A stretch of 64,000 nt of DNA, taken from Natronococcus sp. A-GB7 (GTDB lineage Archaea; Halobacteriota; Halobacteria; Halobacteriales; Natrialbaceae). The position numbers and the translations under genes are program-made. Below the pieces are notes generated by a model. It was given only the letters and a program-made list of their open reading frames with translations, had not been told where the DNA came from and searched no databases. This document shows positions 1 to 64,000 of this stretch, piece after piece. How positions within the stretch are numbered: the stretch's first letter is position 1; each line of letters starts with the position of its first letter. The stretch is from positions 124,001 to 188,000 of the forward strand of contig NZ_JARUKV010000002.1 of assembly GCF_029688865.1 (NCBI RefSeq). The letters run 5' to 3'.

Positions 1-147
1 AGCACGCGCCTGATTTCGATAGCCGTACGATCGATGTGCAAATCGCTTCAGTCGTTCCTCCGGACCGGGTGCCGAACGCACGGCCGCTCGAGGGGCAAAT
101 TCTCCTCGATCGTAATCGTCAACTCCCTCGAGGGCAGTTACCACGAT

Positions 148-1566
148 ATGAGTGTCCGCGATACACCCACCAGTACAGACGTCGTCGTCATCGGTGCCGG
201 TCCGGGCGGCTACACCGCCGCTATTCGCGCCGCACAACTCGATCTCGACGTCACGCTCGTCGAGAAGGACGCCTACGGCGGTACCTGCCTCAACCACGGC
301 TGCATCCCATCGAAGGCACTTATTTCGGCGACGGACCTCGCCCACCGTGCCGATGAGGCAGAGAACATGGGGATCCACGCGGAGCTCTCCATCGAGATGT
401 CGGAGTTGGTGGACTGGAAGGATCAGGTCGTCGAGCAGCTCACCTCCGGCGTAGAGAAGCTCTGTAAGGGGAACGGAGTTACCCTCGTCGAAGGAACGGC
501 CGAGTTCACCGGTGAGAATACGGTTCGTATCAGCAACGGTGAAGAGGACGGCGCGGACGCGCTCGAGTTCGAACACGCTATCGTTGCGACGGGGAGCCGA
601 TCTGTCGAACTCCCCGGCTTCGAGTTCGACGGAGAGCAAATCCTTTCCTCTCGAGGTGCGCTGGCACTGGAATCGATACCGGAACGGCTGGTCGTCGTCG
701 GTGCCGGCTACATCGGCATGGAGCTGGCGACGGTGTTCGCCAAGGCGGGAACGGACGTCACCGTCGTGGAAATGCTCGACGAGGCACTGCCCGGATTCGA
801 CGCCGACGTCACTCGCGTGGTCAAACGACGAGCGGCGGAGCTGGGGATCGACTTCCACTTCGGAAAGGCCGCGAACGACTGGGAGCGTACCGACGATGGA
901 ATTCTCGTCACGACTACGTCCGAGGACGGATCGGTCTCGGAGTTCGCCGCGGAGAAAGCCCTCGTCGCGGTCGGCCGCGAACCGGTTACGGGAACCGTTT
1001 CGCTGGAGGCTGCCGGTATCGAGACCGACGAAGACGGGTTCGTTCCGACCGACGAGTACGGTCGAACTGACCGAGAGCACATCTTCGCCGTCGGTGACGT
1101 CGCCGGCGAGCCGATGCTCGCACACAAGGGGATGTACGAGGGCGAAGCCGCTGCAGAGTACATCGCAGGCGGGTCGACGACGATCGATCCACGGGCCGTA
1201 CCCGCCGTCGTATTCACCGATCCCGAAATCGCCACGGTCGGGATGTCCGAGAGCGAAGCCACGGAGGCGGGCTTCGATCCGATCGTCGGCGAAACGCATC
1301 TCCGCGGAAGCGGTCGTGCGCTCACGATGGACGAGACCAGCGGTTTCGTCAGGATCGTCGCTACAGAATCCGGCACCGTTCTGGGAGCGCAGGTCGTTGC
1401 ACCCGAGGCCTCGGAGCTCGTTGCTGAACTGGGTCTCGCTCGCGAGGCCGAACTCTCTCTGGACGACATCGTCGAAGCGATCCACGCTCATCCGACGCTC
1501 TCGGAGACGGTTCGGGAAGCTGCCGCAAACGCGAAGGGACAAGCGATCCACACCCTCAATCGATAA
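148..1566 (+). CDS. lpdA: dihydrolipoyl dehydrogenase (E3)
   Basis: FAD-dependent E3 subunit that reoxidises dihydrolipoamide with NAD+ in 2-oxoacid dehydrogenase or glycine cleavage complexes in the cytoplasm. The 472-residue protein has the N-terminal FAD-binding motif VVVIGAGPGG (about 12-21), the redox-active disulfide pair Cys47/Cys52 in GGTCLNHGCIPSK, a second dinucleotide motif VVGAGYIGMELA near 195, and the C-terminal catalytic His-Glu stretch HAHPTLSE. Length matches the family. An ATG at 34 is in frame, but homologues begin right at the FAD fold, so the ATG at 148 is preferred. No E1/E2 gene lies downstream; partners may lie left of the window edge. Confidence 0.95.
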   Translation: MSVRDTPTSTDVVVIGAGPGGYTAAIRAAQLDLDVTLVEKDAYGGTCLNHGCIPSKALISATDLAHRADEAENMGIHAELSIEMSELVDWKDQVVEQLTSGVEKLCKGNGVTLVEGTAEFTGENTVRISNGEEDGADALEFEHAIVATGSRSVELPGFEFDGEQILSSRGALALESIPERLVVVGAGYIGMELATVFAKAGTDVTVVEMLDEALPGFDADVTRVVKRRAAELGIDFHFGKAANDWERTDDGILVTTTSEDGSVSEFAAEKALVAVGREPVTGTVSLEAAGIETDEDGFVPTDEYGRTDREHIFAVGDVAGEPMLAHKGMYEGEAAAEYIAGGSTTIDPRAVPAVVFTDPEIATVGMSESEATEAGFDPIVGETHLRGSGRALTMDETSGFVRIVATESGTVLGAQVVAPEASELVAELGLAREAELSLDDIVEAIHAHPTLSETVREAAANAKGQAIHTLNR

Positions 1567-2230
1567 CACTGACCGCTCCGTTCACGCTACCGGTCGATCG
1601 ACTACCACTCGTCTCTCGGGGAAACGCCGTTCCAGCGGCGATCGGTGACGCCGCGGCGACTTTCGTTCGAGTCTCATCGACCCTCACAGATCGGCCGCTC
1701 CCGGTATGCCGAGTAGTATCGGAAAAATTACCTTTTCTGAGTCGTATCGATCATCATATGTATGATATCGGGGCGGGCCAATAGACACCACGACGCTCTC
1801 TCGAGCACAGTGAAATACCCTGAAACCGAATATGAGCCGCCATATCGACGATTCCCGCTCGAGTAGCGAGAGATCCGAACGGCGGTGATCGGGAGAGTTC
1901 GAACGTGGCTCGAATCACGCCTCGATCCCGTATAACTCCCTTTGAGAGATCCAATCCAGACTTTTCGGAGAAAACGTTCACAAATTCCGTTTCGAGCGCT
2001 TCCTCTGGGCTTCGTCAGATCTACTCTGTACTTCTAGTATACTGCTAATCGAATATATATGCGAGATACGATCTCTGTCCGAAGGAGACGAGTCGCTCTT
2101 CGGTCTCGGACGTAGCCGAGTGATACCGAGCGGCGCAAACGAAGCGGGCGGGAGAACGGCGTTCGACCGAACGGTCGAGAAACGCATCCCGATACGAGGA
2201 CTCTTCCGGTCGACTCGAGAACTCCTTCCT
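1567..2230. other. intergenic region, AT-richer, no gene seen
   Basis: A 660-bp gap between lpdA and the aldo/keto reductase. The middle part (about 1720-2070) is clearly AT-richer than its surroundings. Short minus-strand reading frames here have no recognisable motif and untypical composition, so I do not call them. The right end presumably carries the promoter of the next gene. Confidence 0.5.
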
Positions 2231-2995
2231 ATGCAGCTACCACCGATCGGACTCGGCACGATGGGGATCGAGGATCCCGACACGATCGCGACGGCCCTCG
2301 AGTGTGGCTACGGACACCTCGATACGGCCCAGATCTACGGGAACGAGACCGTCGTCGGCGAGGGGCTGGCCCGGAGTTCGGTCCCCCGCGAGGACGTGGT
2401 CGTCGCGACGAAGGTGTGGGCCGACAGCCTCGCGCCCGACGACGTCCACCGGACCACCGAGGAGAGTCTCGAGCGACTCGGCCTCGAGGGCGTCGACCTG
2501 CTGTACGTCCACCGTCCGATCGAGGCCTACGAGCCCGAACGGACGCTGCCGGCGTTCGACGAACTGTACGACGAAGGAACGATCGGCGGCGTCGGCCTGA
2601 GCAACTTCTCGGTCGCCGAGCTCGAGACCGCCGCCGACGTCCTCGAGGCCCCGATCGCGGCCCACCAGGTCGAGTACCACCCGCTGTTCCAGCCTGAGGA
2701 CCTGCTCGCACACGCTCGCGAAAACGGCTACCCGCTGGTCGCGTACTCGCCGCTGGCGAACGGCCGCGCGGGCGAGATCGACGCGGTCGTCGCGATCGCT
2801 GAACGACACGAGACCACCCCCGAGGCGGTCTGTCTCGCGTGGCTGGCCGCGAAGGACGGCGTCGTTCCGATCCCGAAAGCCAGCAGCCGCGAGCATCTCG
2901 AGGCGAACCTCGAGGCGCTGGAGCTCGAACTCGAGTCCGACGAACTCGAGCGGATCGACGCTGTCGAGCGGACCGAGGAGCTGTTTCCGGAGTAG
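2231..2995 (+). CDS. aldo/keto reductase
   Basis: NAD(P)H-dependent oxidoreductase of the AKR superfamily, a single TIM barrel of 254 residues. Visible family features are LGTMG at the N-terminus, GYGHLDTAQIYGNE containing the catalytic Asp and Tyr, the ATKVW strand carrying the catalytic Lys, VDLLYVHRP with the catalytic His, GVGLSNFS, and the cofactor-binding VPIPKASSREHL near the C-terminus. All four catalytic residues are present, so it should be active. The substrate cannot be read from sequence. The ATG at 2231 starts exactly at the first barrel strand; upstream in-frame sequence is not conserved-looking. It appears monocistronic. Confidence 0.9.
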   Translation: MQLPPIGLGTMGIEDPDTIATALECGYGHLDTAQIYGNETVVGEGLARSSVPREDVVVATKVWADSLAPDDVHRTTEESLERLGLEGVDLLYVHRPIEAYEPERTLPAFDELYDEGTIGGVGLSNFSVAELETAADVLEAPIAAHQVEYHPLFQPEDLLAHARENGYPLVAYSPLANGRAGEIDAVVAIAERHETTPEAVCLAWLAAKDGVVPIPKASSREHLEANLEALELELESDELERIDAVERTEELFPE

Positions 2996-3365
2996 GTATC
3001 CGAAGACCGGTCGACTGGTGCGGTGGCGCGCGCTGGGCGGCGACGAGCGAACAGCGAGTCGCAGTCCTCGAGCGGGCAGGAGCTCTCGCGGTAGTCCTCA
3101 CGGGAGCAGGTCCTGCTCGCACGAACACGGGGAATTGCCACGCCCTCCCCACCCGGTTCACTCGGTCGCGTTGCTCCCTCGCTTATCGACCGGCCGACAG
3201 CGCGCGTCACCGCAGATCGAGTGGATGGCCCGGCATGATACGTCGTCGCCTATACGTAGCGGTGGGTCGCTAGCGCTCTCGAGCACCGGAGCCCGATCTT
3301 CCGACCGACGAGCCGAGGACGGCAAACCCAAACCCTTGTTTCGTCGCGGTCACTCGAGACGAACG
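2996..3365. other. intergenic region with a dispersed REP-like element
   Basis: A 370-bp gap before lysA with no credible gene. Positions 3019-3033 carry TGCGGTGGCGCGCGC, which recurs exactly at 58472-58486. At both places it is followed by a small hairpin with a loop rich in GAGCG and CGAA. At about 3102-3119 there is also a short inverted repeat (GAGCAG...CTGCTC). The element looks like a haloarchaeal intergenic repeat rather than a gene. Confidence 0.5.
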
Positions 3366-4601
3366 ATGACCGACCTCGCCGACTCGCCGGCCGTGCGCCG
3401 GCTCGCCGACTGGGACCACGAGCGACTCGAGGCCCTCGCCGACGAGTACGAGACGCCGCTGTACGTGATGGATCTCGACCGCGTCAAGGAGAACTACAGC
3501 CGCTTCGCCGCAGCGTTTCCCGACGCCGAGGTCATGTACGCCGCGAAGGCTCACACCGGGAAGGCGGTGCTCGAGGCGGTCCTCGAGGCCGGCGCCGACA
3601 TCGAGTGTGCGGCCTGGGGCGAACTCCAGCGATCGATCGACGCCGGGGCGGACCCGAACACCCTCCAGTACACCGCCGTCAACCCGCCGGATCACGATCT
3701 GGACTACGCTACCGATCTAGCCGAGGAGGCGCCAGGGCTGACGATCACCATCGGCGCGACGGACACCCTCGACCGGCTGGCCGAACGCGGCTACGACGGC
3801 CGGGTCGCCATTCGGATCAACCCCGGGATTGGGACGGGCCACCACGAGAAGGTCGCCACGGGCGCCGACGCGAAGTTCGGGATTCCCTACGAGCAGGTCC
3901 CGGAGGTCGCCGACCGCGTCCGCGAGGAGTTCGAACTGGTCGGGCTCCACGCCCACGCCGGCAGCGGCGTCCTGACCGAGGGGCTCGAGGAGCACTGCGA
4001 AGCCATCGAACGGGTCGGCGAGATGGCGCGCCGGGTCGGCGATTCGGATCTCGAGTTCGTCGACGTCGGCGGCGGTTACGGCGTTCCCTACCGCGAGGAC
4101 GAGGAGCCTCTGGACCTCGAGAAGACCTCGAACATGGTCCGCGACGCCGTGGGCGAACTGGAGGCGACGCTGAAACTCGAGCCCGGGCGCTACGTCGTCG
4201 CCGACGCGGGACTGATTCTCAGCGAGGTGAACACGATCAAGGAGGCCCCCGATTCGACGGTCGTCGGGATCGACGCCAGCCTGGCGACGCTCATTCGGCC
4301 CGCGATGTTCGGCTCCTACCATCCGATGTACAACGTCAGCGCGCCCGACCGCGATCCTCACCCGGTCACGGTCGGGGGCCCGGTCTGTACCAGCGCGGAC
4401 GTCTTCGCCCACGACCGCCCGGTCGCCCGGCCCGAACGCGAGGACATCCTCGCGATCGGCAACGCGGGCTCGTACGGCTACGAACTCGCCAGCCAGTTCC
4501 ACTCCCAGCCCCGCCCCGCCGAAGTCGCTCTCGAGGGCGGCGACGCCCGCGTCGTCCGGCGCCGCGAGACGCTCGAGGACGTGACGCGGGTCGAGCAGTA
4601 G
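3366..4601 (+). CDS. lysA: diaminopimelate decarboxylase
   Basis: PLP-dependent fold-III decarboxylase that converts meso-diaminopimelate to lysine, the last step of the DAP lysine pathway. The 411-residue protein has the PLP lysine in MYAAKAHTGK (Lys61), HAHAGSG and VDVGGGYGVPY in the barrel, EPGRYVVADAG, and the C-terminal GPVCTSAD and GNAGSYGYELASQF segments expected of LysA. The ATG at 3366 is chosen because an in-frame extension back to 3018 reads through the intergenic repeat. dapE lies two genes downstream on the same strand, supporting the lysine assignment over a related amino-acid decarboxylase. Confidence 0.9.
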   Translation: MTDLADSPAVRRLADWDHERLEALADEYETPLYVMDLDRVKENYSRFAAAFPDAEVMYAAKAHTGKAVLEAVLEAGADIECAAWGELQRSIDAGADPNTLQYTAVNPPDHDLDYATDLAEEAPGLTITIGATDTLDRLAERGYDGRVAIRINPGIGTGHHEKVATGADAKFGIPYEQVPEVADRVREEFELVGLHAHAGSGVLTEGLEEHCEAIERVGEMARRVGDSDLEFVDVGGGYGVPYREDEEPLDLEKTSNMVRDAVGELEATLKLEPGRYVVADAGLILSEVNTIKEAPDSTVVGIDASLATLIRPAMFGSYHPMYNVSAPDRDPHPVTVGGPVCTSADVFAHDRPVARPEREDILAIGNAGSYGYELASQFHSQPRPAEVALEGGDARVVRRRETLEDVTRVEQ

Positions 4602-4691
4602 CTCGACTCCAACCCCCACCGGAACCGAACTTTCAGGCCTGTACGACGGGTGTGTGGTGGTTTTAGACTGCTCGAGCCCGTCGACTATCGT

Positions 4692-5099
4692 ATGAGTACT
4701 GTGAGCGAACGACAGTCGACACGAACGACGCGACTGCCGCCCGTTCCGCGCCTCGCCGGGCTGGCGGCGGTGCTCGGCACCTGGATCTTCTGGTCGGGCG
4801 TGTTCGTGACGGGCTTCGGCTGGATCGTCACGAACAACGTCCTCGTCGGCGCCGTCGCGGCCGCGTTCGCCGCCTACACCGCGGCGCGTCCGTCGGGCGG
4901 TCGGCTCCCCGGACCGGTCGCCCCGCTGATCGTTCTCGTCGCGGGAGCGTGGACCGTCGCGGCGCCGTTCGTCTTCGGCATCGAGACAGGGATCCTGTTC
5001 TGGAGCAACGTCGTCGCCGGCGCGCTCGTCGCCGTACTGGCGGCGGCCTGTCTCTACGGAGGCCGAAAGCTCGATGCGGACGCCTCGACGTCCGCATAG
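4692..5099 (+). CDS. SPW-repeat membrane protein
   Basis: Integral membrane protein of 135 residues with four predicted membrane segments arranged as a duplication: each half ends in a W-x-N-N/W-S-N-V-V-x-G-A-L-V type segment (NNVLVGAV near 50 and WSNVVAGALV near 105), characteristic of SPW-repeat proteins. The function of this family is unknown to me. It sits between lysA and dapE on the same strand, 90 bp after lysA, with its own likely promoter region in that gap. It may be only a neighbour rather than a pathway member. Confidence 0.75.
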   Translation: MSTVSERQSTRTTRLPPVPRLAGLAAVLGTWIFWSGVFVTGFGWIVTNNVLVGAVAAAFAAYTAARPSGGRLPGPVAPLIVLVAGAWTVAAPFVFGIETGILFWSNVVAGALVAVLAAACLYGGRKLDADASTSA

Positions 5100-5224
5100 C
5101 GAGCCCTCTCGAGCGGAGGGTGCCGGATGCGAACCCCGCTGGAGCGGACGAAAGCGGGGGCTTATGACTCGTCGCCGGAAACTGACGGTATCGACGCGCC
5201 GTCGCCCGACGACGGCGGATACCC

Positions 5225-6301
5225 ATGAGTTTCGATATCACCACCTTCCACGCCGAGGCCGTCCGGACCCCCTCCCACGAGGACGTCTCGGCGATGCGCG
5301 AACTGCTGCTCGAGACGCTGCGCGAGGCCGGCCACGAGCCCGAGGTCGACGCCCGCGGGAACGTGCTGGCGAGTCGCGGAAGCGACGACGGCCCCCACAT
5401 CGTTCTGAACACCCACTTCGACACCGTCGCGCCCCACGTCCCCTACGACCGGGACGGCGACACGGTACGCGGTCGAGGGGCCTGCGACGCGAAGGGGCCT
5501 CTCGCCGCTCTGCTCGCGGCCTTTCTCCGGGCCGAACCGGCTACGGGACGGATCACGCTCGCCCTGACGCCCGACGAGGAGACGCTGATGACCGGCGCCG
5601 AACACCTCGGGGAGACGCTGTCGGCCGACGGGTATATCGTCGGCGAGCCGACCGAACTCGACGTCTGTGTCGCCGCCCGCGGTCAGTGTGAGGGGACGAT
5701 CACCCTCGAGGGAGAAGCCGGCCACGCGGCGAGCGTTCCGGCAGCGGCGAATCCGGTGTTCGGACTCGCCGACGTCCTCGAAGCCCTGCGGAGCTACGAC
5801 GAGGAGGCGGGTCCGGATTCGGACCCGGTGCTCGGGGAACCGAAGCTGACGCCCTCAGCGCTCTCGGGGGGCGAGGCGCCGAACCGCGTTCCCGGTAGCT
5901 GTCGGCTGACGTTCGATCGCCGGAACGTCCCGCCCGAGACGAGCGAGACGTTCCGCGAGGACCTGCAGGCGTCCCTCGAGGCGCGTGTCCCCGACGCCCT
6001 CTCGGTGTCGGTCGAGCTGATCCGGCCCGACACGCCGTTTCCGGACCCGTTCGTCACCGACGAGGAGGAGCCGCTGGTGGGCGCGCTCGAGGCCGCGAGC
6101 GGAGGCGAGGTCCGTCCGTTCGGCGCGGCGACCGAGGCCGCGTTCTTCGCGGCCGACGCGCCGACCGTCGTCTTCGGACCGGGCGCGCTGGCCGACGACG
6201 ACGGTCCCGTCGCCCACGCCGAACGCGAGTACGTTCGGCTCCCGGACGTCGAGACCGCAGCCGACGCCGTCGCGGAATCCCTCGATTCGCTGCTCTCGTG
6301 A
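5225..6301 (+). CDS. dapE: M20 family deacylase, probable succinyl-diaminopimelate desuccinylase
   Basis: Zinc-dependent amidohydrolase of the M20 peptidase family, 358 residues. Visible metal and catalytic motifs are LNTHFDTV (metal His plus catalytic Asp), GRGACDAKG (bridging Asp), TPDEET (general base Glu), VGEPTE (metal Glu) and GPG near the C-terminus, followed by AHAEREYV with the last metal His. A dimerisation insertion beginning near GQCEGTITLEGEAGHAA is present. Together with the nearby lysA, the likely reaction is removal of the N-succinyl (or N-acetyl) group from the diaminopimelate precursor. Related LysK or ArgE activities cannot be excluded by motif alone. Confidence 0.82.
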   Translation: MSFDITTFHAEAVRTPSHEDVSAMRELLLETLREAGHEPEVDARGNVLASRGSDDGPHIVLNTHFDTVAPHVPYDRDGDTVRGRGACDAKGPLAALLAAFLRAEPATGRITLALTPDEETLMTGAEHLGETLSADGYIVGEPTELDVCVAARGQCEGTITLEGEAGHAASVPAAANPVFGLADVLEALRSYDEEAGPDSDPVLGEPKLTPSALSGGEAPNRVPGSCRLTFDRRNVPPETSETFREDLQASLEARVPDALSVSVELIRPDTPFPDPFVTDEEEPLVGALEAASGGEVRPFGAATEAAFFAADAPTVVFGPGALADDDGPVAHAEREYVRLPDVETAADAVAESLDSLLS

Positions 6302-6449
6302 TCGTCTCGCCCACGATCGGTCGGAGGGTGAACTGTGTGCGCGCACGATTTCGATAGCTTTAGGGAATTACCGATAACTTCGACTGGTGGCCGACCCGAA
6401 TCCGAGCGATAACACTATTCGTGGCTGACGTGAAAGGATACACCAGCTA

Positions 6450-8351
6450 ATGACTGCGGAGAAGGCAGAGAGGGGGATCGCCGGCGGATCCAACGAGGCG
6501 GTTCGCGAGGCGCTGTCGCTGCGCGAGCAGGCGATGGACGAGGCGCCAGTGGGGATCGTTGTCACAGATCCCGACCGGGCGGCCAACCCGATCACGTACG
6601 CAAACGAGGGGTTCGTTCGACTCACCGGCTACTCCAGGGAGGACGTCCTCGGCCGGAACTGTCGGTTCCTCCAGGGGGAACGAACCGATCCGGAACCGGT
6701 CGAGCGAATGCGAGCGGCGATCGACGCGGGCGAATCGGTCACCGTCGAACTGCTGAACTACCGGAGCGACGGCGATCCGTTCTGGAACCGCGTGACGATC
6801 GCGCCGCTGTTCGACGGCGAGACGGTGACGAACTTCGTCGGGATCCAACAGGACGTCACGGACCGCAGACGACGGGAGCGCGAACTCGAGCGCGAACGCG
6901 AGTTCGTCGAGCAGGGGCTCGACGTGCTCGACGACGTCTTCTACGTGATCGGAACCGACCGGCGGCTCCGTCGCTGGAACGAGCGCCTTCCGGAGGTGAC
7001 CGGCTACACCGACGACGAGATCGCGGAGATGGACGTCCTCGAGTTCGTTCCGGCCGACGAGCGGAAGGCGATAACGCGCTCGATCGAGAACGTTCTGGAC
7101 GGTGAGACCGAAACCGCTGAGTCGGAGCTGCTCACGGCCGACGGCGAACGAATCCCCCACGAGTTTACCGGCTCCCAACTGACCGATACCGACGGGGAAC
7201 TGGTCGGCCTCGTCGGCGTCGGACGGGAGGTCTCCGAGCGGACGCGTCACCGGACCGTCCTCGAGTCGCTTCACGAGATCGCGACGACGATCCAGACCGC
7301 GGAGTCGGTCGACGCCGTCTGCGAACGAACCGTCGACGCGGCGGCCGACGTCCTCGAGTTCGACCTCTGTTCGCTGCTGCTGTGCGAGGGCGAGTGGCTC
7401 GTTCCGCGGGCGACTTCGGCCGACGCCCCGATGGGCGGGAGCCGACCGATGCGCCTCGATCAGGGGCTCGCCGGCAAGACGTTCCAGTCCGGCGACTCCT
7501 CCATCGTCGACGAAGTCACCCCCGACGGTGACGCCGACCCCGCGAAGGACTACTACCGATCGGGCTTCAGCGTCCCGGTCGGCGACTCCGGCGTGTTCCA
7601 GGCGGCGAGCACCGATACGGCGGCGTTCGACGCCCAGGACGTCGAGTTCGCGGAACTGCTCGTCAGCCACACCGCGAACGCGATCGAGCGGCTCGAACGC
7701 GAACGGGCACTAAAACAGCAGAACGATCGCCTCGAGGAGTTCGCCAGCATCGTCTCACACGACCTGCGGAACCCGCTGAACGTGGCCGCGGGCCGGCTCG
7801 AACTCGCTCGCGAGGCGTGCGACGACGACAACCTCGAGGACGTCGCGCGAGCCCACGCTCGGATGGAGGCGCTGATCGACGACCTCCTGGCGCTGGCCCG
7901 GGAGGGACGGTCCGTACTCGAGTCCGAACCCGTCGACGTCGCGGCGACCGTCGCCGACTGCTGGCGTCACGTCGAGACCGCCGAGGCGTCCCTCGAGGTC
8001 GAAACGGAGCGGTCGATCGAGGCGGACCCGAGTCGGTTCCAGCGGCTCCTCGAGAACCTCGTTCGCAACGCGGTCGAACACGCCGGGCCCGACGTGGCCG
8101 TTACGGTCGGGGATCTGGCGGACGGGATCTACGTCGAGGACGACGGGCCCGGGATCCCGGCGGAGAAACGTGAGACTGTCTTCGAGACGGGCTACTCGGA
8201 GCGTCGGGGCGGAACGGGGTTCGGACTCGGAATCGTCGAACGGATCTGCGACGCACACGGCTGGGACGTAGCCGTAACCGACGGCGCCGACGGCGGGGCG
8301 AGGTTCGAACTTACCGGGCTCGAGTTCGTCGACTGCGACCGCGAACGGTGA
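6450..8351 (+). CDS. LOV/PAS-PAS-GAF sensor histidine kinase
   Basis: Soluble hybrid sensor kinase of 633 residues without membrane segments. Domain order: PAS/LOV (about 30-140), second PAS (150-265), GAF (270-415), HisKA with phospho-acceptor His436 in SHDLRNPL, and HATPase (about 530-630) with N-box NLVRNAVEHA, DDGPGIP and GTGFGLGIV. The first PAS has the LOV signature GRNCRFLQG with the adduct Cys71, plus the flavin-contacting Asn103 (LLNY), Asn113 (FWN) and Gln133 (GIQQDV). This suggests a flavin-bound blue-light or redox sensor. No response regulator is adjacent; two lie far downstream at 60.7-62.8 kb. Confidence 0.9.
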   Translation: MTAEKAERGIAGGSNEAVREALSLREQAMDEAPVGIVVTDPDRAANPITYANEGFVRLTGYSREDVLGRNCRFLQGERTDPEPVERMRAAIDAGESVTVELLNYRSDGDPFWNRVTIAPLFDGETVTNFVGIQQDVTDRRRRERELEREREFVEQGLDVLDDVFYVIGTDRRLRRWNERLPEVTGYTDDEIAEMDVLEFVPADERKAITRSIENVLDGETETAESELLTADGERIPHEFTGSQLTDTDGELVGLVGVGREVSERTRHRTVLESLHEIATTIQTAESVDAVCERTVDAAADVLEFDLCSLLLCEGEWLVPRATSADAPMGGSRPMRLDQGLAGKTFQSGDSSIVDEVTPDGDADPAKDYYRSGFSVPVGDSGVFQAASTDTAAFDAQDVEFAELLVSHTANAIERLERERALKQQNDRLEEFASIVSHDLRNPLNVAAGRLELAREACDDDNLEDVARAHARMEALIDDLLALAREGRSVLESEPVDVAATVADCWRHVETAEASLEVETERSIEADPSRFQRLLENLVRNAVEHAGPDVAVTVGDLADGIYVEDDGPGIPAEKRETVFETGYSERRGGTGFGLGIVERICDAHGWDVAVTDGADGGARFELTGLEFVDCDRER

Positions 8352-8364
8352 CGCGCACCGCGTC

Positions 8365-8463
8365 TCACCACTGGGTCGAGATGTACAGCAGAATAATCAT
8401 ACAGACGATCCCGATGAGAAAGAGCACGGCGGTAGCGACCTCGGGAAAGAGTGCCTCGAACAT
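8365..8463 (-). CDS. 32-residue single-span membrane microprotein
   Basis: A short minus-strand reading frame, ATG at 8463 and TGA at 8365-8367, convergent with the kinase gene 13 bp away. The product begins MFEALFPEVATAVLFLIGIV, continues through a hydrophobic segment (residues about 10-27) and ends LYISTQW. The short charged N-terminus, clean transmembrane helix and aromatic end look like a real membrane microprotein rather than chance. Function unknown. Confidence 0.6.
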   Translation of the reverse strand: MFEALFPEVATAVLFLIGIVCMIILLYISTQW

Positions 8464-8647
8464 GGGTGTCCGTAGCGGCCGTCAGTTCAAATCAGTACTG
8501 GTCGAACGGTCGTAACGCGAGCGAAACTCGAACCGATCGGCCGTCGTCGAATCGGAGCAAACTGCGAGGGAATCGACGACTCGAGACGGCGCTGATCGGC
8601 AACTCCGGCCGGACGCTCGAACATCCCGGTGAGGTGGTCAACCGAGA

Positions 8648-10033
8648 TCAGTCGAGACCGTCGACCAGGTCGCTCGAGACGCCCGTGTACGCAGCAGGGG
8701 TCAGCTCGCGAAGCTCCCGGCGCACGTCGTCGTCGACCTCGAGGTCGTCGAACAGCTCGTGAAAGTCCTCGAGGGAGACCTCCCGTCCACGGGTGAGCTC
8801 CTTGACGCGCTCGTAGGCGCCCTCCTGGCCCTCCCGGCGGAGAATCGTCTGGACGGCCTCGCCGATGATCTCGGGGGTCGACTCGAGGTCGTCGCGCATG
8901 ACGTGTTCGTTCGGGACGACCTTCTCGAGGCCCGCGGCCGTCTTGTCGTAGCCGATCAGGCAGTGGGCGAGCGCGGCGCCCATGTTGCGTTTGACCGTCG
9001 AGTCCGAGAGGTCCCGCTGGAGCCGCGAGGTCGTGACGTAGTCGGCGAGGAAGGCCAGATCGGAGTTGGCCTTCGAGAGGTTCCCCTCGCTGTTCTCGAA
9101 GTCGATCGGGTTGACCTTGTGTGGCATCGTCGACGACCCGGTCTCGCCCGCGACGGCCTCCTGGCCGAGGTAGCGATCGGAGACGTAGAGCCACATGTCC
9201 AGGTCCAGATCCAGCAGGACGTCGTTGGCACCCCGAAAGGCGTCGAACAGCGCCGCGAGATCGTCACAGGGGTTGACCTGGGTCGTCAGCGGGACGAACT
9301 CGAGCCCGAGGTCCTCGACGAACGCCTCGGCGAAGGTCGGCCAGTCGACGTCGGGGTAGGCGGCGACGTGGGCCGCGTACGTTCCCGACGCGCCGCCGAG
9401 CTTGCCCGAGAGGTCGTCGGCAGCCGCGCGGATCCGTCCCGTCGCTCGGCCCAGTCGGGCCGCGTAGACGGCCAGCTCCTTGCCGAACGTCGTCGGCGTC
9501 GCGGGCTGGCCGTGAGTGCGAGCCAGCATCGGCAGGTCGCGGTGCTCGCGGGCCATCTCGGCGAGTTCGTCCTGCAGGTCGTACAGCGCCGGCAGCAGGA
9601 CCTCGTCGACGGCCTCGGCGAGGAGCAAGCGGTGGGCGAGGTTGTTCACGTCCTCGCTGGTCAGCCCGAAGTGGATCCAGGGACCGGCGTCGCTGCCCTC
9701 GGGCAGGCGGTGGCGGACGAAGTACTCGACGGCCTTGACGTCGTGGTTGGTTGCCTCGAACTCGCCGTAGCCGTCGGTCTCGAGGGTCTTGATCAGCCGG
9801 GCGTCCTCCTCGGCGAAGTGTTCGTACAGCCCGCGCAGGTGCTCGCGGTCCTCGAGGGAGAGCTCCAGGGGCGTCGCCTCCAGCTCCGCGAGCGCGACCA
9901 GGTATTCGACCTCGACGCGGACGCGAGCCCGCATCAGCGCGGCCTCGCTGGCGTACGGCGAGAGCCGTTCGGTCCGACCCGCGTAGCGGCCGTCGATCGG
10001 CGAGACGGCGTACAGGGCGTGGGTGTCGGTCAT
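8648..10033 (-). CDS. purB: adenylosuccinate lyase
   Basis: Catalyses two beta-eliminations in purine synthesis: SAICAR to AICAR and adenylosuccinate to AMP. The 461-residue protein starts MTDTHALYAVSPIDGRYAGR, contains TNHDVKAVEYFVRHRL, HFGLTSEDVNN, the His-containing ARTHGQPATPTTFGKE and the fumarase-superfamily signature GSSTMPHKVNPIDFENSEGN with the catalytic Ser loop. The frame stays open far upstream, but the ATG at 10033 gives the standard N-terminus. It is divergent from the PurN/PurH fusion gene, 168 bp away, whose enzyme consumes the AICAR that PurB makes, so shared control from this gap is likely. Confidence 0.95.
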   Translation of the reverse strand: MTDTHALYAVSPIDGRYAGRTERLSPYASEAALMRARVRVEVEYLVALAELEATPLELSLEDREHLRGLYEHFAEEDARLIKTLETDGYGEFEATNHDVKAVEYFVRHRLPEGSDAGPWIHFGLTSEDVNNLAHRLLLAEAVDEVLLPALYDLQDELAEMAREHRDLPMLARTHGQPATPTTFGKELAVYAARLGRATGRIRAAADDLSGKLGGASGTYAAHVAAYPDVDWPTFAEAFVEDLGLEFVPLTTQVNPCDDLAALFDAFRGANDVLLDLDLDMWLYVSDRYLGQEAVAGETGSSTMPHKVNPIDFENSEGNLSKANSDLAFLADYVTTSRLQRDLSDSTVKRNMGAALAHCLIGYDKTAAGLEKVVPNEHVMRDDLESTPEIIGEAVQTILRREGQEGAYERVKELTRGREVSLEDFHELFDDLEVDDDVRRELRELTPAAYTGVSSDLVDGLD

Positions 10034-10201
10034 CGTTCCGATCCTTTCCAGCGCAGTGCAAAAGCGTATCGAAACGAGGAGCCACAACCGTGCATACTTC
10101 GAGAATACGAAGGCGAAATACTGCCGTAGCAATGCTTGATCGTGTATATCCCGGCGCTCGAGACCGCAACGGCTTTGCCGATCGCGGGCGCGGATTCGAC
10201 C

Positions 10202-11839
10202 ATGACCCGAATCGCCGGACTGGCCGGCAACCGAGGCCGCAACCTGTTGAACGTCGCCGACCGTCGACCGGGCGGAGCCGACCTCGCGGTCGTGCTGTCC
10301 TACGATCCCGAGGCGCCGGTTCTCGAGGCCGCAGCCGAACGCGGGATCGCCACCGAGGTCGTCCCCCTCGAGGACGGCGTCGATCGCCGCGAGCACGAAC
10401 GGGCGGTCAACGAGGCGCTGTCCGGCTACGAGTTCGACCTGGTCTGTCTCGACGGCTACATGCGGATCCTCTCGGATACGTTCCTCGAGGCACAGCCGAC
10501 CACGCTGAACGTTCACCCCTCCTTGCTGCCGGCGTTTCCCGGCGACGACGCCTGGAGCGACGCGCTCGAGGCGGACGTCTCGGTGACCGGCTGTACGGTC
10601 CACGTCGTCACCGACGCGACCGACGCGGACGGCGAGATCATCGAGGCGGCGATCGACGCCGGCCCGATCGTCACCCAGGAACCGGTGGCGGTCTACGAGG
10701 GCGACGACGAGGAGACGTTGAAAGAGCGCGTGCTCCACGAGGGCGAGTTCCGGGCGTACCCCCGGGCGGTGAAGTGGTTCGCCGAGGATGCGGTGGACGT
10801 GGATCTCGAGGCGGGCGAAGTCTCGATCGACGCGGACGTCTCGAGCCCGGAAGACGCGGACCACGGTGGACTCCCCGTGCGGCGTCTCGCCTCGAGCGAC
10901 CGTCTCAGCACCCTTCGGTACGGCGAGAACCCCCACCAGGACGCCGCGGTGTACGCCGACTACACCTGCGACGAGGCCAGCGTGGTCCACGCCGACCAGT
11001 TGAACGAGGGCGCGAAGGCGCTGTCGTACAACAACTACAACGACGCCGACGGCGCCCTGAACCTCATCAAGGAGTTCGACGAGCCCGCTGCGGCAGTGAT
11101 CAAACACACCAATCCCGCGGGCTGTGCGACCGCCGATTCGCTCGCGGCGGCTTACGAACAGGCCCTCTCGACGGATCCGATGAGCGCCTTCGGCGGCATC
11201 GTCGCGCTGAACCGCGAGTGTGACGCCGCGACCGCCGAGCTGGTGATCGACTCGTTCAAGGAGGTCGTCGTCGCGCCCGGCTACACCGACGACGCCCTCG
11301 AGATCCTCTGCGAGAAGGAGAACCTTCGAGTGCTCGAGGTGGGCGAGCTGGGGGAGCGAACGGATCGGTTCACCGAGAAACCGCTCGTCGGGGGACGCCT
11401 CGTCCAGGAGCGAGACCTGCAGTCGATTACCGTCGCGGACCTCGAGGTCGTCACCGAGCGCGAGCCGACCGACGAGGAACTCGAGTCGATGGTGTTCGCC
11501 TGGCAGACGCTGAAACACGTCAAGTCCAACGGGATCCTCCTCGCGCAGGGCACCGAGACCGTCGGCGTCGGAATGGGTCAGGTCTCCCGAGTCGACGCGG
11601 TTCGGCTGGCGGCGATGAAGGCCGACGAACACGCCGAGGGGAAAGACGCCGAGGGCGCCGTGATGGCTTCGGACGCCTTCTTCCCGTTCCCCGACGGGAT
11701 CGAGGAGGCCGCGGAGGCGGGGATCGGGGCCGTGATCCAGCCCGGCGGCTCGGTCAACGACGACGACGTGATCGCCGCCGCGGACGAGCACGGGATCGCG
11801 ATGGCGTTTACGGGCCAGCGGAGTTTTCGTCACGACTGA
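10202..11839 (+). CDS. purH: PurN-like formyltransferase fused to AICAR transformylase
   Basis: A 545-residue fusion for one-carbon steps of purine synthesis. Residues 1 to about 200 resemble GAR formyltransferase (PurN): [11 protein letters not shown], the catalytic [12 protein letters not shown] with Asn and His, and [19 protein letters not shown]. Residues about 230-545 are the AICAR transformylase half of PurH: RYGENPHQ, the Lys-His pair in [34 protein letters not shown] and [11 protein letters not shown]. The MGS-like IMP cyclohydrolase domain that normally precedes AICAR transformylase is absent; archaea usually use PurO for that step. The ATG at 10202 is the natural N-terminus. Confidence 0.9.
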
Positions 11840-12222
11840 ACGAGAGGGACCGGAGACGCACTGAGGCCGCCGCTCCGGGGTGAGCGCTACCGTGGGCGTC
11901 TCGCGGGCTCCCGATTCGCGCGGCTCGAGACGCTCGATATCGGTTGCAGGAGTACGGTTCGCCGTCCGGCTTCGATCCCGACGATCGCCTCGCGGACGAT
12001 ACGCGGATCGTCGGTTCGAGGATATCTCGGCGACGATAGCGGTCGCTCGCGAGTAGTAGAGAGACGGGGTAGGCCAGTCAGCGGTGACCGAGCGTGGAGA
12101 CCACGCCGGCCGAAAGGTAGCCGGCTGGCCGTGCCGTCTACCCGCATCTCGTCGCTATCGCTACAAAACACCTCCGGTACGCGGACGCGACCAGCGTCGA
12201 CACCGAGTTCCCTCGCCTGCAG
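11840..12222. other. intergenic region, no gene seen
   Basis: A 380-bp gap between convergent genes (purN/H fusion and universal stress protein). I see no recognisable reading frame, RNA or strong repeat. It probably contains the terminators of both flanking genes. Confidence 0.45.
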
Positions 12223-13083
12223 TTACCGAAGCCGATCCCGTAGCCGACGCCACAGCGCCTCCGGAACGTCCCGTTTTCGCTTGGCCATGATGACGGCGCT
12301 CTCGGCTTCCCGACCGATCGCCTCGGGGACGTCCCCGACCAGCGCCCGCCGGAGGAATCCGCCCTCGGCCGCGCCGACGACGGTCACGCCGTGGTCGCTC
12401 GAGCGCTCGACGATCGTCTCGACGACCGCTCCCTCGAGGACGGTCTGCTCGACAGACTCGACGGCCCCCAGCGCGGGCGCCGTGCGGTTGAGCAGGTCCC
12501 GGGCCTCGGCGACGGTCTCCTCCTCGCGGTCGGGGACGACGGTGACGAGTTCGATCCGGGCGTCGTGGGCGCGGGCCAGCGCGCCCGCGGTCTCGGCGGC
12601 GAACTCGGTGTTGGGGCCGCCGGCGACGGGGACGAGCACCGACGAGATGGCGCGTCGGTCCCGGTCGATGCGCTTGACGAGGACGTCGCACGGTGCGTCG
12701 GCGAGGATGTCGTCGATGTAACTCCCGAGGACGACGTCGCGGCGACGGGGTCGGCCGCGCCAGCCCAGCAGGATCGCGTCGACGGACTCGTCGGTCGCGA
12801 CGCCGCGGATCCCGTCGGCGACGCTTCGGCCGAACCGGACCCGGCCCGCCGCGGAGACGCCGTACCCCGTCGCTCGCTCGACCGCGTCGGCGACCAGCGC
12901 CTCCCGGTCGTCGACGTCGAACTGACGTCGGGCCTCGCCGAGGGGGACCTGCATCGGGACGGTAACGATCGAAAGTACGAGAAGCTCGAGGTCGCGATCG
13001 GTGGCGACGTCGATCGCCGTGTCGAGCAGTCGATCGGCGGTTTCGGGGTTCGCGACGGGAACGAGGAGACGATCGGCTGACAT
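12223..13083 (-). CDS. tandem universal stress protein (two UspA domains)
   Basis: Cytoplasmic UspA-type nucleotide-binding protein of 286 residues containing two Usp domains. The first (about 1-140) starts DRLLVPVANPETADRLLD and has ILLGWRGRPRRRDVVLGS as a variant of the G-x2-G-x9-G(S/T) ATP loop; the second (about 148-270) starts SSVLVPVAGGPNTEFAAE and ends with VVGAAEGGFLRRALVGDVP. Such tandem proteins are common in haloarchaea and respond to starvation, salt or oxidative stress, but the specific role is unknown. A basic C-terminal tail (RRLRDRLR) is unusual for this acidic proteome. Confidence 0.88.
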   Translation of the reverse strand: MSADRLLVPVANPETADRLLDTAIDVATDRDLELLVLSIVTVPMQVPLGEARRQFDVDDREALVADAVERATGYGVSAAGRVRFGRSVADGIRGVATDESVDAILLGWRGRPRRRDVVLGSYIDDILADAPCDVLVKRIDRDRRAISSVLVPVAGGPNTEFAAETAGALARAHDARIELVTVVPDREEETVAEARDLLNRTAPALGAVESVEQTVLEGAVVETIVERSSDHGVTVVGAAEGGFLRRALVGDVPEAIGREAESAVIMAKRKRDVPEALWRRLRDRLR

Positions 13084-13174
13084 GCGTCGGATAGCTGTAC
13101 TGTCTCCGTGCAGCGATAAGTAGGCTTTCCCGGCACGGCGAGGGGCGACTCGGGGCAGTCGAGGGCGACGGCCG

Positions 13175-13711
13175 TCACTCCCGATCCTGCGCGACGAACG
13201 CCTCGTAAAACGCCGCCGAGAGGTGGCGGTCCTCCCACGCCCGGCGCTCGGCGTCGTCGATCGACGCTCCCCAGATCGCGAGCAGAGTGACGAACGCGCC
13301 GATTCCGGGAACGACCGCGATCGCGAACGTCACCAGCGGCTCGAGGACGAACACGCCGACGAATCGCGAGAACACCGCTCCAGTATCGACGCCGAACAGC
13401 GTCCAGCGACCGACGAACGGCGCGAGCGCGACGATCGCGAGCGGGTAGACGACGGCGTTTAGCAGCGGTCCGCCGGAGCCGCGGACGAACGCGAGTCCGA
13501 AGTACGTCCAGACGAGGATCGAGCCGACCATCCCGCCGACGCGCTGTGGGGAGACGTTCGTCTCGCTGGCGAGCACCGAGAGGTTGCCGTAGCCGACGAC
13601 GACCGCGCCGAAGTATCCGATCCAGAAGACGACGACGGCGACGACGACCGTCGCCGCGTGCTCGAGCGGGTGCTGGTCGGCGAAGCCGTCGAGTGCGGGT
13701 GGGCGGTCCAT
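13175..13711 (-). CDS. multi-pass membrane protein, function unknown
   Basis: A 178-residue protein with four to five predicted membrane spans (about 20-43, 62-80, 86-103, 112-130 and 130-150). The N-terminus is cytosolic-looking and hydrophilic, and the C-terminus (about 150-178) is a charged, amphipathic tail. The arrangement is vaguely reminiscent of Yip1-type permease-like proteins, but no diagnostic motif is visible. It lies between a stress protein and carA, all on the minus strand, separated by about 90 bp on each side. Confidence 0.7.
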   Translation of the reverse strand: MDRPPALDGFADQHPLEHAATVVVAVVVFWIGYFGAVVVGYGNLSVLASETNVSPQRVGGMVGSILVWTYFGLAFVRGSGGPLLNAVVYPLAIVALAPFVGRWTLFGVDTGAVFSRFVGVFVLEPLVTFAIAVVPGIGAFVTLLAIWGASIDDAERRAWEDRHLSAAFYEAFVAQDRE

Positions 13712-13799
13712 TACTCGAGCGAGGCGTCGCCTCGGGGTTCAGCGTTGCGGGTCCGGTTCGAAAACGGCGCGTCGAAACTGCCGGGCGACCGAGCGGGGC

Positions 13800-14876
13800 T
13801 CAGTCGTCGGCGGGGACGGCTCGCTGGCTTCGGTCGCCGGCCATTGCGAGGACGTCGTCGAAGAAGTCGAGGGTGTCCTGCGGACCGGGGTTGGCTTCGG
13901 GGTGGTACTGGCGGGTGAGAACGTCGTACTCGACGCCGTCGAGGCCTTCGGGGGTGTCGTCGTTGACGTTGATCTGGGAGACCTCGAGGGCGTCGCCGGG
14001 TTCGTCGACGGTGTAGCCGTGGTTCTGGGTCGTCATGACGACGCGACCGGAGTCCAGATCGAGCACGGGCTGGTTGACGCCGCGGTGGCCGAACGTCATC
14101 TTCTCGGTAGTGCCGCCCAGCGCGCGGGCGACGATCTGCTGGCCGAGACAGATGCCGGCGACGGGGGTGTCCTCGACGAACGCCTCGACGAGCGAGACCG
14201 CCTGCTCGTAGTTCGCCGGGTCGCCGGGACCGTTCGAGATGAACAGCACGTCGGGATCGACCGACTCGATGTCCTCGACGCTCGCGTCGTAGGGCAGGAC
14301 GTGAACCTCGGCGTCGCGTTCGACCAGCGAGGAGACGATCGAGCCCTTCGCGCCGCAGTCGACCAGCGCGACGGTCTCGCCGTCGTTGCCGGCGCCGTGA
14401 ACTTCGGCCTCGTCGACGCTGACCTGGGCGCCGATATCGGTGTGCTCGCTCATGCCCTTGCAGGCCTCGAGCTCGGCCAGGGCGTCCTCCTCGGTAACGT
14501 CCTCGCCGACGGCGATGCCACACTTCATCGCGCCCTCGTCGCGGATGTCGGTGACGACCTCGCGGGTGTCGAGGTGGTCCATCGCGGGAACGCCCTCGCT
14601 CTCGAGCCAGTCGGCGACGTCGTCGGTGAGCTCCCGGGAGAGCACGGCCCGCGGGTGGACGCGGTCGTCCTCGAAGCGTTCCTCGCGAACGCCGTAGTTC
14701 CCGATCAATGGGTACGAGAAGGTCAGGATCTGTTCCTCGTAGGACGGGTCAGTCAGACTCTCCTCGTAGCCGGTGTAGGCCGTCGTGAAAACCAGTTCGC
14801 CACGAGCTGTTCCCGGAGCGCGACCACGTCCCTCGATTACGTGGCCACCTTCCAGCGCAACGTAGGCAGCTGTCAT
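13800..14876 (-). CDS. carA: carbamoyl-phosphate synthase small subunit
   Basis: Glutamine amidotransferase subunit that passes ammonia to CarB for carbamoyl phosphate, feeding pyrimidine and arginine synthesis. The 358-residue protein has the CarA N-terminal domain (AYVALEGGHVIEGRG, VFTTAYTGYEESLTDPSY) and a class I GATase domain with SNGPGDPANY, the nucleophile Cys in GICLGQQI, and the His-Glu pair in YHPEANPGPQD. carB is not next to it, so the heterodimer is encoded at separate sites or beyond the window. It is divergent from an Lrp-like regulator across a 102-bp gap holding an inverted repeat. Confidence 0.95.
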   Translation of the reverse strand: MTAAYVALEGGHVIEGRGRAPGTARGELVFTTAYTGYEESLTDPSYEEQILTFSYPLIGNYGVREERFEDDRVHPRAVLSRELTDDVADWLESEGVPAMDHLDTREVVTDIRDEGAMKCGIAVGEDVTEEDALAELEACKGMSEHTDIGAQVSVDEAEVHGAGNDGETVALVDCGAKGSIVSSLVERDAEVHVLPYDASVEDIESVDPDVLFISNGPGDPANYEQAVSLVEAFVEDTPVAGICLGQQIVARALGGTTEKMTFGHRGVNQPVLDLDSGRVVMTTQNHGYTVDEPGDALEVSQINVNDDTPEGLDGVEYDVLTRQYHPEANPGPQDTLDFFDDVLAMAGDRSQRAVPADD

Positions 14877-14927
14877 TACGAACTACGTATTTGATCGGCG
14901 GTCATAAGTGTTGCCTTCGAAGCTGAG

Positions 14928-14942
14928 TTACGAAATTCGTAA
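14928..14942. promoter_or_regulatory. perfect inverted repeat, candidate Lrp operator
   Basis: TTACGAA-A-TTCGTAA, two 7-bp arms around one base, in the 102-bp gap between carA and the Lrp-like gene. A related half-palindrome (TACG...CGTA) lies at 14878-14890 next to the carA start. Lrp/AsnC proteins bind imperfect palindromes of about this size, so this is a good candidate binding site for the neighbouring regulator; binding is inferred. Confidence 0.55.
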
Positions 14943-14978
14943 TCGGTAAGTGCGGGTCGGTCGTAGCTCCGCATCTCC

Positions 14979-15392
14979 ATGGACGAGCTCGATCGACGGA
15001 TCCTCGATACGCTTCGGCGAGACGCCCGCACGCCGTACACGGAGATCGCCGACGAGGTGGGGACGAGCGAGGGAACGGTTCGGAACCGAGTCGAACGCAT
15101 GATGGACGACGGCGTGATCGAGCGCTTTACGATCTCGACGCATACGGGCAACGTCAAGGCGATGATCGAGGTCAGCGTCGCCGTCGACGTCGACACGAAG
15201 GCCGTCTCCGAACGGATGGCCGAGTGGGAGGAGGTCGACTTCGTCTGGATGGTCTCGGGCGAACAGGACATCGTCCTCGTCGTCGACGCGGCCGACACCC
15301 GCGGCGTCAACGATCTCATCACCCAGGCCCGCGACCAGGACGAGGTCGTGAGCACGCAGACACGGCTGATTTTAGACGAACAGCTCGGCTGA
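14979..15392 (+). CDS. Lrp/AsnC family transcriptional regulator
   Basis: A 137-residue DNA-binding regulator with an N-terminal winged helix (DELDRRILDTLRRDARTPYT, then GTSEGTVRNRVERM as recognition helix region) and a C-terminal RAM/AsnC ligand-binding domain (about 60-137, including VDFVWMVSGEQDIVLVVD). Lrp proteins form octameric discs and sense amino acids. Its divergent position next to carA, with a perfect inverted repeat between them, suggests it controls carA and itself. The ATG at 14979 gives the usual MDELDRRIL start. Confidence 0.92.
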   Translation: MDELDRRILDTLRRDARTPYTEIADEVGTSEGTVRNRVERMMDDGVIERFTISTHTGNVKAMIEVSVAVDVDTKAVSERMAEWEEVDFVWMVSGEQDIVLVVDAADTRGVNDLITQARDQDEVVSTQTRLILDEQLG

Positions 15393-15410
15393 GAGCGAAC
15401 CGGAGGCCGG

Positions 15411-16121
15411 CTACGAGTCGGTCGCGTCCGGCGCCTCTCCGATCCCCGGCGACGCCTCCGCGAGCAACCCATCCGGATGTTTTCGGCTGTGGATCTCCCG
15501 GTAGAGCCGACGCAGCCCGCGATCGAACCGCCCGGTCGCGACTCGAGGCTCGACCCGGCCGTCCCGGATCGCCTCGACGACCGACTCGGGCGTGAGTTCC
15601 GCGGCGTCGATCCGCGTGTACGCCCGCCCCGCCTCGAAGGGGTAGTGGGCGTCACTGCCGCCGACCAGGGGCAGATCGTGGCGTTCGGCCAGCCGCTGGA
15701 CCAGTCGCTCCGTTCGGGGATGCTTGCCGTTGATCTCGATCGCGTCGAACGGTAGCTCCTCGAGTTCCTTGATCGTGCTGTCGCGGTATGGGTGGGCGAC
15801 GATCGCCGCACAGTCCCGGTCGTGGGCCAGTTCGACGACCTCCGCGGGCGTGTACTCGCCGGGGACGGTCTCGGTCGGCGGGTCGGGGCCGATCACGAGG
15901 ACGTGTCCGCGCGTCGTCGAAATCTCGATCCCGGGAATCGCCGTCGCGCGCGCCGAGGAAAAGCGCGTGTAGTAGTCGTGGTTCGTCGTCGCGACGCCGT
16001 CGAGCCCGCGGGCGTCGATCACGCGTGTGAGCAGTCGAAACCCGTACGGGTCGAACCGGTCGCCCAGCGCCCGGTGACCGTGGAAGAACCGCGTGTGTGC
16101 GTGCAGGTCGACGGCAAACAT
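15411..16121 (-). CDS. PHP domain metal-dependent phosphoesterase
   Basis: A 236-residue protein of the PHP (polymerase and histidinol phosphatase) superfamily. Motif 1 is DLHAHTRFFHG, motif 2 GVATTNHD, motif 3 contains GIEIST, then IVAHPYRDS and GGSDAHYPFEAGR near the C-terminus; these His/Asp residues form a trinuclear metal site. Family members hydrolyse nucleotide or histidinol phosphates; the substrate here is unknown. The open frame extends far upstream, but the ATG at 16121 begins MFAVDLHAHT as in relatives. It is divergent from the lipid kinase gene 52 bp away. Confidence 0.87.
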   Translation of the reverse strand: MFAVDLHAHTRFFHGHRALGDRFDPYGFRLLTRVIDARGLDGVATTNHDYYTRFSSARATAIPGIEISTTRGHVLVIGPDPPTETVPGEYTPAEVVELAHDRDCAAIVAHPYRDSTIKELEELPFDAIEINGKHPRTERLVQRLAERHDLPLVGGSDAHYPFEAGRAYTRIDAAELTPESVVEAIRDGRVEPRVATGRFDRGLRRLYREIHSRKHPDGLLAEASPGIGEAPDATDS

Positions 16122-16173
16122 ATCTAGTCGAACGTGAACTGGCCGTTTTGTTCTTCTGACTCGTACCGGGCGT

Positions 16174-17178
16174 ATGGAGCGAGACGTCGATCGAGTCGGG
16201 CAGTCGAGCGGGGACGTCGCACGGGAGCGCCGAACCGACGCCGACCACGTCGTCATCTGCAACCCGGTGAGCGGTACCGAGGACCACCTCGAGCGCGTGC
16301 GGACGCTCGCCCGCGAGCGCGGATTCTCGGTTCGGATCACCGAGGGCGAGGGCGACGGCGTTCGGTTCGCCCGGGAGGCCGGGGCCGACGGCGCCGAACT
16401 CGTCGTCGCCTCGGGCGGCGACGGAACGATCAACGAGGTCGTCAACGGGCTCGCAGAGGCCGAGGCCCTTGAGCGGACGACCCTCGCGGTCGTCCCGACC
16501 GGGACGGGGAACAACTTCGCGTCAAACCTCGGAATCGACGGCGTCGGGGGCGCTTTCGACGCGATCGATACGGGTCGGCGTCGCCGGATCGACCTGGGCA
16601 CCGCGAACGGTCGGGCGTTCGTCAACTCCTGTGTCGGCGGGCTCACCGCCGAGGCGAGCGGTGCGACGACCCCCGACGAGAAGCGACGCCTCGGGGTCCT
16701 CGCGTACGTCTCCTGCGCCCTCGAGACGATCTCCTCGTTCGACTCCCTGCCGATTCGGGCGACGCTCGAGGGCGGACCCGACGGCAGCGACGCGAACGCA
16801 CCGGAGACGTGGACGGGCGAGGCGATGCTCGTGCTCGTCGGGAACTGCCGGCGGTTCGGCGGCACCAGACGCGCCCAGGCGAACGTCGAGGACGGGCTGT
16901 TCGAGGTAACGATCGTCGAGGACGCCCCGACGACCGACCTGGTCGGCGAGGCCGCACTCGCGGGGCTGTTCGAACGCGGCGAGCGACACATCGTTCGCCA
17001 CCGCGTCTCCTCGCTCACCCTCGAGAGCCTGCGATCGGAGCCGATCGAGTACAGCCTCGACGGCGAGATGCTCGACGCGGAGACCCTCGAACTCGAGACG
17101 GAGGCGAACACGCTCGAGGTCGTGGTCGGGGATCGCTACCGGCCGGATCCCGACGCGGCCGGCGGTCAGTCCGGCTGA
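16174..17178 (+). CDS. diacylglycerol/lipid kinase family protein
   Basis: YegS/DagK-type lipid kinase of 334 residues. The catalytic domain has VICNPVSGTEDH, the ATP-site signature VASGGDGTINEVVNGL and AVVPTGTGNNFASNLG, followed by the beta-sandwich C-terminal half with EPIEYSLDGEM. Archaeal members probably phosphorylate isoprenoid-derived lipids such as undecaprenol-like or archaeol precursors; the substrate is not determinable. It is directly followed by idi (61 bp), an isoprenoid-pathway gene, so co-expression is plausible. The last residues are disordered and Gly-rich. Confidence 0.85.
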   Translation: MERDVDRVGQSSGDVARERRTDADHVVICNPVSGTEDHLERVRTLARERGFSVRITEGEGDGVRFAREAGADGAELVVASGGDGTINEVVNGLAEAEALERTTLAVVPTGTGNNFASNLGIDGVGGAFDAIDTGRRRRIDLGTANGRAFVNSCVGGLTAEASGATTPDEKRRLGVLAYVSCALETISSFDSLPIRATLEGGPDGSDANAPETWTGEAMLVLVGNCRRFGGTRRAQANVEDGLFEVTIVEDAPTTDLVGEAALAGLFERGERHIVRHRVSSLTLESLRSEPIEYSLDGEMLDAETLELETEANTLEVVVGDRYRPDPDAAGGQSG

Positions 17179-17239
17179 GGGCTGGAGTCGGGAGTAGCGA
17201 GACGATACTGGTTTCAAGACCCTTTGCAATTGTGTGGGT

Positions 17240-17806
17240 ATGAGTACGCCACAGGACGAGGAACCCCACAAGAACGCACGGCAGGACGTCATCGCCGTCG
17301 ACGAAACCGACACCGAACTCGAACTCGTCAACCGCCTCGAGGCCCACACCGGCGACGGAATCCGCCACCGGGCGTTCACCTCGCTCGTCTTCGACGAGGA
17401 CGACAACGTCCTCCTCGCCCAGCGTGCTCCCGGGAAGCGCCTCTGGGGAACGTACTGGGACGGCACCGTCGCCTCCCACCCCGTCCAGGGACAGAGCCAG
17501 GAGGAGGCAACCCGCCAGCGACTCGAGGAGGAACTCGGCGTCACGCCCGACCAGTACGACGACCTGCGGGTGACCGACCGCTTCGAGTACAAGCGCTACT
17601 TCGAGAACGCGGGCGTCGAACACGAGGTCTGTGCCGTGCTGAAGCTGACGCTATCCGATCGAACGCTCGAGCCGGACGAGGAGGAGGTCGGCGGTCTGAT
17701 GTGGGTCCCTTACGAGCGCCTGCACTCGAACCCCGAGTGGTACCGACAGCTTCGACTCTGTCCGTGGTTCGAGATCGCGATGCGACGGGACGTTCGCTCC
17801 GACTGA
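17240..17806 (+). CDS. idi: isopentenyl-diphosphate delta-isomerase, type I
   Basis: NUDIX-fold enzyme that interconverts IPP and DMAPP, supplying the primer for archaeal isoprenoid lipids. The 188-residue protein shows HRAFTSLVF, LLAQRAPGKRLWGTYW, the ASHP segment that follows the active-site region, EEELGV of the NUDIX helix, and FEYKRYFENAGVEHEV with the catalytic Glu. The usual TN(S/T)CCSHP is replaced by a WDGTVASHP variant, so the classic catalytic Cys position reads Ala or Val; haloarchaeal Idi1 proteins I recall share this, but it deserves note. Start ATG 17240 is preferred over an in-frame GTG two codons upstream. Confidence 0.82.
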   Translation: MSTPQDEEPHKNARQDVIAVDETDTELELVNRLEAHTGDGIRHRAFTSLVFDEDDNVLLAQRAPGKRLWGTYWDGTVASHPVQGQSQEEATRQRLEEELGVTPDQYDDLRVTDRFEYKRYFENAGVEHEVCAVLKLTLSDRTLEPDEEEVGGLMWVPYERLHSNPEWYRQLRLCPWFEIAMRRDVRSD

Positions 17807-17972
17807 GGACGGTTTCGTTCATCGAAACGGCTTACCGACGGGCAAAACGGGTTCCGGCGACCGAACTCGAGCTAGGATCGGAATAGTCGCCCGGAACGGT
17901 CGGTCGAACACGGGCTCCCATCCGCGGTTCCGGAACGCCGCCGTCTCTTGTTCAAAAACGGAGAGCGAGCGG

Positions 17973-18497
17973 TCAGCGACAGTTCGTGCCGAAGTTCTGG
18001 GTCACGTACAGTCGACCGTCGGAGGCGACTGCAGCACCGATCCCCTCGGCGGTCCAGGACTCGGAGAGGATGTTTCGCCGGTGGCCAGCGCTTCCCATCC
18101 ACTGGTCGACGCTCCGGCGGGCGGCCGCGGTCGGCGACTCGTCGGCCGCGTAGTTGAACAGGACGTTCTCGGCCCAGCCCCGGCAGTCGATCCCGAAGCG
18201 CTCGTAGCGGTCGGTCATCGTCTCTCCCTCCGGAGACGTGTGCGAGAGGTAGTTCCGGTCGGCCATGTCCCGACTGTGGTACGACGCGACCGCCGCGAGG
18301 TCGTCGCGGTAGGCGAGGGCCTCCAGTCCGCGATCCGTTCGGATCTCGTTGACGCGGTCGTGGATCGCCGCCTCGACGGCCGTTTCGAAGTCGTCGTCCT
18401 GCGCCGCTACCTGGTTCGTTCCGGCGGCGAGCGCGGAGCCACCGAGGACGGTCACTGCTGCGTTACGCACGAACGATCGCCGCGAGTTGCGTGCCAT
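17973..18497 (-). CDS. Tat-exported CAP/SCP superfamily protein
   Basis: A 174-residue secreted protein. The N-terminus SRRSFVRNAAVTVLGGSALA is a twin-arginine signal followed by AQDDD, giving a likely signal-peptidase site near residue 32. The mature part is a CAP domain: HDRVNEIRTDRGLEAL, DLAAVASYHSRDMA, YLSHTSPEGET, AENVLFNY, QWMGSAGHRRNILSESW and IGAAV..LYVTQNFG, including the conserved His and Glu residues. CAP proteins are extracellular with diverse or unknown roles. An AT-rich stretch on the minus strand just upstream (about 18523-18536) is a likely TATA region. Confidence 0.87.
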   Translation of the reverse strand: MARNSRRSFVRNAAVTVLGGSALAAGTNQVAAQDDDFETAVEAAIHDRVNEIRTDRGLEALAYRDDLAAVASYHSRDMADRNYLSHTSPEGETMTDRYERFGIDCRGWAENVLFNYAADESPTAAARRSVDQWMGSAGHRRNILSESWTAEGIGAAVASDGRLYVTQNFGTNCR

Positions 18498-18707
18498 CGT
18501 TTCTGCCTGTTTCCTACTGAACCTTTACTATAGTCGGGCTAACCTCAACCAGCTAACCCAACTGTTCGATCCTGTCACTGTGTCGAAGAAAACGGCACTG
18601 GAACGGGGTCGGCCGGCACCGAGGGAAGCGCCGACTCGAGCGAACGGCCGGACTGTCGGGAGGAACCACTGCGATCGAGAACCGAGAGGGGCTCGCTGCT
18701 CGAGTGG

Positions 18708-19064
18708 TCAGGGTCGGGTCGTCGCCCACACCGCCGTCACCGCTAGCAGGACGGCGGGGACGAGCGGGATGACGATCAGGGCGAACAGGTAGTCCGTCGC
18801 CGGGGGCCACAGCAGGATGATCCCCGGCGCGACGACGAAGGCGAAGACGATGACGGCTACGAGCGTCCAGCCGCGCCAGTCGAACTCGCGGTCGGCCGCC
18901 TCCGGATGGACGGGTTCGTCGACCCAGTCTGCAGTCTCGTCACCGTCGTCGGTCGCCTCGCGGCGGTCGCCCTCCTCGTCGAACGTCGAGGGGTCGTGGA
19001 CGTAGCCGCCGTCGTCGCTCGAGGTCACGTGCGGGAGTTGCGAGGCGACGGGCAAAGCAGTCAC
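18708..19064 (-). CDS. small two-span membrane protein, function unknown
   Basis: A 118-residue protein with a 65-residue, very acidic hydrophilic N-terminal region and two membrane helices (about 68-86 and 90-112) forming a hairpin, ending WATTRP. Codon composition is typical of the genome and the acidic N-terminus is a common haloarchaeal design. No family is recognised. It is 33 bp downstream of the alcohol dehydrogenase stop on the same strand and might be co-transcribed with it. Confidence 0.65.
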   Translation of the reverse strand: MTALPVASQLPHVTSSDDGGYVHDPSTFDEEGDRREATDDGDETADWVDEPVHPEAADREFDWRGWTLVAVIVFAFVVAPGIILLWPPATDYLFALIVIPLVPAVLLAVTAVWATTRP

Positions 19065-19097
19065 GGTTCCGGCGCTCGAGCGGGGGGTGCTCGAGGG

Positions 19098-20138
19098 CTA
19101 CAGCTCGCTGTCGGGGCGGACGACGACCTTCCCGAAGCCCTCGCGGGATTCGATGATCTCGTGGGCGCGAGCGGTCTCGCTCATCGGGAGCACCTCGCGG
19201 ATCGCGGGTTCGAAGGTACCGTCCCAGACGAGTTCCATCACGTCGTCGACCTGCCCGGGGGTTCCCATCGTCGAGCCGATGATCTGAAGCTGGTTCCAGA
19301 AGATGCGCGGGATGTCCGTCTCGGGATTCCCGCCCGCGGTCCCCCCGCAGGTGACCAGCCGGCCGTTCTTCGCGAGGCTCTTGATCGAATCGCGCCAGGT
19401 GCCGGCGCCGATGTAGTCGACGACGACGTCGACGCCCCGGTTGCCGGTCTCGCTTCGGACCCACTCCGCGAAGTTCTGCTGCTCGTAGTTGACGACGTGA
19501 TCGGCGCCGAGTTCGCGCGCGTGCTCGAGTTTCTCCTCCGTGCTGCCGGTGGCGTACACCTCCGCGCCCGCGTAGTCGGCGATCTGGACCGCGGCGTGGC
19601 CGACGCCGCCGCTTGCCCCCAATACGAGGATCTTCTCGCCGGCCTCGATGTCGGCCCGATCGATCAACAGCCGCCAGGCGGTCTGAAACACGAGCGAGGT
19701 CGATCCCGCGGTGACCCAGTCGACGTCCTCCGGAACCGGGATGAGGTTGTCCTCGGGGACGGCGGCGTACTCGGAGTGAACCCCGGTGACGTGCTCGCCG
19801 ATGAGATGGAAGTTGACACACAGCGTCGGATCGCCGCTCCGGCAGAACTCGCAGTCCCCGCAGTGGACGCCCGCAGTGACCGCGACGCGGTCGCCCGGCG
19901 CGAACCGGGTGACGTCCTCGCCGACGTCCTCGACGACGCCCGCCGCGTCGCTGCCCGGCACGTGGGGCATCTCGAGGTCGAGCGTCGGCAGCCCACGGCG
20001 GACCCAGACGTCGAGGTGGTTCAGCGCCCCCGCCTTCACGTCGACCAGCACCTCGTCGTGACTGACCTCCGGGTCGGGGTAGTCGCCGTACTCGATGACG
20101 TCCGTCTCGCCGTGTTCGGTGACTTTGACCGCTTGCAT
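19098..20138 (-). CDS. zinc-containing alcohol dehydrogenase / quinone oxidoreductase
   Basis: Medium-chain dehydrogenase of 346 residues. The GroES-like N-terminal domain has GALNHLDVWVRRG, VPGSDAAGVVE and the structural-zinc Cys cluster CGDCEFCRSGDPTLC. The Rossmann domain has ILVLGASGGVGHAAVQIA for NAD(P) binding, then VDVVVDYIGAGTW and IIGSTMGTPGQ. The catalytic-zinc Cys of true ADHs is replaced by an Asn (ALNHLD), so it fits the class annotated as alcohol dehydrogenase or quinone reductase with only the structural zinc. The ATG at 20138 starts MQAVKVTEHG, standard for the family. Confidence 0.87.
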   Translation of the reverse strand: MQAVKVTEHGETDVIEYGDYPDPEVSHDEVLVDVKAGALNHLDVWVRRGLPTLDLEMPHVPGSDAAGVVEDVGEDVTRFAPGDRVAVTAGVHCGDCEFCRSGDPTLCVNFHLIGEHVTGVHSEYAAVPEDNLIPVPEDVDWVTAGSTSLVFQTAWRLLIDRADIEAGEKILVLGASGGVGHAAVQIADYAGAEVYATGSTEEKLEHARELGADHVVNYEQQNFAEWVRSETGNRGVDVVVDYIGAGTWRDSIKSLAKNGRLVTCGGTAGGNPETDIPRIFWNQLQIIGSTMGTPGQVDDVMELVWDGTFEPAIREVLPMSETARAHEIIESREGFGKVVVRPDSEL

Positions 20139-20202
20139 ACACGCTTTCCGACGGAAACGACCGGCATAACAGTTGGGCCGGCCCTCGACGCGGTCCGCGA
20201 TT

Positions 20203-20232
20203 CCTTTATCGCTCGCCCGCACAACGGACGGT
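20203..20232 (+). promoter_or_regulatory. probable leaderless promoter of moaB
   Basis: CCTTTATC, with TTTAT at 20205-20209, lies 23 bp before the ATG at 20233. This is the normal distance of a haloarchaeal TATA box from the transcription start of a leaderless mRNA. No Shine-Dalgarno sequence is visible before the ATG. Confidence 0.45.
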
Positions 20233-20787
20233 ATGGAGACGACGGAGCCAGACGACGAGTCCGGAGAGGAGCTGCTCGGGGTCGGCGTCGTTACGATCGC
20301 GACGAACCGCTCGCTCAGTACCGACGCAGCCGGCGAGACCATCGAGCTGATCCTCGAGGAGAACGGCTACGAGGTCCCGATGCGCGAACACGTCGGTGCC
20401 GACCACGACAAGGTCCAGTCGGTCGTCTCACGGATGGTCGACCGCGACGACGTCGAACTGGTTCTCACGAGCGGGGCGACCAGCATCGAACCCGACGACG
20501 TCACGCTCGAGGCGGTTCGACCGCTGCTCGGCAAGGAGCTGTCGACGTTCAACGACCTGTTCTCGACGCTCGCCTACGACGCCTTCGGCTCCCACGTCAT
20601 CGCGGCGCGGACGCTCGCGGGCGTCTCCGGCGACGTTCCGGTGTTTTGCCTCCCCGGCAACCGCGGGGCCGTCCGACTCGCCCTCGAGAAACTGATCCTT
20701 CCGGAGGCGACTCACCTCGTCGCCCTCGCGAACGAGGAGCGGACGGTTACCGATCCCGGGATCGAGAAGGAGCTCGAGGAAGAATGA
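20233..20787 (+). CDS. moaB: MoaB/MogA family molybdenum cofactor protein
   Basis: A 184-residue protein of the MoCF-binding fold, which adenylylates molybdopterin or binds it. Seen are GVGVVTIATNRSLSTDAAGE, the shifted pterin-site motif VLTSGATSIEPDDVTLEAV (family consensus TGGTG..RD.T.EA) and PVFCLPGNRGAVRLALEKLI. The canonical TGGTG is changed to TSGAT, a variation that may mark a haloarchaeal subgroup. The gene overlaps the next one by four bases (ATGA), so they are translationally coupled; why a formyl-THF ligase homologue accompanies moaB is unclear. Confidence 0.82.
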   Translation: METTEPDDESGEELLGVGVVTIATNRSLSTDAAGETIELILEENGYEVPMREHVGADHDKVQSVVSRMVDRDDVELVLTSGATSIEPDDVTLEAVRPLLGKELSTFNDLFSTLAYDAFGSHVIAARTLAGVSGDVPVFCLPGNRGAVRLALEKLILPEATHLVALANEERTVTDPGIEKELEEE

Positions 20788-21491
20788 AAGAACGGATCCG
20801 CGAGCGAGTCTGGGACGACCTCGAGGAGAGCGGCGTCGCCCGCTTCCCGTTCCCGCCCCACGGCCGGATTCCGAACTTCGCGGGCGCCGACGACGCCGCC
20901 GACCGGCTCGCCGACCAGCCCGAGTGGGAGGCCGCAACGGCGATCAAGGCCAACCCCGACGCGCCCCAGCTTCCGGTCCGTCGCCGCGCGCTCCGGGATG
21001 GAAAGACGGTGTACATGGCCGTTCCGCGCCTGCGCGACGAGCGGTGTTTCCTGAAGCTCGATCCCGACGCCCTCGAGGACTACGATGCGGCGACGACGGT
21101 CTCGGGGTCCTCCGAGCACGGCGAACAGATCGGCCCAGAGGCCGTCGAAGAGATCGATCTGATCGTCTCCGGGAGCGTCGCCGTCACGGAAAGGGGCGAC
21201 CGGATCGGCAAGGGCGAGGGGTACAGCGACCTCGAGTACGCCGTCCTCCGGGAGCTCGGCCTCGTCGGCGAGTCGACGACCGTCGCGACGACGATTCACG
21301 AGCGCCAGCTGATCGACGACGACGTCGACACCGGCGAGCACGACGTCTCGATGGATCTGATAGTGACGCCCGAAAAAGTACGTCGCCCCGACAGTGGCGG
21401 GCAGCCAGCCGGGATCGACTGGGAACTGCTCTCGGCGGAACGCCTCGAGGAGATTCCGGTACTGAAACGGCTTCAAGAGCGACAGCAGTAG
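20784..21491 (+). CDS. 5-formyltetrahydrofolate cyclo-ligase family protein
   Basis: A 235-residue protein of the NagB/RpiA/CoA-transferase-like fold used by 5-formyl-THF cyclo-ligase (MTHFS). It has KERIRERVWDDLEESGVARF at the N-terminus, DRIGKGEGYSDLEYAVLRELG as the conserved G-K-G-x-G-Y-x-D signature, and TTIHERQLIDDDV. Archaeal members are often annotated this way though folate use varies, so the reaction is uncertain. The start ATG overlaps the moaB stop in ATGA. The C-terminus KRLQERQQ is short and basic. Confidence 0.82.
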   Translation: MKERIRERVWDDLEESGVARFPFPPHGRIPNFAGADDAADRLADQPEWEAATAIKANPDAPQLPVRRRALRDGKTVYMAVPRLRDERCFLKLDPDALEDYDAATTVSGSSEHGEQIGPEAVEEIDLIVSGSVAVTERGDRIGKGEGYSDLEYAVLRELGLVGESTTVATTIHERQLIDDDVDTGEHDVSMDLIVTPEKVRRPDSGGQPAGIDWELLSAERLEEIPVLKRLQERQQ

Positions 21492-21903
21492 CTCGGGAGC
21501 GTACTGGTACCACGCTTCAAACGGTTCTATTCGGTAGTACGGAAAGCCATACTGGGACACGACCCCGTGTCCCGAGACAGCGACGGTGACGCGGGCCGGT
21601 GCAGGGAACCCGCGTCACCCATCAAGCGGATAACGGTATGGCAATGTGGGGGAAGGGTGCTGTGGTGGGGTTGCTGGAAGTCACGGGTTGGCAGATCGGT
21701 GCCACTTGGTGGGGTCTGCCCGTCGACCTCCATCAGTTCGTACGAGTGGCTACCACTTGAACTGGGGAGTCGGTATAGCTGTCTTACGTCGAATTCCCGC
21801 AGGCTTAACTCGAGTTTATCCGTTCGAAATAGCTCAATAGAACGTTCACAGCGGCCCCCGACGGGTAAGTTGTCGTTTCGAGGGCGGTTGCCAGTACGAA
21901 CGG
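21492..21903. other. intergenic region, possibly a noncoding RNA locus
   Basis: A 412-bp gap between convergent genes. Besides the paired hairpins at 21554-21619 it has G-rich tracts (about 21645-21680) and a short AT-richer part (21770-21840). I tested it by eye against tRNA, SRP RNA and RNase P RNA signatures and found none of the diagnostic motifs. Confidence 0.35.
21554..21619. repeat. two strong adjacent hairpins of unknown role
   Basis: Hairpin 1: GGGACACG (21554-21561), 4-nt loop, CGTGTCCC (21566-21573), perfect 8-bp stem. Hairpin 2: GGTGACGCGGG (21585-21595), 13-nt loop, CCCGCGTCACC (21609-21619), perfect 11-bp stem. They lie 60-130 bp after the cyclo-ligase stop in a 412-bp gap with no credible gene. 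They could be a structured RNA, a processing or termination site, or ends of a degraded element. Confidence 0.5.
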
Positions 21904-22230
21904 TCAGCCGACCAGCTCTTCGGCGACCAGGGTCGCGTCCATCAGCTGTGGGTCGAGCGCGAGGTCGAGCTGGCCGCGGACGAACTCCGGAACCGTGCGC
22001 TCGCCGTAGGCGACCGTCCGGATGTCCTCGTTGAGGTCGCAGACGATCGGAATCGTCGTCGCCTGGTCGATATCGGTCAGTACGTACAGCTCTGCCTCGA
22101 GGACGCCCGCCTCCTCGAGGGTCGGTCGCGAGAGGACGCCGCCGATCCGGGCGACGTCGACGCCTTCGGCCTCGAGGGCGTCGCCGATGCCGTCCTCGTC
22201 GGGACCGGCGACGATGGCTCGCAGGCTCAT
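21904..22230 (-). CDS. small conserved protein of the pyrG-guaA operon
   Basis: A 108-residue acidic protein that begins [20 protein letters not shown] and looks like half a Rossmann fold (alternating strands and helices, with [20 protein letters not shown]). I recall a haloarchaeal family of this kind next to guaA (possibly named DUF7126), but no biochemical role. Its start overlaps the guaA stop by four bases (ATGA on the minus strand), so it is the third gene of a tightly coupled operon. Given the company, a role in nucleotide metabolism or its regulation is possible but inferred. Confidence 0.75.
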
Positions 22231-23144
22231 TCGTACTCGATGGTCGCGGGCGGTTTGTGGGTGACGTCGTAGACGACCCGCGCGACGGTCTCGTTCTCGC
22301 CGGTGATCCGGGACTGGATACGCTGGAGGGTCTCCCAGTCGAGTTCCTGGGCGCGGGCGGTCATCCCGTCGCGGGACTCGACCGACCGAACCGAGACGAC
22401 CCAGCCGTGGACCCGGTTGTCGCCCTTGACGCCCGTCGCCTTGCCGATCACCGCGGCGAGGGCCTGCCAGGGTTCGTACTCCTCGAGCTCCTCTTCGACG
22501 ACGTGGCAGGCGTGGCGGGCGACCTCGAGTTTCTCCTCGGTGACCTCGCCGATAACTCGGACTGCAAGGCCGGGGCCGGGGAACGGCATCCGCTCGGCGA
22601 CGATCTCGTCGAGTCCGAGGTGGCGGGCGACCTCCCGGACCTCGTCTTTGTACAGGTCGCGGACGGGTTCGACGATCCCGTCGAAGTCGACCACGTCGGG
22701 AAGGCCGCCGACGTTGTGGTGGGACTTGATCCCGCCCTCGCTCTCGATGCGGTCGGGGTAGATCGTCCCCTGGACGAGGTAGTCTGCGTCCGCGTCCGTC
22801 GCCTCGCGCTCGAACTCGCGGATGAACTGCTCGCCGATAACCGCCCGTTTCTCCTCGGGATCGGTGACGCCCGAGAGCGCCTCCAGAAATCGCTCCTTGG
22901 CGTCGACGATCCGCAGCGACTCCATGTAGTCGAACGTCTCGCGAATCTGGGCGGTCTCGCCCTTTCGCATCAGTCCGGTGTCGACGTAGACTGGGGTGAG
23001 CTGGTCGCCGATCGACTCGTAGGCCAGCGCCGCTGCGACGGAGGAGTCGACGCCGCCCGAGAGGGCGATAACCGCGTTCGCGTCGCCGACTTCGTTCTCG
23101 ATCTCTTCGACTGCTTCCGGGACGAACGTCTGTGTGTCGACCAT
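22227..23144 (-). CDS. guaA: GMP synthase, ATP-pyrophosphatase subunit (GuaAb)
   Basis: Converts XMP to GMP using ammonia; in archaea this PPi-loop subunit is separate from the glutaminase subunit. The 305-residue protein has the P-loop-like [44 protein letters not shown], the XMP-binding [10 protein letters not shown], and [19 protein letters not shown], with the C-terminal dimerisation domain ending KPPATIEYE. The glutaminase partner (GuaAa) is not in the window. It overlaps pyrG by one base and its own downstream partner by four bases, forming an operon for GTP and CTP synthesis. Confidence 0.95.
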
Positions 23145-24808
23145 CAGTGGGTTACCTCGGTTTCGCCGTCTGTCGTCGTGTCGTCTGTGGTGCGCTCGAG
23201 TGCAGCCTCGACCAGGCCGAGAAACGGCGGACTCGGCTGACCCGGTCGGGACGTGTACTCGGGGTGGAACTGCGTGCCCAGGAAGTACGGGTGGTCCTCG
23301 AGCTCGAGGATCTCCATACGGTTGCCCGCGGTGCCCGAGAACACGAGCGGCTCCTCGTCGAACCGGTCGAAGTACTCGGGGTTGACCTCGTAGCGGTGGC
23401 GGTGGCGTTCCTCACAGGAGGTGTCGCCGTACAGCTCGTACGCGAGCGTCTGGGGTTCGATCACCGTCGTGTGCTCGCCCAGTCGCATCGTTCCGCCCAT
23501 ATCCTCGACCTCGTACTGCTCGGGCAGGATGTCGATAACGGGGTGGGGCGTCTCCTCGTTCATCTCGGCGGAGTGGGCGTCCTCGAGTCCCAGCACGTTC
23601 CGGGCGTACTCGACGACGGCCATCTGGAAGCCCAGACAGAGCCCGAGGAACGGAACGTCGTTCTCGCGGGCGTAGCGGACCGCCTCGATCTTCCCCTCGG
23701 AGCCGCGCATACCGAAGCCGCCGGGGACGATGACGCCGTCCATCCCCTCGAGCTGGTCGTCGTGGTCGTCCGCTAGCTCGTCGGCGGCTACCCAGTGGAC
23801 ATCGACGTCGACGCCACAGTCGAAGCCGGCGTGTTTCAGCGACTCGTGGATCGACATGTAGGCGTCCTCGAGGTCGTACTTGCCGACCAGCGCGACGTCG
23901 ATCGAGCCGTCTTTCTCCGTCGTGACGATCTCCCGCCACTCGTTGGCCCGCTGGCCCTCCGGTAAGGCCTCGCTCGCGAGTCCGAAGTGCTCGAGGACGT
24001 ACTGGTCGAGTCCCTCCTCCTCGACCATCAGCGGGACGCGGTAGACGTCCTCGACGTCCGGGTTCGAGAACACCGCCTCGGTCTCGATGTCACAGAACAG
24101 CGCGATCTTCTCCTTCGTTTTGGGCTCGAGGCGGTCCTCGCAGCGTCCGACGATCACGTCGGGCTGGAGCCCGATCGAGCGAACCTCCTTGACCGAGTGC
24201 TGGGTCGGCTTCGTCTTCTGCTCGCCGTTTTTCGAGTACGGGACGAGAGTGACGTGGGTGAAGAGGATATCCTCCTCGTCCTCCTCGTGGGCGAACTGCC
24301 GCAGCGCCTCGAGGTAGGGCATCCCCTCGATGTCGCCGACGGTGCCGCCGACCTCGACGATGCAGACGTCGGTCCCCTCCGCAGCCTCCCGGATGCGTCG
24401 CTTGATGTCGTCGGTGATGTGGGGGATGATCTGGACCGTCTTCCCCAGATAGTCGCCGGCGCGCTCCTTCTTGATGACGTGCTGGTAGGTCTTCCCAGTC
24501 GTGACGTTGTGATCGGAGGTCATGTCGACGTCGAGGAACCGCTCGTAGTTCCCCAGGTCGAGGTCGACCTCGCCGCCGTCCTCGAGGACGTACACCTCCC
24601 CGTGCTGGTAGGGGTTCATCGTCCCCGCGTCGACGTTCAGGTAGGGGTCGACCTTCACCGCGGTGACGTCGAAGCCGGCGTTTTTCAGGAGCCGACCGGT
24701 GCTCGCGGCCGTGATCCCCTTCCCGAGACCCGACATAACCCCGCCAGTGACGAAGATGAACTTGTTGCCCAGCGAGGGATCATAATGAGTGTCCGATTCC
24801 GTCGGCAT
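23144..24808 (-). CDS. pyrG: CTP synthase
   Basis: Makes CTP from UTP, ATP and glutamine. The 554-residue protein has the synthetase domain (about 1-280) with [20 protein letters not shown] as the P-loop, [21 protein letters not shown], and [20 protein letters not shown], followed by a class I glutaminase domain (about 300-540) with [11 protein letters not shown], the nucleophile Cys in [11 protein letters not shown], and the His-Glu pair in [15 protein letters not shown]. Full length and all catalytic residues present. First gene of the minus-strand operon pyrG-guaA-small protein, with the start codons nested in the preceding stops. Confidence 0.96.
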
Positions 24809-24928
24809 ACCGAGTGTCCGCGCGAGCAGTTGAAAACGATTTCGGGACCGGGTCGTGCCCGGTAACGACTGTCAGTGCCGACGGTGACAGGTTCGAGCCT
24901 CGGCTCCCCGGATGTCGCGGAAAACCCG

Positions 24929-25288
24929 CTACGACGCGCCGGGATCCTCGTCCTGTATCTCCACGATCCGGGACTGGTCTACGTACTCGATCTCCCCGCC
25001 CAGTCGAAGCTGGATCGTTCGCCCGGGTAGGTCCGGATCGTCGTCGTCAGTCGGCTCCTCCGGAACGGAGACTGCCGTTACACCGTCGACCGAGACGTCC
25101 CGCCGCTGGATCGGGTCGTCCTCGTACTCGATCGTCTCCCAGGTCTCGAGGTCGAAGTCGTCGATATCCTCGCCGAAGTACTCCTCCGGTTCCTTGTCGA
25201 CCGTGTCCTCGGTCTGGGACTCGCCCGTTGTCCGGTTATCGTCGAACTGAACCTCCTCGTGTTTGTACTGTTTGAGATGAACCAGCAT
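24929..25288 (-). CDS. acidic hypothetical protein
   Basis: A 119-residue highly acidic soluble protein. The first half (VQFDDNRTTGESQTEDT, YFGEDIDDFDLETWETIEY) is Asp/Glu-rich with aromatic residues spaced through it; the second half has a short beta-rich stretch (GRTIQLRLGGEIEYVDQSRI). I recognise no family. The composition and third-base GC are normal for this genome, and the reading frame fills the gap between pyrG and the next plus-strand gene with a plausible AT-rich start region (GTGTTAGGCC side), so I consider it real. Confidence 0.6.
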   Translation of the reverse strand: MLVHLKQYKHEEVQFDDNRTTGESQTEDTVDKEPEEYFGEDIDDFDLETWETIEYEDDPIQRRDVSVDGVTAVSVPEEPTDDDDPDLPGRTIQLRLGGEIEYVDQSRIVEIQDEDPGAS

Positions 25289-25444
25289 GGCCTAACACAC
25301 CACAAACACGTAGTTAACGATTGGAGTGGAAGGAGCAACCCGTTAATCAGTGCCGGCGTTCCGCCGACGGATCGGTTCGGGCGGACGTCGGTCGTTCCTG
25401 CGGCGATCGGTAGCTCGAAAGGGCCTCCGAGCGACGACGCTGGT

Positions 25445-25834
25445 ATGGACTCCCGTTCCGACCTCCGCGTCGTCGTCGGCGACCGCGAACTGACCGCGAC
25501 CTGGGCCGACGGCGCGCCCGAAACCCGGGTCGCGCTCGAGGACACCCTCCCCGTCTCGAGCGACGCGACCCGCTGGGGCGACGAACTGTACATTTCGGCG
25601 TCGCTCGAGGCGCCCCTCGAGGACGGCCGGGAGGTCGTCCCCGAGGGGGCGATCGCCTACTGGCCCGCGGGCGAGAAGCTGTGTCTATTCTGGGGACCGA
25701 CGCCGGCCAGTGTCGACGACGAACCCCGAGCCGCGGCACCCGTCACCGTCGTCGCGCGCGTCGACGAGACGGAACCGCTCGTCGGGCTGGACGGCGGTGC
25801 CGAACTGCGCCTCGAGCGCGCCGGCGACCCCTGA
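25445..25834 (+). CDS. cyclophilin-like fold protein
   Basis: A 129-residue protein resembling the cyclophilin-like beta-barrel family: RVVVGDRELTATWADGAPET, LPVSSDATRWGDELYIS, VVPEGAIAYWPAGEKLCLFW and PVTVVARVDETEPL. The WGDE-I and IAYWPAG-LCLFWGPTP motifs are typical. These proteins look like peptidyl-prolyl isomerases but lack demonstrated activity as far as I know. The frame is open from 25259; the ATG at 25445 is chosen because the conserved fold begins there and a likely start region precedes it. Confidence 0.75.
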   Translation: MDSRSDLRVVVGDRELTATWADGAPETRVALEDTLPVSSDATRWGDELYISASLEAPLEDGREVVPEGAIAYWPAGEKLCLFWGPTPASVDDEPRAAAPVTVVARVDETEPLVGLDGGAELRLERAGDP

Positions 25835-25892
25835 CCCCCGGCGAACACGTCAAGCACGTATCTTTTTGCGATCGCGTCGCGTACGGCCGCGT

Positions 25893-26804
25893 ATGTCCCT
25901 CGAACACCGCCGGCCGGTCGCGAGCGCCGGACGGCCGGATCTCGGCTTCCAGGCCGCGTTCGGCTTCTATCTCGGGCTCGTCGCCGGCGGTCTCGTCGCC
26001 CTCGTCGGGCTGGCGGCCGACGTGACGACCGCGACGCTGCTCGGCACGTTCCCGACGGTTGTCACCGCCATCACGCTCGTGGGCCACGTCCTTGCGAAGC
26101 GGTCCCACGGTCTCCCTCAGCGGATCGGCCGTCGCCGTCCCCTGCGTCTCGCCTGTTACCTGCCGGCGATCGGCTTCGCAGCGGCGGCCGTCGCGCCGAG
26201 CGTGACTCCGATCGGCTCCGCCACGCGCTACTTCGCCGTGACGATCCCCCTCGCGGTGGTAGTCGGCGTCACCGCGTTCGGACTCGAGCGACTGTGCCGG
26301 AAGCAGTACGTCGTCGCGATCACCGCCGACGAACCGACCGTCGTGTGGACGTACCAGCCGGCGAGTGCGTTCTCGAACCCCGGCTTCTGGATGCCGATGC
26401 TGGCGTTCGCAGCTATGGGCCTCAGCGCGAGTCTCGCCACCGGAAGCGTGATCGGGCTACTCTGGATCGCCTTCGGCGCCCTCATCGCCGTCGGAGGCTG
26501 GATGGTAAACGTCGGCGACGCCAACGGCAAGCAGTACTACGGAACGCGGTTCTCACTCGACATCGACGCGAAAAAACAGCAGACCGAGTTGCGCGCCCAC
26601 GAGCGCGGCATCCGCCACGACGCGGGCCGCTCGAGAAAGCTGATTCCCTGGGAGAAGATCTCCGAGATTCGACTCACCGACGACGAACTCGTCCTCGAGC
26701 GACGGTTTCGAAACATCCGCTGCGACCGGGAGGCGATCGACGATCCCGAGGCGGTGTACGAGGCGCTCGGGGAGGTGAAAGCGCGAACCGAAACGCGAAA
26801 CTGA
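25893..26804 (+). CDS. membrane protein with C-terminal PH-like domain, unknown function
   Basis: A 303-residue protein with about six membrane helices in two groups (about 20-45, 47-68; 85-108, 110-132; 158-178, 180-202) and a C-terminal cytosolic domain (about 205-303) with alternating strands (RFSLDIDAKKQQTELRAHER, LIPWEKISEIRLTDDELVLE) that look like a bacterial PH-type fold. An ATCTTTTTGC stretch about 28 bp before the ATG at 25893 is a probable TATA box. No specific family recognised; transport or envelope roles are only guesses. Confidence 0.7.
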   Translation: MSLEHRRPVASAGRPDLGFQAAFGFYLGLVAGGLVALVGLAADVTTATLLGTFPTVVTAITLVGHVLAKRSHGLPQRIGRRRPLRLACYLPAIGFAAAAVAPSVTPIGSATRYFAVTIPLAVVVGVTAFGLERLCRKQYVVAITADEPTVVWTYQPASAFSNPGFWMPMLAFAAMGLSASLATGSVIGLLWIAFGALIAVGGWMVNVGDANGKQYYGTRFSLDIDAKKQQTELRAHERGIRHDAGRSRKLIPWEKISEIRLTDDELVLERRFRNIRCDREAIDDPEAVYEALGEVKARTETRN

Positions 26805-26822
26805 GCCGTAGAACGACGGTCG

Positions 26823-28622
26823 CTACTTGCCCCAGAACGGATCCCGGCTGCGCTGCTTGTCGAGATACATGTTCAGCGCCTCGAGTTCGTCGCCGGGGAT
26901 CTCGCTCGAGAGCTCCTGTTCTAAGATCTTCGCGTGTTTCTCGGGGATCTCGATCCAGAGCTCGTCGTCCTCCTCGATCTGGCGGCCGACGGTGGGGCCG
27001 TCGATGGCGACCGAGACGCGGTTGCCCGCGCGGGCCTCGTCGACGTCCTCGCCCTGTTCCTGGATCCCCTTGACCTGGCCGACGCGTTCGGGCTCGTTAC
27101 CCTCGAACTTCACGACGTTCGCGTTGTTCTGGACGGTGCCGGAGTTGACTTCGACACCGACGACCGCGGGATCGTTCTGTCGGAAGGTGTGATCGGGCAG
27201 GATCCGAAAGCGCGCGGGACGGACGATGTTCTCGAGGATGGTGTCCTGCTGGGCGCGCTCGAGTTCGTCGACGAACTCCTCGTACTCCTCGATCAGCTGG
27301 TAGATGACCTCGTCGGTGAAGACGCGGACGTCCTCGATCTCGGCGCGCTGCTCGGCATCGCCGAGCACGTCGACGTTGAAGCCCAGAATCACCTGTTCTT
27401 TCCCCTCCTCGGCCGTCGAGGCGACCGAGACGTCTCGGGGTGCGACGTCGCCGACCTCCGCGCGGACGATCGGAACCTCGGCCTCCTCTAAGGCGTCGGC
27501 CATCGCCTCGAGGCTGCCGAGCGTGTCGGCCTTGACCACGACGCCGGCCTCCTCGGTGTCGACGGCGATGCTCGCGAGCTCGTCCTCGACCTCCGCGACG
27601 ACGTCCGCGCGGTCGCGGTCGCGGATGACCCGAACCGGGGCGCCCGCGATCGCGTCGCCCAGATCGGGCGCGGCGACCTTGATCCCGGTCGCGGCCGACA
27701 CTTCGTCGACCTTCTCGAACCGGCTCTCGGTGCGGATCTCCTCGAGCGGGCGGGGCTGGAGGAGCGCGCGGACGTCGGTGACGATCGGCTCGTTCGTCCC
27801 GCCGACGACGATCGTGTCGCTCGCCCGGAGCGTCCCGTCGTAGAGCACCAGGTCGATCGTCTTCCCGAACCCCTTCTCCTCTTTGACCTCGAGGACGGTG
27901 CCGACGCCGGGGCCGGTGACGTCGATCTCCATCTCCTCTTTCATGTAGCGCTGGGAGAGCCCCATCATCACGGCCAGCAGGTCAGGCACCCCTTCGCCGG
28001 TCATCGCCGAGACGGGGACGACGCCGACGTTGCGCTGGAAGTTCTGAACCCGCCAGTACAGGTCCGCCGAGAACCCCTCGTCCGAGAGGTTACCGATGAT
28101 CTCGTAGAGGCTCTCGTCGAGGCGCGAACGGACGCGGTCCGATTGGGCCTCGTAGGTCGCGTTGATCGGCGAGTCCTCGTTTGCGTTCCAGCCGGGGACG
28201 GTGTCGATCTTGTTCGCGGCGACGATAAACGGCGTCTCCGATCGCTGAAGGATGTCCAGCGCCTCGAGGGTCTGGGGCTGGAACCCGTCGTTGACGTCGA
28301 CGACGAGGATCGCGATGTCGGCCAGCGCGCCACCCCTCGAGCGAAGCGTCGTAAACGAGTGGTGGCCCGGCGTGTCGATGAACAGCAGGCCGGGCAGGTC
28401 GAAGTCGTCGGGGTCGACGAGTTCGCCCGCGATCGACGAGATGACGTCTAGCGGCACCGCGGTGGCGCCGATGTGCTGGGTAATCGCGCCCGCTTCACCC
28501 TCGATGACTGCGGAGCCGCGGATCTTGTCGAGGAGGCTGGTCTTGCCGTGATCGACGTGTCCGAGGACGGCGACGATCGGCGTTCGTAAAGATGTGGGGT
28601 CGTGCGTATCCGAATCAGACAT
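26823..28622 (-). CDS. infB: translation initiation factor IF-2 / aIF5B
   Basis: Universal GTPase that promotes ribosomal subunit joining. The 599-residue protein is of the short archaeal aIF5B type, without the long N-terminal extension of bacterial IF2. It has the P-loop AVLGHVDHGKTSLLDKIRGS, switch regions including EAGAITQHIGATAVP, DTPGHHSFTTLRSRG (G3) and AANKIDTVPGW (G4), beta-barrel domain II, alpha-beta domain III (VKADTLGSLEAMADALEEA), and the C-terminal barrel domain IV. The ATG at 28622 (MSDSDTHDP) is the likely start; upstream in-frame residues do not look conserved. Confidence 0.95.
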   Translation of the reverse strand: MSDSDTHDPTSLRTPIVAVLGHVDHGKTSLLDKIRGSAVIEGEAGAITQHIGATAVPLDVISSIAGELVDPDDFDLPGLLFIDTPGHHSFTTLRSRGGALADIAILVVDVNDGFQPQTLEALDILQRSETPFIVAANKIDTVPGWNANEDSPINATYEAQSDRVRSRLDESLYEIIGNLSDEGFSADLYWRVQNFQRNVGVVPVSAMTGEGVPDLLAVMMGLSQRYMKEEMEIDVTGPGVGTVLEVKEEKGFGKTIDLVLYDGTLRASDTIVVGGTNEPIVTDVRALLQPRPLEEIRTESRFEKVDEVSAATGIKVAAPDLGDAIAGAPVRVIRDRDRADVVAEVEDELASIAVDTEEAGVVVKADTLGSLEAMADALEEAEVPIVRAEVGDVAPRDVSVASTAEEGKEQVILGFNVDVLGDAEQRAEIEDVRVFTDEVIYQLIEEYEEFVDELERAQQDTILENIVRPARFRILPDHTFRQNDPAVVGVEVNSGTVQNNANVVKFEGNEPERVGQVKGIQEQGEDVDEARAGNRVSVAIDGPTVGRQIEEDDELWIEIPEKHAKILEQELSSEIPGDELEALNMYLDKQRSRDPFWGK

Positions 28623-28789
28623 GGTGACCACCCGAGAAGGTCTTGGGTAAACCGTCCGTAGGACGGTAGTTAAACCCATCGTCACGGCGCTCGGGTTTGC
28701 AGGTCGACCCGAGTGACGGCGCCGCAAGCGGTACTCGGAGAGCCGGCCGAGGTCGGCGCCCGCGGAACTCAGCGCTCGATCGGCCCGTG

Positions 28790-28800
28790 GACTTTAATAG
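28790..28800 (+). promoter_or_regulatory. TATA-type promoter of the PRC-barrel/nob1 pair
   Basis: TTTAATA at 28793-28799 lies 23 bp before the ATG at 28823, in an otherwise GC-rich gap. The distance fits a leaderless haloarchaeal transcript. It would drive the PRC-barrel gene and nob1, which follows after 4 bp. Confidence 0.55.
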
Positions 28801-28822
28801 CAACTAGTAAGTACGGGGTAGC

Positions 28823-29068
28823 ATGAGCGAAGTGCTCGCCGAGAACCTCTCGGGGAAGTCCGTCATGGGGTCTGACGGGACGGAACTGGGAATGCTCTAC
28901 AACATCACGACCGAGATCAAATCGGGGACCCTCCACGACCTCGTTATCGAACCGAACGACGAACTACCGAACCAGACGATCGACTTCGACACCGACGACG
29001 ACGGGCGGTTCCGCGTGCCAATCAACCGCGTCCGCGCCGTGAAAGACTACATCGTCGTTCAGCGCTAA
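28823..29068 (+). CDS. PRC-barrel domain protein
   Basis: An 81-residue small beta-barrel protein. It begins MSEVLAENLSGKSVMGSDGT and shows the PRC pattern of G-x-x-V followed by D-G-x-x-L-G-x-L and ending RAVKDYIVVQR. PRC-barrels appear in photosynthetic reaction-centre H subunits and in RimM, where they contact ribosomal proteins. In archaea a stand-alone PRC-barrel next to nob1 suggests a ribosome-related role (inferred from context). Four bases separate its stop from nob1, so the two are co-transcribed. Confidence 0.85.
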   Translation: MSEVLAENLSGKSVMGSDGTELGMLYNITTEIKSGTLHDLVIEPNDELPNQTIDFDTDDDGRFRVPINRVRAVKDYIVVQR

Positions 29069-29072
29069 CCGT

Positions 29073-29531
29073 ATGTACGTTCTCGACTCCTCGGCTTTTA
29101 TCCACGACTATCACACGACCGAACAGATCGCGACGATTCCGCTCGTCCGCGAGGAACTCAAAGACGAGAGCGCCTATCGCTACGACGCGATGGAGGGCTC
29201 GGGGATGCACATCCACATCCCCAACGAGGACACGACCGAGAAGGTCAGCCGTGCAGCGAACGAATCGGGCGACCTCGAGGTCCTCTCGGACACCGACGTT
29301 CGGCTCGTCGCCGCCAGCTTCGAGCTCGACGCCACCCTCGTTACCGACGACTACGCGATGCAAAACGTCGCCGAGAAGCTAAACGTCGACGTCGAGGTGA
29401 TCGCCCGGGAGGGGATCGACGAACAGCGCAGCTGGCGGTTCCAGTGTCAGGGCTGTGGCCGCGAGTTCGACGAGGAAAAGGAGCGCTGTCCGATCTGCGG
29501 GTCGGGACTGGCGCGCAAGAACCCGAGTTAG
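29073..29531 (+). CDS. nob1: ribosome biogenesis endonuclease Nob1
   Basis: PIN-domain endonuclease that cleaves the 3' end of pre-16S rRNA during small-subunit maturation. The 152-residue protein has the N-terminal PIN motif VLDSSAFIHDY with catalytic Asp5, a second acidic cluster LVAASFELDATLVTDDY, and a C-terminal zinc ribbon with two CxxC pairs (CQGCGREFDEEKERCPICGSG). The archaeal layout (PIN plus zinc ribbon) is intact. The last four bases overlap the stop of the convergent CPBP gene. Confidence 0.93.
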   Translation: MYVLDSSAFIHDYHTTEQIATIPLVREELKDESAYRYDAMEGSGMHIHIPNEDTTEKVSRAANESGDLEVLSDTDVRLVAASFELDATLVTDDYAMQNVAEKLNVDVEVIAREGIDEQRSWRFQCQGCGREFDEEKERCPICGSGLARKNPS

Positions 29532-30625
29532 GCGACCAGGATAATCATCTGGATCGCGTTGTACGCGCCGTGGACCAGCGCCGGCACCACCAGGTTCTCG
29601 GTCCGTTCGTAAATGAATCCCAGCACCAGCGAGAGGCCGAACAACACGGCCAGGCTCGCGAGGATCTGTCCGGGACCTGCGGTCGCGTACGCCGAAACGT
29701 GAACCCCCGCGAAGATGACGCTCGTGACGGCGATGGCACCGTACCGCGAGAACGTCTCGTACAGCGACTTCTGGATGACGTTTCGGTAGAGCAGCTCCTC
29801 GAAAGGGCCGACTACCAGCAGCATCCCGGGAACGATCACGACGAGCAGCTCGGGGTTCTGTTCGACCTGCTGGGTCGTGCCGTGGTCGGCGGTGTCGACG
29901 CCGACGGCGGTCATCGCGATCGAGATCGCGATCAGCGCACCGAACAGCAGGACCAGCCCGCCGACCGTCCAGCCCACCGACCGCAGGCTCGGCACCTCGA
30001 GGTCGAGAAACGACAGGTCGTACCCGCGAAGCGCCATGGTGATCGCCGCGACGGAGCCGAGCCCGAGCGCCGCCGAGAGGTACTGCAGAAGCTGGCCCTG
30101 CGTGCCCTCGACCCCGAGAAAGGGGGCGAGGACGATGCTGACCAGCGCCATCGCGATCAGCCCGGCGAAGCCGACGACGGTCATCGTCGAGAACCGAAGC
30201 GCCCGCTCGATCAGGCCGCGCGCCGAGACCCCGCCGTAGTCGGCGGCCGCGACGCCGATCGAGCCGCCGGCCGCAGCGAACGCCAGAAAGAGCAGCGAAA
30301 CCGTACCGCCGAAACCGGGAACGGTGGTCGATCCGGTGACGCCCTGATTGAGCGCGTACCCGGTCAACAACACGACACCCAGACTGGAGCCCGCGGCGAG
30401 GGCGGCGCCAGGTACCGCGCCGAGCGCACCGTGGCGGCGAGCCAGGAAGGCGACGACGGAGACGACCGCGAGCGCCGCCGCCAGCTGGACGAACGGATCC
30501 TCGACCCCGCCGCGGACGGGAGCGAGGACGGCGACCATGGCGATGACTGCGGGAACGACCCCGACCGACGGGACGATCGAGTCGTCGGTCCCGCTCCCGT
30601 CGCCGGAGCGTGCTGTCTCGTTCAT
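29528..30625 (-). CDS. CPBP family intramembrane metalloprotease
   Basis: A polytopic membrane protein of 365 residues with about nine to ten helices. Near the C-terminus it has the CPBP/Abi motif 1 GPFEELLYRNVIQKSL (paired Glu plus Arg), followed by motif 2 VIFAGVHVSAYA with the His ligand and a third His in PALVHGAYNAI. Family members include CAAX-processing Rce1 and bacteriocin immunity proteins; the substrate here is unknown. An extended N-terminal region of several helices precedes the protease core. The ATG at 30625 (MNETARSGDGSG) is chosen over an upstream extension of low complexity. Confidence 0.85.
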   Translation of the reverse strand: MNETARSGDGSGTDDSIVPSVGVVPAVIAMVAVLAPVRGGVEDPFVQLAAALAVVSVVAFLARRHGALGAVPGAALAAGSSLGVVLLTGYALNQGVTGSTTVPGFGGTVSLLFLAFAAAGGSIGVAAADYGGVSARGLIERALRFSTMTVVGFAGLIAMALVSIVLAPFLGVEGTQGQLLQYLSAALGLGSVAAITMALRGYDLSFLDLEVPSLRSVGWTVGGLVLLFGALIAISIAMTAVGVDTADHGTTQQVEQNPELLVVIVPGMLLVVGPFEELLYRNVIQKSLYETFSRYGAIAVTSVIFAGVHVSAYATAGPGQILASLAVLFGLSLVLGFIYERTENLVVPALVHGAYNAIQMIILVA

Positions 30626-30876
30626 ATCCGTGCATTCGATCGCGCACTCATAGGGGCTCCGTAATCGATCACCAGCACCGCCACCGCAGCGCGACCCCCC
30701 TCGAGCGAACGAAGAGTTAACAGCCGGGATACAGAACGCACGCTCATGGAGCGTGAGCGCGTACCGCGAACCGAACGCCGCGTCGGTCGACGACCGATGG
30801 CGAGTACTCGCCGAGCCGCCTCCTCGGGAGACGGTCGTGGCCCTCGAGGCGGGACCGAACTCGGGCGGTGAGCGCA

Positions 30877-31533
30877 ATGAGTTTCATCGCCGAGTACTCG
30901 CTGTCGAACCACCCGATCATGCAGACTGCACGCCGGCGGGTTCCCGAGGTGAGCGTCGAAGTCGAGGACGAACAGCCCGACCGCCGCGAGGGTTCCCATC
31001 TGACCTTCCGAGCGATCGGCGAGGAGGCAGAGCTCGAGCGGTTCTTCGGGGTACTGGCCGACGATCCGTCGGTCGAGACGTTCGAACGGCTCTCGACGCT
31101 CTCCGAGCGGTGTCTCTTTCGCGTTCTGCTCACTCCCGAAGGGGAGCGGGGGATGACCTACGTTGACGCCGTCGAGTTCGGCGTCACGCTTCTCGACATC
31201 GAACTGCAGGAGGAAGGAGTCCGCTACCGGGCGCACTTCCCGAACCGCGACGCGCTGTCGGCCTACCGGGAGTGTTGCGAGGAACGCGAGTTGGCGTTCA
31301 CGCTGCATCGGCTCTACCGGAGCGAGAACGACGAGACCGAAAAGTACGACCTCACGCCCCGCCAGGCTGCCGTCCTGCGTCGCGCGCTGGAACGCGGCTA
31401 CTTCGACGTCCCCCGGAACGTCTCCGCAGAGGAGCTGGCCGAGGAGTTCGAGATCTCGAGCCAGGCGCTCTCGGCGCTGCTTCGGCGCGGCCAGCGGGCG
31501 GTCCTGCGGGACGCGTTCGGCGGCGAGGAGTAG
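30877..31533 (+). CDS. Bat-type helix-turn-helix regulator
   Basis: A 218-residue cytoplasmic regulator in the bacterio-opsin activator family. The N-terminal half (about 1-150) is the BAT-associated sensor-like domain (FIAEYSLSNHPIMQTARRRV, CLFRVLLTPEGERGMTYVDA), and the C-terminal domain has KYDLTPRQAAVLRRALERGY followed by the winged helix VSAEELAEEFEISSQALSAL. Such proteins are one of the most expanded regulator families in haloarchaea. The ATG at 30877 begins the conserved MSFIAEYSL; an in-frame GTG three codons upstream is possible. It faces pgi tail to tail. Confidence 0.87.
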   Translation: MSFIAEYSLSNHPIMQTARRRVPEVSVEVEDEQPDRREGSHLTFRAIGEEAELERFFGVLADDPSVETFERLSTLSERCLFRVLLTPEGERGMTYVDAVEFGVTLLDIELQEEGVRYRAHFPNRDALSAYRECCEERELAFTLHRLYRSENDETEKYDLTPRQAAVLRRALERGYFDVPRNVSAEELAEEFEISSQALSALLRRGQRAVLRDAFGGEE

Positions 31534-31553
31534 GTACGACCGTCGGTCGGCGG

Positions 31554-32849
31554 TTACCGTTCCACGCGGAGCTCGGTCTTCTCCGCGACGGCGTCGGCCT
31601 CCTCGAACTCGCCGCCGCCGAGCAGCCCGCGAGTCGCCTTCTTCGCCCACTCCACGGCGGGCTGTTCGAACGTGTTGACGCCGTACAGCTCGCCCGCGAG
31701 GACGCAGGCCGCCTCCATCCCGTACAGCAGGCCGCCGAGCTCGTACTCGTCGACCCGCTCGAGTTCGATCCGGACGTTCGGTCGCCCCGCCGCGGCGAGG
31801 CTGGCCTCCGTCGCCTCGAACTCCGCGTCGAGCAGCTCGCCCAGCGTCGCGTCGCCGAGGTAAGCGAGGTCGTCGACCTCGGTGTCGGGTATCGCCCGGT
31901 CGTCGGCCTCTCGCGGGGTGACGAACGTGACGACCTTGTCCCGCGGTCCGGCGCGGTAGAGCTGGAGCTGGGAGTGCTGGTCGGTGACCCCGAGCGCGCG
32001 AAGCGGCGTCTGCCCGAGATCGTCTTTCCCCAGACTCTCGGCCCACAGCTGGGCGAACCACTCCGAGTAGGTCTCGAGGGACTCGGCGTAGGGAACCATC
32101 GCGTTCATCCCCGCGCCGCGGGCGTCCAGCGCGTAGCTGGTCGCACCGTAGGCGTAGGCCGGGCAGTCGAACAGCGAGCCCGAAAGGGTCTCGGCCTCGG
32201 CTGCGGCGCCCTCGAGCAGGGCGTCGAGGTCGTGGCCACAGACCGCGGCGGCGACCATCCCCACCGCGGAGAGCGCCGAGAACCGGCCCGGGACGCCGTC
32301 GGGAACCTTCAGCGACGGCAGGTCGTGACGGTCGGACAGATCGCGGAGGGGACCGGAGTCGCCCGTCGTCACGATCGTCCGCTCGGTCCAGTCGACGCCC
32401 GCGTCCTCGAAGGCCTCCCGGACCACGAGGAAGTTCGCCAGCGTCTCCGCCGTCGTCCCCGACCGGGAGACGACGTTGATCGCCGTCTCCTCGAGCGGGA
32501 GGGCCTCGAGGCGGTTCGAGACCCACGCGGGATCGACGTTGTCGAGGTAGACGGTCTCGGTGTCGGAGTCGAGCGCCTCGGTGATCGTCGCCGCGCCCAG
32601 CGCGCTGCCGCCGATGCCGACCGTGATCAGGGCCTCGGCGTCGGCGACTGGTTCGACCGCCATGCGGATCTCGTCGGGATCGGTTCGCTGCGGAAGGTTC
32701 AGCGCCTCGTACCCGTGTTCCCCGTCGGCCATTCCGTCCTCGATGCGTTCGTGTGCGTCGGCGACCTGCTCGTCCAGGCGCTCGAGGGAGCCTCGAGAGA
32801 CGCCCGGTGAGGCGACCAACGCGAGCGCGTTGCCGATGTCGACGTCCAT
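31554..32849 (-). CDS. pgi: glucose-6-phosphate isomerase
   Basis: Interconverts glucose 6-phosphate and fructose 6-phosphate in gluconeogenesis and related routes. The 431-residue protein has the SIS-fold phosphate-binding segments VGIGGSALGAATITEAL and VVSRSGTTAETLANFLV, GRFSALSAVGMV, the catalytic-region GVTDQHSQLQLYRAGPRD and AVEWAKKATRGLL. It belongs to the bacterial-type superfamily rather than the cupin PGI found in some archaea. The ATG at 32849 starts MDVDIGNALA; an earlier in-frame start exists but runs into non-conserved sequence. Confidence 0.92.
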   Translation of the reverse strand: MDVDIGNALALVASPGVSRGSLERLDEQVADAHERIEDGMADGEHGYEALNLPQRTDPDEIRMAVEPVADAEALITVGIGGSALGAATITEALDSDTETVYLDNVDPAWVSNRLEALPLEETAINVVSRSGTTAETLANFLVVREAFEDAGVDWTERTIVTTGDSGPLRDLSDRHDLPSLKVPDGVPGRFSALSAVGMVAAAVCGHDLDALLEGAAAEAETLSGSLFDCPAYAYGATSYALDARGAGMNAMVPYAESLETYSEWFAQLWAESLGKDDLGQTPLRALGVTDQHSQLQLYRAGPRDKVVTFVTPREADDRAIPDTEVDDLAYLGDATLGELLDAEFEATEASLAAAGRPNVRIELERVDEYELGGLLYGMEAACVLAGELYGVNTFEQPAVEWAKKATRGLLGGGEFEEADAVAEKTELRVER

Positions 32850-33219
32850 GCTCGAGAGGGCACCCGCCTGCGGTAAAGGCGTTCCGTCATCGGGTGTCGA
32901 GGTGACCGAAGGCACTCAGCGAATCGCCTGGGAGACGGGTACACGTTCCGCGACCGGTCCGAAGCGGACCGTCTCGAGTAGCTCCGGTCGCGCGTCGACG
33001 CCCGGGAGACGCGGTTTCGGTCGTTCTGGGAGTCCTCCTGTACCGCCGTTGAACGCTCGGCGGCGGCGTGTTCGAGCCGGAGTTCGCGCGGTTTCTCGGC
33101 GCGATCGCCTTTCTCGCCGCAGGGATGCTCGGTTCACTCCTTTTCCGTGTCGACCGCCGACTCGCGGCGACGACGAGGAATCCGAAACCCCGAAACCCGC
33201 CACGCGCCTACGAGCCGCC

Positions 33220-33690
33220 ATGACCGAACAGACGGGCACGTTCGTCGTCACCCACGCCGAGAACGAGTCGGCCGTCGTCCGCGACGTCGAAACCGCACAG
33301 GTACACACCCTCTCGTCGAACCCCGGGCTCGAGGTCCACGACGTCCTCGAGGCGACTGTCGCACCCGAGCCGCCGCTGGAGGTCGCCTGGGAGGTCGTCG
33401 ACGTCGCCGATCGACGGACGATCGAGCTGGTCGACAGCGACCTCGAGCCGACCACTCACGAGAAGGAGCTTGCGGCCGACGCCGAGGTCGGCGAACTGAT
33501 CCAGGAGGAGCGGGCGGGAACCGGTGAGATCCACGTCTTCAACCTCGAGGACGACGTCGAAGCCGCAGCGCGGGACGTCCTCGAGGACGAGGAGACGGTC
33601 GCCCGGGCCGCGCGGCTCGAGGCGGTGCGCGTCGAGGTGCGTCGCTCGGCCGACGACGGCGTGTTGAGCGTTCGCTACCTGCCGGACTAA
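33220..33690 (+). CDS. conserved haloarchaeal protein (possibly DUF5812)
   Basis: A 156-residue acidic soluble protein beginning MTEQTGTFVVTHAENESAVV. The N-terminal half is beta-rich and OB-like (GLEVHDVLEATVAPEPPLEV, WEVVDVADRRTIELV); the middle has a conserved block HEKELAADAEVGELIQEERA followed by a helical C-terminal part. I recall a haloarchaeal family of this length and start (DUF5812) but no function. The ATG at 33220 is inside a much longer open frame, so the start is chosen from the conserved-looking N-terminus. It overlaps the convergent next gene by four bases. Confidence 0.72.
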   Translation: MTEQTGTFVVTHAENESAVVRDVETAQVHTLSSNPGLEVHDVLEATVAPEPPLEVAWEVVDVADRRTIELVDSDLEPTTHEKELAADAEVGELIQEERAGTGEIHVFNLEDDVEAAARDVLEDEETVARAARLEAVRVEVRRSADDGVLSVRYLPD

Positions 33691-34061
33691 CCCTGGTTGG
33701 GTCCGCCCTTGCTCTGGACGCGCCAGCTGCCCTGGATGCCACAGGCCTCGCGAACGTCGTACTCGATCTCGGTGTCGTCGACGATTCGCGAGCCCCCCTC
33801 GACGGCCTCGATCCGTAGCGGGACGTCGAGCGTGTTGCCACAGCAGCCGACGCCGACGAACTCCTCCCAGACGTCGCCTTCCTCGGCGGTGTCGCGGGTC
33901 TTGCGAAGGAACGCCCGGAACGACGGCTTCTCGACCTGAAACCGACCCCACTCGGAGAGGTCAGCGGGGTAGGAGACGACGACTCGCTCGGCGAAGGCGT
34001 CCCGGGCGGCGTCGGCCGGCTCCTCGACCATCGTCGACGATTCGGGTGTCTCTGCGGTCAT
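33687..34061 (-). CDS. conserved hypothetical protein
   Basis: A 124-residue acidic protein with no membrane segment. The most distinctive part is VGVGCCGNTLDVPLRIEAVE near residues 70-88, with a vicinal Cys pair, and DVREACGIQGSWRVQSKGG near the end, so at least three cysteines could form a metal or redox site. No family is recognised. It overlaps the convergent upstream gene by four bases and faces away from secF, so both flanking intergenic regions are short; the coding potential (third-base GC) is good. Confidence 0.65.
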   Translation of the reverse strand: MTAETPESSTMVEEPADAARDAFAERVVVSYPADLSEWGRFQVEKPSFRAFLRKTRDTAEEGDVWEEFVGVGCCGNTLDVPLRIEAVEGGSRIVDDTEIEYDVREACGIQGSWRVQSKGGPNQG

Positions 34062-34178
34062 ACTCCCGGCTATGGGCTCGAGCGGTTTCAGCCCGTCGTC
34101 GATCCCGTGTTATTCTCACTACCGTGCGGCGCAGAAATTAGGAAGGCTTACACGCCCCGACTGCCAGGTGGCTGGTAT

Positions 34179-35057
34179 ATGGGGTATTTCGACGTACCGG
34201 AGATCGATTACACCCGGTACAGCGACCGCCAGCTGGCGGCGGTGCCGCTTGCGGTTCTCGGGGTCGCACTGCTCGTTCTCACCGGCTCGTTTCTGCTGTT
34301 CGGAACGCCAGTCCAGCTCGGGATGGATTTCGCCGGCGGAACGGAGCTGACGGTTCAGACGTCCGCATCGGAGGGTGAGATTCCTGAGGCGTTCGACGAG
34401 GAGCCCGAATCGGTCCAGTCGGTCGCCTCGGAGGAGAACCAGTACATCGTCCAGTTCGCTTCGACGAATCAGGAGGCGTTGAGCGAGCAGGCCGAGGCGA
34501 ACTTACAGCCCGACGGCGACGCCGCGGTCATCCAGCAGGTGTCGTCGACGTCGGCGAGCTTCGGCGAGCAGACCCAGCAGACCGCACTGCTCGGAATCGC
34601 CGTCGCCTTCCTCGGGATGAGCGTCCTCGCGTTCGTACTCTTTCGGACGTTCGTGCCCTCGATCGCGATCGTCGTCTCGGCGTTTTCGGACATCGTGATT
34701 CCGCTGGCGTTCATGTCTATCGTGGGCATCCCGCTCTCGCTGGGGACGGTTGCCGCCCTGCTCATGCTGATCGGGTATTCGGTCGACTCCGACATCCTGT
34801 TAAACAACCACGTCCTCCGTCGCGGCGGAGACTTCTACGAGAGCACCCACCGTGCGATGCGGACCGGAGTGACGATGACGGTCACGTCGATGATGGCGAT
34901 GCTCGTGATGGGCGTCTCGGCGTGGCTCTTCGGCGTCGAGCTGCTGTCGTCGATCGGTATCATCCTCTTCGTCGGTCTCGCGGCCGACCTGATGAACACG
35001 TACATGCTGAACCTGAGCCTGCTTCGGTGGTACAAGTTCCACGGGGTGGCGCGATGA
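34179..35057 (+). CDS. secF: protein-export membrane protein SecF
   Basis: Partner of SecD in the SecDF complex that uses the ion gradient to help Sec translocation. The 292-residue protein has TM1 (about 22-42), an external domain with QLGMDFAGGTELTVQT, and five further helices starting near 135, including the conserved DIVIPLAFMSIVGIPLSLGT and GYSVDSDILLNNHVLRR, where the Asp and Arg belong to the family signature. Six TM segments total. The order secF then secD, with the secD start overlapping the secF stop (ATGA), is the usual archaeal arrangement. Confidence 0.95.
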   Translation: MGYFDVPEIDYTRYSDRQLAAVPLAVLGVALLVLTGSFLLFGTPVQLGMDFAGGTELTVQTSASEGEIPEAFDEEPESVQSVASEENQYIVQFASTNQEALSEQAEANLQPDGDAAVIQQVSSTSASFGEQTQQTALLGIAVAFLGMSVLAFVLFRTFVPSIAIVVSAFSDIVIPLAFMSIVGIPLSLGTVAALLMLIGYSVDSDILLNNHVLRRGGDFYESTHRAMRTGVTMTVTSMMAMLVMGVSAWLFGVELLSSIGIILFVGLAADLMNTYMLNLSLLRWYKFHGVAR

Positions 35058-36676
35058 ACCCGATCGCCTTCGTCAAGGAGTACTGGCGGATCCTCCTGCT
35101 GGTGCTGTTCGTCAGCGCCGCGCTCGTCGCGCTGTTCGTCCCCGGCGGCGTGATGGACGACGACACCCTCGTCGAGGAGGAAGACGAGGAGTTCGACGAG
35201 GGGATCACCAACCTCGAGTACGGGCTCGGACTCGACGGCGGAACCCGAATTAGCGCACCGCCCGTTGGGATGAGTGCCACCATCGACATCGAGCCCGAGC
35301 AGGAACGCGAGGTCGAGTCGACGCTCCAGGACGAACTCGAGATCGATGCCGCGGACGTCATTGTCCGGTTCCACGAGGACGACAACCGCTTCACCGCCGA
35401 GGTGTTCGCCGAGGAGGTCACCGCTGCGGAGTTCGCCGCCGCCCTGCAGGAGGCCGGTGTCGACGTCGACGAGGGTGACGTCAACGGCGAAGTCACCCAG
35501 CAGACCCGCGACGAGATCATCCAGACGATCGAGCTGCGGATCAACGAGGCCGGCCTCTCGGGCGGGACCGCCTACCAGGAGGCGACCGTCGGCGACGGCT
35601 ACTACATCGTCACCGAGGTTCCCGGGATGAGCCCCGCGGAACTGCGCGAGATGCTGACCGAGCGCGGTGACGTCCAGATCGTCGCCTACCACCCCGGGGA
35701 AGACGGGAACCAGACCAACGAGACGGTCCTCCAGGGCGAGGAGTTCGCCAACGTCGGCTCGGCGTCCTATGACGACCAGCGCGATCAGAACTACGTCCCG
35801 GTCACGGTCGACGATAGCGAGGACGCCGACGGGAGCAGTCCCGCGGCCGACTACCAGGCGGCGATGAACGAGTACGGCTTTACCGGCGAAGGGGCCGGTC
35901 AGTGTACCATCCACGACCGCGAGACCGGCGAGTTCGACTTCGACCCCGAGAACCCGCAGTGGTGTCTGCTCACCGTGGTTGACGACGAAGTCGTCGACGC
36001 CCACAGCATGAGCCCCGATCTAGGCGAGAGCATGGCGTCCGGTGCCTGGGTGAACGATCCCGTCTTCCAGATGATCGTCCCGACCCAGCAGGACGCCCAG
36101 AACCTCGCCGTCAACCTCCAGTCGGGCGCCCTGACCGCGCCGCTCGACTTCGAGCAGGAGCAGACGTTCTCGCTCGAGCCGGCCCTGGCCGACCAGTTCA
36201 AGACCTACTCGCTGCTGATCGGCGTCCTCTCCGTACTAACGGTCAGCGGGATGGTCTACCTGCGATACAACGATCGCCGCGTTGCCGCACCGATGATCCT
36301 CACGGCGCTCGCGGAGGTAGTCATCCTGCTCGGCTTCGCGGCGCTGATACGCATGCCGCTGGACCTCTCTCACGTCGCCGGGTTCATCGCCGTCGTCGGG
36401 ACGGGGGTGGACGACCTCATCATCATCGCCGACGAGGTGATGGACGAGGGCGACGTCAGCTCTCAGCGCGTCTTCGAGTCGCGGTTCCGCAAGGCGTTCT
36501 GGATCATCGGCGCCGCCGCGGCGACGACGATCATCGCGCTGTCGCCGCTGGCCGTGTTGAGCCTCGGCGACCTCCGCGGGTTCGCCATCATCACGATCCT
36601 CGGCGTGCTGATCGGCGTGCTCGTCACCCGTCCCGCCTACGGCGACATCCTTCAGCGCCTGCTAACCGACAAGTAG
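35054..36676 (+). CDS. secD: protein-export membrane protein SecD
   Basis: The larger SecDF subunit, 540 residues. TM1 (about 12-30) is followed by a long extracellular P1 domain (about 50-385) with YGLGLDGGTRISAPPVG, TIELRINEAGLSGGTAYQEA and GALTAPLDFEQEQTFSLEP, then five C-terminal helices with FIAVVGTGVDDLIIIADEV, the conserved Asp region for ion coupling. The P1 domain carries several hyperacidic linkers (EEEDEEFDEG, DDSEDADGSS), typical of halophile surface domains. Translationally coupled to secF through the ATGA overlap. Confidence 0.95.
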   Translation: MNPIAFVKEYWRILLLVLFVSAALVALFVPGGVMDDDTLVEEEDEEFDEGITNLEYGLGLDGGTRISAPPVGMSATIDIEPEQEREVESTLQDELEIDAADVIVRFHEDDNRFTAEVFAEEVTAAEFAAALQEAGVDVDEGDVNGEVTQQTRDEIIQTIELRINEAGLSGGTAYQEATVGDGYYIVTEVPGMSPAELREMLTERGDVQIVAYHPGEDGNQTNETVLQGEEFANVGSASYDDQRDQNYVPVTVDDSEDADGSSPAADYQAAMNEYGFTGEGAGQCTIHDRETGEFDFDPENPQWCLLTVVDDEVVDAHSMSPDLGESMASGAWVNDPVFQMIVPTQQDAQNLAVNLQSGALTAPLDFEQEQTFSLEPALADQFKTYSLLIGVLSVLTVSGMVYLRYNDRRVAAPMILTALAEVVILLGFAALIRMPLDLSHVAGFIAVVGTGVDDLIIIADEVMDEGDVSSQRVFESRFRKAFWIIGAAAATTIIALSPLAVLSLGDLRGFAIITILGVLIGVLVTRPAYGDILQRLLTDK

Positions 36677-36704
36677 GAACGGCCGCCGACCTCCGATTCG
36701 CCTT

Positions 36705-37715
36705 CTACGTCGGGACGACGTTCGAGAGCCCGAGACTCTCGAGGACGAGCCAGCCGACGAAGATCCCGTACGAGCCGAGCAACAGCCAGGCCTCCCGCTC
36801 CGAGAGCAGCATGTCGGTCCGGGCGATCGCGAAGAAGACGACCGTCGCGAGGACGAGAAACGCCATCATCGGCACGATGTGGGCGAACGTGATCGCAAGC
36901 GAGCCCGCGACCAGCACGCCGGCCGGGACCGCGACCAGCAGGTCGAAGACGTTGCTTCCCAGGACGTTCGCGAGACTGACCGACGGCCGATCCGCGCGGG
37001 CCGCAGCGATGCTGACGAAGACGTCGGGGACGCTCGAACCCGCGGCGACGACGATCATCCCCCAGAGGAAGGCGGGGGTGCCGAAGGCGTCACCGAGCCC
37101 GATCGCGGCCCGGACGAGCCCCTCGACGCCGACGACGATGACGACCAGTCCGGCCCCGAACCACAGCCAGGTTCGGAGTCGGTTCACGGAACGGTCCGCC
37201 TCCAGTTTGTCCTCGGTCGCGTCGAGGTACTGGGTGAACACGTAGAGCCCGTACAGCGCGAGGGGGAACAGCGCGAGCCACCGCGTGACCTCCCCCTGCA
37301 GCCCGGCCCCCTCGAGGGGGTAGTAGATCACCGCCAGCGAGAACGTCAGCAGGAGTACGGCGACTGCGAGCATGTAGAACAGCGCCTCCTTGTAGACGAG
37401 CTTTCGGCTCGTCTCCATCTCTCCGGAGCCGACCAGCACGGCGAGTCCCGGGATCACGAGCAGGTTGAAGACGGCCGAGCCCACGATCGCGCCGACGCCG
37501 AGCTCGAACTCGCCGTGGACCAGGGTCGCGAGCAGCACGCTCACCAGCTCCGGCATGCTCGAGCCGACCGCGGCGATCACTGCCCCCTGGACGACCGGCG
37601 GCACGCCGTAGCCGACCGCGAGCCGATCGGCCGCGTCCTCGAGCCAGACGCTTCCCTTCCAGACGACGCCGGTCGCGACTGCAGCGAGGCCAAGCAGTAA
37701 GACGACATCGAGCAC
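36705..37715 (-). CDS. sodium/calcium exchanger family (CaCA) protein
   Basis: A 336-residue cation/Ca2+ antiporter with ten predicted helices in two homologous halves. Alpha-1 repeat: AVGSSMPELVSVLLATLVHG followed by GAIVGSAVFNLLVIPG; alpha-2 repeat: VAAGSSVPDVFVSIAAARAD followed by NVLGSNVFDLLVAVP. These G-S-S-x-P-(E/D) and G-S-x-x-F-(N/D) motifs form the ion site. A hydrophilic loop of about 20 residues lies between the halves. Whether it exports Ca2+ against Na+ or K+ is not determinable. It is convergent with secD. Confidence 0.92.
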   Translation of the reverse strand: MLDVVLLLGLAAVATGVVWKGSVWLEDAADRLAVGYGVPPVVQGAVIAAVGSSMPELVSVLLATLVHGEFELGVGAIVGSAVFNLLVIPGLAVLVGSGEMETSRKLVYKEALFYMLAVAVLLLTFSLAVIYYPLEGAGLQGEVTRWLALFPLALYGLYVFTQYLDATEDKLEADRSVNRLRTWLWFGAGLVVIVVGVEGLVRAAIGLGDAFGTPAFLWGMIVVAAGSSVPDVFVSIAAARADRPSVSLANVLGSNVFDLLVAVPAGVLVAGSLAITFAHIVPMMAFLVLATVVFFAIARTDMLLSEREAWLLLGSYGIFVGWLVLESLGLSNVVPT

Positions 37716-37786
37716 GACGTATCAGCTACCACGTAGGTCGGGACCGCGCATAAAACGACGACATGCAGCCGACAGGGATCGGTTCG

Positions 37787-38455
37787 TCAGAACTGCTCGA
37801 GGCCAGTCTGCTCGGCGTCGGCGAGGACGTCCGCGCAGGTCGACCACGACTCGCGGGCGAAGGGCGGTAGTTCGCCGCGGTCTGCGACGTGAGACTCGAG
37901 GAACGCCCGCGTGGTCGGATCGCTCGGGTAGCCGCTGCCGACCGGGCCGTACTCGTCGGCCAGCGCGGCCATCGAGGCGTCGCGTTCGACCTTGGCGACG
38001 ATGCTCGCCGCGCCCACGATCGGGTCCTCGTCGTCGGCACCGTGTGCGGCCGTTAGCTCGAGGTCGCGCTCGGGCTCGCAGGCGTCGGCCACTCGACGGG
38101 CAAAGCGGTCGGCGTCGGTGTCGCAGGCGTCACAGCGGCCGGACGCCGGCGAATCGGCGGAGAGGCCGGCGGCCTCGAGGACCCCGTCGATCGCCTCGGC
38201 GTGAGCCCTGACCGCCAGCGAGTTCATATCCGTTTCGGGGTCGTCGATCAGGGACGGCGTGATCTCGCTGACGCCGACGGCGATTCGGTCGTCCTCGCGC
38301 AGGGTCGCCGCCAGCTCCTCGCGGCGCTCGGGAGCGAGTCGCTTCGAATCCGCGATTCCCTCCGGAAGCGCGTCGGTGTCCTCGCAGTGGACGGCCGCAG
38401 CGAACATCGATCCCAGTGCGGGTCCCTTCCCCGCCTCGTCGACGCCGAATGGCAT
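37787..38455 (-). CDS. rnhB: ribonuclease HII
   Basis: Cleaves RNA in RNA-DNA hybrids and at misincorporated ribonucleotides. The 222-residue protein has the acidic catalytic residues in FGVDEAGKGPALGSMFAAAV (Asp and Glu of the D-E-A-G signature), ADSKRLAPERREEL, and IVGAASIVAKVERDASMAALA with the conserved Lys/Asp region, plus GSGYPSDPTTRAFLESHV. An insertion with three Cys (SGRCDACDTDADRF region) is present, unlike in bacterial enzymes. Archaea use RNase HII as their main RNase H. Confidence 0.95.
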   Translation of the reverse strand: MPFGVDEAGKGPALGSMFAAAVHCEDTDALPEGIADSKRLAPERREELAATLREDDRIAVGVSEITPSLIDDPETDMNSLAVRAHAEAIDGVLEAAGLSADSPASGRCDACDTDADRFARRVADACEPERDLELTAAHGADDEDPIVGAASIVAKVERDASMAALADEYGPVGSGYPSDPTTRAFLESHVADRGELPPFARESWSTCADVLADAEQTGLEQF

Positions 38456-38636
38456 GGCTCGAGGATCCGTCGCGACCCGCTAAACCGTTTCGTTGTTCGA
38501 ACACCGAGCCCCTTCCTCCCGGGAGCCATCTCGTCGGAAACCCGCGGTGCCCCGTCCGAGGGAGTCGAACAGATCCTGCGAGGCGGTTCCGGGTGGGCCC
38601 GCAACACATATCACAGGTCGATGAAACGTAGTTGGC

Positions 38637-40745
38637 GTGACCGAACGATCCGAGCTTCCGCTGGAAGCGTTCTACGACCTCACGGAGATCACCGACGTCG
38701 CGGTCTCGCCCGACGGCGATCGGGTCGCGTTCACCGCGACCGAGTACGAACAGGACGCCGACGAGGCCGTCGCCTCGCTGTTCGTCGTCCCGACGGACGG
38801 CGCGAGGGAGCCACACCGGCTGACGACCGTCGCCGGCGCCTCGAGTCCGGCCTGGAGCCCGTCGGGAGACGAACTCGCGTTTCTCGCCGCGCGGGAGGCG
38901 GACGTCGGGCAGCGAGTCGGGTGGCAGGACCGGGGGGACGAGGGAGACGACTCGAGTGTGGCGGACGGGGACGAAGACGCCGACGCAACGGACGCTGCGA
39001 ACGGGTCCGAAGCCGACGACGAACCGAAACCGCAGGTGTGGCTGTTCGACCTCGCTCGGGGCGGGGACGCCCGGCAGGTGACCGACCGCGAGGAGGGCGT
39101 CGCGGAGTTCGACTGGAGCCCGGACGGCGATCGGCTCGTGATCGCCGCACGAGATCCGACCGACAACGAGCGGGAGTACCTCGAACAGGTGCGCGAGGGC
39201 GGACCGATCGAGACGACGCGCCTCCAGCACAAGGTCGACGGGACCGGCTGGACCGACGACGTGACGAGCTACCTGTTCGTCGTCGACCTCGAGTCGGGCG
39301 AGACCGAGCGCCTCGACGACGCCTACGGCGGCGGCGCGTTCCAGGACGTCACGGGGATGGAGCCCCGCTGGGGGCCGACCGACCGCATCGTCTTCACGTC
39401 GTGTCGACTCGAGCGACCCGACGACACGCTGGTTCGGGACGTGTACACGATTTCCCCCGACGGCTCGGACCTGCGGCGACTGACCGACGGCGAGTGGCAG
39501 TGCACGCGGCCGTCCTGGCGCGAGGACGGAACGCTCGGGTTCGTCGTCCGCGATCCGGAGGACTGGACGAAGCCCGACGAGTTCTACTACCACGACGGCG
39601 AGGAACCGCGGTCGTTAACGGCCGATCTCGACAGGGGCGTCGCCCGCGGGGCGACGATCAACTGGGTCGACGACGCGGCGTACGTCCTCGTCGGCGACGA
39701 GTCCCGGACGCGGCTCGTTCACGCCGGGATCGACGGCACGGTCGAACGAACCTTCGAGGCCCAGGGCGACGACCGGGCGATCCTCGCGTTCGACGTCGCC
39801 GACGACGGCTCGACGGCCGCGCTCGTGTTCTCACACCCCCAGGCGGGGACGGACGTCCACGCGGTCGCAGTCGACGACCTCGAGGCGAGCGAGGAACCCG
39901 AGTCGCTCCGGCGGCTTTCCGCGGTCAACGCGGACCTCACCGACTCGTACCCGATGCCGGAGGCCCGCCGCGTCGAGTGGGAGTCCGACGGCTGGACCAT
40001 CGACGGCATCGTCTACCACGACCCGGCGATCGACCTCGAGGACGGCCCCCACCCGCTCGTGGTGGCGATCCACGGCGGTCCCCTGTCCTACGACGAGCCG
40101 GTGTTCAGCTTCGCCCACGCGGCGCTGACGAGTCGCGGCTACGTCGTTCTCCGGCCGAACTACCGCGGCGGCACCTCCCGCGGGCGGGAGTTCGCCGACG
40201 TGTTGCGCGGCCGTTGGGGCACCGCTGAGGTCGACGACATCGTCGCGGGGGTCGAGGAGCTCGTCGATCGGGGCTGGGCCGATCGCGACCGTGTTTTCGG
40301 CTACGGCTTCTCCTACGGCGGCATCGCCCAGGGGTTCCTCGTCACGCAGACGAACCTGTTCGCCGCGGCCGCGCCGGAACACGGCATCTACGACCTGCGC
40401 GCGGACTTCGGAACCGGCGACTCGCACAACTGGATGGAGGCCGACTTCGGCCTCCCCTGGGAGAACCCGGAGGGCTACGACGCTGCCTCGGCCATCCTCG
40501 ACGCCGGCGAGATCGACACGCCGCTGCTCGTGACGGCGGGTGGCGAGGACTGGCGCTGTCCACCGTCGCAGTCCGAACAGCTCTACACCGCCGCACGCAA
40601 GCAGGGAGTCGACGCGAAACTGATCGTCTACCCCGACGAGCACCACAACATCGGCGATCCCGACCGTGCGATCCACCGCCTCGAGCAGGTACTGGCGTGG
40701 TACGAGACACACGATCCGGGAATCGAGGGCCAGTCCGAAGGGTAA
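38637..40745 (+). CDS. S9 family prolyl oligopeptidase-like peptidase
   Basis: A 702-residue serine peptidase, probably acylaminoacyl-peptidase or dipeptidyl peptidase-like. The N-terminal about 440 residues form a WD40/TolB-type propeller with repeats of SPDGDRVAF, SPSGDELAF and SPDGDRLVI. The C-terminal alpha/beta hydrolase domain has GYGFSYGGIA with Ser559, GGEDWRC with Asp638 and DEHHNI with His669 or His670. An acidic insertion (about 105-130) is likely a flexible surface loop. The start is GTG at 38637; no ATG gives the conserved N-terminus. It has no signal peptide and should be cytoplasmic. Confidence 0.9.
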   Translation: MTERSELPLEAFYDLTEITDVAVSPDGDRVAFTATEYEQDADEAVASLFVVPTDGAREPHRLTTVAGASSPAWSPSGDELAFLAAREADVGQRVGWQDRGDEGDDSSVADGDEDADATDAANGSEADDEPKPQVWLFDLARGGDARQVTDREEGVAEFDWSPDGDRLVIAARDPTDNEREYLEQVREGGPIETTRLQHKVDGTGWTDDVTSYLFVVDLESGETERLDDAYGGGAFQDVTGMEPRWGPTDRIVFTSCRLERPDDTLVRDVYTISPDGSDLRRLTDGEWQCTRPSWREDGTLGFVVRDPEDWTKPDEFYYHDGEEPRSLTADLDRGVARGATINWVDDAAYVLVGDESRTRLVHAGIDGTVERTFEAQGDDRAILAFDVADDGSTAALVFSHPQAGTDVHAVAVDDLEASEEPESLRRLSAVNADLTDSYPMPEARRVEWESDGWTIDGIVYHDPAIDLEDGPHPLVVAIHGGPLSYDEPVFSFAHAALTSRGYVVLRPNYRGGTSRGREFADVLRGRWGTAEVDDIVAGVEELVDRGWADRDRVFGYGFSYGGIAQGFLVTQTNLFAAAAPEHGIYDLRADFGTGDSHNWMEADFGLPWENPEGYDAASAILDAGEIDTPLLVTAGGEDWRCPPSQSEQLYTAARKQGVDAKLIVYPDEHHNIGDPDRAIHRLEQVLAWYETHDPGIEGQSEG

Positions 40746-40876
40746 GTGAGTCGTTTCTCGGCGGCCGCGATCGGGCTGGCCCGGGCCTCACGCTCCCGCA
40801 GGCGATTGCGCCGCGCTCGAGCGGGACGTGTTGCCCGATCTACAGCTTTTTGGGCCGAGTCGTCGTTAGCGATGGT

Positions 40877-41359
40877 ATGAGCGGTATCGATCCCGTCGAA
40901 CGGATCAAACTGTATCCCGCGATCCTCGCCTTTCCCGCACTCGGCGTGTTGATCGTCGGTGGCCTTCTCGGCAGCACGGCGCTCCTCGCGGCCGGCATTC
41001 TCGGGTTGCTCGCCGTCCCGATGCTCGTGTTGCTGTTCGGCGATTCCGAGACGGTCGAGCGGTGGTGGGGAGCGGAGACCGCTGACCGACTCGACGCCGA
41101 TACCGAGGAGACGAACGCCGAAAACGACGCATTCGAGGTGCTGAAACGACGATATGCGTCCGACGATATCGACGAGGCGACGTTCGAACGCAGAGTGCAA
41201 ACCCTCCTCGATGCGAACGCGCTAGCGGAGTCGAGTCCTGGTTCGAACGACCCGCCATCGGATGAACGTACGCGTGTTGATGACAGGACCGACAGTAAAC
41301 TACCTCACCCTACTTCGCTCACCCCATACGAGGGTCGCTCGTTGAGGGTGGGGCTTTGA
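40877..41359 (+). CDS. SHOCT-domain membrane protein, 3' end replaced by IS sequence
   Basis: A protein of two N-terminal membrane helices (about 13-32 and 33-53), a charged linker, and a SHOCT domain (about 82-115, EVLKRRYASDDIDEATFERR). SHOCT domains are short helical motifs often at protein ends in archaea. The frame then runs into the right end of the TnpB element at about 41295, giving an altered tail of some 20 residues (KLPHPTSLTPYEG...). The original tail can be recognised beyond the element at 42776-42837 in the right phase, so this gene is interrupted but the main domains are intact. Confidence 0.72.
   Translation: MSGIDPVERIKLYPAILAFPALGVLIVGGLLGSTALLAAGILGLLAVPMLVLLFGDSETVERWWGAETADRLDADTEETNAENDAFEVLKRRYASDDIDEATFERRVQTLLDANALAESSPGSNDPPSDERTRVDDRTDSKLPHPTSLTPYEGRSLRVGL
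41303..41353 (-). repeat. right-end hairpin of the TnpB element, candidate omega-RNA 3' region
   Basis: CCTCACCCT (41303-41311) pairs with AGGGTGGGG (41345-41353) with one mismatch, and an inner ACCC/GGGT stem lies between. Subterminal hairpins of this kind mark the right end of IS200/IS605 elements, and the guide (omega) RNA of TnpB is normally transcribed across the 3' end of tnpB to this end. A guide would then be the sequence just outside, starting near 41294 and running to lower coordinates. This is inferred from the family. Confidence 0.5.
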
Positions 41360-41375
41360 TGTGGACTCCCGGCAA

Positions 41376-42627
41376 TCAGTCGCCAGCAATAGGCTGGTAA
41401 CACTCACCGTTCAACGTCCCACCATTCAAACGCACGTCTACTGGTGCGTCTCCGCTCCCCGGCTTGGGCGAGGAACAGAGTCTATGTTGTCGTTTTCGAG
41501 CGTATCGTAGCCCGATGTTCTTCGCTGCATTGTAGTCCGCGTTCACTTCGTACCCGCACTTCTGGCATTCAAACTGTTTTCCGTGGCGGTTGTCCTTGTG
41601 CGTGAATCCGCAGTCCGTCCGAGAACAGCGTTGAGACGTGTGGTTCGGCTTGACCTGTTCCACCAAGATACCGCGTTCCGGGGCCTTGTAGGAGACGTAC
41701 TCGAATAGAAGTCGGAACGCCCAGATATGGTGCCACTTCGCCTGCGGAAGTCGCTCTCGAATATCGGTCAACTCCTCGAAAACGATCACGCCACAATCGT
41801 GTTCGACGGCCTCCGTGACGATCTCGTTAGCGATGGTGTGAATGTACTGTTTCCGCCATGCTTCCTCTCGCTTGCCAAGTCGGAGCAAGGCGTTGTGTGC
41901 AGCTTGCGTGCCGCGCTGTTGCATCTCGCCCCGTCGTTTCTCGAACTCACGGCACCAATGATCGTAGTCGTTTCCTTGCCAGAACGTGCCGGTTGAAGCC
42001 ACTGCGAGACCGTTAACGCCGAGGTCGATACCGAGAACTGTTTGGCTCGGTATCTTCCGAAACCTCGGACTCGTCGGCAGAATCGCTATCGTGCTTCCGG
42101 GTGGTGATGTGGAAGTAGAACTCGTCGGTCGCTTTGTCGTATTGGAGTGTACTTGCTCGGAACTCGTACTCCTCAGAGAGCACGTACTGTTCGTAGGGTG
42201 TTGGACTATCTGCCGGGAGCTCGAAGTCACACTCAATGCGACCGTTAACCGTCGAAAGCGAGACTTTGTTCCGGTAGAACGTTGCACTCCGTTTGTCATA
42301 GACCATGCTCCATGAGGTGAACTCCGGTTGACTCACTCGCTTGCCCTGCTTCCACCGTTCGACGCACCCTTTCGCCGCTTGAACAGCACGTCTAATGGCC
42401 TCTTGAACGAGGTTGGCGGTGAGATCAGTTTCTTCCCGGAGCTCCGTGTAGAGTACGTCTCGTGCGGTTGAGTTCGCAGTGATACAGTCCGTGTAGGAGC
42501 TATCGTCCCAGCAGAACTCGGCAGCACGGTTCGCACAGTAGAGGAACTGCTCGGCGGTTTCGTGGAGGTCGTCGCGGCGCTCATCCGGAACGGTGAGTTT
42601 GACCGGTGCGGTTCGACGCACCTCCAT
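41376..42627 (-). pseudogene. tnpB: tnpB, frameshifted
   Basis: RNA-guided nuclease-type protein of IS200/IS605 elements, split by a frameshift. The N-terminal part (42627 down to about 42047) reads MEVRRTAPVKLTVPDERRDD to SEDTEP; the C-terminal part continues in another frame with [18 protein letters not shown]. Dropping one C/G pair near 42044-42045 would join them as DTEQTVLGID. RuvC residues are intact: Asp in GIDLGVN, Glu in VIVFEEL, Asp in NADYNAAKN, as is the zinc finger CSRTDC...CQKC. Either a recent inactivating mutation or a sequencing error. Confidence 0.82.
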
Positions 42628-42775
42628 ACTTCAGATTACTACCGGACGGTATCTATATATTCGGGGGTCGGATGGCTGTCATCATGTGGCCTCGTCGGTC
42701 TTTGTCGGTTTCCTCTCCGACCTACTCACTCACTACGTTCGTTCCTTGAGGTCGGAGGCTCCACCTCGAATTATG

Positions 42776-42837
42776 CTGAACCGACGACTCGACCGACCGA
42801 GGAGCGCGAGGGCACCCTCACGGAGGACGTTCGATAA
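42776..42837 (+). pseudogene. detached 3' end of the SHOCT gene
   Basis: The sequence after the element reads, in the phase that continues the SHOCT frame, EPTTRPTEEREGTLTEDVR followed by a stop. The acidic, threonine-rich character fits the tail of the interrupted protein (which ends DERTRVDDRTD before the element). The match in phase and composition is the evidence; homologue comparison would settle it. Confidence 0.5.
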
Positions 42838-42883
42838 TCCATCGCTTCGACGAACCGAGACGGATCGAAACGGCTCTCCGTGC

Positions 42884-44269
42884 TCAGTCCGCGTCTCCGT
42901 CGGCGTCGCTCCTCGTTTTCGCCGCCGGCTCGTCCCGGAAGAACGCCTCGAGCTCGAACGGTTCGTCCTCGCCCTCGACGCCGGTGACGTCCAGCGCCGA
43001 CACGTCGGCGTCGGTCTCGAGCAGGCCGGCCAAACTGGGCTCGGTTCGGCCCTCGTCGCTACTGATGAGTTCCTTCACGTAGAGACCGCCGGCGCCGTGG
43101 AGACGAACCTCGCCGCGGGTCGGATCGTCGGGGTCGAGCTCGCCGTCGATCTCGTAGACGGTTCGCTCGCGAGTCAGCCCCGCGCGACGGTGGTCGACCC
43201 GCTGGGGCGTGTACTGCTCGACGGTGGTGCCCGAGAGCTCCTCGAGCGCGGTCTCGAAGTCGGCCTGGTCGACTGGTTCGGAAAATTCGACGTCCGCGCG
43301 GTAGCGCTTGCTCGCGTCGTGTTCCTTGACGCGCTCGACCATCTCGTAGGTCGCGAGCCGGAGCTCCTCGACCTCCACACTCCCCTCGGCCGCGTCGTTG
43401 ATCTCGCGTTCGAGTTCGGTGGGATCGGGATCGCGACGCTTCGGTCGCTTGACCTCGAGGACGAACGGGCGTCCCTCCTCGAGCATCCGGGCGTCGACGT
43501 CCTCGCGGCCCGCGCCGTGAAAGGTGCCCTCCTCGCCGTCCATCGCGTCGACGACGTGGGGGCGGACGACCTGTTCGACGCTGGTGTCGTACATGTAGCC
43601 CGAGCCGCCGCAGTAGTCACAGGGCTCCTCGCCGTCGTCGCCCAGCTGGATCCCGCTGCCGCCACACTCGCGACAGGGCCACTCCGTCTGGGGGATATCC
43701 CGCTCGAGCTTGCGGTAACGGCCGTAGACGAACGCCGGATTGATCTGGACGTCGACCGCGTGGCTCGTGACGGCGTCGTCCGCGTCGAACTCGAGGGGGT
43801 CGAACGCCTCGAGGTCGATGACCGCGAGCACGTCCGGGCGGTCGAAGTCGACCTCGGCGCCCGTCTTCGATCCGACGCGGCGACCGACCTCGCGGTTCAT
43901 CTCGCGTTTCATCGACTCGCCGACGTCGGGCTCGAGACCCGCGTCCTCGCGGAACAGCCGTTCGTTCTCCTCGACCAGCGGCGGAACCCGGGTGCCGACC
44001 TGGTAGGTCGCGAAGTCGACTCCCTCGAGTTCGGCGACGATCGTCTCCGCGATCGCGTCGAAGGTTCCACAGTACCCCTCGCAGACCCAGCACGCATCGG
44101 GATCGACGGGCTCGAAATCGTCGTCGTCCTCGATCGCGATCGTCGTCCGCAGCGCCCGGCCCCGCTCGGCGTTGGTCAGCCCGAAGCTCCGCTCGGCGAA
44201 CGGCCGGCCGAGACAGGAGTCACAGACCGATCCCGTCGCGAGCAGCGCACGGGCGTCCTCGGTACTCAT
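42884..44269 (-). CDS. pus10: tRNA pseudouridine synthase Pus10
   Basis: Makes pseudouridine at tRNA positions 54 and 55 in archaea. The 461-residue protein has an N-terminal zinc-binding and THUMP-like region (CDSCLGRPFAERSFGLTNAE, CWVCEGYCG), a second Cys cluster (CRECGGSGIQLG..CDYCGGSG, unusual in being an inserted zinc-knuckle-like pair), and the catalytic domain with the Asp in GAGREDVDARMLEEGRPFVLE and LYVKELISSDEGRTEPSLA near the C-terminus. trmY, which methylates pseudouridine 54, is 2.2 kb away. The gene ends just after the TnpB insertion but is intact. Confidence 0.93.
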   Translation of the reverse strand: MSTEDARALLATGSVCDSCLGRPFAERSFGLTNAERGRALRTTIAIEDDDDFEPVDPDACWVCEGYCGTFDAIAETIVAELEGVDFATYQVGTRVPPLVEENERLFREDAGLEPDVGESMKREMNREVGRRVGSKTGAEVDFDRPDVLAVIDLEAFDPLEFDADDAVTSHAVDVQINPAFVYGRYRKLERDIPQTEWPCRECGGSGIQLGDDGEEPCDYCGGSGYMYDTSVEQVVRPHVVDAMDGEEGTFHGAGREDVDARMLEEGRPFVLEVKRPKRRDPDPTELEREINDAAEGSVEVEELRLATYEMVERVKEHDASKRYRADVEFSEPVDQADFETALEELSGTTVEQYTPQRVDHRRAGLTRERTVYEIDGELDPDDPTRGEVRLHGAGGLYVKELISSDEGRTEPSLAGLLETDADVSALDVTGVEGEDEPFELEAFFRDEPAAKTRSDADGDAD

Positions 44270-44381
44270 GTTCGCCCACTCGGGTAGCCGCGGGTAACAC
44301 GTTTTCCATTCGATGCCCGCGGCTGATCACCGTGGCGGACTGTCCCACGAGGTTCAAATACGTCCGGTACAACCCGTCGGT

Positions 44382-45491
44382 ATGGATCAGTATCGACCGA
44401 GCCGTCGCGACGTTCTCGCGGGTGCGGGCGTCGGACTCGCCGGCCTGGTCGCCGGCTGTGCCGAACCGCGGACCGAGAGCTCGATCGAGGGGGACTCCTC
44501 GAGCGGGATCGATCGGGAGAACCGCGCGGACGGGTCGACCTACACCGACGTCTACGAGACGATCATCGACTCGGTGACCCAGATCCGTGCGTTCGGGATC
44601 GAGGATCCCTATACCGAGGAGGAGGGTCGGGGCCAGGGGTCAGGGTTCGTCGTCGACGGCGAGTACATCGTCACGAACGAACACGTCGTCGCCGGCGCGG
44701 AGGAAGTCGACCTCCAGTACATCAACGGCGACTGGTCGGGCACCCGACTGCTGGGCAGCGACCGCCACAGCGATCTCGCGGTTCTCGAGGCCGACCACGT
44801 TCCCGACGGCGCGGCCCCGCTGGGGCTGGCCGAGGAGCGGCCCGTCGTCGGCCAGGAGGTGCTCGCGATTGGCAACCCCTACGGCCTCGAGGGGTCGATG
44901 TCGTCGGGGATCGTCAGCGGGGTCGATCGAACCGTTCCGGCCCCCCACGGCGACTTCGCGTTCTCGAACGCCGTCCAGACCGACGCGGCGGTCAACCCCG
45001 GTAACAGCGGCGGGCCGCTGGTCGACCTCGACGGGAGCGTCGTCGGCGTCGTCAACGCCGGCGGCGGCGACAACATCGGTTTTGCGATCTCGGCCGCGCT
45101 CTCCCGACGGGTCGTCCCCGCGCTCATCGAGGACGGCGAGTACGACCACCCGTTCCTCGGGATTGCGCTCGCGACCGTCGACCGACTGATCGCCGAGGAG
45201 AACGACCTCGAGGAGGCGACGGGCGTCATCGTCACCGAGACGCTTCAGGAGCCCGCACTCGGCGCCCTCCGGGGGGCGGAGCGAACCGTCGAGCGCGGCG
45301 GCGAACCCGTTCCGGTCGGCGGCGACGTCATCCTCTCGATCGACGGGGAACCGATCCCGGACCGCCACGCGCTCTCGACGGTCCTCGCGCTCGAGACCAG
45401 CCCCGGCGACACCGTCGCGGTCGAACTGCGTCGTGACGGCGAGGTCCAAACCGTCGATCTGACTCTCGGCGTCCGACCGACCGACGACTGA
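44382..45491 (+). CDS. HtrA-like serine protease, Tat lipoprotein
   Basis: A 369-residue surface-anchored protease. The N-terminus SRRDVLAGAGVGLAGLVAGC is a twin-arginine signal with a lipobox, so Cys26 is the likely lipid-modified residue outside the membrane. The trypsin-like domain (about 55-245) has His101 in TNEHVV, Asp131 in HSDLAVLEA and Ser209 in NPGNSGGPL. A single PDZ domain follows (about 255-365, FLGIALATVDRLIAEE, DVILSIDGEPIPDRHAL). It should degrade or chaperone misfolded exported proteins. TTCAAATA about 25 bp upstream is a probable TATA box. Confidence 0.93.
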   Translation: MDQYRPSRRDVLAGAGVGLAGLVAGCAEPRTESSIEGDSSSGIDRENRADGSTYTDVYETIIDSVTQIRAFGIEDPYTEEEGRGQGSGFVVDGEYIVTNEHVVAGAEEVDLQYINGDWSGTRLLGSDRHSDLAVLEADHVPDGAAPLGLAEERPVVGQEVLAIGNPYGLEGSMSSGIVSGVDRTVPAPHGDFAFSNAVQTDAAVNPGNSGGPLVDLDGSVVGVVNAGGGDNIGFAISAALSRRVVPALIEDGEYDHPFLGIALATVDRLIAEENDLEEATGVIVTETLQEPALGALRGAERTVERGGEPVPVGGDVILSIDGEPIPDRHALSTVLALETSPGDTVAVELRRDGEVQTVDLTLGVRPTDD

Positions 45492-45730
45492 GAGAGACAG
45501 GTATCGAACCGAACGGAGTCCGTACGGTCGACGATACCGGTTGCCGGCAGCGAAAACTATCGGTAACGATACGGTATATTCTCACTTCAGATACATTCTT
45601 TTACAACTGATTAAGGAACCTGAAAGGCGTCAGAGAGGAACGCTACCGCGACAGCTCGATCAGTTAAATCCTCGATAACAATAGTGGGCTTCGGCGTAGT
45701 CGTGGTTGGCGCGATGGCCGCCTGTTCCCT

Positions 45731-45937
45731 ATGACAAACACGAACACAACCGACCCCGATGCCGAACCGGTTCCCTCCCGAGACTCGAGTCTCGAACTCG
45801 ACAGTGTCACGATCCAGAACAACGACGGCCCTAACGAGTGTGCGATGTTTCCACGGAACGCGACCGAGATGGAGCTGATGACCAACTGGATCGCGGCCTA
45901 CGACGACGCGTTCGTCAGGCTCGAGTCGATGCGCTGA
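45731..45937 (+). CDS. small acidic conserved protein (possibly DUF7511)
   Basis: A 68-residue protein beginning MTNTNTTDPDAEPVPSRDSS, with a polar N-terminus and a conserved-looking C-terminal half: SVTIQNNDGPNECAMFPRN and TNWIAAYDDAFVRLESMR. The second part resembles a small haloarchaeal domain I recall as DUF7511. Function unknown. Three bases separate its stop from the next small membrane-protein gene, so the two are probably co-transcribed; the AT-rich gap upstream (45540-45625) would carry the promoter. Confidence 0.75.
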   Translation: MTNTNTTDPDAEPVPSRDSSLELDSVTIQNNDGPNECAMFPRNATEMELMTNWIAAYDDAFVRLESMR

Positions 45938-45940
45938 GCC

Positions 45941-46129
45941 ATGTACGCCTGGAGCACCGTCACCGCAATCGGGTTCTGGATCGGGACCCTCCTCCCGGTC
46001 GTCTACCTGCCGGTGTTCGTCGCCGGCATCGATTCGGTGCAAGCGCTGACGCTGCTGTTCGGCCTGCTCGCCGTTCACGCGCTCGCCCTGATCGTCGGAC
46101 ACGGCTACGACGGCTCACGAACCCGGTGA
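45941..46129 (+). CDS. small two-span membrane protein
   Basis: A 62-residue protein made almost entirely of two hydrophobic helices (about 5-28 and 32-53) ending in a short basic tail GYDGSRTR. It starts 3 bp after the preceding small gene, suggesting a two-gene unit. Function unknown; it could be a partner of the preceding soluble protein. Confidence 0.7.
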   Translation: MYAWSTVTAIGFWIGTLLPVVYLPVFVAGIDSVQALTLLFGLLAVHALALIVGHGYDGSRTR

Positions 46130-46155
46130 CCGGTCGACCCCCGCTGACGCTCCTT

Positions 46156-46335
46156 TTACTCCGAGGGCTGCCAGACCTGTGCCTGGGGCGTGCCGCAGTC
46201 GTCACAGACCGCGGCCGCGTTGTCCTTGTACTCCTCGCGTTCGAGTTCGCCGTCCGCACAGACCGGACAGGGCCGCCCCTCGAGGATGACGAGCACGTTC
46301 CGTCGTTGCCCGGCGGTGGACTGTGGTTTCGACAT
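46156..46335 (-). CDS. small zinc-finger protein (HVO_A0556-like)
   Basis: A 59-residue protein with two CxxC pairs: CPVC near residue 23 and CDDC near 44, which should form a single zinc ribbon. It starts MSKPQSTAGQRRNVLVILEG and matches the layout of a haloarchaeal zinc-finger family (I recall HVO_A0556). Such zinc microproteins are abundant in Haloferax and some affect swarming or biofilm; the role here is unknown. A longer frame to 46389 exists but the ATG at 46335 begins the conserved part. Confidence 0.72.
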   Translation of the reverse strand: MSKPQSTAGQRRNVLVILEGRPCPVCADGELEREEYKDNAAAVCDDCGTPQAQVWQPSE

Positions 46336-46498
46336 ACTACTCACTACTGCCACCCGACTGACGTGAAACCGTTCGCCCTGTGTATGCAACGTAAGACTAA
46401 ATGAAATTAACGTGCGCGGAAAGATAACACGGAACTCGTTTCGACCGAGCGCGATCAGAAACCGTCGCCCCTATCCCCGCCGTCGGCGTCGCTCAGGT

Positions 46499-47095
46499 AT
46501 GCGCCAGTTCGTACTCATCGGTCACGAGATCCCGACCGAGCCGTCGTTCTCGCTGGACGACCTCGCGGGCGGAGCCGGTCGGCTCGACGCGCTCTGTCGG
46601 TCGATAACGTCGGCGTTCGTCACCTCCCACGGGATCCGCGAGGACGTCCGAGTCCACCTCGTCGCGGGCGACGAGTTCACGATCACCTTCGACGGAAGCG
46701 AGCTTCGACGGCTGAACCCCGACGAGCGAAGCACCGCCGCGCTGGTCCGGAAGGCCCTCGAACACCGCGAGGAAGCCATCGGCGCGATGCCTGCCGAACC
46801 CAGCCCCGGCGTCGAACTCTACCGCCGCGGGTTCGAGGCGACCCTCGAGACCGTCGCCGACGAGGGCACCGTCGTCCAGCTCCACGAGGACGGCGAACCC
46901 GTTACCGAAGCGGGAACGCTCGAGAATCCGATCTTCGTGCTCTCGGACCACCAGGATTTCACGCCCGAGGAGGCGGCGCTGCTCGAGGACGCGGCCGACC
47001 GACGACTGCGGCTGGGTCCGGAACTCCTCCACGCCGACCAGGCGATCACGGTGGCCCACCACTTCCTCGACACCGACGGCTACGAGCGCGTTTAG
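46499..47095 (+). CDS. trmY: tRNA (pseudouridine(54)-N1)-methyltransferase
   Basis: SPOUT-fold methyltransferase that converts pseudouridine 54 of archaeal tRNAs to N1-methylpseudouridine with S-adenosylmethionine. The 198-residue protein starts MRQFVLIGHEIPTEPSFSLD, has RLDALCRSITSAFVTSHGIR, and the knot region FVLSDHQDFTPEEAALLE followed by LRLGPELLHADQAITVAHHF. The ATG at 46499 is standard. Its substrate modification is made by Pus10, encoded 2.2 kb upstream, and a tRNA gene follows 190 bp downstream. Confidence 0.93.
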   Translation: MRQFVLIGHEIPTEPSFSLDDLAGGAGRLDALCRSITSAFVTSHGIREDVRVHLVAGDEFTITFDGSELRRLNPDERSTAALVRKALEHREEAIGAMPAEPSPGVELYRRGFEATLETVADEGTVVQLHEDGEPVTEAGTLENPIFVLSDHQDFTPEEAALLEDAADRRLRLGPELLHADQAITVAHHFLDTDGYERV

Positions 47096-47283
47096 GTGGT
47101 TGTTAGGAGATGGTTGCTAACAAGCACCACAGTTTCGGTGGTAGTTAACAGTCGTCACTCCACTCGAGCCGGGCAGAAGGTGCCGGAACTCGAGGCTAGT
47201 ACCGACGGTCGAGACCACTCGGCAGCCGGCTCGAGACTCGCTTTCGGAAGGGTTAAACGATCGGCTGTCCACACTCTATCTGC

Positions 47284-47356
47284 GGGCCGGTGGGGTAGCT
47301 TGGTATCCTTCGGCCTTCGGGTGGCCGTAACCGCGATTCGAATTCGCGCCGGCCCA
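47284..47356 (+). tRNA. tRNA-Pro (anticodon CGG)
   Basis: A complete 73-nt cloverleaf. Acceptor stem GGGCCGG (47284-47290) pairs perfectly with CCGGCCC (47349-47355), discriminator A at 47356, CCA not encoded. The anticodon stem CGGCC/GGCCG holds the loop TTCGGGT, giving anticodon CGG for the Pro codon CCG. The T arm is CGCGA-TTCGAAT-TCGCG. No intron is present. The D arm (TGGGGTAGCTTGGTATCC) is normal for archaeal tRNA-Pro. Confidence 0.93.
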
Positions 47357-47384
47357 CTTCTCCCGCAATTTCGTCCGATAGCGA

Positions 47385-47474
47385 CGGCCTCCGGGTGGCC
47401 GTAACCGCGTTCTCGTGAGCGAAGCGAACGAGAGCCGCAGGCTCTCGCGTGATTCGAATTCGCGTCGGTCCACC
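47385..47474 (+). pseudogene. degenerate, interrupted copy of the tRNA-Pro 3' half
   Basis: Positions 47385-47409 repeat the anticodon arm and variable loop of the tRNA (47311-47335) with one mismatch in the loop, and 47451-47473 repeat the T arm and acceptor 3' strand with two changes; homology even continues a few bases past the tRNA end (ACCTCTCC vs ACTTCTCC). About 41 bp (47410-47450) of hairpin-forming repeat sit inside. The 5' half is missing, so it is not a functional tRNA. It looks like an attachment-site remnant or a partial duplication. Confidence 0.75.
47410..47450. repeat. hairpin repeat inserted in the tRNA copy
   Basis: Contains GAGAGCC-GCA-GGCTCTC, a perfect 7-bp hairpin, preceded by CTCG...CGAG arms around a GAGCGAAGCGAA loop. 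The loop motif resembles those of the intergenic repeats at 3034-3055 and 58490-58520, so it probably belongs to the same family of short palindromic elements. Confidence 0.5.
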
Positions 47475-47764
47475 TCTCCGGCACCTGTTACCCCTTAGCG
47501 GCACGTACGTGGGACCGAGGATTCCGTACCCGAGAGCCGACGACGTCGACCCCGCTCGAAGAAGCCGAAAAGGACTCCACTCGGCGAAACGACCGGGAGC
47601 CCGCAGAGACGGCTTGAATGCTCGTCGGCCGTCGTACGTTACGTTCGTGAGCATCGCGAGTGTGCTACGAAAAAACCGCGTCTCCGTAGCGAATTCTCAG
47701 ACGGTCCACGTTCTGGTAGCGCGTGCTGCTGGTCGGTCAGACACGACTGCTGCTCGAGTACCAC

Positions 47765-48166
47765 CTACAGCACTCTCTCGGCTCGAACCACCATCACCAC
47801 TCGTTCGGTTTCGACCGGGTTCGGATACTCCTCGACGTTCAGATATCGCCGCGAAAGCTCGTCGATGTGGGCTCGAGCCCCCTCCGTCCGCAGCTCCTCG
47901 ACCTCGCCGACGACCGACAGGTACCGGTACGGATCATCCGGGTCGGTCATGCTGACCCCGACGGCGGGGTTCGCTCGCACGTTGCGCTCTTTCTGGCGAC
48001 CACGCTCCGTGTTGACCAGCAGTCGCTCCGCCTCGGGATCGTAGTCGATCCAGACCGGTGTGATGTGGGGAGCGCCGTCGGCGGTTAGCGTCCCGACGTG
48101 AGCGAACGTCGGCTTCTCGAACAGATCGTGGTACTCCTCGGGAATCGGAACCATGGTTCGGGACAT
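47765..48166 (-). CDS. PPOX-class F420/flavin-dependent oxidoreductase
   Basis: A 133-residue split-barrel protein of the pyridoxamine-phosphate-oxidase superfamily. It begins MSRTMVPIPEEYHDLFEKPT and has FAHVGTLTADGAPHITPVWID, RLLVNTERGRQKERNVRANP and VGVSMTDPDDPYRYLSVVGE, the hallmark pattern of the F420-binding PPOX proteins found in halophiles and actinobacteria. Physiological substrate unknown. A longer in-frame start at 48196 exists, but the ATG at 48166 gives the usual N-terminus. Confidence 0.85.
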   Translation of the reverse strand: MSRTMVPIPEEYHDLFEKPTFAHVGTLTADGAPHITPVWIDYDPEAERLLVNTERGRQKERNVRANPAVGVSMTDPDDPYRYLSVVGEVEELRTEGARAHIDELSRRYLNVEEYPNPVETERVVMVVRAERVL

Positions 48167-48271
48167 GCTCGCCGACTTCTTGGTACTGTCTCTCACTGGC
48201 GGGCTCCTTCGAGCGTTCGACCACGCGAATGCCGGGGGGTGGCGTATGCCGGTCGAACGAGATGTAGGGAT

Positions 48272-48490
48272 ATGAACCAGACCCGACGACGGCTGCTGCA
48301 GGTCGGCGGCGCGACGATGGCGACCGCGGTTATCGCCGGCTGCGGCGACACCGAGGACGAGGACGGCGCCCCCGAGGATCCCACCGAAGAGGACGAGGAG
48401 GGCGGAATCGACGGCGGCGAGGACGACCAGGCCGAAGCCGAGGAGGGTACCGGAAACGGGCAGGAAGCCGACGAGGACGACGAGGAGTAA
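48272..48490 (+). CDS. small Tat lipoprotein with hyperacidic tail
   Basis: A 72-residue protein with a twin-arginine lipoprotein signal (TRRRLLQVGGATMATAVIAG then Cys24) and a mature part of about 48 residues composed almost wholly of Asp, Glu and Gly, with no folded domain visible. It would be anchored on the outer membrane face as a negatively charged tail. The composition resembles the linkers of the acidic paralogues at 50.6-53.6 kb, but there are no pentad repeats. Function unknown. Confidence 0.75.
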   Translation: MNQTRRRLLQVGGATMATAVIAGCGDTEDEDGAPEDPTEEDEEGGIDGGEDDQAEAEEGTGNGQEADEDDEE

Positions 48491-48601
48491 TCCCGCGACG
48501 CCGCCTCGAGGCGGTTTCTCGCGGTCCCGAAGCCACTCGAGCGACGGCAGTAGCTACTCCGAATCCAAACCGTTACTGGACTCGAGCGCCTCGAACGGAC
48601 G

Positions 48602-49333
48602 ATGACTGACGGACTCGACAGCGACGTCGCCCCCGCGGACGACGTCGCTTCGCGACGTGACGAGGTTGCAGCCCGCGTACGAGCCCACGCCGGCGAGATG
48701 GCCCGCGAGCTGGCGGTTCTGCAGGGCGGGGACTACGGCCAGCGTACCTTCGAGACCGCCGACGGGGACTGGACGCTCAAGTACGAAGCCGGCGACGTCC
48801 AGTACCTGCGATACGAGCCGAGTTCGGGTTCCGAGATCTACGTCGTCTCGAGCAAGCAGCCGCCCGAGCCGGGCCCGCTCGAGCAGGCCCTCGACGACTA
48901 CGACGCGTTCGTCGATGTCTTCAACGACCACATCGAGTCGTTCGAGGGGCTGTTCGACGACGCGGCGACGGAGTTTCCCGCAGTCGCCAGCGCGGCGGAG
49001 CTGGCCGCCGAGCGCGACCGCATCCTCGAGCGGATCCGGGAGGTCGCGACCGCGATGGCCCAGGAGCTCCACCGCTACGACGGGGAGTACGGCACCTACC
49101 GAACGACGGTGTCGGGTACCCGCTGGGAGCTGAAGTGGGACGGTGACGCCGTTTCGTACCTGCGGGTCGGCGGGTCGGACGGCACCTACCTGCTCTCGCA
49201 GTACGGCCCCGCGCCGGCTCCCGAGGTTCGTCGGCTCGTCGACGACGTCGGCGCCTTCGTCCGCTCGTTCAACGAGGACGTCGCCGACCTCGAGGCGGAC
49301 CTCTCCCGCGTCTCCTTCGAGACAACGCCGTAG
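48602..49333 (+). CDS. conserved haloarchaeal protein with an internal duplication
   Basis: A 243-residue soluble protein consisting of two similar halves. The first (about 20-125) has GDYGQRTFETADGDWTLKYE, YLRYEPSSGSEIYVVSSKQP and ALDDYDAFVDVFNDHIESFE; the second (about 135-238) repeats this as GEYGTYRTTVSGTRWELKWD, YLRVGGSDGTYLLSQYGPAP and LVDDVGAFVRSFNEDVADLE. Each half looks like a helix, a beta meander and a helix. I recognise no named family. No membrane segment or signal. Likely arose by gene duplication and fusion. Confidence 0.8.
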   Translation: MTDGLDSDVAPADDVASRRDEVAARVRAHAGEMARELAVLQGGDYGQRTFETADGDWTLKYEAGDVQYLRYEPSSGSEIYVVSSKQPPEPGPLEQALDDYDAFVDVFNDHIESFEGLFDDAATEFPAVASAAELAAERDRILERIREVATAMAQELHRYDGEYGTYRTTVSGTRWELKWDGDAVSYLRVGGSDGTYLLSQYGPAPAPEVRRLVDDVGAFVRSFNEDVADLEADLSRVSFETTP

Positions 49334-49555
49334 GCTCTGCCTACGGTGAGAGCGCCCGGCTGTAGGCTCTCCGTTCTTCGCTCGTTCGAGGACGATCCTG
49401 GAGCTCCGCCGGTGTCGGCTGCGAACAGTGCCCGCGTCCGTGCTCGGGCGGCCGACCGCAGGCAACCGGTTCCGCCCTCGGAGCAGGGATGCCGTCGCTG
49501 ACCAGTCGCTCGAGGCCGTCGCTCTCCGACGGGTGACGGAACGAACGAAGCGCCC

Positions 49556-49831
49556 TCAGACGTCGACGTAGCGACTGACCCACTCCTGGCGCTGCTGGAG
49601 TTCGCGTCGACCTTTCGGCGTCAGCGCATAGTAGTTCGTCCGTCGGTCGAGCTGGCCCTTCTCGATGAGTTCCTTCTCGACGAGCGCGTCGAGATTCGGA
49701 TACAGCCGGCCGTGCGTGACCGGCTGATCGATGTACTGGTTGATATCGTCGAGGATTTCCTGCCCCGACGGTCGGTCCTTGCCCGCGATGACGTACAGCA
49801 AGTCGCGCTGGAACCCGGTTAGTTCGTCCAT
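49556..49831 (-). CDS. PadR family transcriptional regulator
   Basis: A 91-residue winged-helix regulator. It begins MDELTGFQRDLLYVIAGKDR and has QEILDDINQYIDQPVTHGRL, YPNLDALVEKELIEKGQLDR and TNYYALTPKGRRELQQRQEW, the PadR pattern of recognition helix followed by the wing and a C-terminal dimerisation helix. Short PadR proteins of this type are common in haloarchaea. An AT-rich box (TTATAG at 49874-49879, minus strand) about 43 bp upstream may be its promoter. Target unknown; the divergent NUDIX gene is a candidate. Confidence 0.9.
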   Translation of the reverse strand: MDELTGFQRDLLYVIAGKDRPSGQEILDDINQYIDQPVTHGRLYPNLDALVEKELIEKGQLDRRTNYYALTPKGRRELQQRQEWVSRYVDV

Positions 49832-49965
49832 GGAGTATCCTCTGAATGGCGACCTTCAGCGATCTGTGGCTTTGTTATAGAGCAGGTACGTTCGCCGGCC
49901 CGAGCGGAACGCACTGCATAGTCGATTCGACCTCCCGCTACTCGATCGCGGTTCGGATCCGTGAC

Positions 49966-50001
49966 GGGGCGTTTTTTACGTCGAGAACCGTAGCCGGCGT
50001 T
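49966..50001 (+). promoter_or_regulatory. probable TATA promoter of the NUDIX gene
   Basis: A run of T followed by A (CGTTTTTTACG, about 49969-49979) lies roughly 25 bp before the ATG at 50002, in GC-rich surroundings. This fits a leaderless haloarchaeal promoter. The gap is shared with the PadR gene reading the other way. Confidence 0.45.
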
Positions 50002-50556
50002 ATGCCGACCGATCCGCTCGCCTGGGAAACCCTCGAGAAACGGACGTCGTACTCCTGTCCGGGGTTCGACGTGATCACCGAAACCGTCCGGCTTCCGGAC
50101 GAGACCGAAACCGAGTTCGACTACGTCTCGGAGCCGGCGAGCGTCTGCGTCCTGCCGTTTACGCCCGACGGCGACGTCGTCTGCATCGAGGAGTGGCGCC
50201 AGGCGGTCTCGCGGATCAACCGCGGGCTCCCCGTCGGCGGCACCGAACCCGACGACGACGACCTCGAGGCCGCGGCCAGGCGCGAACTGGCCGAGGAGAC
50301 CGGTCACGAGGCCGAGCGACTCGAGCCGCTCGCGACGGTCGAACCGGCAAACGGGATCGCCGACTCCGTCATGCACTTTTTCGTCGCCTACGGCTGTCGT
50401 CCCTCCGCCGAGCAGCGCCTCGATCACAACGAGAGCATCCGCCCGACCGAGACGACCCTCGAGGAGCTCACGGAGGCGGTCCGTACCGGGGAGATCCGCG
50501 ACGGCAGGACGGTGCTGGCGCTGTCGTACTACCGACTGTTCGAGGCGGACGAGTAG
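50002..50556 (+). CDS. NUDIX hydrolase, ADP-ribose pyrophosphatase-like
   Basis: A 184-residue NUDIX protein. The NUDIX helix is in RGLPVGGTEPDDDDLEAAAR followed by RELAEETGHE; relative to the consensus G-x5-E-x7-REUxEExGU the first Glu position reads Asp. Upstream it has YVSEPASVCVLPFTPDGDVV and EEWRQAVSRINRGLP, typical of the ADP-ribose pyrophosphatase branch, which hydrolyses ADP-ribose and similar nucleotide sugars. The ATG at 50002 is chosen from the promoter position; an in-frame upstream extension is unlikely. Confidence 0.87.
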   Translation: MPTDPLAWETLEKRTSYSCPGFDVITETVRLPDETETEFDYVSEPASVCVLPFTPDGDVVCIEEWRQAVSRINRGLPVGGTEPDDDDLEAAARRELAEETGHEAERLEPLATVEPANGIADSVMHFFVAYGCRPSAEQRLDHNESIRPTETTLEELTEAVRTGEIRDGRTVLALSYYRLFEADE

Positions 50557-50654
50557 GTTGCTCGCGAAGCGGTGCGGGTCGCCTGGTTCGCTACGAAGAG
50601 ACGGCCGCGAACGGTCGCGACCGGTGATTCGGCTCGATCGCTCGAGCGGACCGT

Positions 50655-51962
50655 TCAGCGCAGGACTGCGATCGAGGGCGTTTCGTCCTCGTCGTCCTCG
50701 AGGTCGTTCTCCTCGTCGTCGGTCTCTTCGTCGGCCTCGTCGTCGGTCACTTCCTCGAGGTCCTGGGCGTCCCCGAGCGTGACGGTGTCGGCGTTGGCGT
50801 CGGTGACCGAGATCATGGAGGCGGAGGCCTGGGAGACCGTTTCGGTCGTGGCCTCGTCGTTCTCCTCCTCATCGGTCGCATCGACCTCCTCGTCCTCGGC
50901 AGCGTTCTCGTCCTCGTCAGCCGCGTGGTTCTCCTCGTCGGCTTCCTCGAGCGACTCGATCGTCATCGAGTCGAAGGTGACCTCCTCGACGTCGAACTGC
51001 TCGATGGTGAGCTCCTCGATCTCCTGGGTTTCGCCGTTCTCGTCCTCGGCAGCATCCTCCTCGTCGGCCGCGTCGTTCTCCTCGTCGGCCGCGTCGTCCT
51101 CGTCTTCGGTGGCGTCCTCGGCGTCGTCGTTCTCGTCCTCGTCAGCCGCGTCGTTCTCCTCGTCGTCGCCGAAGATCCCGTCGAACCAGTCACCGATATC
51201 GTCGAGGAGGCCGCCGTCCTCGACGGTCAGCTCGTCGATCGTCATCTGTTCGACGTCCATCGTCTCGATAGTTAGAGTCTGGATCGTGAGTTCGCTCGCG
51301 TCCTCGTCGATCAGATCCTGACCGTTCTCGGGTGCCTCGTCGTCCGCGGCGTCGTCATCGTTCATTTCCTCGTCCGTCTCGTCATCCGCGAGGTCGTTCT
51401 CCTCGTCGGCTTCCTCGGTTTCCTCGTCGTCCATCATCTCGTCATCGTCCATCATCTCGTCGTCGTCCATCATCTCGTCGTCGTCCATCATCTCGTCATC
51501 GTCCATCATCTCGTCATCGTCCATCATCTCGTCATCGTCCATCATCTCCTCCTCGTCGAGCTCGAGGTTGTCGATCGAGACGTCCTCGAGGGTCAGCGAC
51601 TCGAGCTGGATGTCCGAGATCGTCACGTCCTGGGCGGTCTCGGTGTCGGCAGCGTCATCGTCCTCCTGGTTCTCTTCCGCTTGGTCCTCCTCCTGGTTCT
51701 CTTCGCCGTTCTCGTCGAGTTCCTCCTCGAGGTCCTGCGTGTCGGCCTCGAGTTCGTCGACGTTCAGTTCCTCGATCGTCGCGTCCTCGATCGTCACTTC
51801 CTCGAGGTCGAGGGTTTCGACCTGGACGTTCTCGAGCGTCGCGCTCACGTCTCCGGCGTCGTCGCTCGCGCCCGCTGACGCGCCGGCGAGGGCGGGACCC
51901 CCCGAGAGCGCGACCAGCAGTGCGACGAACACGACGCCGAGTTTCTGTACGTTTGAAACCAT
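50655..51962 (-). CDS. exported hyperacidic pentad-repeat protein, paralogue A
   Basis: A 435-residue predicted secreted protein. The N-terminus MVSNVQKLGVVFVALLVALS is a Sec signal ending ALA-GAS, cleavage near residue 26. The mature protein alternates five short modules of hydrophobic pentads with hyperacidic linkers. Module 1 (46-75) reads VQVET-LDLEE-VTIED-ATIEE; hydrophobic residues fall at exact five-residue spacing (V48, L53, I58, I63, V68 and V46, L51, V56, A61, L66, L71), as in pentapeptide-repeat beta-solenoids. Linkers contain E-M-M-D-D-D repeats and long Asp/Glu runs. No C-terminal membrane anchor or sorting signal is seen. Paralogue B follows upstream. Confidence 0.78.
   Translation of the reverse strand: MVSNVQKLGVVFVALLVALSGGPALAGASAGASDDAGDVSATLENVQVETLDLEEVTIEDATIEELNVDELEADTQDLEEELDENGEENQEEDQAEENQEDDDAADTETAQDVTISDIQLESLTLEDVSIDNLELDEEEMMDDDEMMDDDEMMDDDEMMDDDEMMDDDEMMDDDEMMDDEETEEADEENDLADDETDEEMNDDDAADDEAPENGQDLIDEDASELTIQTLTIETMDVEQMTIDELTVEDGGLLDDIGDWFDGIFGDDEENDAADEDENDDAEDATEDEDDAADEENDAADEEDAAEDENGETQEIEELTIEQFDVEEVTFDSMTIESLEEADEENHAADEDENAAEDEEVDATDEEENDEATTETVSQASASMISVTDANADTVTLGDAQDLEEVTDDEADEETDDEENDLEDDEDETPSIAVLR
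51431..51548. repeat. 18-bp in-frame tandem repeat, six and a half copies
   Basis: The unit CCATCATCTCGTCATCGT (with A/G variation at one position) runs from 51431 to 51538 in six copies, then a partial seventh to 51548. On the coding strand it encodes the hexapeptide M-M-D-D-D-E. Copies are nearly identical at DNA level, so recent expansion by slippage is likely and copy number may vary between strains. Confidence 0.9.
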
Positions 51963-51990
51963 GCGAGCCGACCGTGGTCGGTAGCCGAGC

Positions 51991-52010
51991 TAAAACGAGC
52001 CGACTGTTAC
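51991..52010 (-). promoter_or_regulatory. shared upstream box of hyperacidic paralogue A
   Basis: On the minus strand the 20-bp stretch starting GTAACAGTCG and ending CTCGTTTTA is repeated with one mismatch at 53657-53676 upstream of paralogue B. Both copies end exactly 28 bp before their ATG. The TTTTA part is a plausible TATA box and the distance fits a short or absent leader. Confidence 0.7.
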
Positions 52011-52260
52011 GGTGTCGTGCTCGAGACAAGCCCGAATTAGCGCCCGACCCCGTCGTCCTAATCGGTCGTTCACTCCGACCGGATCGGCGGCAGCTTGCGA
52101 TCGAAACCGGATACGTCAGCTCCTCGACAATCCGAACGCGACGGGCAGTAGTACTCCGCGAGAACAGGACGTTTACTCACGGCATCGAAAAGAAATCGCG
52201 GTCAGTCCGCGGTCGGCACCGCCGACCGACCGGAACCGGTCGATCTCGCGTACAAACCGG

Positions 52261-53628
52261 TTAGCTCAGCGTGGCGATCGAGGGGAGACCGTCGTCGTTC
52301 TCCTCCTCGTCGTCATCGTCATCGAGCAGTCCGTTGTCGTTCTCCTCGTCGTCGTCGATCGCCTCGAGCTCCGCGGCGTCGCCGAGCGTCAGCGTGTCGA
52401 CGGTCGCGTCACCGATCGAGATCGACGATGCGGACGCCTGGCTGACCGTCTCCTCGGCGGTGTCGGTCTCATCGGCGTCCTCGTCGTCCATCTCGTCGTC
52501 CTCAGCCGCGTCGTCCTCCATCTCCTCGTCGTCGTTCATCTCGTCGTTCGCGTTCTCCTCGTCGTCAGGCGCGTCCTCGGCGTCAGCTTCCTCGACCGAC
52601 ATGGCGGTCATCGAGTCGATGGTCATCTCCTCGACGTCGAACTGTTCGATGGTGAGCTCGTCGATCTCCTGGGTCGTTTCGTCGTCCTCAGGTGCGTCCT
52701 CGTCATCCATTTCCTCGTCGGCGTTCTCCTCGTCCTCGGCCTCGTCGTCGTTCATCTCGTCGTCGGCGTTCTCCTCGTCGTCGACGCCGTTCTCTTCGTC
52801 TTCAGCGGCGTCCTCGTCATCCATTTCCTCGTCGTCGTTCATCTCGTCGTCATCGACGGTCAGCTCGTCGATAGTGAGCTGCTCGACGTCCATCGTCTCG
52901 ATGGTCAGGGTCTGGATCGTGAGCTCGTCAGCCTCCTCGTCGATCAGATCCTGGCCGTTCTCTTCGGCCTCGTCGTTGTCGTCCTCGAGCAGGCCGTCAT
53001 CGTTCTCCTCGGCCTCGTCGTTGTCGTCGTTCAGGAGGCCGTTATCATCGTTCTCCTCGTCGTCAGCTTCGTCGGCCTCCTCGTCATCGACGCCGTTGTC
53101 CTCCTCGTCGACGTCGTTCATCTCGTCCTCGTCGAGTTCGAGATCGTCGACCGAGACGTCCTCGAGCTCGAGCGACTCGAGTTCGATGTCGGTGAGGGTC
53201 ACCTCGTCGGCGTCATCGTCGTTCATCTCGTCTTCGTCATCGGCGTTCTCTTCGTCATCGACGCCGTTCTCTTCGTCATCGACGCCGTTCTCCTCGTCAT
53301 CGACGCCGTTCTCTTCGTCCTCAGCTGCGTTCTCTTCGTCGTCAGCCGCCTCGTCCTCGTCAGCGGCGTCGGCGTTCTCGTCGAGTGCGTCCTGGAGTTC
53401 TTGCGTATCGGCGTCGAACTCCTCGACGTTCAGCTCCTCGATGGTAGCGTCTTCGACCGTGACGCTGTCGAGTTCGAGGCTCTCGACCTGGACGTTCTCG
53501 AGTGTTGCGCTCATGTCTCCGGCATCATCGCTCGCGGCTGTGGACGCTCCGGCGAGGGCAGGACCCCCCGAGAGAGCGACCAGCAGTGCAACGAGGACGA
53601 CGCCGAGTTGTTGCGATCGTGAAACCAT
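52261..53628 (-). CDS. exported hyperacidic pentad-repeat protein, paralogue B
   Basis: A 455-residue paralogue of the preceding protein. Same Sec signal (MVSRSQQLGVVLVALLVALS, then GGPALAGAS) and the same five pentad modules in order: VQVES-LELDS-VTVED-ATIEE; VTLTD-IELES-LELED-VSVDD; LTIQT-LTIET-MDVEQ-LTIDE; LTIEQ-FDVEE-MTIDS; and ISIGD-ATVDT-LTLGD. Modules are nearly identical between paralogues while the acidic linkers differ (E-N-G-V-D-D-E repeats here instead of M-M-D-D-D-E). Start at 53628 is preferred over an in-frame ATG three codons earlier because of the identical spacing to the shared promoter box. Confidence 0.78.
   Translation of the reverse strand: MVSRSQQLGVVLVALLVALSGGPALAGASTAASDDAGDMSATLENVQVESLELDSVTVEDATIEELNVEEFDADTQELQDALDENADAADEDEAADDEENAAEDEENGVDDEENGVDDEENGVDDEENADDEDEMNDDDADEVTLTDIELESLELEDVSVDDLELDEDEMNDVDEEDNGVDDEEADEADDEENDDNGLLNDDNDEAEENDDGLLEDDNDEAEENGQDLIDEEADELTIQTLTIETMDVEQLTIDELTVDDDEMNDDEEMDDEDAAEDEENGVDDEENADDEMNDDEAEDEENADEEMDDEDAPEDDETTQEIDELTIEQFDVEEMTIDSMTAMSVEEADAEDAPDDEENANDEMNDDEEMEDDAAEDDEMDDEDADETDTAEETVSQASASSISIGDATVDTLTLGDAAELEAIDDDEENDNGLLDDDDDEEENDDGLPSIATLS
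53245..53338. repeat. 21-bp in-frame tandem repeat in paralogue B
   Basis: GTTCTCTTCGTCATCGACGCC and near copies start at 53245, 53266 and 53287, followed by two degenerate copies to about 53338. It encodes the heptapeptide G-V-D-D-E-E-N. As in paralogue A, the repeat lies in an acidic linker and keeps the reading frame. Confidence 0.85.
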
Positions 53629-53656
53629 GCGGGCCACGCTACACCCAGCCGGAGAG

Positions 53657-53676
53657 TAAAACGAGACGACTGTTAC
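53657..53676 (-). promoter_or_regulatory. shared upstream box of hyperacidic paralogue B
   Basis: Minus-strand copy of the 20-bp box also found before paralogue A (19 of 20 identical), again ending 28 bp before the ATG. Conservation of both sequence and spacing, while flanking DNA differs, points to a selected promoter element. Confidence 0.7.
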
Positions 53677-53870
53677 GCCATTATCGTCGAGAAAAGATCA
53701 GTTAGAACCGTGTAACCGTCGCTAACCTCTTGTTCCTCGTCTCGTTTCCCGTGACCGTAATCGACGGCGACACGACGACGACACGACGGGAGCGATCGCC
53801 TCCGGATCGGCGGACGGAGCCACCGCAGGAGAACGGAACGTTTACCGACGCCCTCGCCAACACACGGTCG

Positions 53871-55349
53871 ATGCGCGAGTGCTTCGAACTCCGGGACGCC
53901 GACGCCGGCGGCCGTATCGGCGAACTCACCGTTCCGCGAGCGGACGTGACCGTCGAGACGCCGGCGCTGTTGCCGGTGATCAACCCGAATCTGGACACGA
54001 TCTCCCCCCGTCGGCTCGCCGAGGAGTTCGGCGCCGAGATTCTCATCACCAACTCCTACATTATCTACGGCACCGAGGACGTCCGAGAGGCCGCCCTCGA
54101 GGACGGACTCCACGAGCTGCTCGACTTCCCAGGCGCGATCATGACCGACTCCGGCTCCTTCCAGCTCGCGGAGTACGGCGAGATCGACGTCACCACCGAG
54201 GAGATCCTCGACTTCCAGTACCGGATCGGCTCGGACATCGCCACCCCAGTCGACATCCCGACCCCGCCGGACGTCTCCCGCGAGCAGGCCGAGGACGAAC
54301 TCGCGACCACGCAGGAACGCCTCGAGATCGCCGAGACCGTCGATACGGGCGAAATGCTCGTCAACGCGCCCGTCCAGGGATCGACCTATCCCGACCTTCG
54401 TGAGGACGCGGGCCGACACGCGGCCGGAACCGACCTCGACGTCTTCCCCGTCGGCGCGGTCGTCCCCCTGATGAACGACTACCGCTACGACGACATGATC
54501 GACGCCGTTGCGGGCGCGAAACGCGGGCTCGGGGCCGACGCACCCGTCCACCTCTTCGGTGCTGGCCACCCCATGATGTTCGCGCTGGCCGTCGCGATGG
54601 GCTGTGACCTGTTCGATTCCGCGGCCTACGCGCTCTACGCCCGCGACGACCGCTACCTGACGGTTCGGGGTACTCGCCATCTCGAGGACCTCGACTACAT
54701 GCCGTGTTCGTGTCCGGTCTGTGTCGCCCACTCGCCCGACGAGTTACGAGCGCTGCCCGACCGGGAGCGCGAGGAGGAGCTCGCCGCCCACAACCTCCAC
54801 GTCACCTTCGAGGAGATCCGCCGGATCAAGCAGGCGATCCGCGCCGGAAAGCTACTCGAGCTGGTCGAACAGCGCGCCCGGGCCCACCCGACGATGCTCG
54901 ACGGCTACCGCACGCTGCTCGACCACGCCGACCAGCTCGAGCGCTCGGATCCGGTCTCGAAGGGCGCCTTCTTCTACACCTCCCACGAGAGCGCCCGCCG
55001 ACCCGAGGTGCTGCGCCACCACCAACGCCTCGACCGGCTCTCGGTACCCGACTCGCTGTTTCTCACTGAGGGCGACTCGGACAGCGAGCGCTACGACGAC
55101 TCCTGGCGGGTCCAGCCGCCGTTTGGCCCCTTCCCGCGGGCGCTCTCGAAGAGCTACCCGCTCACCGCCGAAGTCCCCGAGCGAACCGACCGCGGCGCGC
55201 TCGAGGCCGCCGCCGACGGCGTCGCTCGCCTGGTCGAGTGCAATCCCGAGACCGAGTTCGCACTCGGACACCAGGGATGGCCGGCGGACGTGCTCGAGCG
55301 GATACCGGATGACGTCGATCTCGTCGATCTGTTCGGAGAGGATGGCTGA
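53871..55349 (+). CDS. tgtA: archaeosine tRNA-guanine transglycosylase
   Basis: Exchanges guanine 15 of archaeal tRNAs for preQ0, the first committed step to archaeosine. The 492-residue protein has the TGT barrel with [42 protein letters not shown] (catalytic Asp in the D-S-G-S-F-Q motif), [18 protein letters not shown] and [20 protein letters not shown], then the zinc site around CSCPVC and the C-terminal extension typical of archaea. The ATG at 53871 (MRECFELRD) is preferred over the in-frame upstream stretch. arcS, the next enzyme, is encoded 1.3 kb downstream. Confidence 0.95.
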
Positions 55350-55477
55350 AGACCTCGTTTGCGGGTTCGTTTGCGCAGTCGCTACTGCAGCCAAACAACG
55401 ATCACAGCGCGGCTCTTCGGGAGCAGCCTCCGACACGGACCAGAACAGCAAAGGGGAGAGGACAACCCAGTAGCGGT

Positions 55478-55834
55478 ATGCTCGGGGCCGCGTCGCTCGT
55501 TCTGGGCGGAATCGTCGGGGTGTTTTTCGTCGCGTGGCTGATCGACCGCGTTCGTTCCGCCGGCAGCGAACGACGAGAATCCGCAGCGCGCCATCGGGCG
55601 GCCCAGCAACGCGAACCGCCGGTCGAGATCGGCGACACCCGCACGGTCGCCATCGAGGAATTTACGACACATCACTCCGGGACGCGCCAGGCCGTCTGCA
55701 GGATCGAGGGGTTCGTCGTCTTCGTCGAGGACCTGCCCGACGATCTCGAGGAACGAGACGTTATCGAGATCACGATCCTCTCGTTCAATCGCGGCCACAC
55801 CTCCGCGACTGCGACCTTCCTCGAGCGGGCCTGA
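55478..55834 (+). CDS. membrane-anchored TRAM domain protein
   Basis: A 118-residue protein with one N-terminal helix (about 3-24) and a TRAM domain in its C-terminal half: VEIGDTRTVAIEEFTTHHSG, QAVCRIEGFVVFVEDLPDDL and VIEITILSFNRGHTSATATF. TRAM is a small RNA-binding beta-barrel found in RNA-modifying enzymes and as stand-alone archaeal RNA-binding proteins. The membrane helix is unusual for TRAM proteins. Neighbouring tgtA and arcS are tRNA-modification genes, so a link to RNA is plausible but inferred. Confidence 0.82.
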   Translation: MLGAASLVLGGIVGVFFVAWLIDRVRSAGSERRESAARHRAAQQREPPVEIGDTRTVAIEEFTTHHSGTRQAVCRIEGFVVFVEDLPDDLEERDVIEITILSFNRGHTSATATFLERA

Positions 55835-56089
55835 TCACTCCCCGAGTTCCTCCTCGAGCGAGAGCCACCAGAGGTAGCCCTCACCGACGACCTCGTGGCT
55901 CTCGAGCCGGCCGGCTTCGACCAGCGATTCCAGCCGGGGGACCAGCTCTCCGGGGGTGACGTCGAACTCCCCGGCGAGATAGGTGGTGTTGACGACGGGC
56001 TTGGGCGCGGCACGGATCGCCTCGACGATCCGATCGTCGTCGATCGGATCGACCTCGCCGCTCGGCTCTCCGTTCGGCGGTGACGACAT
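55835..56089 (-). CDS. small winged-helix protein
   Basis: An 84-residue protein of which residues about 18-80 form a winged helix: DDRIVEAIRAAPKPVVNTTY, FDVTPGELVPRLESLVEAGR and LESHEVVGEGYLWWLSLEEE. The short acidic N-terminus is disordered. It is convergent with the TRAM gene; the two stop codons abut with no spacing. Probably a small DNA-binding regulator with unknown target. Confidence 0.8.
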   Translation of the reverse strand: MSSPPNGEPSGEVDPIDDDRIVEAIRAAPKPVVNTTYLAGEFDVTPGELVPRLESLVEAGRLESHEVVGEGYLWWLSLEEELGE

Positions 56090-56176
56090 AGCATCAGTAC
56101 GGGCTCGACCGGGTTGAATCCGTGGTCCGGCTGAAACCGAGTCGAGTTTTTCACCGCTGGCGGCGTAGCGGGCGGT

Positions 56177-56587
56177 ATGCTTCGCCCGCTGCTCCTCGCG
56201 TTCGCAGTCCTCGAGATCCTCGCTCCCGATCGAATCGTCGCCCGAGGGGAGCGCCTCGCCTTCGAGAACCCGGACGCCGGCCGACTTCGGCCGTGGACGC
56301 TCCCGCTGGCTCGACTCGAGGGACTGGCCGTCGTCTGGCTCGTTTGGAACCGCGAGACCGCGTGGCCCGGCGTCAAACCCCTGTTTGCCGTTCTCGGGCT
56401 GCCGGCGCTGTTGCAGCCGCGGGCGTTTCTGAACGTCGCGCTCGCGACGGCTTACGAGAACCCCGACGACATCGAGCCGAGGGCGTGGGTCGTCCCGCTC
56501 ACCCGACTCCTCGGCGCCTGCTACCTGCTCGTCGCGCTGTGGCCCGACGGTTCGGACGCGGGGTCGGCTCTACGGTCGGAGCCGTAG
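56177..56587 (+). CDS. membrane protein, unknown function
   Basis: A 136-residue protein with three to four hydrophobic stretches (about 2-16, 40-56, 66-90 and 104-122) interrupted by acidic connectors such as NPDAGRLRPWTLPLARLEGL and NPDDIEPRAWVVPLTRLLGA. These two connectors, each followed by a helix, suggest an internal duplication. No family recognised. It sits between a winged-helix gene and arcS. Confidence 0.75.
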   Translation: MLRPLLLAFAVLEILAPDRIVARGERLAFENPDAGRLRPWTLPLARLEGLAVVWLVWNRETAWPGVKPLFAVLGLPALLQPRAFLNVALATAYENPDDIEPRAWVVPLTRLLGACYLLVALWPDGSDAGSALRSEP

Positions 56588-56634
56588 TCGACGGCTATCG
56601 ACAGCCTCTTTCGCGCGCCGCCGCGAGATGCGGT

Positions 56635-58386
56635 ATGACCGACTACTTCGAAGTACACGCACGCGACGGGGCCGCGCGCGTGGGCGAGCTCCGCCTCGAG
56701 GAGCCGCGTTCGACCCCCGCCCTCGTCGACGACGTCCTCGAGGACGCGGGCTCGCTGTGGAGCGCCGATCGGGGGGTGCCCGAGGGCGACGACTCCCGTC
56801 TCACCGTCCTCCCCCACCGCGGCTTCCCCGGGGGGACCGCCGACGAGGTCAAAGAGTCGTTCGCCGTCGACTACCCCGACGTCGACTACCCCAGCGTCGC
56901 CGTCGTCTCGAGCGACCACGCCGACGACCACGGCACCGACGCCTACGCCGTCTCGGACGTCCAGTCGATCACGGGCCACGGCGCGGCGCTGGTCGAGGCC
57001 GTCGTCGAGGCCCGCAAGGCGATTCCGACGGACACCGCGCTCTACTTCTCGGGGGTCGCCACACCCCGTAACGTCGCCGTGCTCGCCTACGCCGGCGTCG
57101 ACATCTTCGACGAGACCGCCGCCGTCGTACGGGGGACCGAGGGTCGATATCTCACTACGGACGACGCCTACTTCCTCGAGGATCTGGAGGAACTCCCCTG
57201 TGCCTGTCCCGCCTGTCAAAAGCCGCGCGAGGAGTTCACCCGCGAGGACTGCGTCGAGCACAACGTCAACGCCCTCGAGGCGGAGCTGGGGATCGTCCGC
57301 CGACGGATCCGGGACGGCCGGCTCCGGGACTACGTCGAGGGCCAGGCCCGCCAGGACCAGTGGCTCACCGCTGCCGTGCGCGAACTCGACTCGCAGTGGG
57401 GCTACCTCGAGGAGCGCACGCCGATCCTGCGGGACGCACAGATCGACGCCGCGACCGAGGACACCCTCCGGCGAGTCGAGATCCAGCGCTACGCCGATCG
57501 GGTGACGACGCGGTACCGTAACCGCTTCGACAATCCGCTCGTGTTGGTGCCCTGCTCGGCGGCGAAACCCTACAGCGAGTCCCAGAGCCACCGCCAGTTC
57601 CACGACGCCATTCAGTTCCGGGGCCACCTCGTCTCGATGACCAGCCCCATCGGCGTCGTCCCCCAGGAACTCGAGACGACCTACCCCGCCCAGCACTACG
57701 ACACCGTCGTCACGGGTCGCTGGTCCGAAGACGAGAAACGGTTCGTGAGTACCGTCCTCGAACGGTACCTCGAACGCAACTCCTACCCGGAGATCATCGC
57801 CCACGTCCCCGACGAGGGCTACCGCGATATCGTCGGACGGGTCGAGGACGAACTCGACCTCGACGTCACCTACACCGTCGAGGAGCATCCGACCGACACC
57901 GAGTCGCTGGCGAACCTCCAGCGGACGCTCTCTGGAGAGCTCAAGTACTCCAAGCGCGAGCGCGAGCACAACACCGTCCGCGCCATCGCGGACTATCTGC
58001 TCGGCGACGGGGCGGGCGACGAGCTCTTCTCCGACATTCAGACGACGAGTCGGTACCCGAAGATCCAGGTTCGCGACCGGGAGGACACCCAGCTGGCGAC
58101 GATGGTCCCCCAGTACGGGACGCTATCGTTCACGCTCGAGGGCGCCAGGATGTGGGTCGACAGCGAGGCGCCCACGAAACGGGTCGAGATCGACGGCTTC
58201 GTCCCCCACGGCAGCGTGCTCGCGCCGGGGGTCGTCGACGCCGACGAGGAGATTCGAGTGGGCGACGAGGTCGTCGTCGAGGGGCCGAAGGCGTTCGGCG
58301 TCGGCCGCGCCGAGATGTTCGGCCGCGAGATGGCCGAGAGCACGCGCGGCATCGCCTGCGAGATTCGTCACGTCGAGGAGAAGTAG
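56635..58386 (+). CDS. arcS: archaeosine synthase ArcS
   Basis: Converts preQ0 at tRNA position 15 to archaeosine using an amino donor. The 583-residue protein keeps the TGT-like N-terminal half (YFEVHARDGAARVGELRLEE, ALYFSGVATPRNVAVLAYAG) and the ArcS-specific region with PCSAAKPYSESQSH, IGVVPQELETTYPAQHYDTV and a C-terminal PUA domain (about 505-583, YGTLSFTLEGARMWVDSEAP and VVDADEEIRVGDEVVVEGPK). It follows tgtA in the same region, the usual pairing for this pathway. The ATG at 56635 gives MTDYFEVHARD. Confidence 0.95.
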   Translation: MTDYFEVHARDGAARVGELRLEEPRSTPALVDDVLEDAGSLWSADRGVPEGDDSRLTVLPHRGFPGGTADEVKESFAVDYPDVDYPSVAVVSSDHADDHGTDAYAVSDVQSITGHGAALVEAVVEARKAIPTDTALYFSGVATPRNVAVLAYAGVDIFDETAAVVRGTEGRYLTTDDAYFLEDLEELPCACPACQKPREEFTREDCVEHNVNALEAELGIVRRRIRDGRLRDYVEGQARQDQWLTAAVRELDSQWGYLEERTPILRDAQIDAATEDTLRRVEIQRYADRVTTRYRNRFDNPLVLVPCSAAKPYSESQSHRQFHDAIQFRGHLVSMTSPIGVVPQELETTYPAQHYDTVVTGRWSEDEKRFVSTVLERYLERNSYPEIIAHVPDEGYRDIVGRVEDELDLDVTYTVEEHPTDTESLANLQRTLSGELKYSKREREHNTVRAIADYLLGDGAGDELFSDIQTTSRYPKIQVRDREDTQLATMVPQYGTLSFTLEGARMWVDSEAPTKRVEIDGFVPHGSVLAPGVVDADEEIRVGDEVVVEGPKAFGVGRAEMFGREMAESTRGIACEIRHVEEK

Positions 58387-58471
58387 CGGTCGTTACTTTT
58401 TCGCGATCCGTCGCCGTGACCTCTCGCATTTAGCCTGTTTTGGGGCTCCGCAGCCCGATCCGAGACCACGC

Positions 58472-58636
58472 TGCGGTGGCGCGCGCCGGACGACGGCGAG
58501 CGTAACGAAGCGCGAGCCGTCGCCCGATACTGCGCGAGGTCGTCGTGAGCAGCGCGAACGAAGGCCTGTCAGAGTGTACTCTGACAGCCGATTCGCTCAC
58601 TCCCTGCGGTCGTTCGCTCATCCCTCGCGCAGTATC
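58472..58636. repeat. composite intergenic repeat: REP-like core plus large palindrome
   Basis: TGCGGTGGCGCGCGC at 58472-58486 repeats position 3019-3033 exactly and is followed by a hairpin with perfect arms GACGGC/GCCGTC (about 58491-58520). Just beyond, a larger palindrome spans 58526-58636: outer 13-bp arms (58526-58538 and 58624-58636, GATACTGCGCGAG and its complement) and a central 22-bp palindrome (58566-58587, CTGTCAGAGT-GT-ACTCTGACAG). Probably a nonautonomous palindromic element or an extended terminator. Confidence 0.75.
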
Positions 58637-58756
58637 TCGAACGGACCTCACTGTCGCTCGAGCCAACTCGACAGCACGCGCCACGCCAGACAATCCGGAC
58701 GGTCCGAACTGGGAGCCTCGGTCATTGTTCGGCAAAGAATCCCCTATCAACCACCG

Positions 58757-58864
58757 TCAGCGTCCCGGACACTCCTTCAACAGGTGCTCTCGATAGATCG
58801 GTGCGGGAACCTGCGAGCCGCAGTACTCGCACTCGAGTCGGTCCACAGTCGGGCGATCGGTCAC
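58757..58864 (-). CDS. C2HC zinc-finger microprotein
   Basis: A 35-residue protein with a GTG start at 58864, ending KECPGR. It has a C-x2-C-x10-H-x4-C pattern (ECEYCGSQ...REHLLKEC), a plausible single zinc finger. A longer in-frame extension exists upstream but is Ser/Arg-rich and implausible, so the short form is chosen. Zinc microproteins of this size are common in haloarchaea; function unknown. Confidence 0.55.
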   Translation of the reverse strand: MTDRPTVDRLECEYCGSQVPAPIYREHLLKECPGR

Positions 58865-58916
58865 GCTCTGCAATACCCTCCACAACGGAGTAGCCGTTTC
58901 GACCCCACCCGACGGC

Positions 58917-59192
58917 TCACTCGCGGATCGATGGCACGAGATCCAGCGAGACCGCGGCGATCGCGAAACCGAGGACGACGAGGGCGAGGCTGACAACTGC
59001 GCCGGTCGTCCCGGCCGCCTCGAGCAGCCCGCGGACGCCGGTCGCGACGAACAGTAGGGCGAACCCGAGCAGCGCGACGGTACCCGCGACGTCGAGCAGC
59101 GCGTCTCTAACGGCGGCGCGGACGACGGCGTACAGTTCCTCGCGATCGCCCTCGTTCACCGTTCCGCCGTCCGGTTTCGGCTTCGTTCCCAT
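58917..59192 (-). CDS. small membrane protein
   Basis: A 91-residue protein with two hydrophobic helices (about 36-56 and 66-87) after a charged 30-residue N-terminus (MGTKPKPDGGTVNEGDREEL). Start at ATG 59192 is likely, with an alternative in-frame ATG two codons upstream. Function unknown; the layout resembles many haloarchaeal two-helix proteins. Confidence 0.7.
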   Translation of the reverse strand: MGTKPKPDGGTVNEGDREELYAVVRAAVRDALLDVAGTVALLGFALLFVATGVRGLLEAAGTTGAVVSLALVVLGFAIAAVSLDLVPSIRE

Positions 59193-59290
59193 ATCCACTG
59201 ACGCGTTTCGAGGTGTATAAGTTTTCGAGAACGAACGCTCGAGAGCGGTCGACCGAACGGTTATTCAGTCCGCGCCTCCGACCGACCGTC

Positions 59291-60322
59291 GTGAACCTCT
59301 CGATCGTCGACCTGGCGCCCGTTCGGGACGGGGAGAGCGCGACCGAGGCCTACGAGCACACCACCGAACTCGCTCGAGTCGCCGAGGAACTGGGCTACGA
59401 GCGGTTCTGGGTGGCCGAACACCACGGGCTGGCCGACTCGATCGCGAGCACCACGCCGGAGGTGCTGATCGCCCACCTCGCCGCAAAAACCGACGACATT
59501 CGGGTCGGTTCGGGAACCGTCCTGCTGAACCACTACAGCCCGTTCAAGGTCGCCGAGACGTTCGCCTCGCTGGACGGGCTGGCGCCCGGTCGGGTCGACC
59601 TCGGGCTGGGTCGCGCGACGGGGATGCCCGAAGTCGACCGCGCGCTGGGTACCGAGCGTCGCAAGCGCAACCCCGACCAGGACCACCGGGAGAAGGTCGA
59701 GGCCGCCACGAGCCATCTCTACGACGGGTTCGAGGCGGGCCACCCCTACGCCGACATCCAGCTGCCGCGCTCGGCCGATGACGTCCCCGAGGTCTGGGTG
59801 CTCGGCTCGAGCCCCTCGAGCGCCGAGATCGCCGGGGAGCTCGGTCTCAGATACTGTTTCGCGGCGTTCATCCGCCCACGGCTCGCCGAACGGGCGTTCG
59901 AAACCTACCGAAACAGCTTCGATCCCTCCGCGTTCGGCGCCGGACCCGACGAGCCTCGGGGAATGCTCGCGGTGAACGCGGCCTGCGCCGAGACCGACGA
60001 GGAGGCCGCGCGGCTGCGGGCGACGGCCGAGGCCTCGTACGAGCGGATGCAGCGCGGCGTTGTCGGCTCGCTGCCGCCGGTCGAGGAAGCGATCGACGAA
60101 CTCGGCGGCGTCCCGGAGCCGACGCCGAGCCCACTTCCGGACGGCGAGTGGCCGCGCTCGATCTCGGGAAGTCCGGAGACCCTGAGCGACCTGTTCGAGC
60201 AACTAACCGACCGGGTCGGCGTCGACGACGTGATCGTTCAGAACCTGATCGCCGATCACGAGGACGTGATTCGCTCGCACGAACTGCTCGCGGAGGCGGC
60301 CGAGCTCACGGTCGCGCGTTGA
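59291..60322 (+). CDS. LLM-class (luciferase-like) oxidoreductase
   Basis: A 343-residue TIM-barrel flavin or F420-dependent oxidoreductase. It begins at GTG 59291 (NLSIVDLAPVRDGESATEAY) and has ERFWVAEHHGLADSIASTTP, IRVGSGTVLLNHYSPFKVAE, LAPGRVDLGLGRATGMPE and PEVWVLGSSPSSAEIAGELG, the pattern of the luciferase-like family. In haloarchaea such proteins often use F420. Reaction unknown. The N-terminal NLSIVDLAPV fits the first barrel strand, supporting this start over an upstream in-frame region. Confidence 0.87.
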   Translation: MNLSIVDLAPVRDGESATEAYEHTTELARVAEELGYERFWVAEHHGLADSIASTTPEVLIAHLAAKTDDIRVGSGTVLLNHYSPFKVAETFASLDGLAPGRVDLGLGRATGMPEVDRALGTERRKRNPDQDHREKVEAATSHLYDGFEAGHPYADIQLPRSADDVPEVWVLGSSPSSAEIAGELGLRYCFAAFIRPRLAERAFETYRNSFDPSAFGAGPDEPRGMLAVNAACAETDEEAARLRATAEASYERMQRGVVGSLPPVEEAIDELGGVPEPTPSPLPDGEWPRSISGSPETLSDLFEQLTDRVGVDDVIVQNLIADHEDVIRSHELLAEAAELTVAR

Positions 60323-60351
60323 CCCGGCTCGGCTGGGTTGAAACCGCGCCG

Positions 60352-60546
60352 TTACCAGTGGGCCACCAGATTGGCCAGATCGGCAGCGATCGCGAACGGT
60401 AGCAACAACACTACCGCCGCGTACACGAGAGCGACCAGGAAGGTATCGCGGACGCTTCGGTCTAGGAAGTCCTCCGACGTCAGTGAGTGACGTACCGAGC
60501 CGAGCAGCGTCTTCGTTTCTCCGAACACCTGTCCGGTTCTGTTCAT
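60352..60546 (-). CDS. small single-span membrane protein
   Basis: A 64-residue protein with an amphipathic N-terminal half (TGQVFGETKTLLGSVRHSLT) and one strong transmembrane helix (about 36-58), ending LANLVAHW. Function unknown. It lies between the luciferase-like gene and the response-regulator operon. Confidence 0.65.
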   Translation of the reverse strand: MNRTGQVFGETKTLLGSVRHSLTSEDFLDRSVRDTFLVALVYAAVVLLLPFAIAADLANLVAHW

Positions 60547-60680
60547 CGTCAGTGCTCACCCCCGTGACGGGATCTCATAGCAATACTCACCCTGATCTGG
60601 GGGATGGACACCAATAATTGTACTCATTGCATTACGAAGGTGTTCGGTTACGGGCGGATCGGTCTGGCCGACCGATCCTA

Positions 60681-62366
60681 TCACTCTCCGAGTACTGAAT
60701 CGAAGAACTTCCGTTCCGAGGTCCGCAGATGCTGGTTGAACGTCGCGGGTGAGATGCCGAGTCGGTCGGCGATCTCCTCGCCGGTACTCTCGCGGGGCCA
60801 GTCGAAGTAGCCCGCGAAGTAGGCGGTCTCGAGAGCGGCCCGCTGCTTTTCCGTGAGGTCGCTCTCGAGGACCGACTCCGAGCCTGACTCCGAGCGATCG
60901 CCCCGTTCGGTCGTCCGCTGGGCGAGGTAGGTGACGTCCGGGCGCTGTTCTTTGAGCAGTTCGATCATCTGACGGGTGTCCCGACCCCGAGGGAGTTCGA
61001 CGACGAAGCGGAACTCGCCGTCGGCGATCGTCGCGGAGGCGACCCGACCGCCGTGGGTCGCGATCGTCTCGAACAGCGAGACCGCCGTCGGCGCGACGAG
61101 CTCGAACTCGAAGTAATCTTTTCGGGCCGAGAGGATCCGCGCGTCGCCGAGCCCGTCGGTCTCCTCGATGGTCTCGAGGAACGTCTCCTGCTCGAGGTCG
61201 GACGCGGAGCCGTAGACCAGCAGCGTCTCGTCGCCGTGGATCATCTGGTCGAACCGGATCGTACACGACTCCTCGGTGGAGAGAGCGACCAGCTCCGGGG
61301 CCATCTCCCCGATCCGGAACTCGAGTTCGATGACGGCATCGCTGACCAGTGCGTCCTTGCGCTCGATGGCAGTGATCGCGTGGGCGATGACGTCGCCGAT
61401 CCGCGAGAGGATCGTCGCCTCGGCGTCGGTGAACGATCGGCGTGATGCCGAGTAGACGTTCAACACGCCGTAGACGAGGTCTTCGTGGACGATCGGGATC
61501 GCGACCGACGATCGGTAGCCGCGGTCACTCGCGGCCTCCTGCCACGGACTGAACGTCTCGTCGGTCTGTGTGTCCTGGGCGATCTGGACCTCGCCAGTTC
61601 GGATCGCCGTCCCCGAGGGACCCTGGCCTCGCTCGTCGTCCGGGTCGGCGGTGACCTCGATCTCCTCGAGGTAGCCGTCCTCGACGCCGGCCGCCGCCGT
61701 CGGCTCGATCCGGTCGCTCCCGGGATTGACGCTGCCGAGCCAGGCGAACCGGTAGCCGTCCGACTCGACGAGCCGGTCACAGACCTCCTGTTCAAGCTCC
61801 GCGCGGGTCTCGGTCGTGATCACCGCGTGGGTGATGTCGTGGCCGATCCGGTTGAGGCGGTTGAGCGCCTCGAGCTGTTCGCGCTGGCGTCGGCGCTGTC
61901 GCTCTTGGTGGGCCCGCTCGATCGCGTGGTGGATCGTCCGGATCAGCAACTCGTCGGTGACCTCGTCTTTGACGAGGAAGTCCTGGGCGCCGCTTTGAAT
62001 CGCCTGGACGCCGACCTCCTGGTCGCTGACGCCGGTGAAGACGACGATCGGCGCCTCGTCGGCGACGTCGCTGACCGTCTCGAGGGTGTCGAGGCCGCGA
62101 CTGTCCGGAAGGTTCAGATCGAGGAGGACGAGATCCGGCGGCGACGACGATAGCGTCTCGAGACCCTCCTCGAGGTGGTCCTCGTGGATCACCGTCGGCG
62201 CCTGGTTCGTCGACTCCTCGGGGTTGACCCGCTGGGTGAGTTCGGTCGCGTCCCGGAGCATCTCCTGGATCAGCCGCGCGTCGCCGGGATTGTCCTCGAT
62301 CAACAGCAATTCGAGCGTGCCGCCGACCTCGGTGTCGTCGCCCGCTCCGGAGACGGCGTCGTTCAT
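60681..62366 (-). CDS. response regulator with GAF domain and Bat-type HTH output
   Basis: A 561-residue cytoplasmic regulator. Domain order: receiver domain (about 18-145) with [10 protein letters not shown] and phospho-acceptor Asp83 in LVLLDLNLP; a linker rich in QRRRQR; GAF domain (about 185-345) with [12 protein letters not shown] and [20 protein letters not shown]; a BAT-associated domain (about 350-500); and a C-terminal HTH ([36 protein letters not shown]). It should bind DNA when phosphorylated by an unlinked kinase, with ligand input from GAF. Overlaps the next regulator gene by four bases. Confidence 0.9.
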
Positions 62367-62827
62367 TGAACGTCCTCCTCGGGTGGCAGCCGGACCACGG
62401 AGAACCAGAACTTCTCGAACGCGCGGACGGTCTCGATGAACTCGTCGGGGTCGACCGGTTTCGTCAGGTAGGCGTTCGCGTGGAGCTCGTACGATCTGGC
62501 GATGTCCTCCTCGGCTCGCGAACTCGTCAGGACGATCACCGGGATCGACTGGAGCTCCGGATCGTCTTTGAGGTCTGCGAGCACCTCCTCGCCGTCCTTG
62601 CGAGGGAGATTGAGGTCGAGTAATACGAGATCGGGCCGCGGCGCGTCCTCGTACTCGTTTCGCTGGTGGAGAAAATCCAACGCGTCGCTGCCGTCCGAGA
62701 CGGTGTGCAGGTCGTTGTCGATCCGACCCTGCTTGAACGCCTCTCGAGTTAGACGGACGTCACCCGGATTGTCCTCGACCAGGAGCAGCTGTGCGGGTTC
62801 GGGGGTGTGCTGTCCTGATTCGCTCAT
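62363..62827 (-). CDS. single-domain response regulator
   Basis: A 154-residue stand-alone receiver with the acidic pocket Glu18-Asp19, phospho-acceptor Asp71 in LVLLDLNLP, the conserved Thr/Ser in VLTSSR and Lys in YLTKP. No output domain; such proteins often pass phosphate to or from other kinases. Its start overlaps the long regulator stop by four bases (ATGA on the minus strand), so both are co-translated. No kinase gene is next to them. Confidence 0.93.
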
Positions 62828-63853
62828 TGGTGTTTAGTTAGTACTCGACGGTCGTTTCTGCTTCGGTTTCGTAGGTGGAGGGGAAGCACCGACGCGGTCC
62901 TCGAGTCGCGTTCCGCGTCCGAACTCACGGAATCCGTCTCGAACCCGCAGCGAGCGCAACTGTTCGGAAGCAAGGTTACCTTCTGTTGTCGACGAAGACG
63001 GATATACGTGCGGTCTTCGCATGCGAAGACCGCGTTCCGAACACGGCGGACGTATCCTCGACCCCACCCATTCTGGGTGGGAGAACCGCTCGGCTGGACT
63101 CGCATTCGCTTTGCGGGTGGTTCCGTATCGTGGCATGAGCTGTATCAGTTAAAAGCGGTCCGTGATGCCGACGAACGCGAGTCTCCGCGACGCCGCTCGA
63201 CTCGGGTGCGGCGGATGAGCCGAGCGGGCCGTGGCTCGAGGGAGTCCGAATCGTCGCGGTTCAGTTATCGGTGGTGACGGCTCTGCTCCCTCGAGACGGG
63301 GTCGCGCGGTTCGTTGCGTGAAAGCAGCGCGAAACCCACGATCGAAGTCGCGGGAGCAGACGGGAACGCGTGACTTCCATCTGTGACGAGACCCACGGCT
63401 TCGGTCGTGGGAGATCGTTCTCGGGGATGCGGTTCCGTTCGCAGTCCGTCGGTCCACCCAGTGTCGTCGCCGACGGGGCAGCCGGGCGAGTGCGGTGTGG
63501 CTCGACGAACGACGCTGGCGACTGTCGGTGGAGGAGTCCGACGTCGTGGACGCGTTCCGAATCGCTGGGGCCGGTTCTCCCTCCGGCGCGTGCGAGCGGC
63601 CTCGAAGTCTGCGTGCTCGCACCGGTCCCCACGATGGGACGACACGGTTCCGCAGGGATGGAAGACTCTACAATAAACTAAATATCGCGATAGAGAATCG
63701 GTTGCGGCGGTGCAATCCGAAGCGTTCCGCGTCCACTTGCTCCCTGCTACCAGCGATTGGGATCGCGCTTCGACTGCCGCCCTCCGAAACCAGGTATCGA
63801 CCACACGCCGGACTCAGTCGCGATCCCAGCAGTCCGCTCCGGAGTGTGGACCA
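62828..63853. other. noncoding or degenerate region with palindromes
   Basis: About 1 kb with no convincing gene; reading frames present have low or erratic third-base GC and no motifs. It holds a perfect 24-bp palindrome (63010-63033), an 8-bp-stem hairpin CCCACCCA-TTC-TGGGTGGG (63063-63081... arms 63063-63070 and 63074-63081), and a hairpin CCCACG...CGTGGG (63392-63411) of the kind seen at right ends of IS200/IS605 elements. It may contain remnants of mobile elements. Confidence 0.45.
63010..63033. repeat. perfect 24-bp palindrome
   Basis: Twelve-bp arms GCGGTCTTCGCA and its complement with no spacer, centred on GCATGC at 63019-63024. It is about 180 bp upstream of the response-regulator operon on the minus strand, so it could be an operator, but the distance is large; a transposon remnant or cruciform site is equally possible. 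Confidence 0.6.
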
Positions 63854-64000
63854 TCAGTCTCGTCGAACCAGCGACTCCGTACAGCTCGGGACGAGCTCTC
63901 TCCCAACCCAGTACTCACCATCGGACTGCTCGACGAAATACGCGCTGAGGTGAGGTTCGGAGCCCGCGTCGGCGTCGTAGAACGGTAGCTGTGACAGCGT
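63854..64000 (-). CDS. C-terminal fragment of an unknown protein (runs off window)
   Basis: The last 147 bp on the minus strand are open from the window edge to TGA at 63854-63856 and encode 48 residues including FYDADAGSEPHLSAYFVEQS and DGEYWVGRELVPSCTESLVR. Third-base GC is lower than in neighbouring genes but clearly above random here. The end looks like a real protein terminus; family not recognised. The rest lies outside the window. Confidence 0.45.
   Translation of the reverse strand, partial: TLSQLPFYDADAGSEPHLSAYFVEQSDGEYWVGRELVPSCTESLVRRD

Follow-up and report, generated by a model that had tools for sequence, protein, structure and literature searches.

How do two neighbouring, extremely acidic proteins of a haloalkaliphilic archaeon fold, and what could they do once exported? 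The 64,000-nucleotide stretch of the Natronococcus sp. A-GB7 genome analysed here (the window) carries two tandem genes, A and B, whose products alternate five short modules of five-residue periodicity with long charged linkers. The initial annotation had read them as independent one-turn mini-solenoids on a polyanionic string. Its coordinates for the two genes hold, and a closer look at their relatives points to a different arrangement of the modules.

Two tandem genes for predicted secreted acidic proteins

The two reading frames, with the parts of A outside its modules, are as follows.

50655..51962, minus strand: paralogue A, 435 aa, helix-bearing type (ORF and 45-member alignment)
52261..53628, minus strand: paralogue B, 455 aa, helix-less type (ORF and B-type clade in the tree)
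51879..51962, minus strand: predicted Sec-type signal peptide of A, residues 1-28, ending in GPALAGA (from sequence; conserved in the family)
51162..51215, minus strand: amphipathic helix GGLLDDIGDWFDGIFGDD after module 3, in A-type proteins only (AF2 helix 253-264 and presence by paralogue type)
50658..50678, minus strand: hydrophobic C-terminal tip PSIAVLR of A, recurring in many homologues

A Sec-type N-terminus (MVS..GVV.VALLVALSGGPALAGA) can be read in both sequences, in line with the export signal first proposed, and neither N-terminus contains a lipobox Cys. After the signal peptide, Asp and Glu make up 47% of A and 49% of B, for net charges of about -190 and -211, respectively. No surface anchor was recognised in A or B; the PGF-CTERM (archaeosortase) anchor is absent, the C-termini being acidic and ending in a short tip such as PSIAVLR.

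An undescribed haloarchaeal family

As suspected from the sequence, A and B match no described family above cut-off in Pfam or NCBIfam, and literature searches on haloarchaeal pentapeptide-repeat surface proteins found nothing. The family is real, widespread in haloarchaea and undescribed: a full-length search finds members in 33 of 61 genomes, and a profile of the modules alone has matches in 100 of 293 genomes of the order, from at least five families. The host groups with Natronococcus, and A shares 87% identity with an N. amylolyticus gene. At the sensitivity used, the window's genome has no further members beyond A and B. The plasmid collection gave zero matches and the viral contigs zero relatives, so a viral origin is not indicated. 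The strongest fetched match outside the order, from the phylum search (L142), consists of 91 residues of perfect LTVDG-type repeat interrupted by in-frame stops; we rejected it as a homologue, its likeness being of pentad type only.

In the host's family, A/B-type genes occur in one or two tandem copies between a TGT gene and a NUDIX gene, followed by a PadR-type gene, and many loci have an added DUF4397 gene. In the window the neighbours are:

53871-55349: TGT gene (PF01702)
49846-50556: NUDIX gene
49556-49831: PadR-type regulator gene, two genes away, conserved in most loci

Outside the host's family, homologues occupy a second recurring locus (L144, L147, L148, L149), between genes that we take, by sequence recognition only, to encode an isoaspartyl-peptidase-like and a methionine-aminopeptidase-like protein.

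In a tree of the modules, B-type proteins, which lack the helix, group in a single clade that spans several genera; A and B are therefore old paralogues. This cross-genus clade led us to reject a recent duplication, although the lineage's own A gene branches close by (support 0.86), which may reflect gene conversion. One helix-less outlier (L062:7663-10107) sits elsewhere than the typical locus. L046 is also labelled helix-less, yet its helix, missed by the text pattern, is visible by eye.

A strict pentad register in five ordered modules

The modules were placed as follows; all lie on the minus strand.

51738..51842: A module 1, residues 41-75, 7 pentads
51552..51626: A module 2, residues 113-137, 5 pentads
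51216..51320: A module 3, residues 215-249, up to 7 pentads
50937..51026: A module 4, residues 313-342
50754..50843: A module 5, residues 374-403
53404..53508: B module 1
53128..53202: B module 2
52849..52953: B module 3
52582..52671: B module 4
52363..52452: B module 5

Hydrophobic residues fall at two fixed positions in five, in all five modules of both proteins. Against whole-protein shuffles, hydrophobic pairs are in excess at lag 5 (z = 7.0 for A and 8.1 for B) and in deficit at lags 4 and 9. When shuffled within modules at matched composition, the observed score of modules 1-4 was equalled in 0-4 of 20,000 trials; module 5 shows a weaker periodicity (lag 5, P = 0.01; register, P = 0.001). 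The five-residue rhythm on which the first description was built thus survives composition-matched shuffles.

The same register runs through the 45 aligned homologues, in which its two positions are hydrophobic in 94% of cases, versus 4% for the other three. Modules 1-4 are free of indels in 45/45, and the number of modules and their order 1-2-3-4-5 are fixed in all homologues except one, where module 4 is duplicated; this duplication is seen in an 815-aa member (the outlier L062:7663-10107, genome G033), which also has extra Tyr/Asp repeats. That the modules are under selection, as proposed, is supported. Between host and N. amylolyticus, the dN/dS of the modules is 0.20 (A) and 0.08 (B).

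Two details of the first description need trimming. The modules are indeed short, as it had them, but do not share one length of about five pentads or one turn: counting weak flanking pentads, they hold about 7, 5, 7, 6 and 6, that is 1.25-1.75 coils of a four-pentad coil. Near-identity between the paralogues applies mainly to module 3 (31/35 residues), against 79% overall (123/155).

The modules more likely form one solenoid

In the AF2 model of A, built on a 45-row alignment, the modules appear as strands with block mean pLDDT up to 90, the linkers mostly lie below 50, and helices are placed at 76-89 and 253-264 (mean pLDDT 57, pTM 0.47). Far from disorder throughout, the modules are predicted as ordered β-structure. 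A compact homologue, L042, reached a pTM of 0.53. Assuming errors of 3 Å and 27 Å, independently placed modules would give a pTM of about 0.13 and jointly placed ones about 0.34-0.39; to reach the observed values, around 215 residues must share one frame. On the pTM and DSSP readings, it is more likely that the modules stack into one solenoid than that they form separate beads.

Profile searches lean towards a pentapeptide-like fold. Pentapeptide_4 matches 10 of 16 linker-free module strings (best E = 4.7e-6), with scores under the curated 38-bit cut-off (12 bits for A, 17.9 bits for its linker-free modules). The best two matches of a profile search against solved structures are the adhesin 3pet (E = 0.027) and the pentapeptide-repeat protein 2j8k (E = 0.26), both β-solenoids; the full alignment found zero matches among the solved structures. 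Foldseek, run with two models, returned no significant match, with rmsd of 13-17 Å to the β-helices listed. Its lists, in which nothing is significant, consist mainly of right-handed β-helices, plus SV2A, which carries a pentapeptide-repeat luminal domain (PMC8145042). The pentapeptide-like β tendency first noticed is thus retained, on the strength of AF2 strands and weak profile matches.

Two other arrangements of the same modules have to be weighed. The proteins might be disordered in the cell, their pentad modules being sticky β-segments through which separate molecules join up in a fibrous or gel-like matrix, its solubility governed by the anionic spacers. β-modules with exposed edges and charged spacers would suit such an assembly, and the close match of module 3 in A and B would permit co-assembly; the uniform module order and the confident strands of a monomer model fit an intramolecular fold instead, and we regard the assembly as unlikely.

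Somewhat less probable again is the beaded string of the initial annotation, in which each module folds alone as a one-coil mini-solenoid between inert acidic spacers. It has in its favour that the modules are short and 23-150 residues of low-complexity linker apart. Yet both pTM values lie well above the 0.13 expected of it, the five different modules keep their number and order in 44/45 homologues whereas beads should duplicate and be lost freely, and a lone 5-pentad coil would leave its edges exposed and partnerless.

Hypervariable loops that follow lifestyle

Described earlier as Asp/Glu-only, the linkers are rich in these residues but also contain N, A, M, G and T, and the third linker of A opens with the amphipathic helix LLDDIGDWFDGIFG. 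They measure 23-150 residues across the 45 homologues and hold tandem repeats of 12-63 bp (TRF), a likely source of length change. Two examples, both on the minus strand, come from the window:

51427..51557: 18-bp repeat between A modules 2 and 3, encoding EMMDDD, 7.3 copies, 96% match (TRF)
53231..53340: 21-bp repeat between B modules 1 and 2, encoding DDEENGV, 5.4 copies (TRF)

Linkers are variable, and those of A and B unalignable with one another, as had been stated; to call them free spacers goes too far, for within a lineage they stay either acidic or rich in sequons. Aligned between host and N. amylolyticus, they show several-fold more divergence than the modules at both site types, with ratios of 0.18-0.21 that depend on an unreliable alignment and imply that the linkers are not free of constraint.

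Their chemistry varies with habitat. The Asp and Glu fraction of the mature proteins spans 0.25 to 0.57 and drops as sequon density climbs (Spearman -0.74), loops being acidic and sequon-poor in alkaliphiles and sequon-rich in neutrophiles. Median sequon density at the named loci, Halorussus left out, is 0.24 per 100 aa in 30 proteins of genera that we class as alkaliphilic versus 7.2 in 25 from other genera (Mann-Whitney 1e-8, not a clean test since the classes are our own and the species are related). Most of the sequon-rich members have 14-34 sequons where about 3-6 are expected. Alkaliphiles have near 0, with about 0-1 expected in loops where S and T are scarce, and for this reason we do not claim depletion below chance. 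Module 1 changes in parallel (N-A-T versus D-A-T), and Natronoglomus is an exception to the trend. Halobiforma and the host's genus each include both states, and the switch between glycan and acid therefore probably happened more than once.

Loss of N-glycosylation is rejected as the origin of sequon-poor loops, since the window's genome and those of almost all relatives encode the oligosaccharyltransferase AglB. The loops of neutrophiles are probably densely N-glycosylated. Neighbouring DUF4397 proteins (L043, L053, L056, L060, L063 and other loci) also have acidic linkers, with 0-0.6 sequons per 100 aa in most and 2.7-3.4 in three; as they lean the same way, the trend may be general for secreted proteins.

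Specific binding of Ca/Mg or nucleation of minerals by the acidic loops, to which the net charges and DDDE runs could point, is improbable, as NET sequons replace much of the acid in neutrophile orthologues, so that carboxylate density is not the conserved feature, and Pfam and NCBIfam searches of A and B returned no EF-hand or RTX profile.

A predicted promoter element at the family's genes

Each of the two genes is preceded by a 21-bp element at the same distance:

51990..52010, minus strand: GTAACAGTCGGCTCGTTTTAG, promoter element of A, 27 nt upstream of the ATG
53656..53676, minus strand: GTAACAGTCGTCTCGTTTTAC, promoter element of B, 27 nt upstream of the ATG

The fixed 27-nt spacing supports the ATG chosen as the start of B. 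Each of the 45 aligned genes has a version of GTAACAGTC-NN-CTCGTTTTAG upstream, 27 or 28 nt from the ATG in 44 of them; at L062, where an earlier start is assigned, the spacing is 15 nt. With up to 3 mismatches allowed, the element matches at two sites in the entire 4.88 Mb host genome, one before A and one before B, and a reversed control at none. Among 61 genomes, all 43 matches listed fall, by coordinates, at family loci; the scanned homologues outside the host's family lack the element.

TTTTAG, at about -30 from the ATG, suits the TATA box of a leaderless transcript, and GTAACAGTC is a putative upstream regulator site. Blocks flanking the element recur too (TGAAC..ATTAG, GATAAT). The PadR-type protein encoded nearby is a candidate regulator.

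A proposed envelope protein

We propose, with a probability of roughly 0.5, that A and B are secreted split solenoids, whose stacked coils carry long anionic or glycan-bearing loops, serve as a brush in the envelope and are expressed from their own promoter element. The fold is probable; the surface-coat role we infer from composition alone.

After Sec export, to which the signal peptides point, the five modules would pile up, coil after coil, into one small β-solenoid, right-handed and pentapeptide-like, as the AF2 summary, the register and the fixed module order suggest. The four inter-coil connections and the C-terminal tail would be long disordered loops, polyanionic here and in other haloalkaliphiles. 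Such a compact scaffold would display a hydrated anionic brush in the cell envelope, keeping water and cations around the cell. Attachment may be by the uncapped ends of the solenoid, by the hydrophobic tip at the C-terminus or, in A, by the amphipathic helix. Expression would be driven by the element that, in each genome searched, appears confined to these genes.

The broader claim is more tentative: that this is a new architecture kept in many haloarchaea, a β-solenoid with giant hypervariable inter-coil loops and a single-target promoter element, in which N-glycans are swapped for carboxylates as the host moves from neutral to alkaline brine.

Should the proposal hold, haloarchaea would have in common an envelope protein, unstudied and under tight regulation, whose fold-forming segments are interleaved with loops that can vary in chemistry. 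The family would then offer a natural experiment on surface hydration and charge, glycans in neutral brines against carboxylates in soda brines, and a solenoid in which tolerance of very long inter-coil insertions can be tested. The promoter element would be specific enough to lead to its transcription factor. Glutamate-derived envelope polymers are already a theme in Natronococcus, as the wall of Natronococcus occultus is a glycosylated polyglutamine (PMC4243693).

Comparison with known systems

The top match among solved structures, 3pet, a putative adhesin of the DUF2807 family, spans modules 2-5; its E value of 0.027 is not significant, and it lacks strict pentads and acidic loops. CARDB-domain haloarchaeal surface proteins resemble distant members outside the host's family, several of which end in a CARDB-like domain (24.1 bits in L066, cut-off 22.7). 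A and B lack this domain, as do the remaining aligned proteins from the host's family; all of them have an acidic or sequon-rich tail instead.

Halomucin of Haloquadratum walsbyi is likewise secreted and surface-associated in a haloarchaeon, an analogy of role only. It is proposed to protect against desiccation, and the protein of one strain is about 9159 aa long and contains C-type lectin domains; pentad modules are not reported for it (PMC4378361). Halomucin-type proteins are mucin-like giants of more than 7000 aa, far above the lengths of A and B.

There is also a likeness to pentapeptide-repeat proteins (Pfam Pentapeptide_4 and _3; MfpA, QnrB1, the SV2C luminal domain), with which A and B share hydrophobic residues at i-2 and i and a predicted β-structure. 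As to the right-handed quadrilateral β-helix of this superfamily, AF2 gives modules made up wholly of strands and a pTM that suits a joint fold, but Foldseek gave no significant match. The consensus of these proteins is of the A(D/N)LXX type; pentads of A and B have I, V or L at i, a hydrophobic residue at i-2 that is usually a bulky L, V or M and not Ala, and T, D or E at i-1. Their loops follow every module, and the curated cut-off is not reached. By definition, a pentapeptide-repeat protein has at least 8 contiguous repeats (PMC8145042), and with a longest run of 7 pentads (modules 1 and 3) A and B fall outside it. Inter-coil loops in known members measure 8 and 12 residues in QnrB1 and 24 in Rfr23, and the SV2C luminal domain, which is lumenal and glycosylated, has about five coils (PMC8145042). 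A and B may work like these proteins.

Follow-up and report, generated by a model that had tools for sequence, protein, structure and literature searches.

Results

Two acidic-protein genes and their shared promoter box

The window analyzed here, a 64-kb stretch of the genome of Natronococcus sp. A-GB7, carries two paralogous genes on its minus strand. Gene 1 (50655..51962) encodes an exported acidic protein of 435 aa with pentapeptide-like beta segments between acidic linkers, and its paralogue, gene 2 (52261..53628), encodes 455 aa counted from the ATG at 53628. A tandem MMDDDE repeat occurs in gene 1 (window 51425-51550), and relatives vary in the length and acidity of their linkers, some being rich in NxS/T motifs. 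Searches of the acidic proteins against Pfam, NCBIfam, and PDB gave no match of weight; the curated Pfam pentapeptide repeat cut-off was not reached (best E value of a window gene, 0.22; one of 44 members, 0.00023). The AlphaFold2 model (pLDDT, 56.8) had a few beta-rich segments, and a Foldseek search with this model returned mostly beta-helix proteins at nonsignificant values (best E, 2.0); no fold is claimed.

Upstream of each gene, on the minus strand, lies a 20-bp box: GTAACAGTCGGCTCGTTTTA at 51991-52010 for gene 1 (AACAGT, 52003-52008; TATA-like TTTTA, 51991-51995) and GTAACAGTCGTCTCGTTTTA at 53657-53676 for gene 2 (AACAGT, 53669-53674; TATA-like TTTTA, 53657-53661). The original prediction, that the two boxes are nearly identical and equally spaced from their genes, was borne out by a match at 19 of 20 positions, with a single difference between them, and by a distance of 28 nt from box end to ATG in both cases (ATGs at 51962 and 53628). 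A third copy was absent from the 64-kb window at up to three mismatches (0 matches in 100 shuffles), and at the same tolerance the boxes of genes 1 and 2 were the sole matches in the whole 4.88-Mb genome. Looser patterns in this genome gave 6 matches for GTAACAGTC-N6-TTTTA with two mismatches (6 for the reversed control), the four extra sites having no matching promoter, and 6 matches for AACRGT-N8-TTTA (1 for the control), the four extra sites having no exported family gene beside them.

Conservation of the box as part of an 84-bp block

Relatives of the acidic proteins were found in 33 of 61 genomes examined. The box was present in all 47 homologous genes from 31 Natrialbaceae genomes, 28 nt from the ATG in 39 and 29 nt in 8, a count that leaves out two genes from other families (L063 and L064) and an internal start in L037. 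Columns G1, AAC, T8, and the final TTTA were invariant in the 47 genes, and TTTTA was found in 43. It had been proposed that the sequence between box and start, and that further upstream, is not conserved. For the two window copies this is a fair description, with 8 of 28 spacer positions identical and slight similarity remaining immediately above the box (14/30 at -30..-1, 10/32 at -62..-31, and 11/48 at -110..-63). Across relatives it is wrong, because conservation extends over some 60 bp above the box: mean identity between loci was 0.86 in the box, 0.38 in the spacer, 0.53 at -30..-1, 0.37 at -62..-31, and 0.28 beyond.

The box forms the proximal end of a conserved block of about 84 bp (alignment A1), with a consensus of roughly GAAC..ATTAG..ACCGTTGC..TTCTAAC..TTTTC..GAGATAAT..CGTAACAGTCGNCTCGTTTTAGCC. 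The block of gene 1 (51987..52070, minus strand) is a weaker copy, scoring 48.3 bits with the block profile R1 and GC-rich where most relatives have ATAAT; that of gene 2 (53653..53736, minus strand) scores 68.7 bits and has AT patches that follow a helical spacing. That the box might belong to a long upstream block of conserved sequence had been named beforehand as an observation that would speak against co-regulation; taken literally, relatives do have such a block, but what it shows is a regulatory element of larger size, and regulation is not refuted by it. Two features noticed in the alignment were set aside by eye: a palindrome, CGAGATAATCTCG, spanning the ATAAT patch, found at some loci only and dropped because its right half is absent from the consensus, and an upstream small ORF, which lacks a three-base pattern and has variable gaps.

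Strong R1 matches (E<6e-8) occurred in 31 of 61 relatives and only before this gene family, the next best match having an E value of 0.0175; at E<1e-4, R1 matched in 96 of 125 family genomes. Among 20 stretches chosen for retrieval, mostly R1 matches that were weak or away from the usual locus, 17 lay before family genes, one before a frameshifted copy (L096), one where the gene had been lost (L105), and one was a chance match (L109). At L096 (G118:C3:1488500-1494500), the promoter block is intact ahead of the frameshifted gene; at L105 (G069:C1:2364500-2370500), the block is intact although the acidic gene that it would precede has been lost, and another copy is present elsewhere in that genome. 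The exact pattern GTAACAGTCNNCTCGTTTTA matched 26 times in 84,980 named genomes, 24 times in Natrialbaceae and twice in bacteria, and all 24 Natrialbaceae matches precede the acidic-protein family. In Natrialbaceae, the promoter serves almost only exported acidic pentapeptide-like proteins.

A leaderless-type core promoter

Two neighboring genes of the window, at 53871-55349 and 56635-58386, which from their sequence we take to be tRNA-guanine transglycosylase/archaeosine-type genes, lie beside the acidic genes in a syntenic arrangement that is conserved. Upstream of the neighboring genes tgtA and nudix, T-runs are conserved at about -26 to -30, as is an AT pair near -11. The fixed 28-bp spacing of the acidic genes is consequently ordinary, since neighboring genes have the same TATA-to-ATG geometry and 28 bp is the usual TATA-to-start distance of leaderless haloarchaeal promoters. 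Summed over 110 upstream columns, the information content was 82.9 bits for the acidic genes, 43.5 for tgtA, 42.7 for nudix, and 58.9 for tgt2 (14 rows); for padR, whose leader is conserved in its own right, it was 89.9.

A study of Haloferax volcanii promoters (PMC4983044) describes a TTWT TATA element, a WW at -10, and 72% leaderless transcripts, with which the T-runs and AT pair of tgtA and nudix agree. The promoters of the acidic genes share with that basal promoter the TTWT-type TATA element at a leaderless distance (TTTA in 47/47, 28-29 nt from the ATG), the WW near -10 (T in 37/47 and A in 39/47 at box +36/+37), and a predicted start of transcription which, judged from the spacing, would lie 0 to 5 nt before the ATG. 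The proximal, WW-like element of gene 2 is the TA at 53640..53641 (minus strand, columns 36-37); window gene 1 is an exception, with AC there. In contrast to the H. volcanii promoter, that of the acidic genes has CTCG (columns 12-15) in place of the CGAAA BRE, and it adds AACRGT at a fixed distance together with a phased AT array. Regarding the prediction of TATA plus a specific factor, the TATA-type core (TTTTA at the leaderless position) and a specific element are indeed there, whereas the factor itself is something that we infer.

The same element in other families and before unrelated genes

Two features of the promoter are unusual: AACRGT stands exactly 8 bp above TTTA, and AT patches recur every 10.5 bp farther up. 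With an N-terminal profile, homologues of the acidic proteins were detected at E 1e-4 in 131 of the 392 genomes in the order, a count that includes the family itself, and distant homologues in other haloarchaeal families carry AACGGT-N8-TTTAT at the same place. AAC-N11-YTTA was found near the start in 37 of the 38 distant-homologue rows taken, the single miss being L212, a protein of the same family whose match lies mostly in its signal region. The spacing between AAC and TTTA found in Natrialbaceae thus holds outside this family as well. In 12 genomes, AACRGT-N8-TTTA had 109 sites, compared with 18 for the reversed and 21 for the scrambled pattern.

Three genomes of family f17 together held 41 such sites (5 for the control), of which 38 were retrieved as non-main and the remaining three belong to the main family. 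Twenty-nine of the 38 fell into 8 homology groups common to two or three of the three genomes. The genes behind these sites include those of an HVO_2072-type S-layer glycoprotein (TIGR04216; E, 6e-56 on a truncated stretch), DUF7282 exported proteins, a polysaccharide deacetylase, exported pentapeptide-like relatives, a glutamine-rich protein, and a disordered protein. When a crude rule based on hydropathy and Tat was applied, 7 of the 11 gene groups appeared to be exported. A TIGR04216 search of 24 chosen genomes found the S-layer gene in three, all f17, with the box before each. Also in f17, AACGGT-N8-TTTA lies 36 nt before the gene of a DUF7344 protein with apparent membrane segments (L263; G052:C1:232180-233600), which is possibly a candidate regulator, seen in one of the three genomes. 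The expectation of a small regulon of exported proteins was thus disappointed in the organism's own genome, where only these two genes were found, and upheld in f17, where the same element and phasing appear to mark a small regulon rich in envelope genes.

A profile built from 23 f17 promoters only, with pentapeptide-like genes excluded (R2), ranked the two boxes second and third in the 64-kb window (E, 0.019 and 0.16), the top match (E, 0.015) having no TATA part and not being a promoter box. Across 28 Natrialbaceae loci, eight of nine R2 matches were family boxes, with a sensitivity of 8 out of 42 family boxes (34 missed). The ninth, L039, in the same genus as the window, begins 67 nt before a predicted Tat-exported protein, for which L266 of f17 is a homologue (32% over 158 aa; E, 1.8e-12).

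Helical phasing of AT patches

Above the box, the A/T columns of Natrialbaceae had a period of 10.5 bp (block-shuffle, 0.0002), a value to be read with the caveats that orthologous Natrialbaceae rows are not independent and that the region limits were set after looking; random row shifts reproduced the 10.5-bp phasing of f1 in 0 of 4000 trials. When 28 f17 sites were aligned on AAC, AT peaks appeared near -51, -41, -30, -20, -10, and 0, again with a period of 10.5 that none of 4000 random row shifts matched. This set was assembled without 10 of the 38 non-main matches, because no homologue of these was recognized by eye; three of them later fell into homology groups. Seventeen generic promoters from the same genomes showed no phasing (p, 0.98). 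Since the rows are related, the analysis was repeated with one site from each of the 8 non-homologous groups; in every case the best period was either 10.5 or 10.75, with a median p of 0.008 and a maximum of 0.052. Phasing was not significant in nine f17 sites without homologues among the matches (the other seven left-out matches plus L257 and L266; p, 0.10) or in f4 homologues (6 rows; p, 0.099), and window gene 1 has a poor AT array as well as no TA at the -10 place. The padR promoter gave a 10.25-bp AT signal of about a third of the amplitude, indicating that phasing is not wholly private to the element; with the related rows and the choice of region limits noted above, this bounds the claim of phasing as a whole.

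Discussion

Conservation, fixed spacing, phasing, exclusivity, and the recurrence of the same element before unrelated genes are all seen directly in the sequences compared here. Co-regulation of the box genes is well supported. We infer that a protein factor reads the box, and propose on the same footing its kind, the start of transcription, and the direction of regulation. The box is probably the half nearer the start of a composite haloarchaeal promoter, in which a leaderless TATA element is joined to a regulator site made up of AACRGT and a phased AT array. TTTTA would serve as the TATA element for a transcript with little or no leader, and AACRGT with AT patches one helical turn apart would be bound by a regulator common to these genes. 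This regulator would most likely be an oligomeric DNA-binding protein that runs along a single face of the DNA for five to six helical turns and influences the recruitment of TBP/TFB. Because the site lies upstream of TATA without overlapping it, we think that regulation may be by activation. Haloarchaeal bop and gvp promoters have upstream activating sequences directly above BRE/TATA; the placement is the same here, whereas the sequence and the target genes appear to differ. An Lrp-like oligomer and the haloarchaeal histone HpyA are candidate binders.

A minority possibility is that a low-copy HpyA-like histone docks on the phased AT array; the core machinery or a partner would then recognize AACRGT. 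According to PMC10128011, regions bound by HpyA in Halobacterium salinarum have a periodicity of about 10.4 bp in AA/TT/TA and lie at few discrete sites, while haloarchaeal genomes are without a genome-wide 10-bp periodicity; the arrays described here resemble these regions in their period of 10.5, in AA/TT/TA too, and in their restriction to few discrete places. According to the same study, however, HpyA sites occur in both coding and intergenic DNA with no preferred position relative to starts, whereas the array here is phase-locked to AACRGT and TATA and stands only before particular genes.

It is doubtful that the element is a variant of the basal promoter, with AACRGT and TTTA forming the preferred site of one TFB/TBP paralogue and the genes sharing a TFB type without a separate regulator. 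The box does end in a TATA element at the usual place, and neighboring genes also have conserved BRE/TATA columns, but AACRGT begins 14 bp above TTTA, beyond the usual BRE distance, and the phased array extends about 60 bp above AAC, farther than the normal reach of TFB. The replacement of the CGAAA BRE proposed for haloarchaea (PMC4983044) by CTCG could mean that another TFB is used.

Control of the box by the adjacent PadR-type regulator (49556-49831, minus strand) is highly improbable: padR is near the acidic genes in most loci, but regulator and element do not go together, as three genomes (G006, G018, and G036) have a close padR orthologue without the block and three others (G008, G012, and G021) have the orthologue placed elsewhere. 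The leader of padR itself (49832-49890; CTCTATAACAAAGCCACAGATCGGTGAAGGTC...TCAGAGG) is conserved more strongly than the promoter of the acidic genes, with 40 of 110 columns exceeding 1 bit across 28 genomes, possibly reflecting autoregulation. That the boxes are a leftover of recent tandem duplication, which the original prediction rightly discounted, has virtually no chance of being correct and, judged by conservation in non-tandem and distant copies, is already refuted: the genes are tandem paralogues with 48 of their first 60 coding bases identical, but the box is kept at 28 or 29 bp in all 47 genes and in other families, the flanks between the paralogues are near background, and in the protein tree each window gene groups with its orthologue in G002, of the same genus, and not with its paralogue. 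Protein alignment A2 excludes L037, L065, and the long copy of L061.

Within the open literature searched, no description of the element was found; PMC8553660 concerns structural profiles of archaeal promoters in general and does not bear on the element. We tentatively propose that the composite promoter belongs to an undescribed envelope regulon shared by haloarchaea, in which AACRGT-N8-TTTA and a phased AT array would be read by an oligomeric or histone-like protein along one face of the DNA. In some families, such a regulon may control surface proteins, the S-layer glycoprotein among them; in Natrialbaceae, it may have shrunk to the acidic pentapeptide-like exported proteins and a few others. 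Little is known about how haloarchaea coordinate the construction of their protein coat. The promoter signature would offer a handle on this process, making target genes predictable from sequence and serving as bait for the regulator. It would also be a case of helically phased AT tracts, which PMC10128011 reports to be absent genome-wide in haloarchaea, placed exactly at chosen promoters, and such a case would test the role of the scarce haloarchaeal histones.
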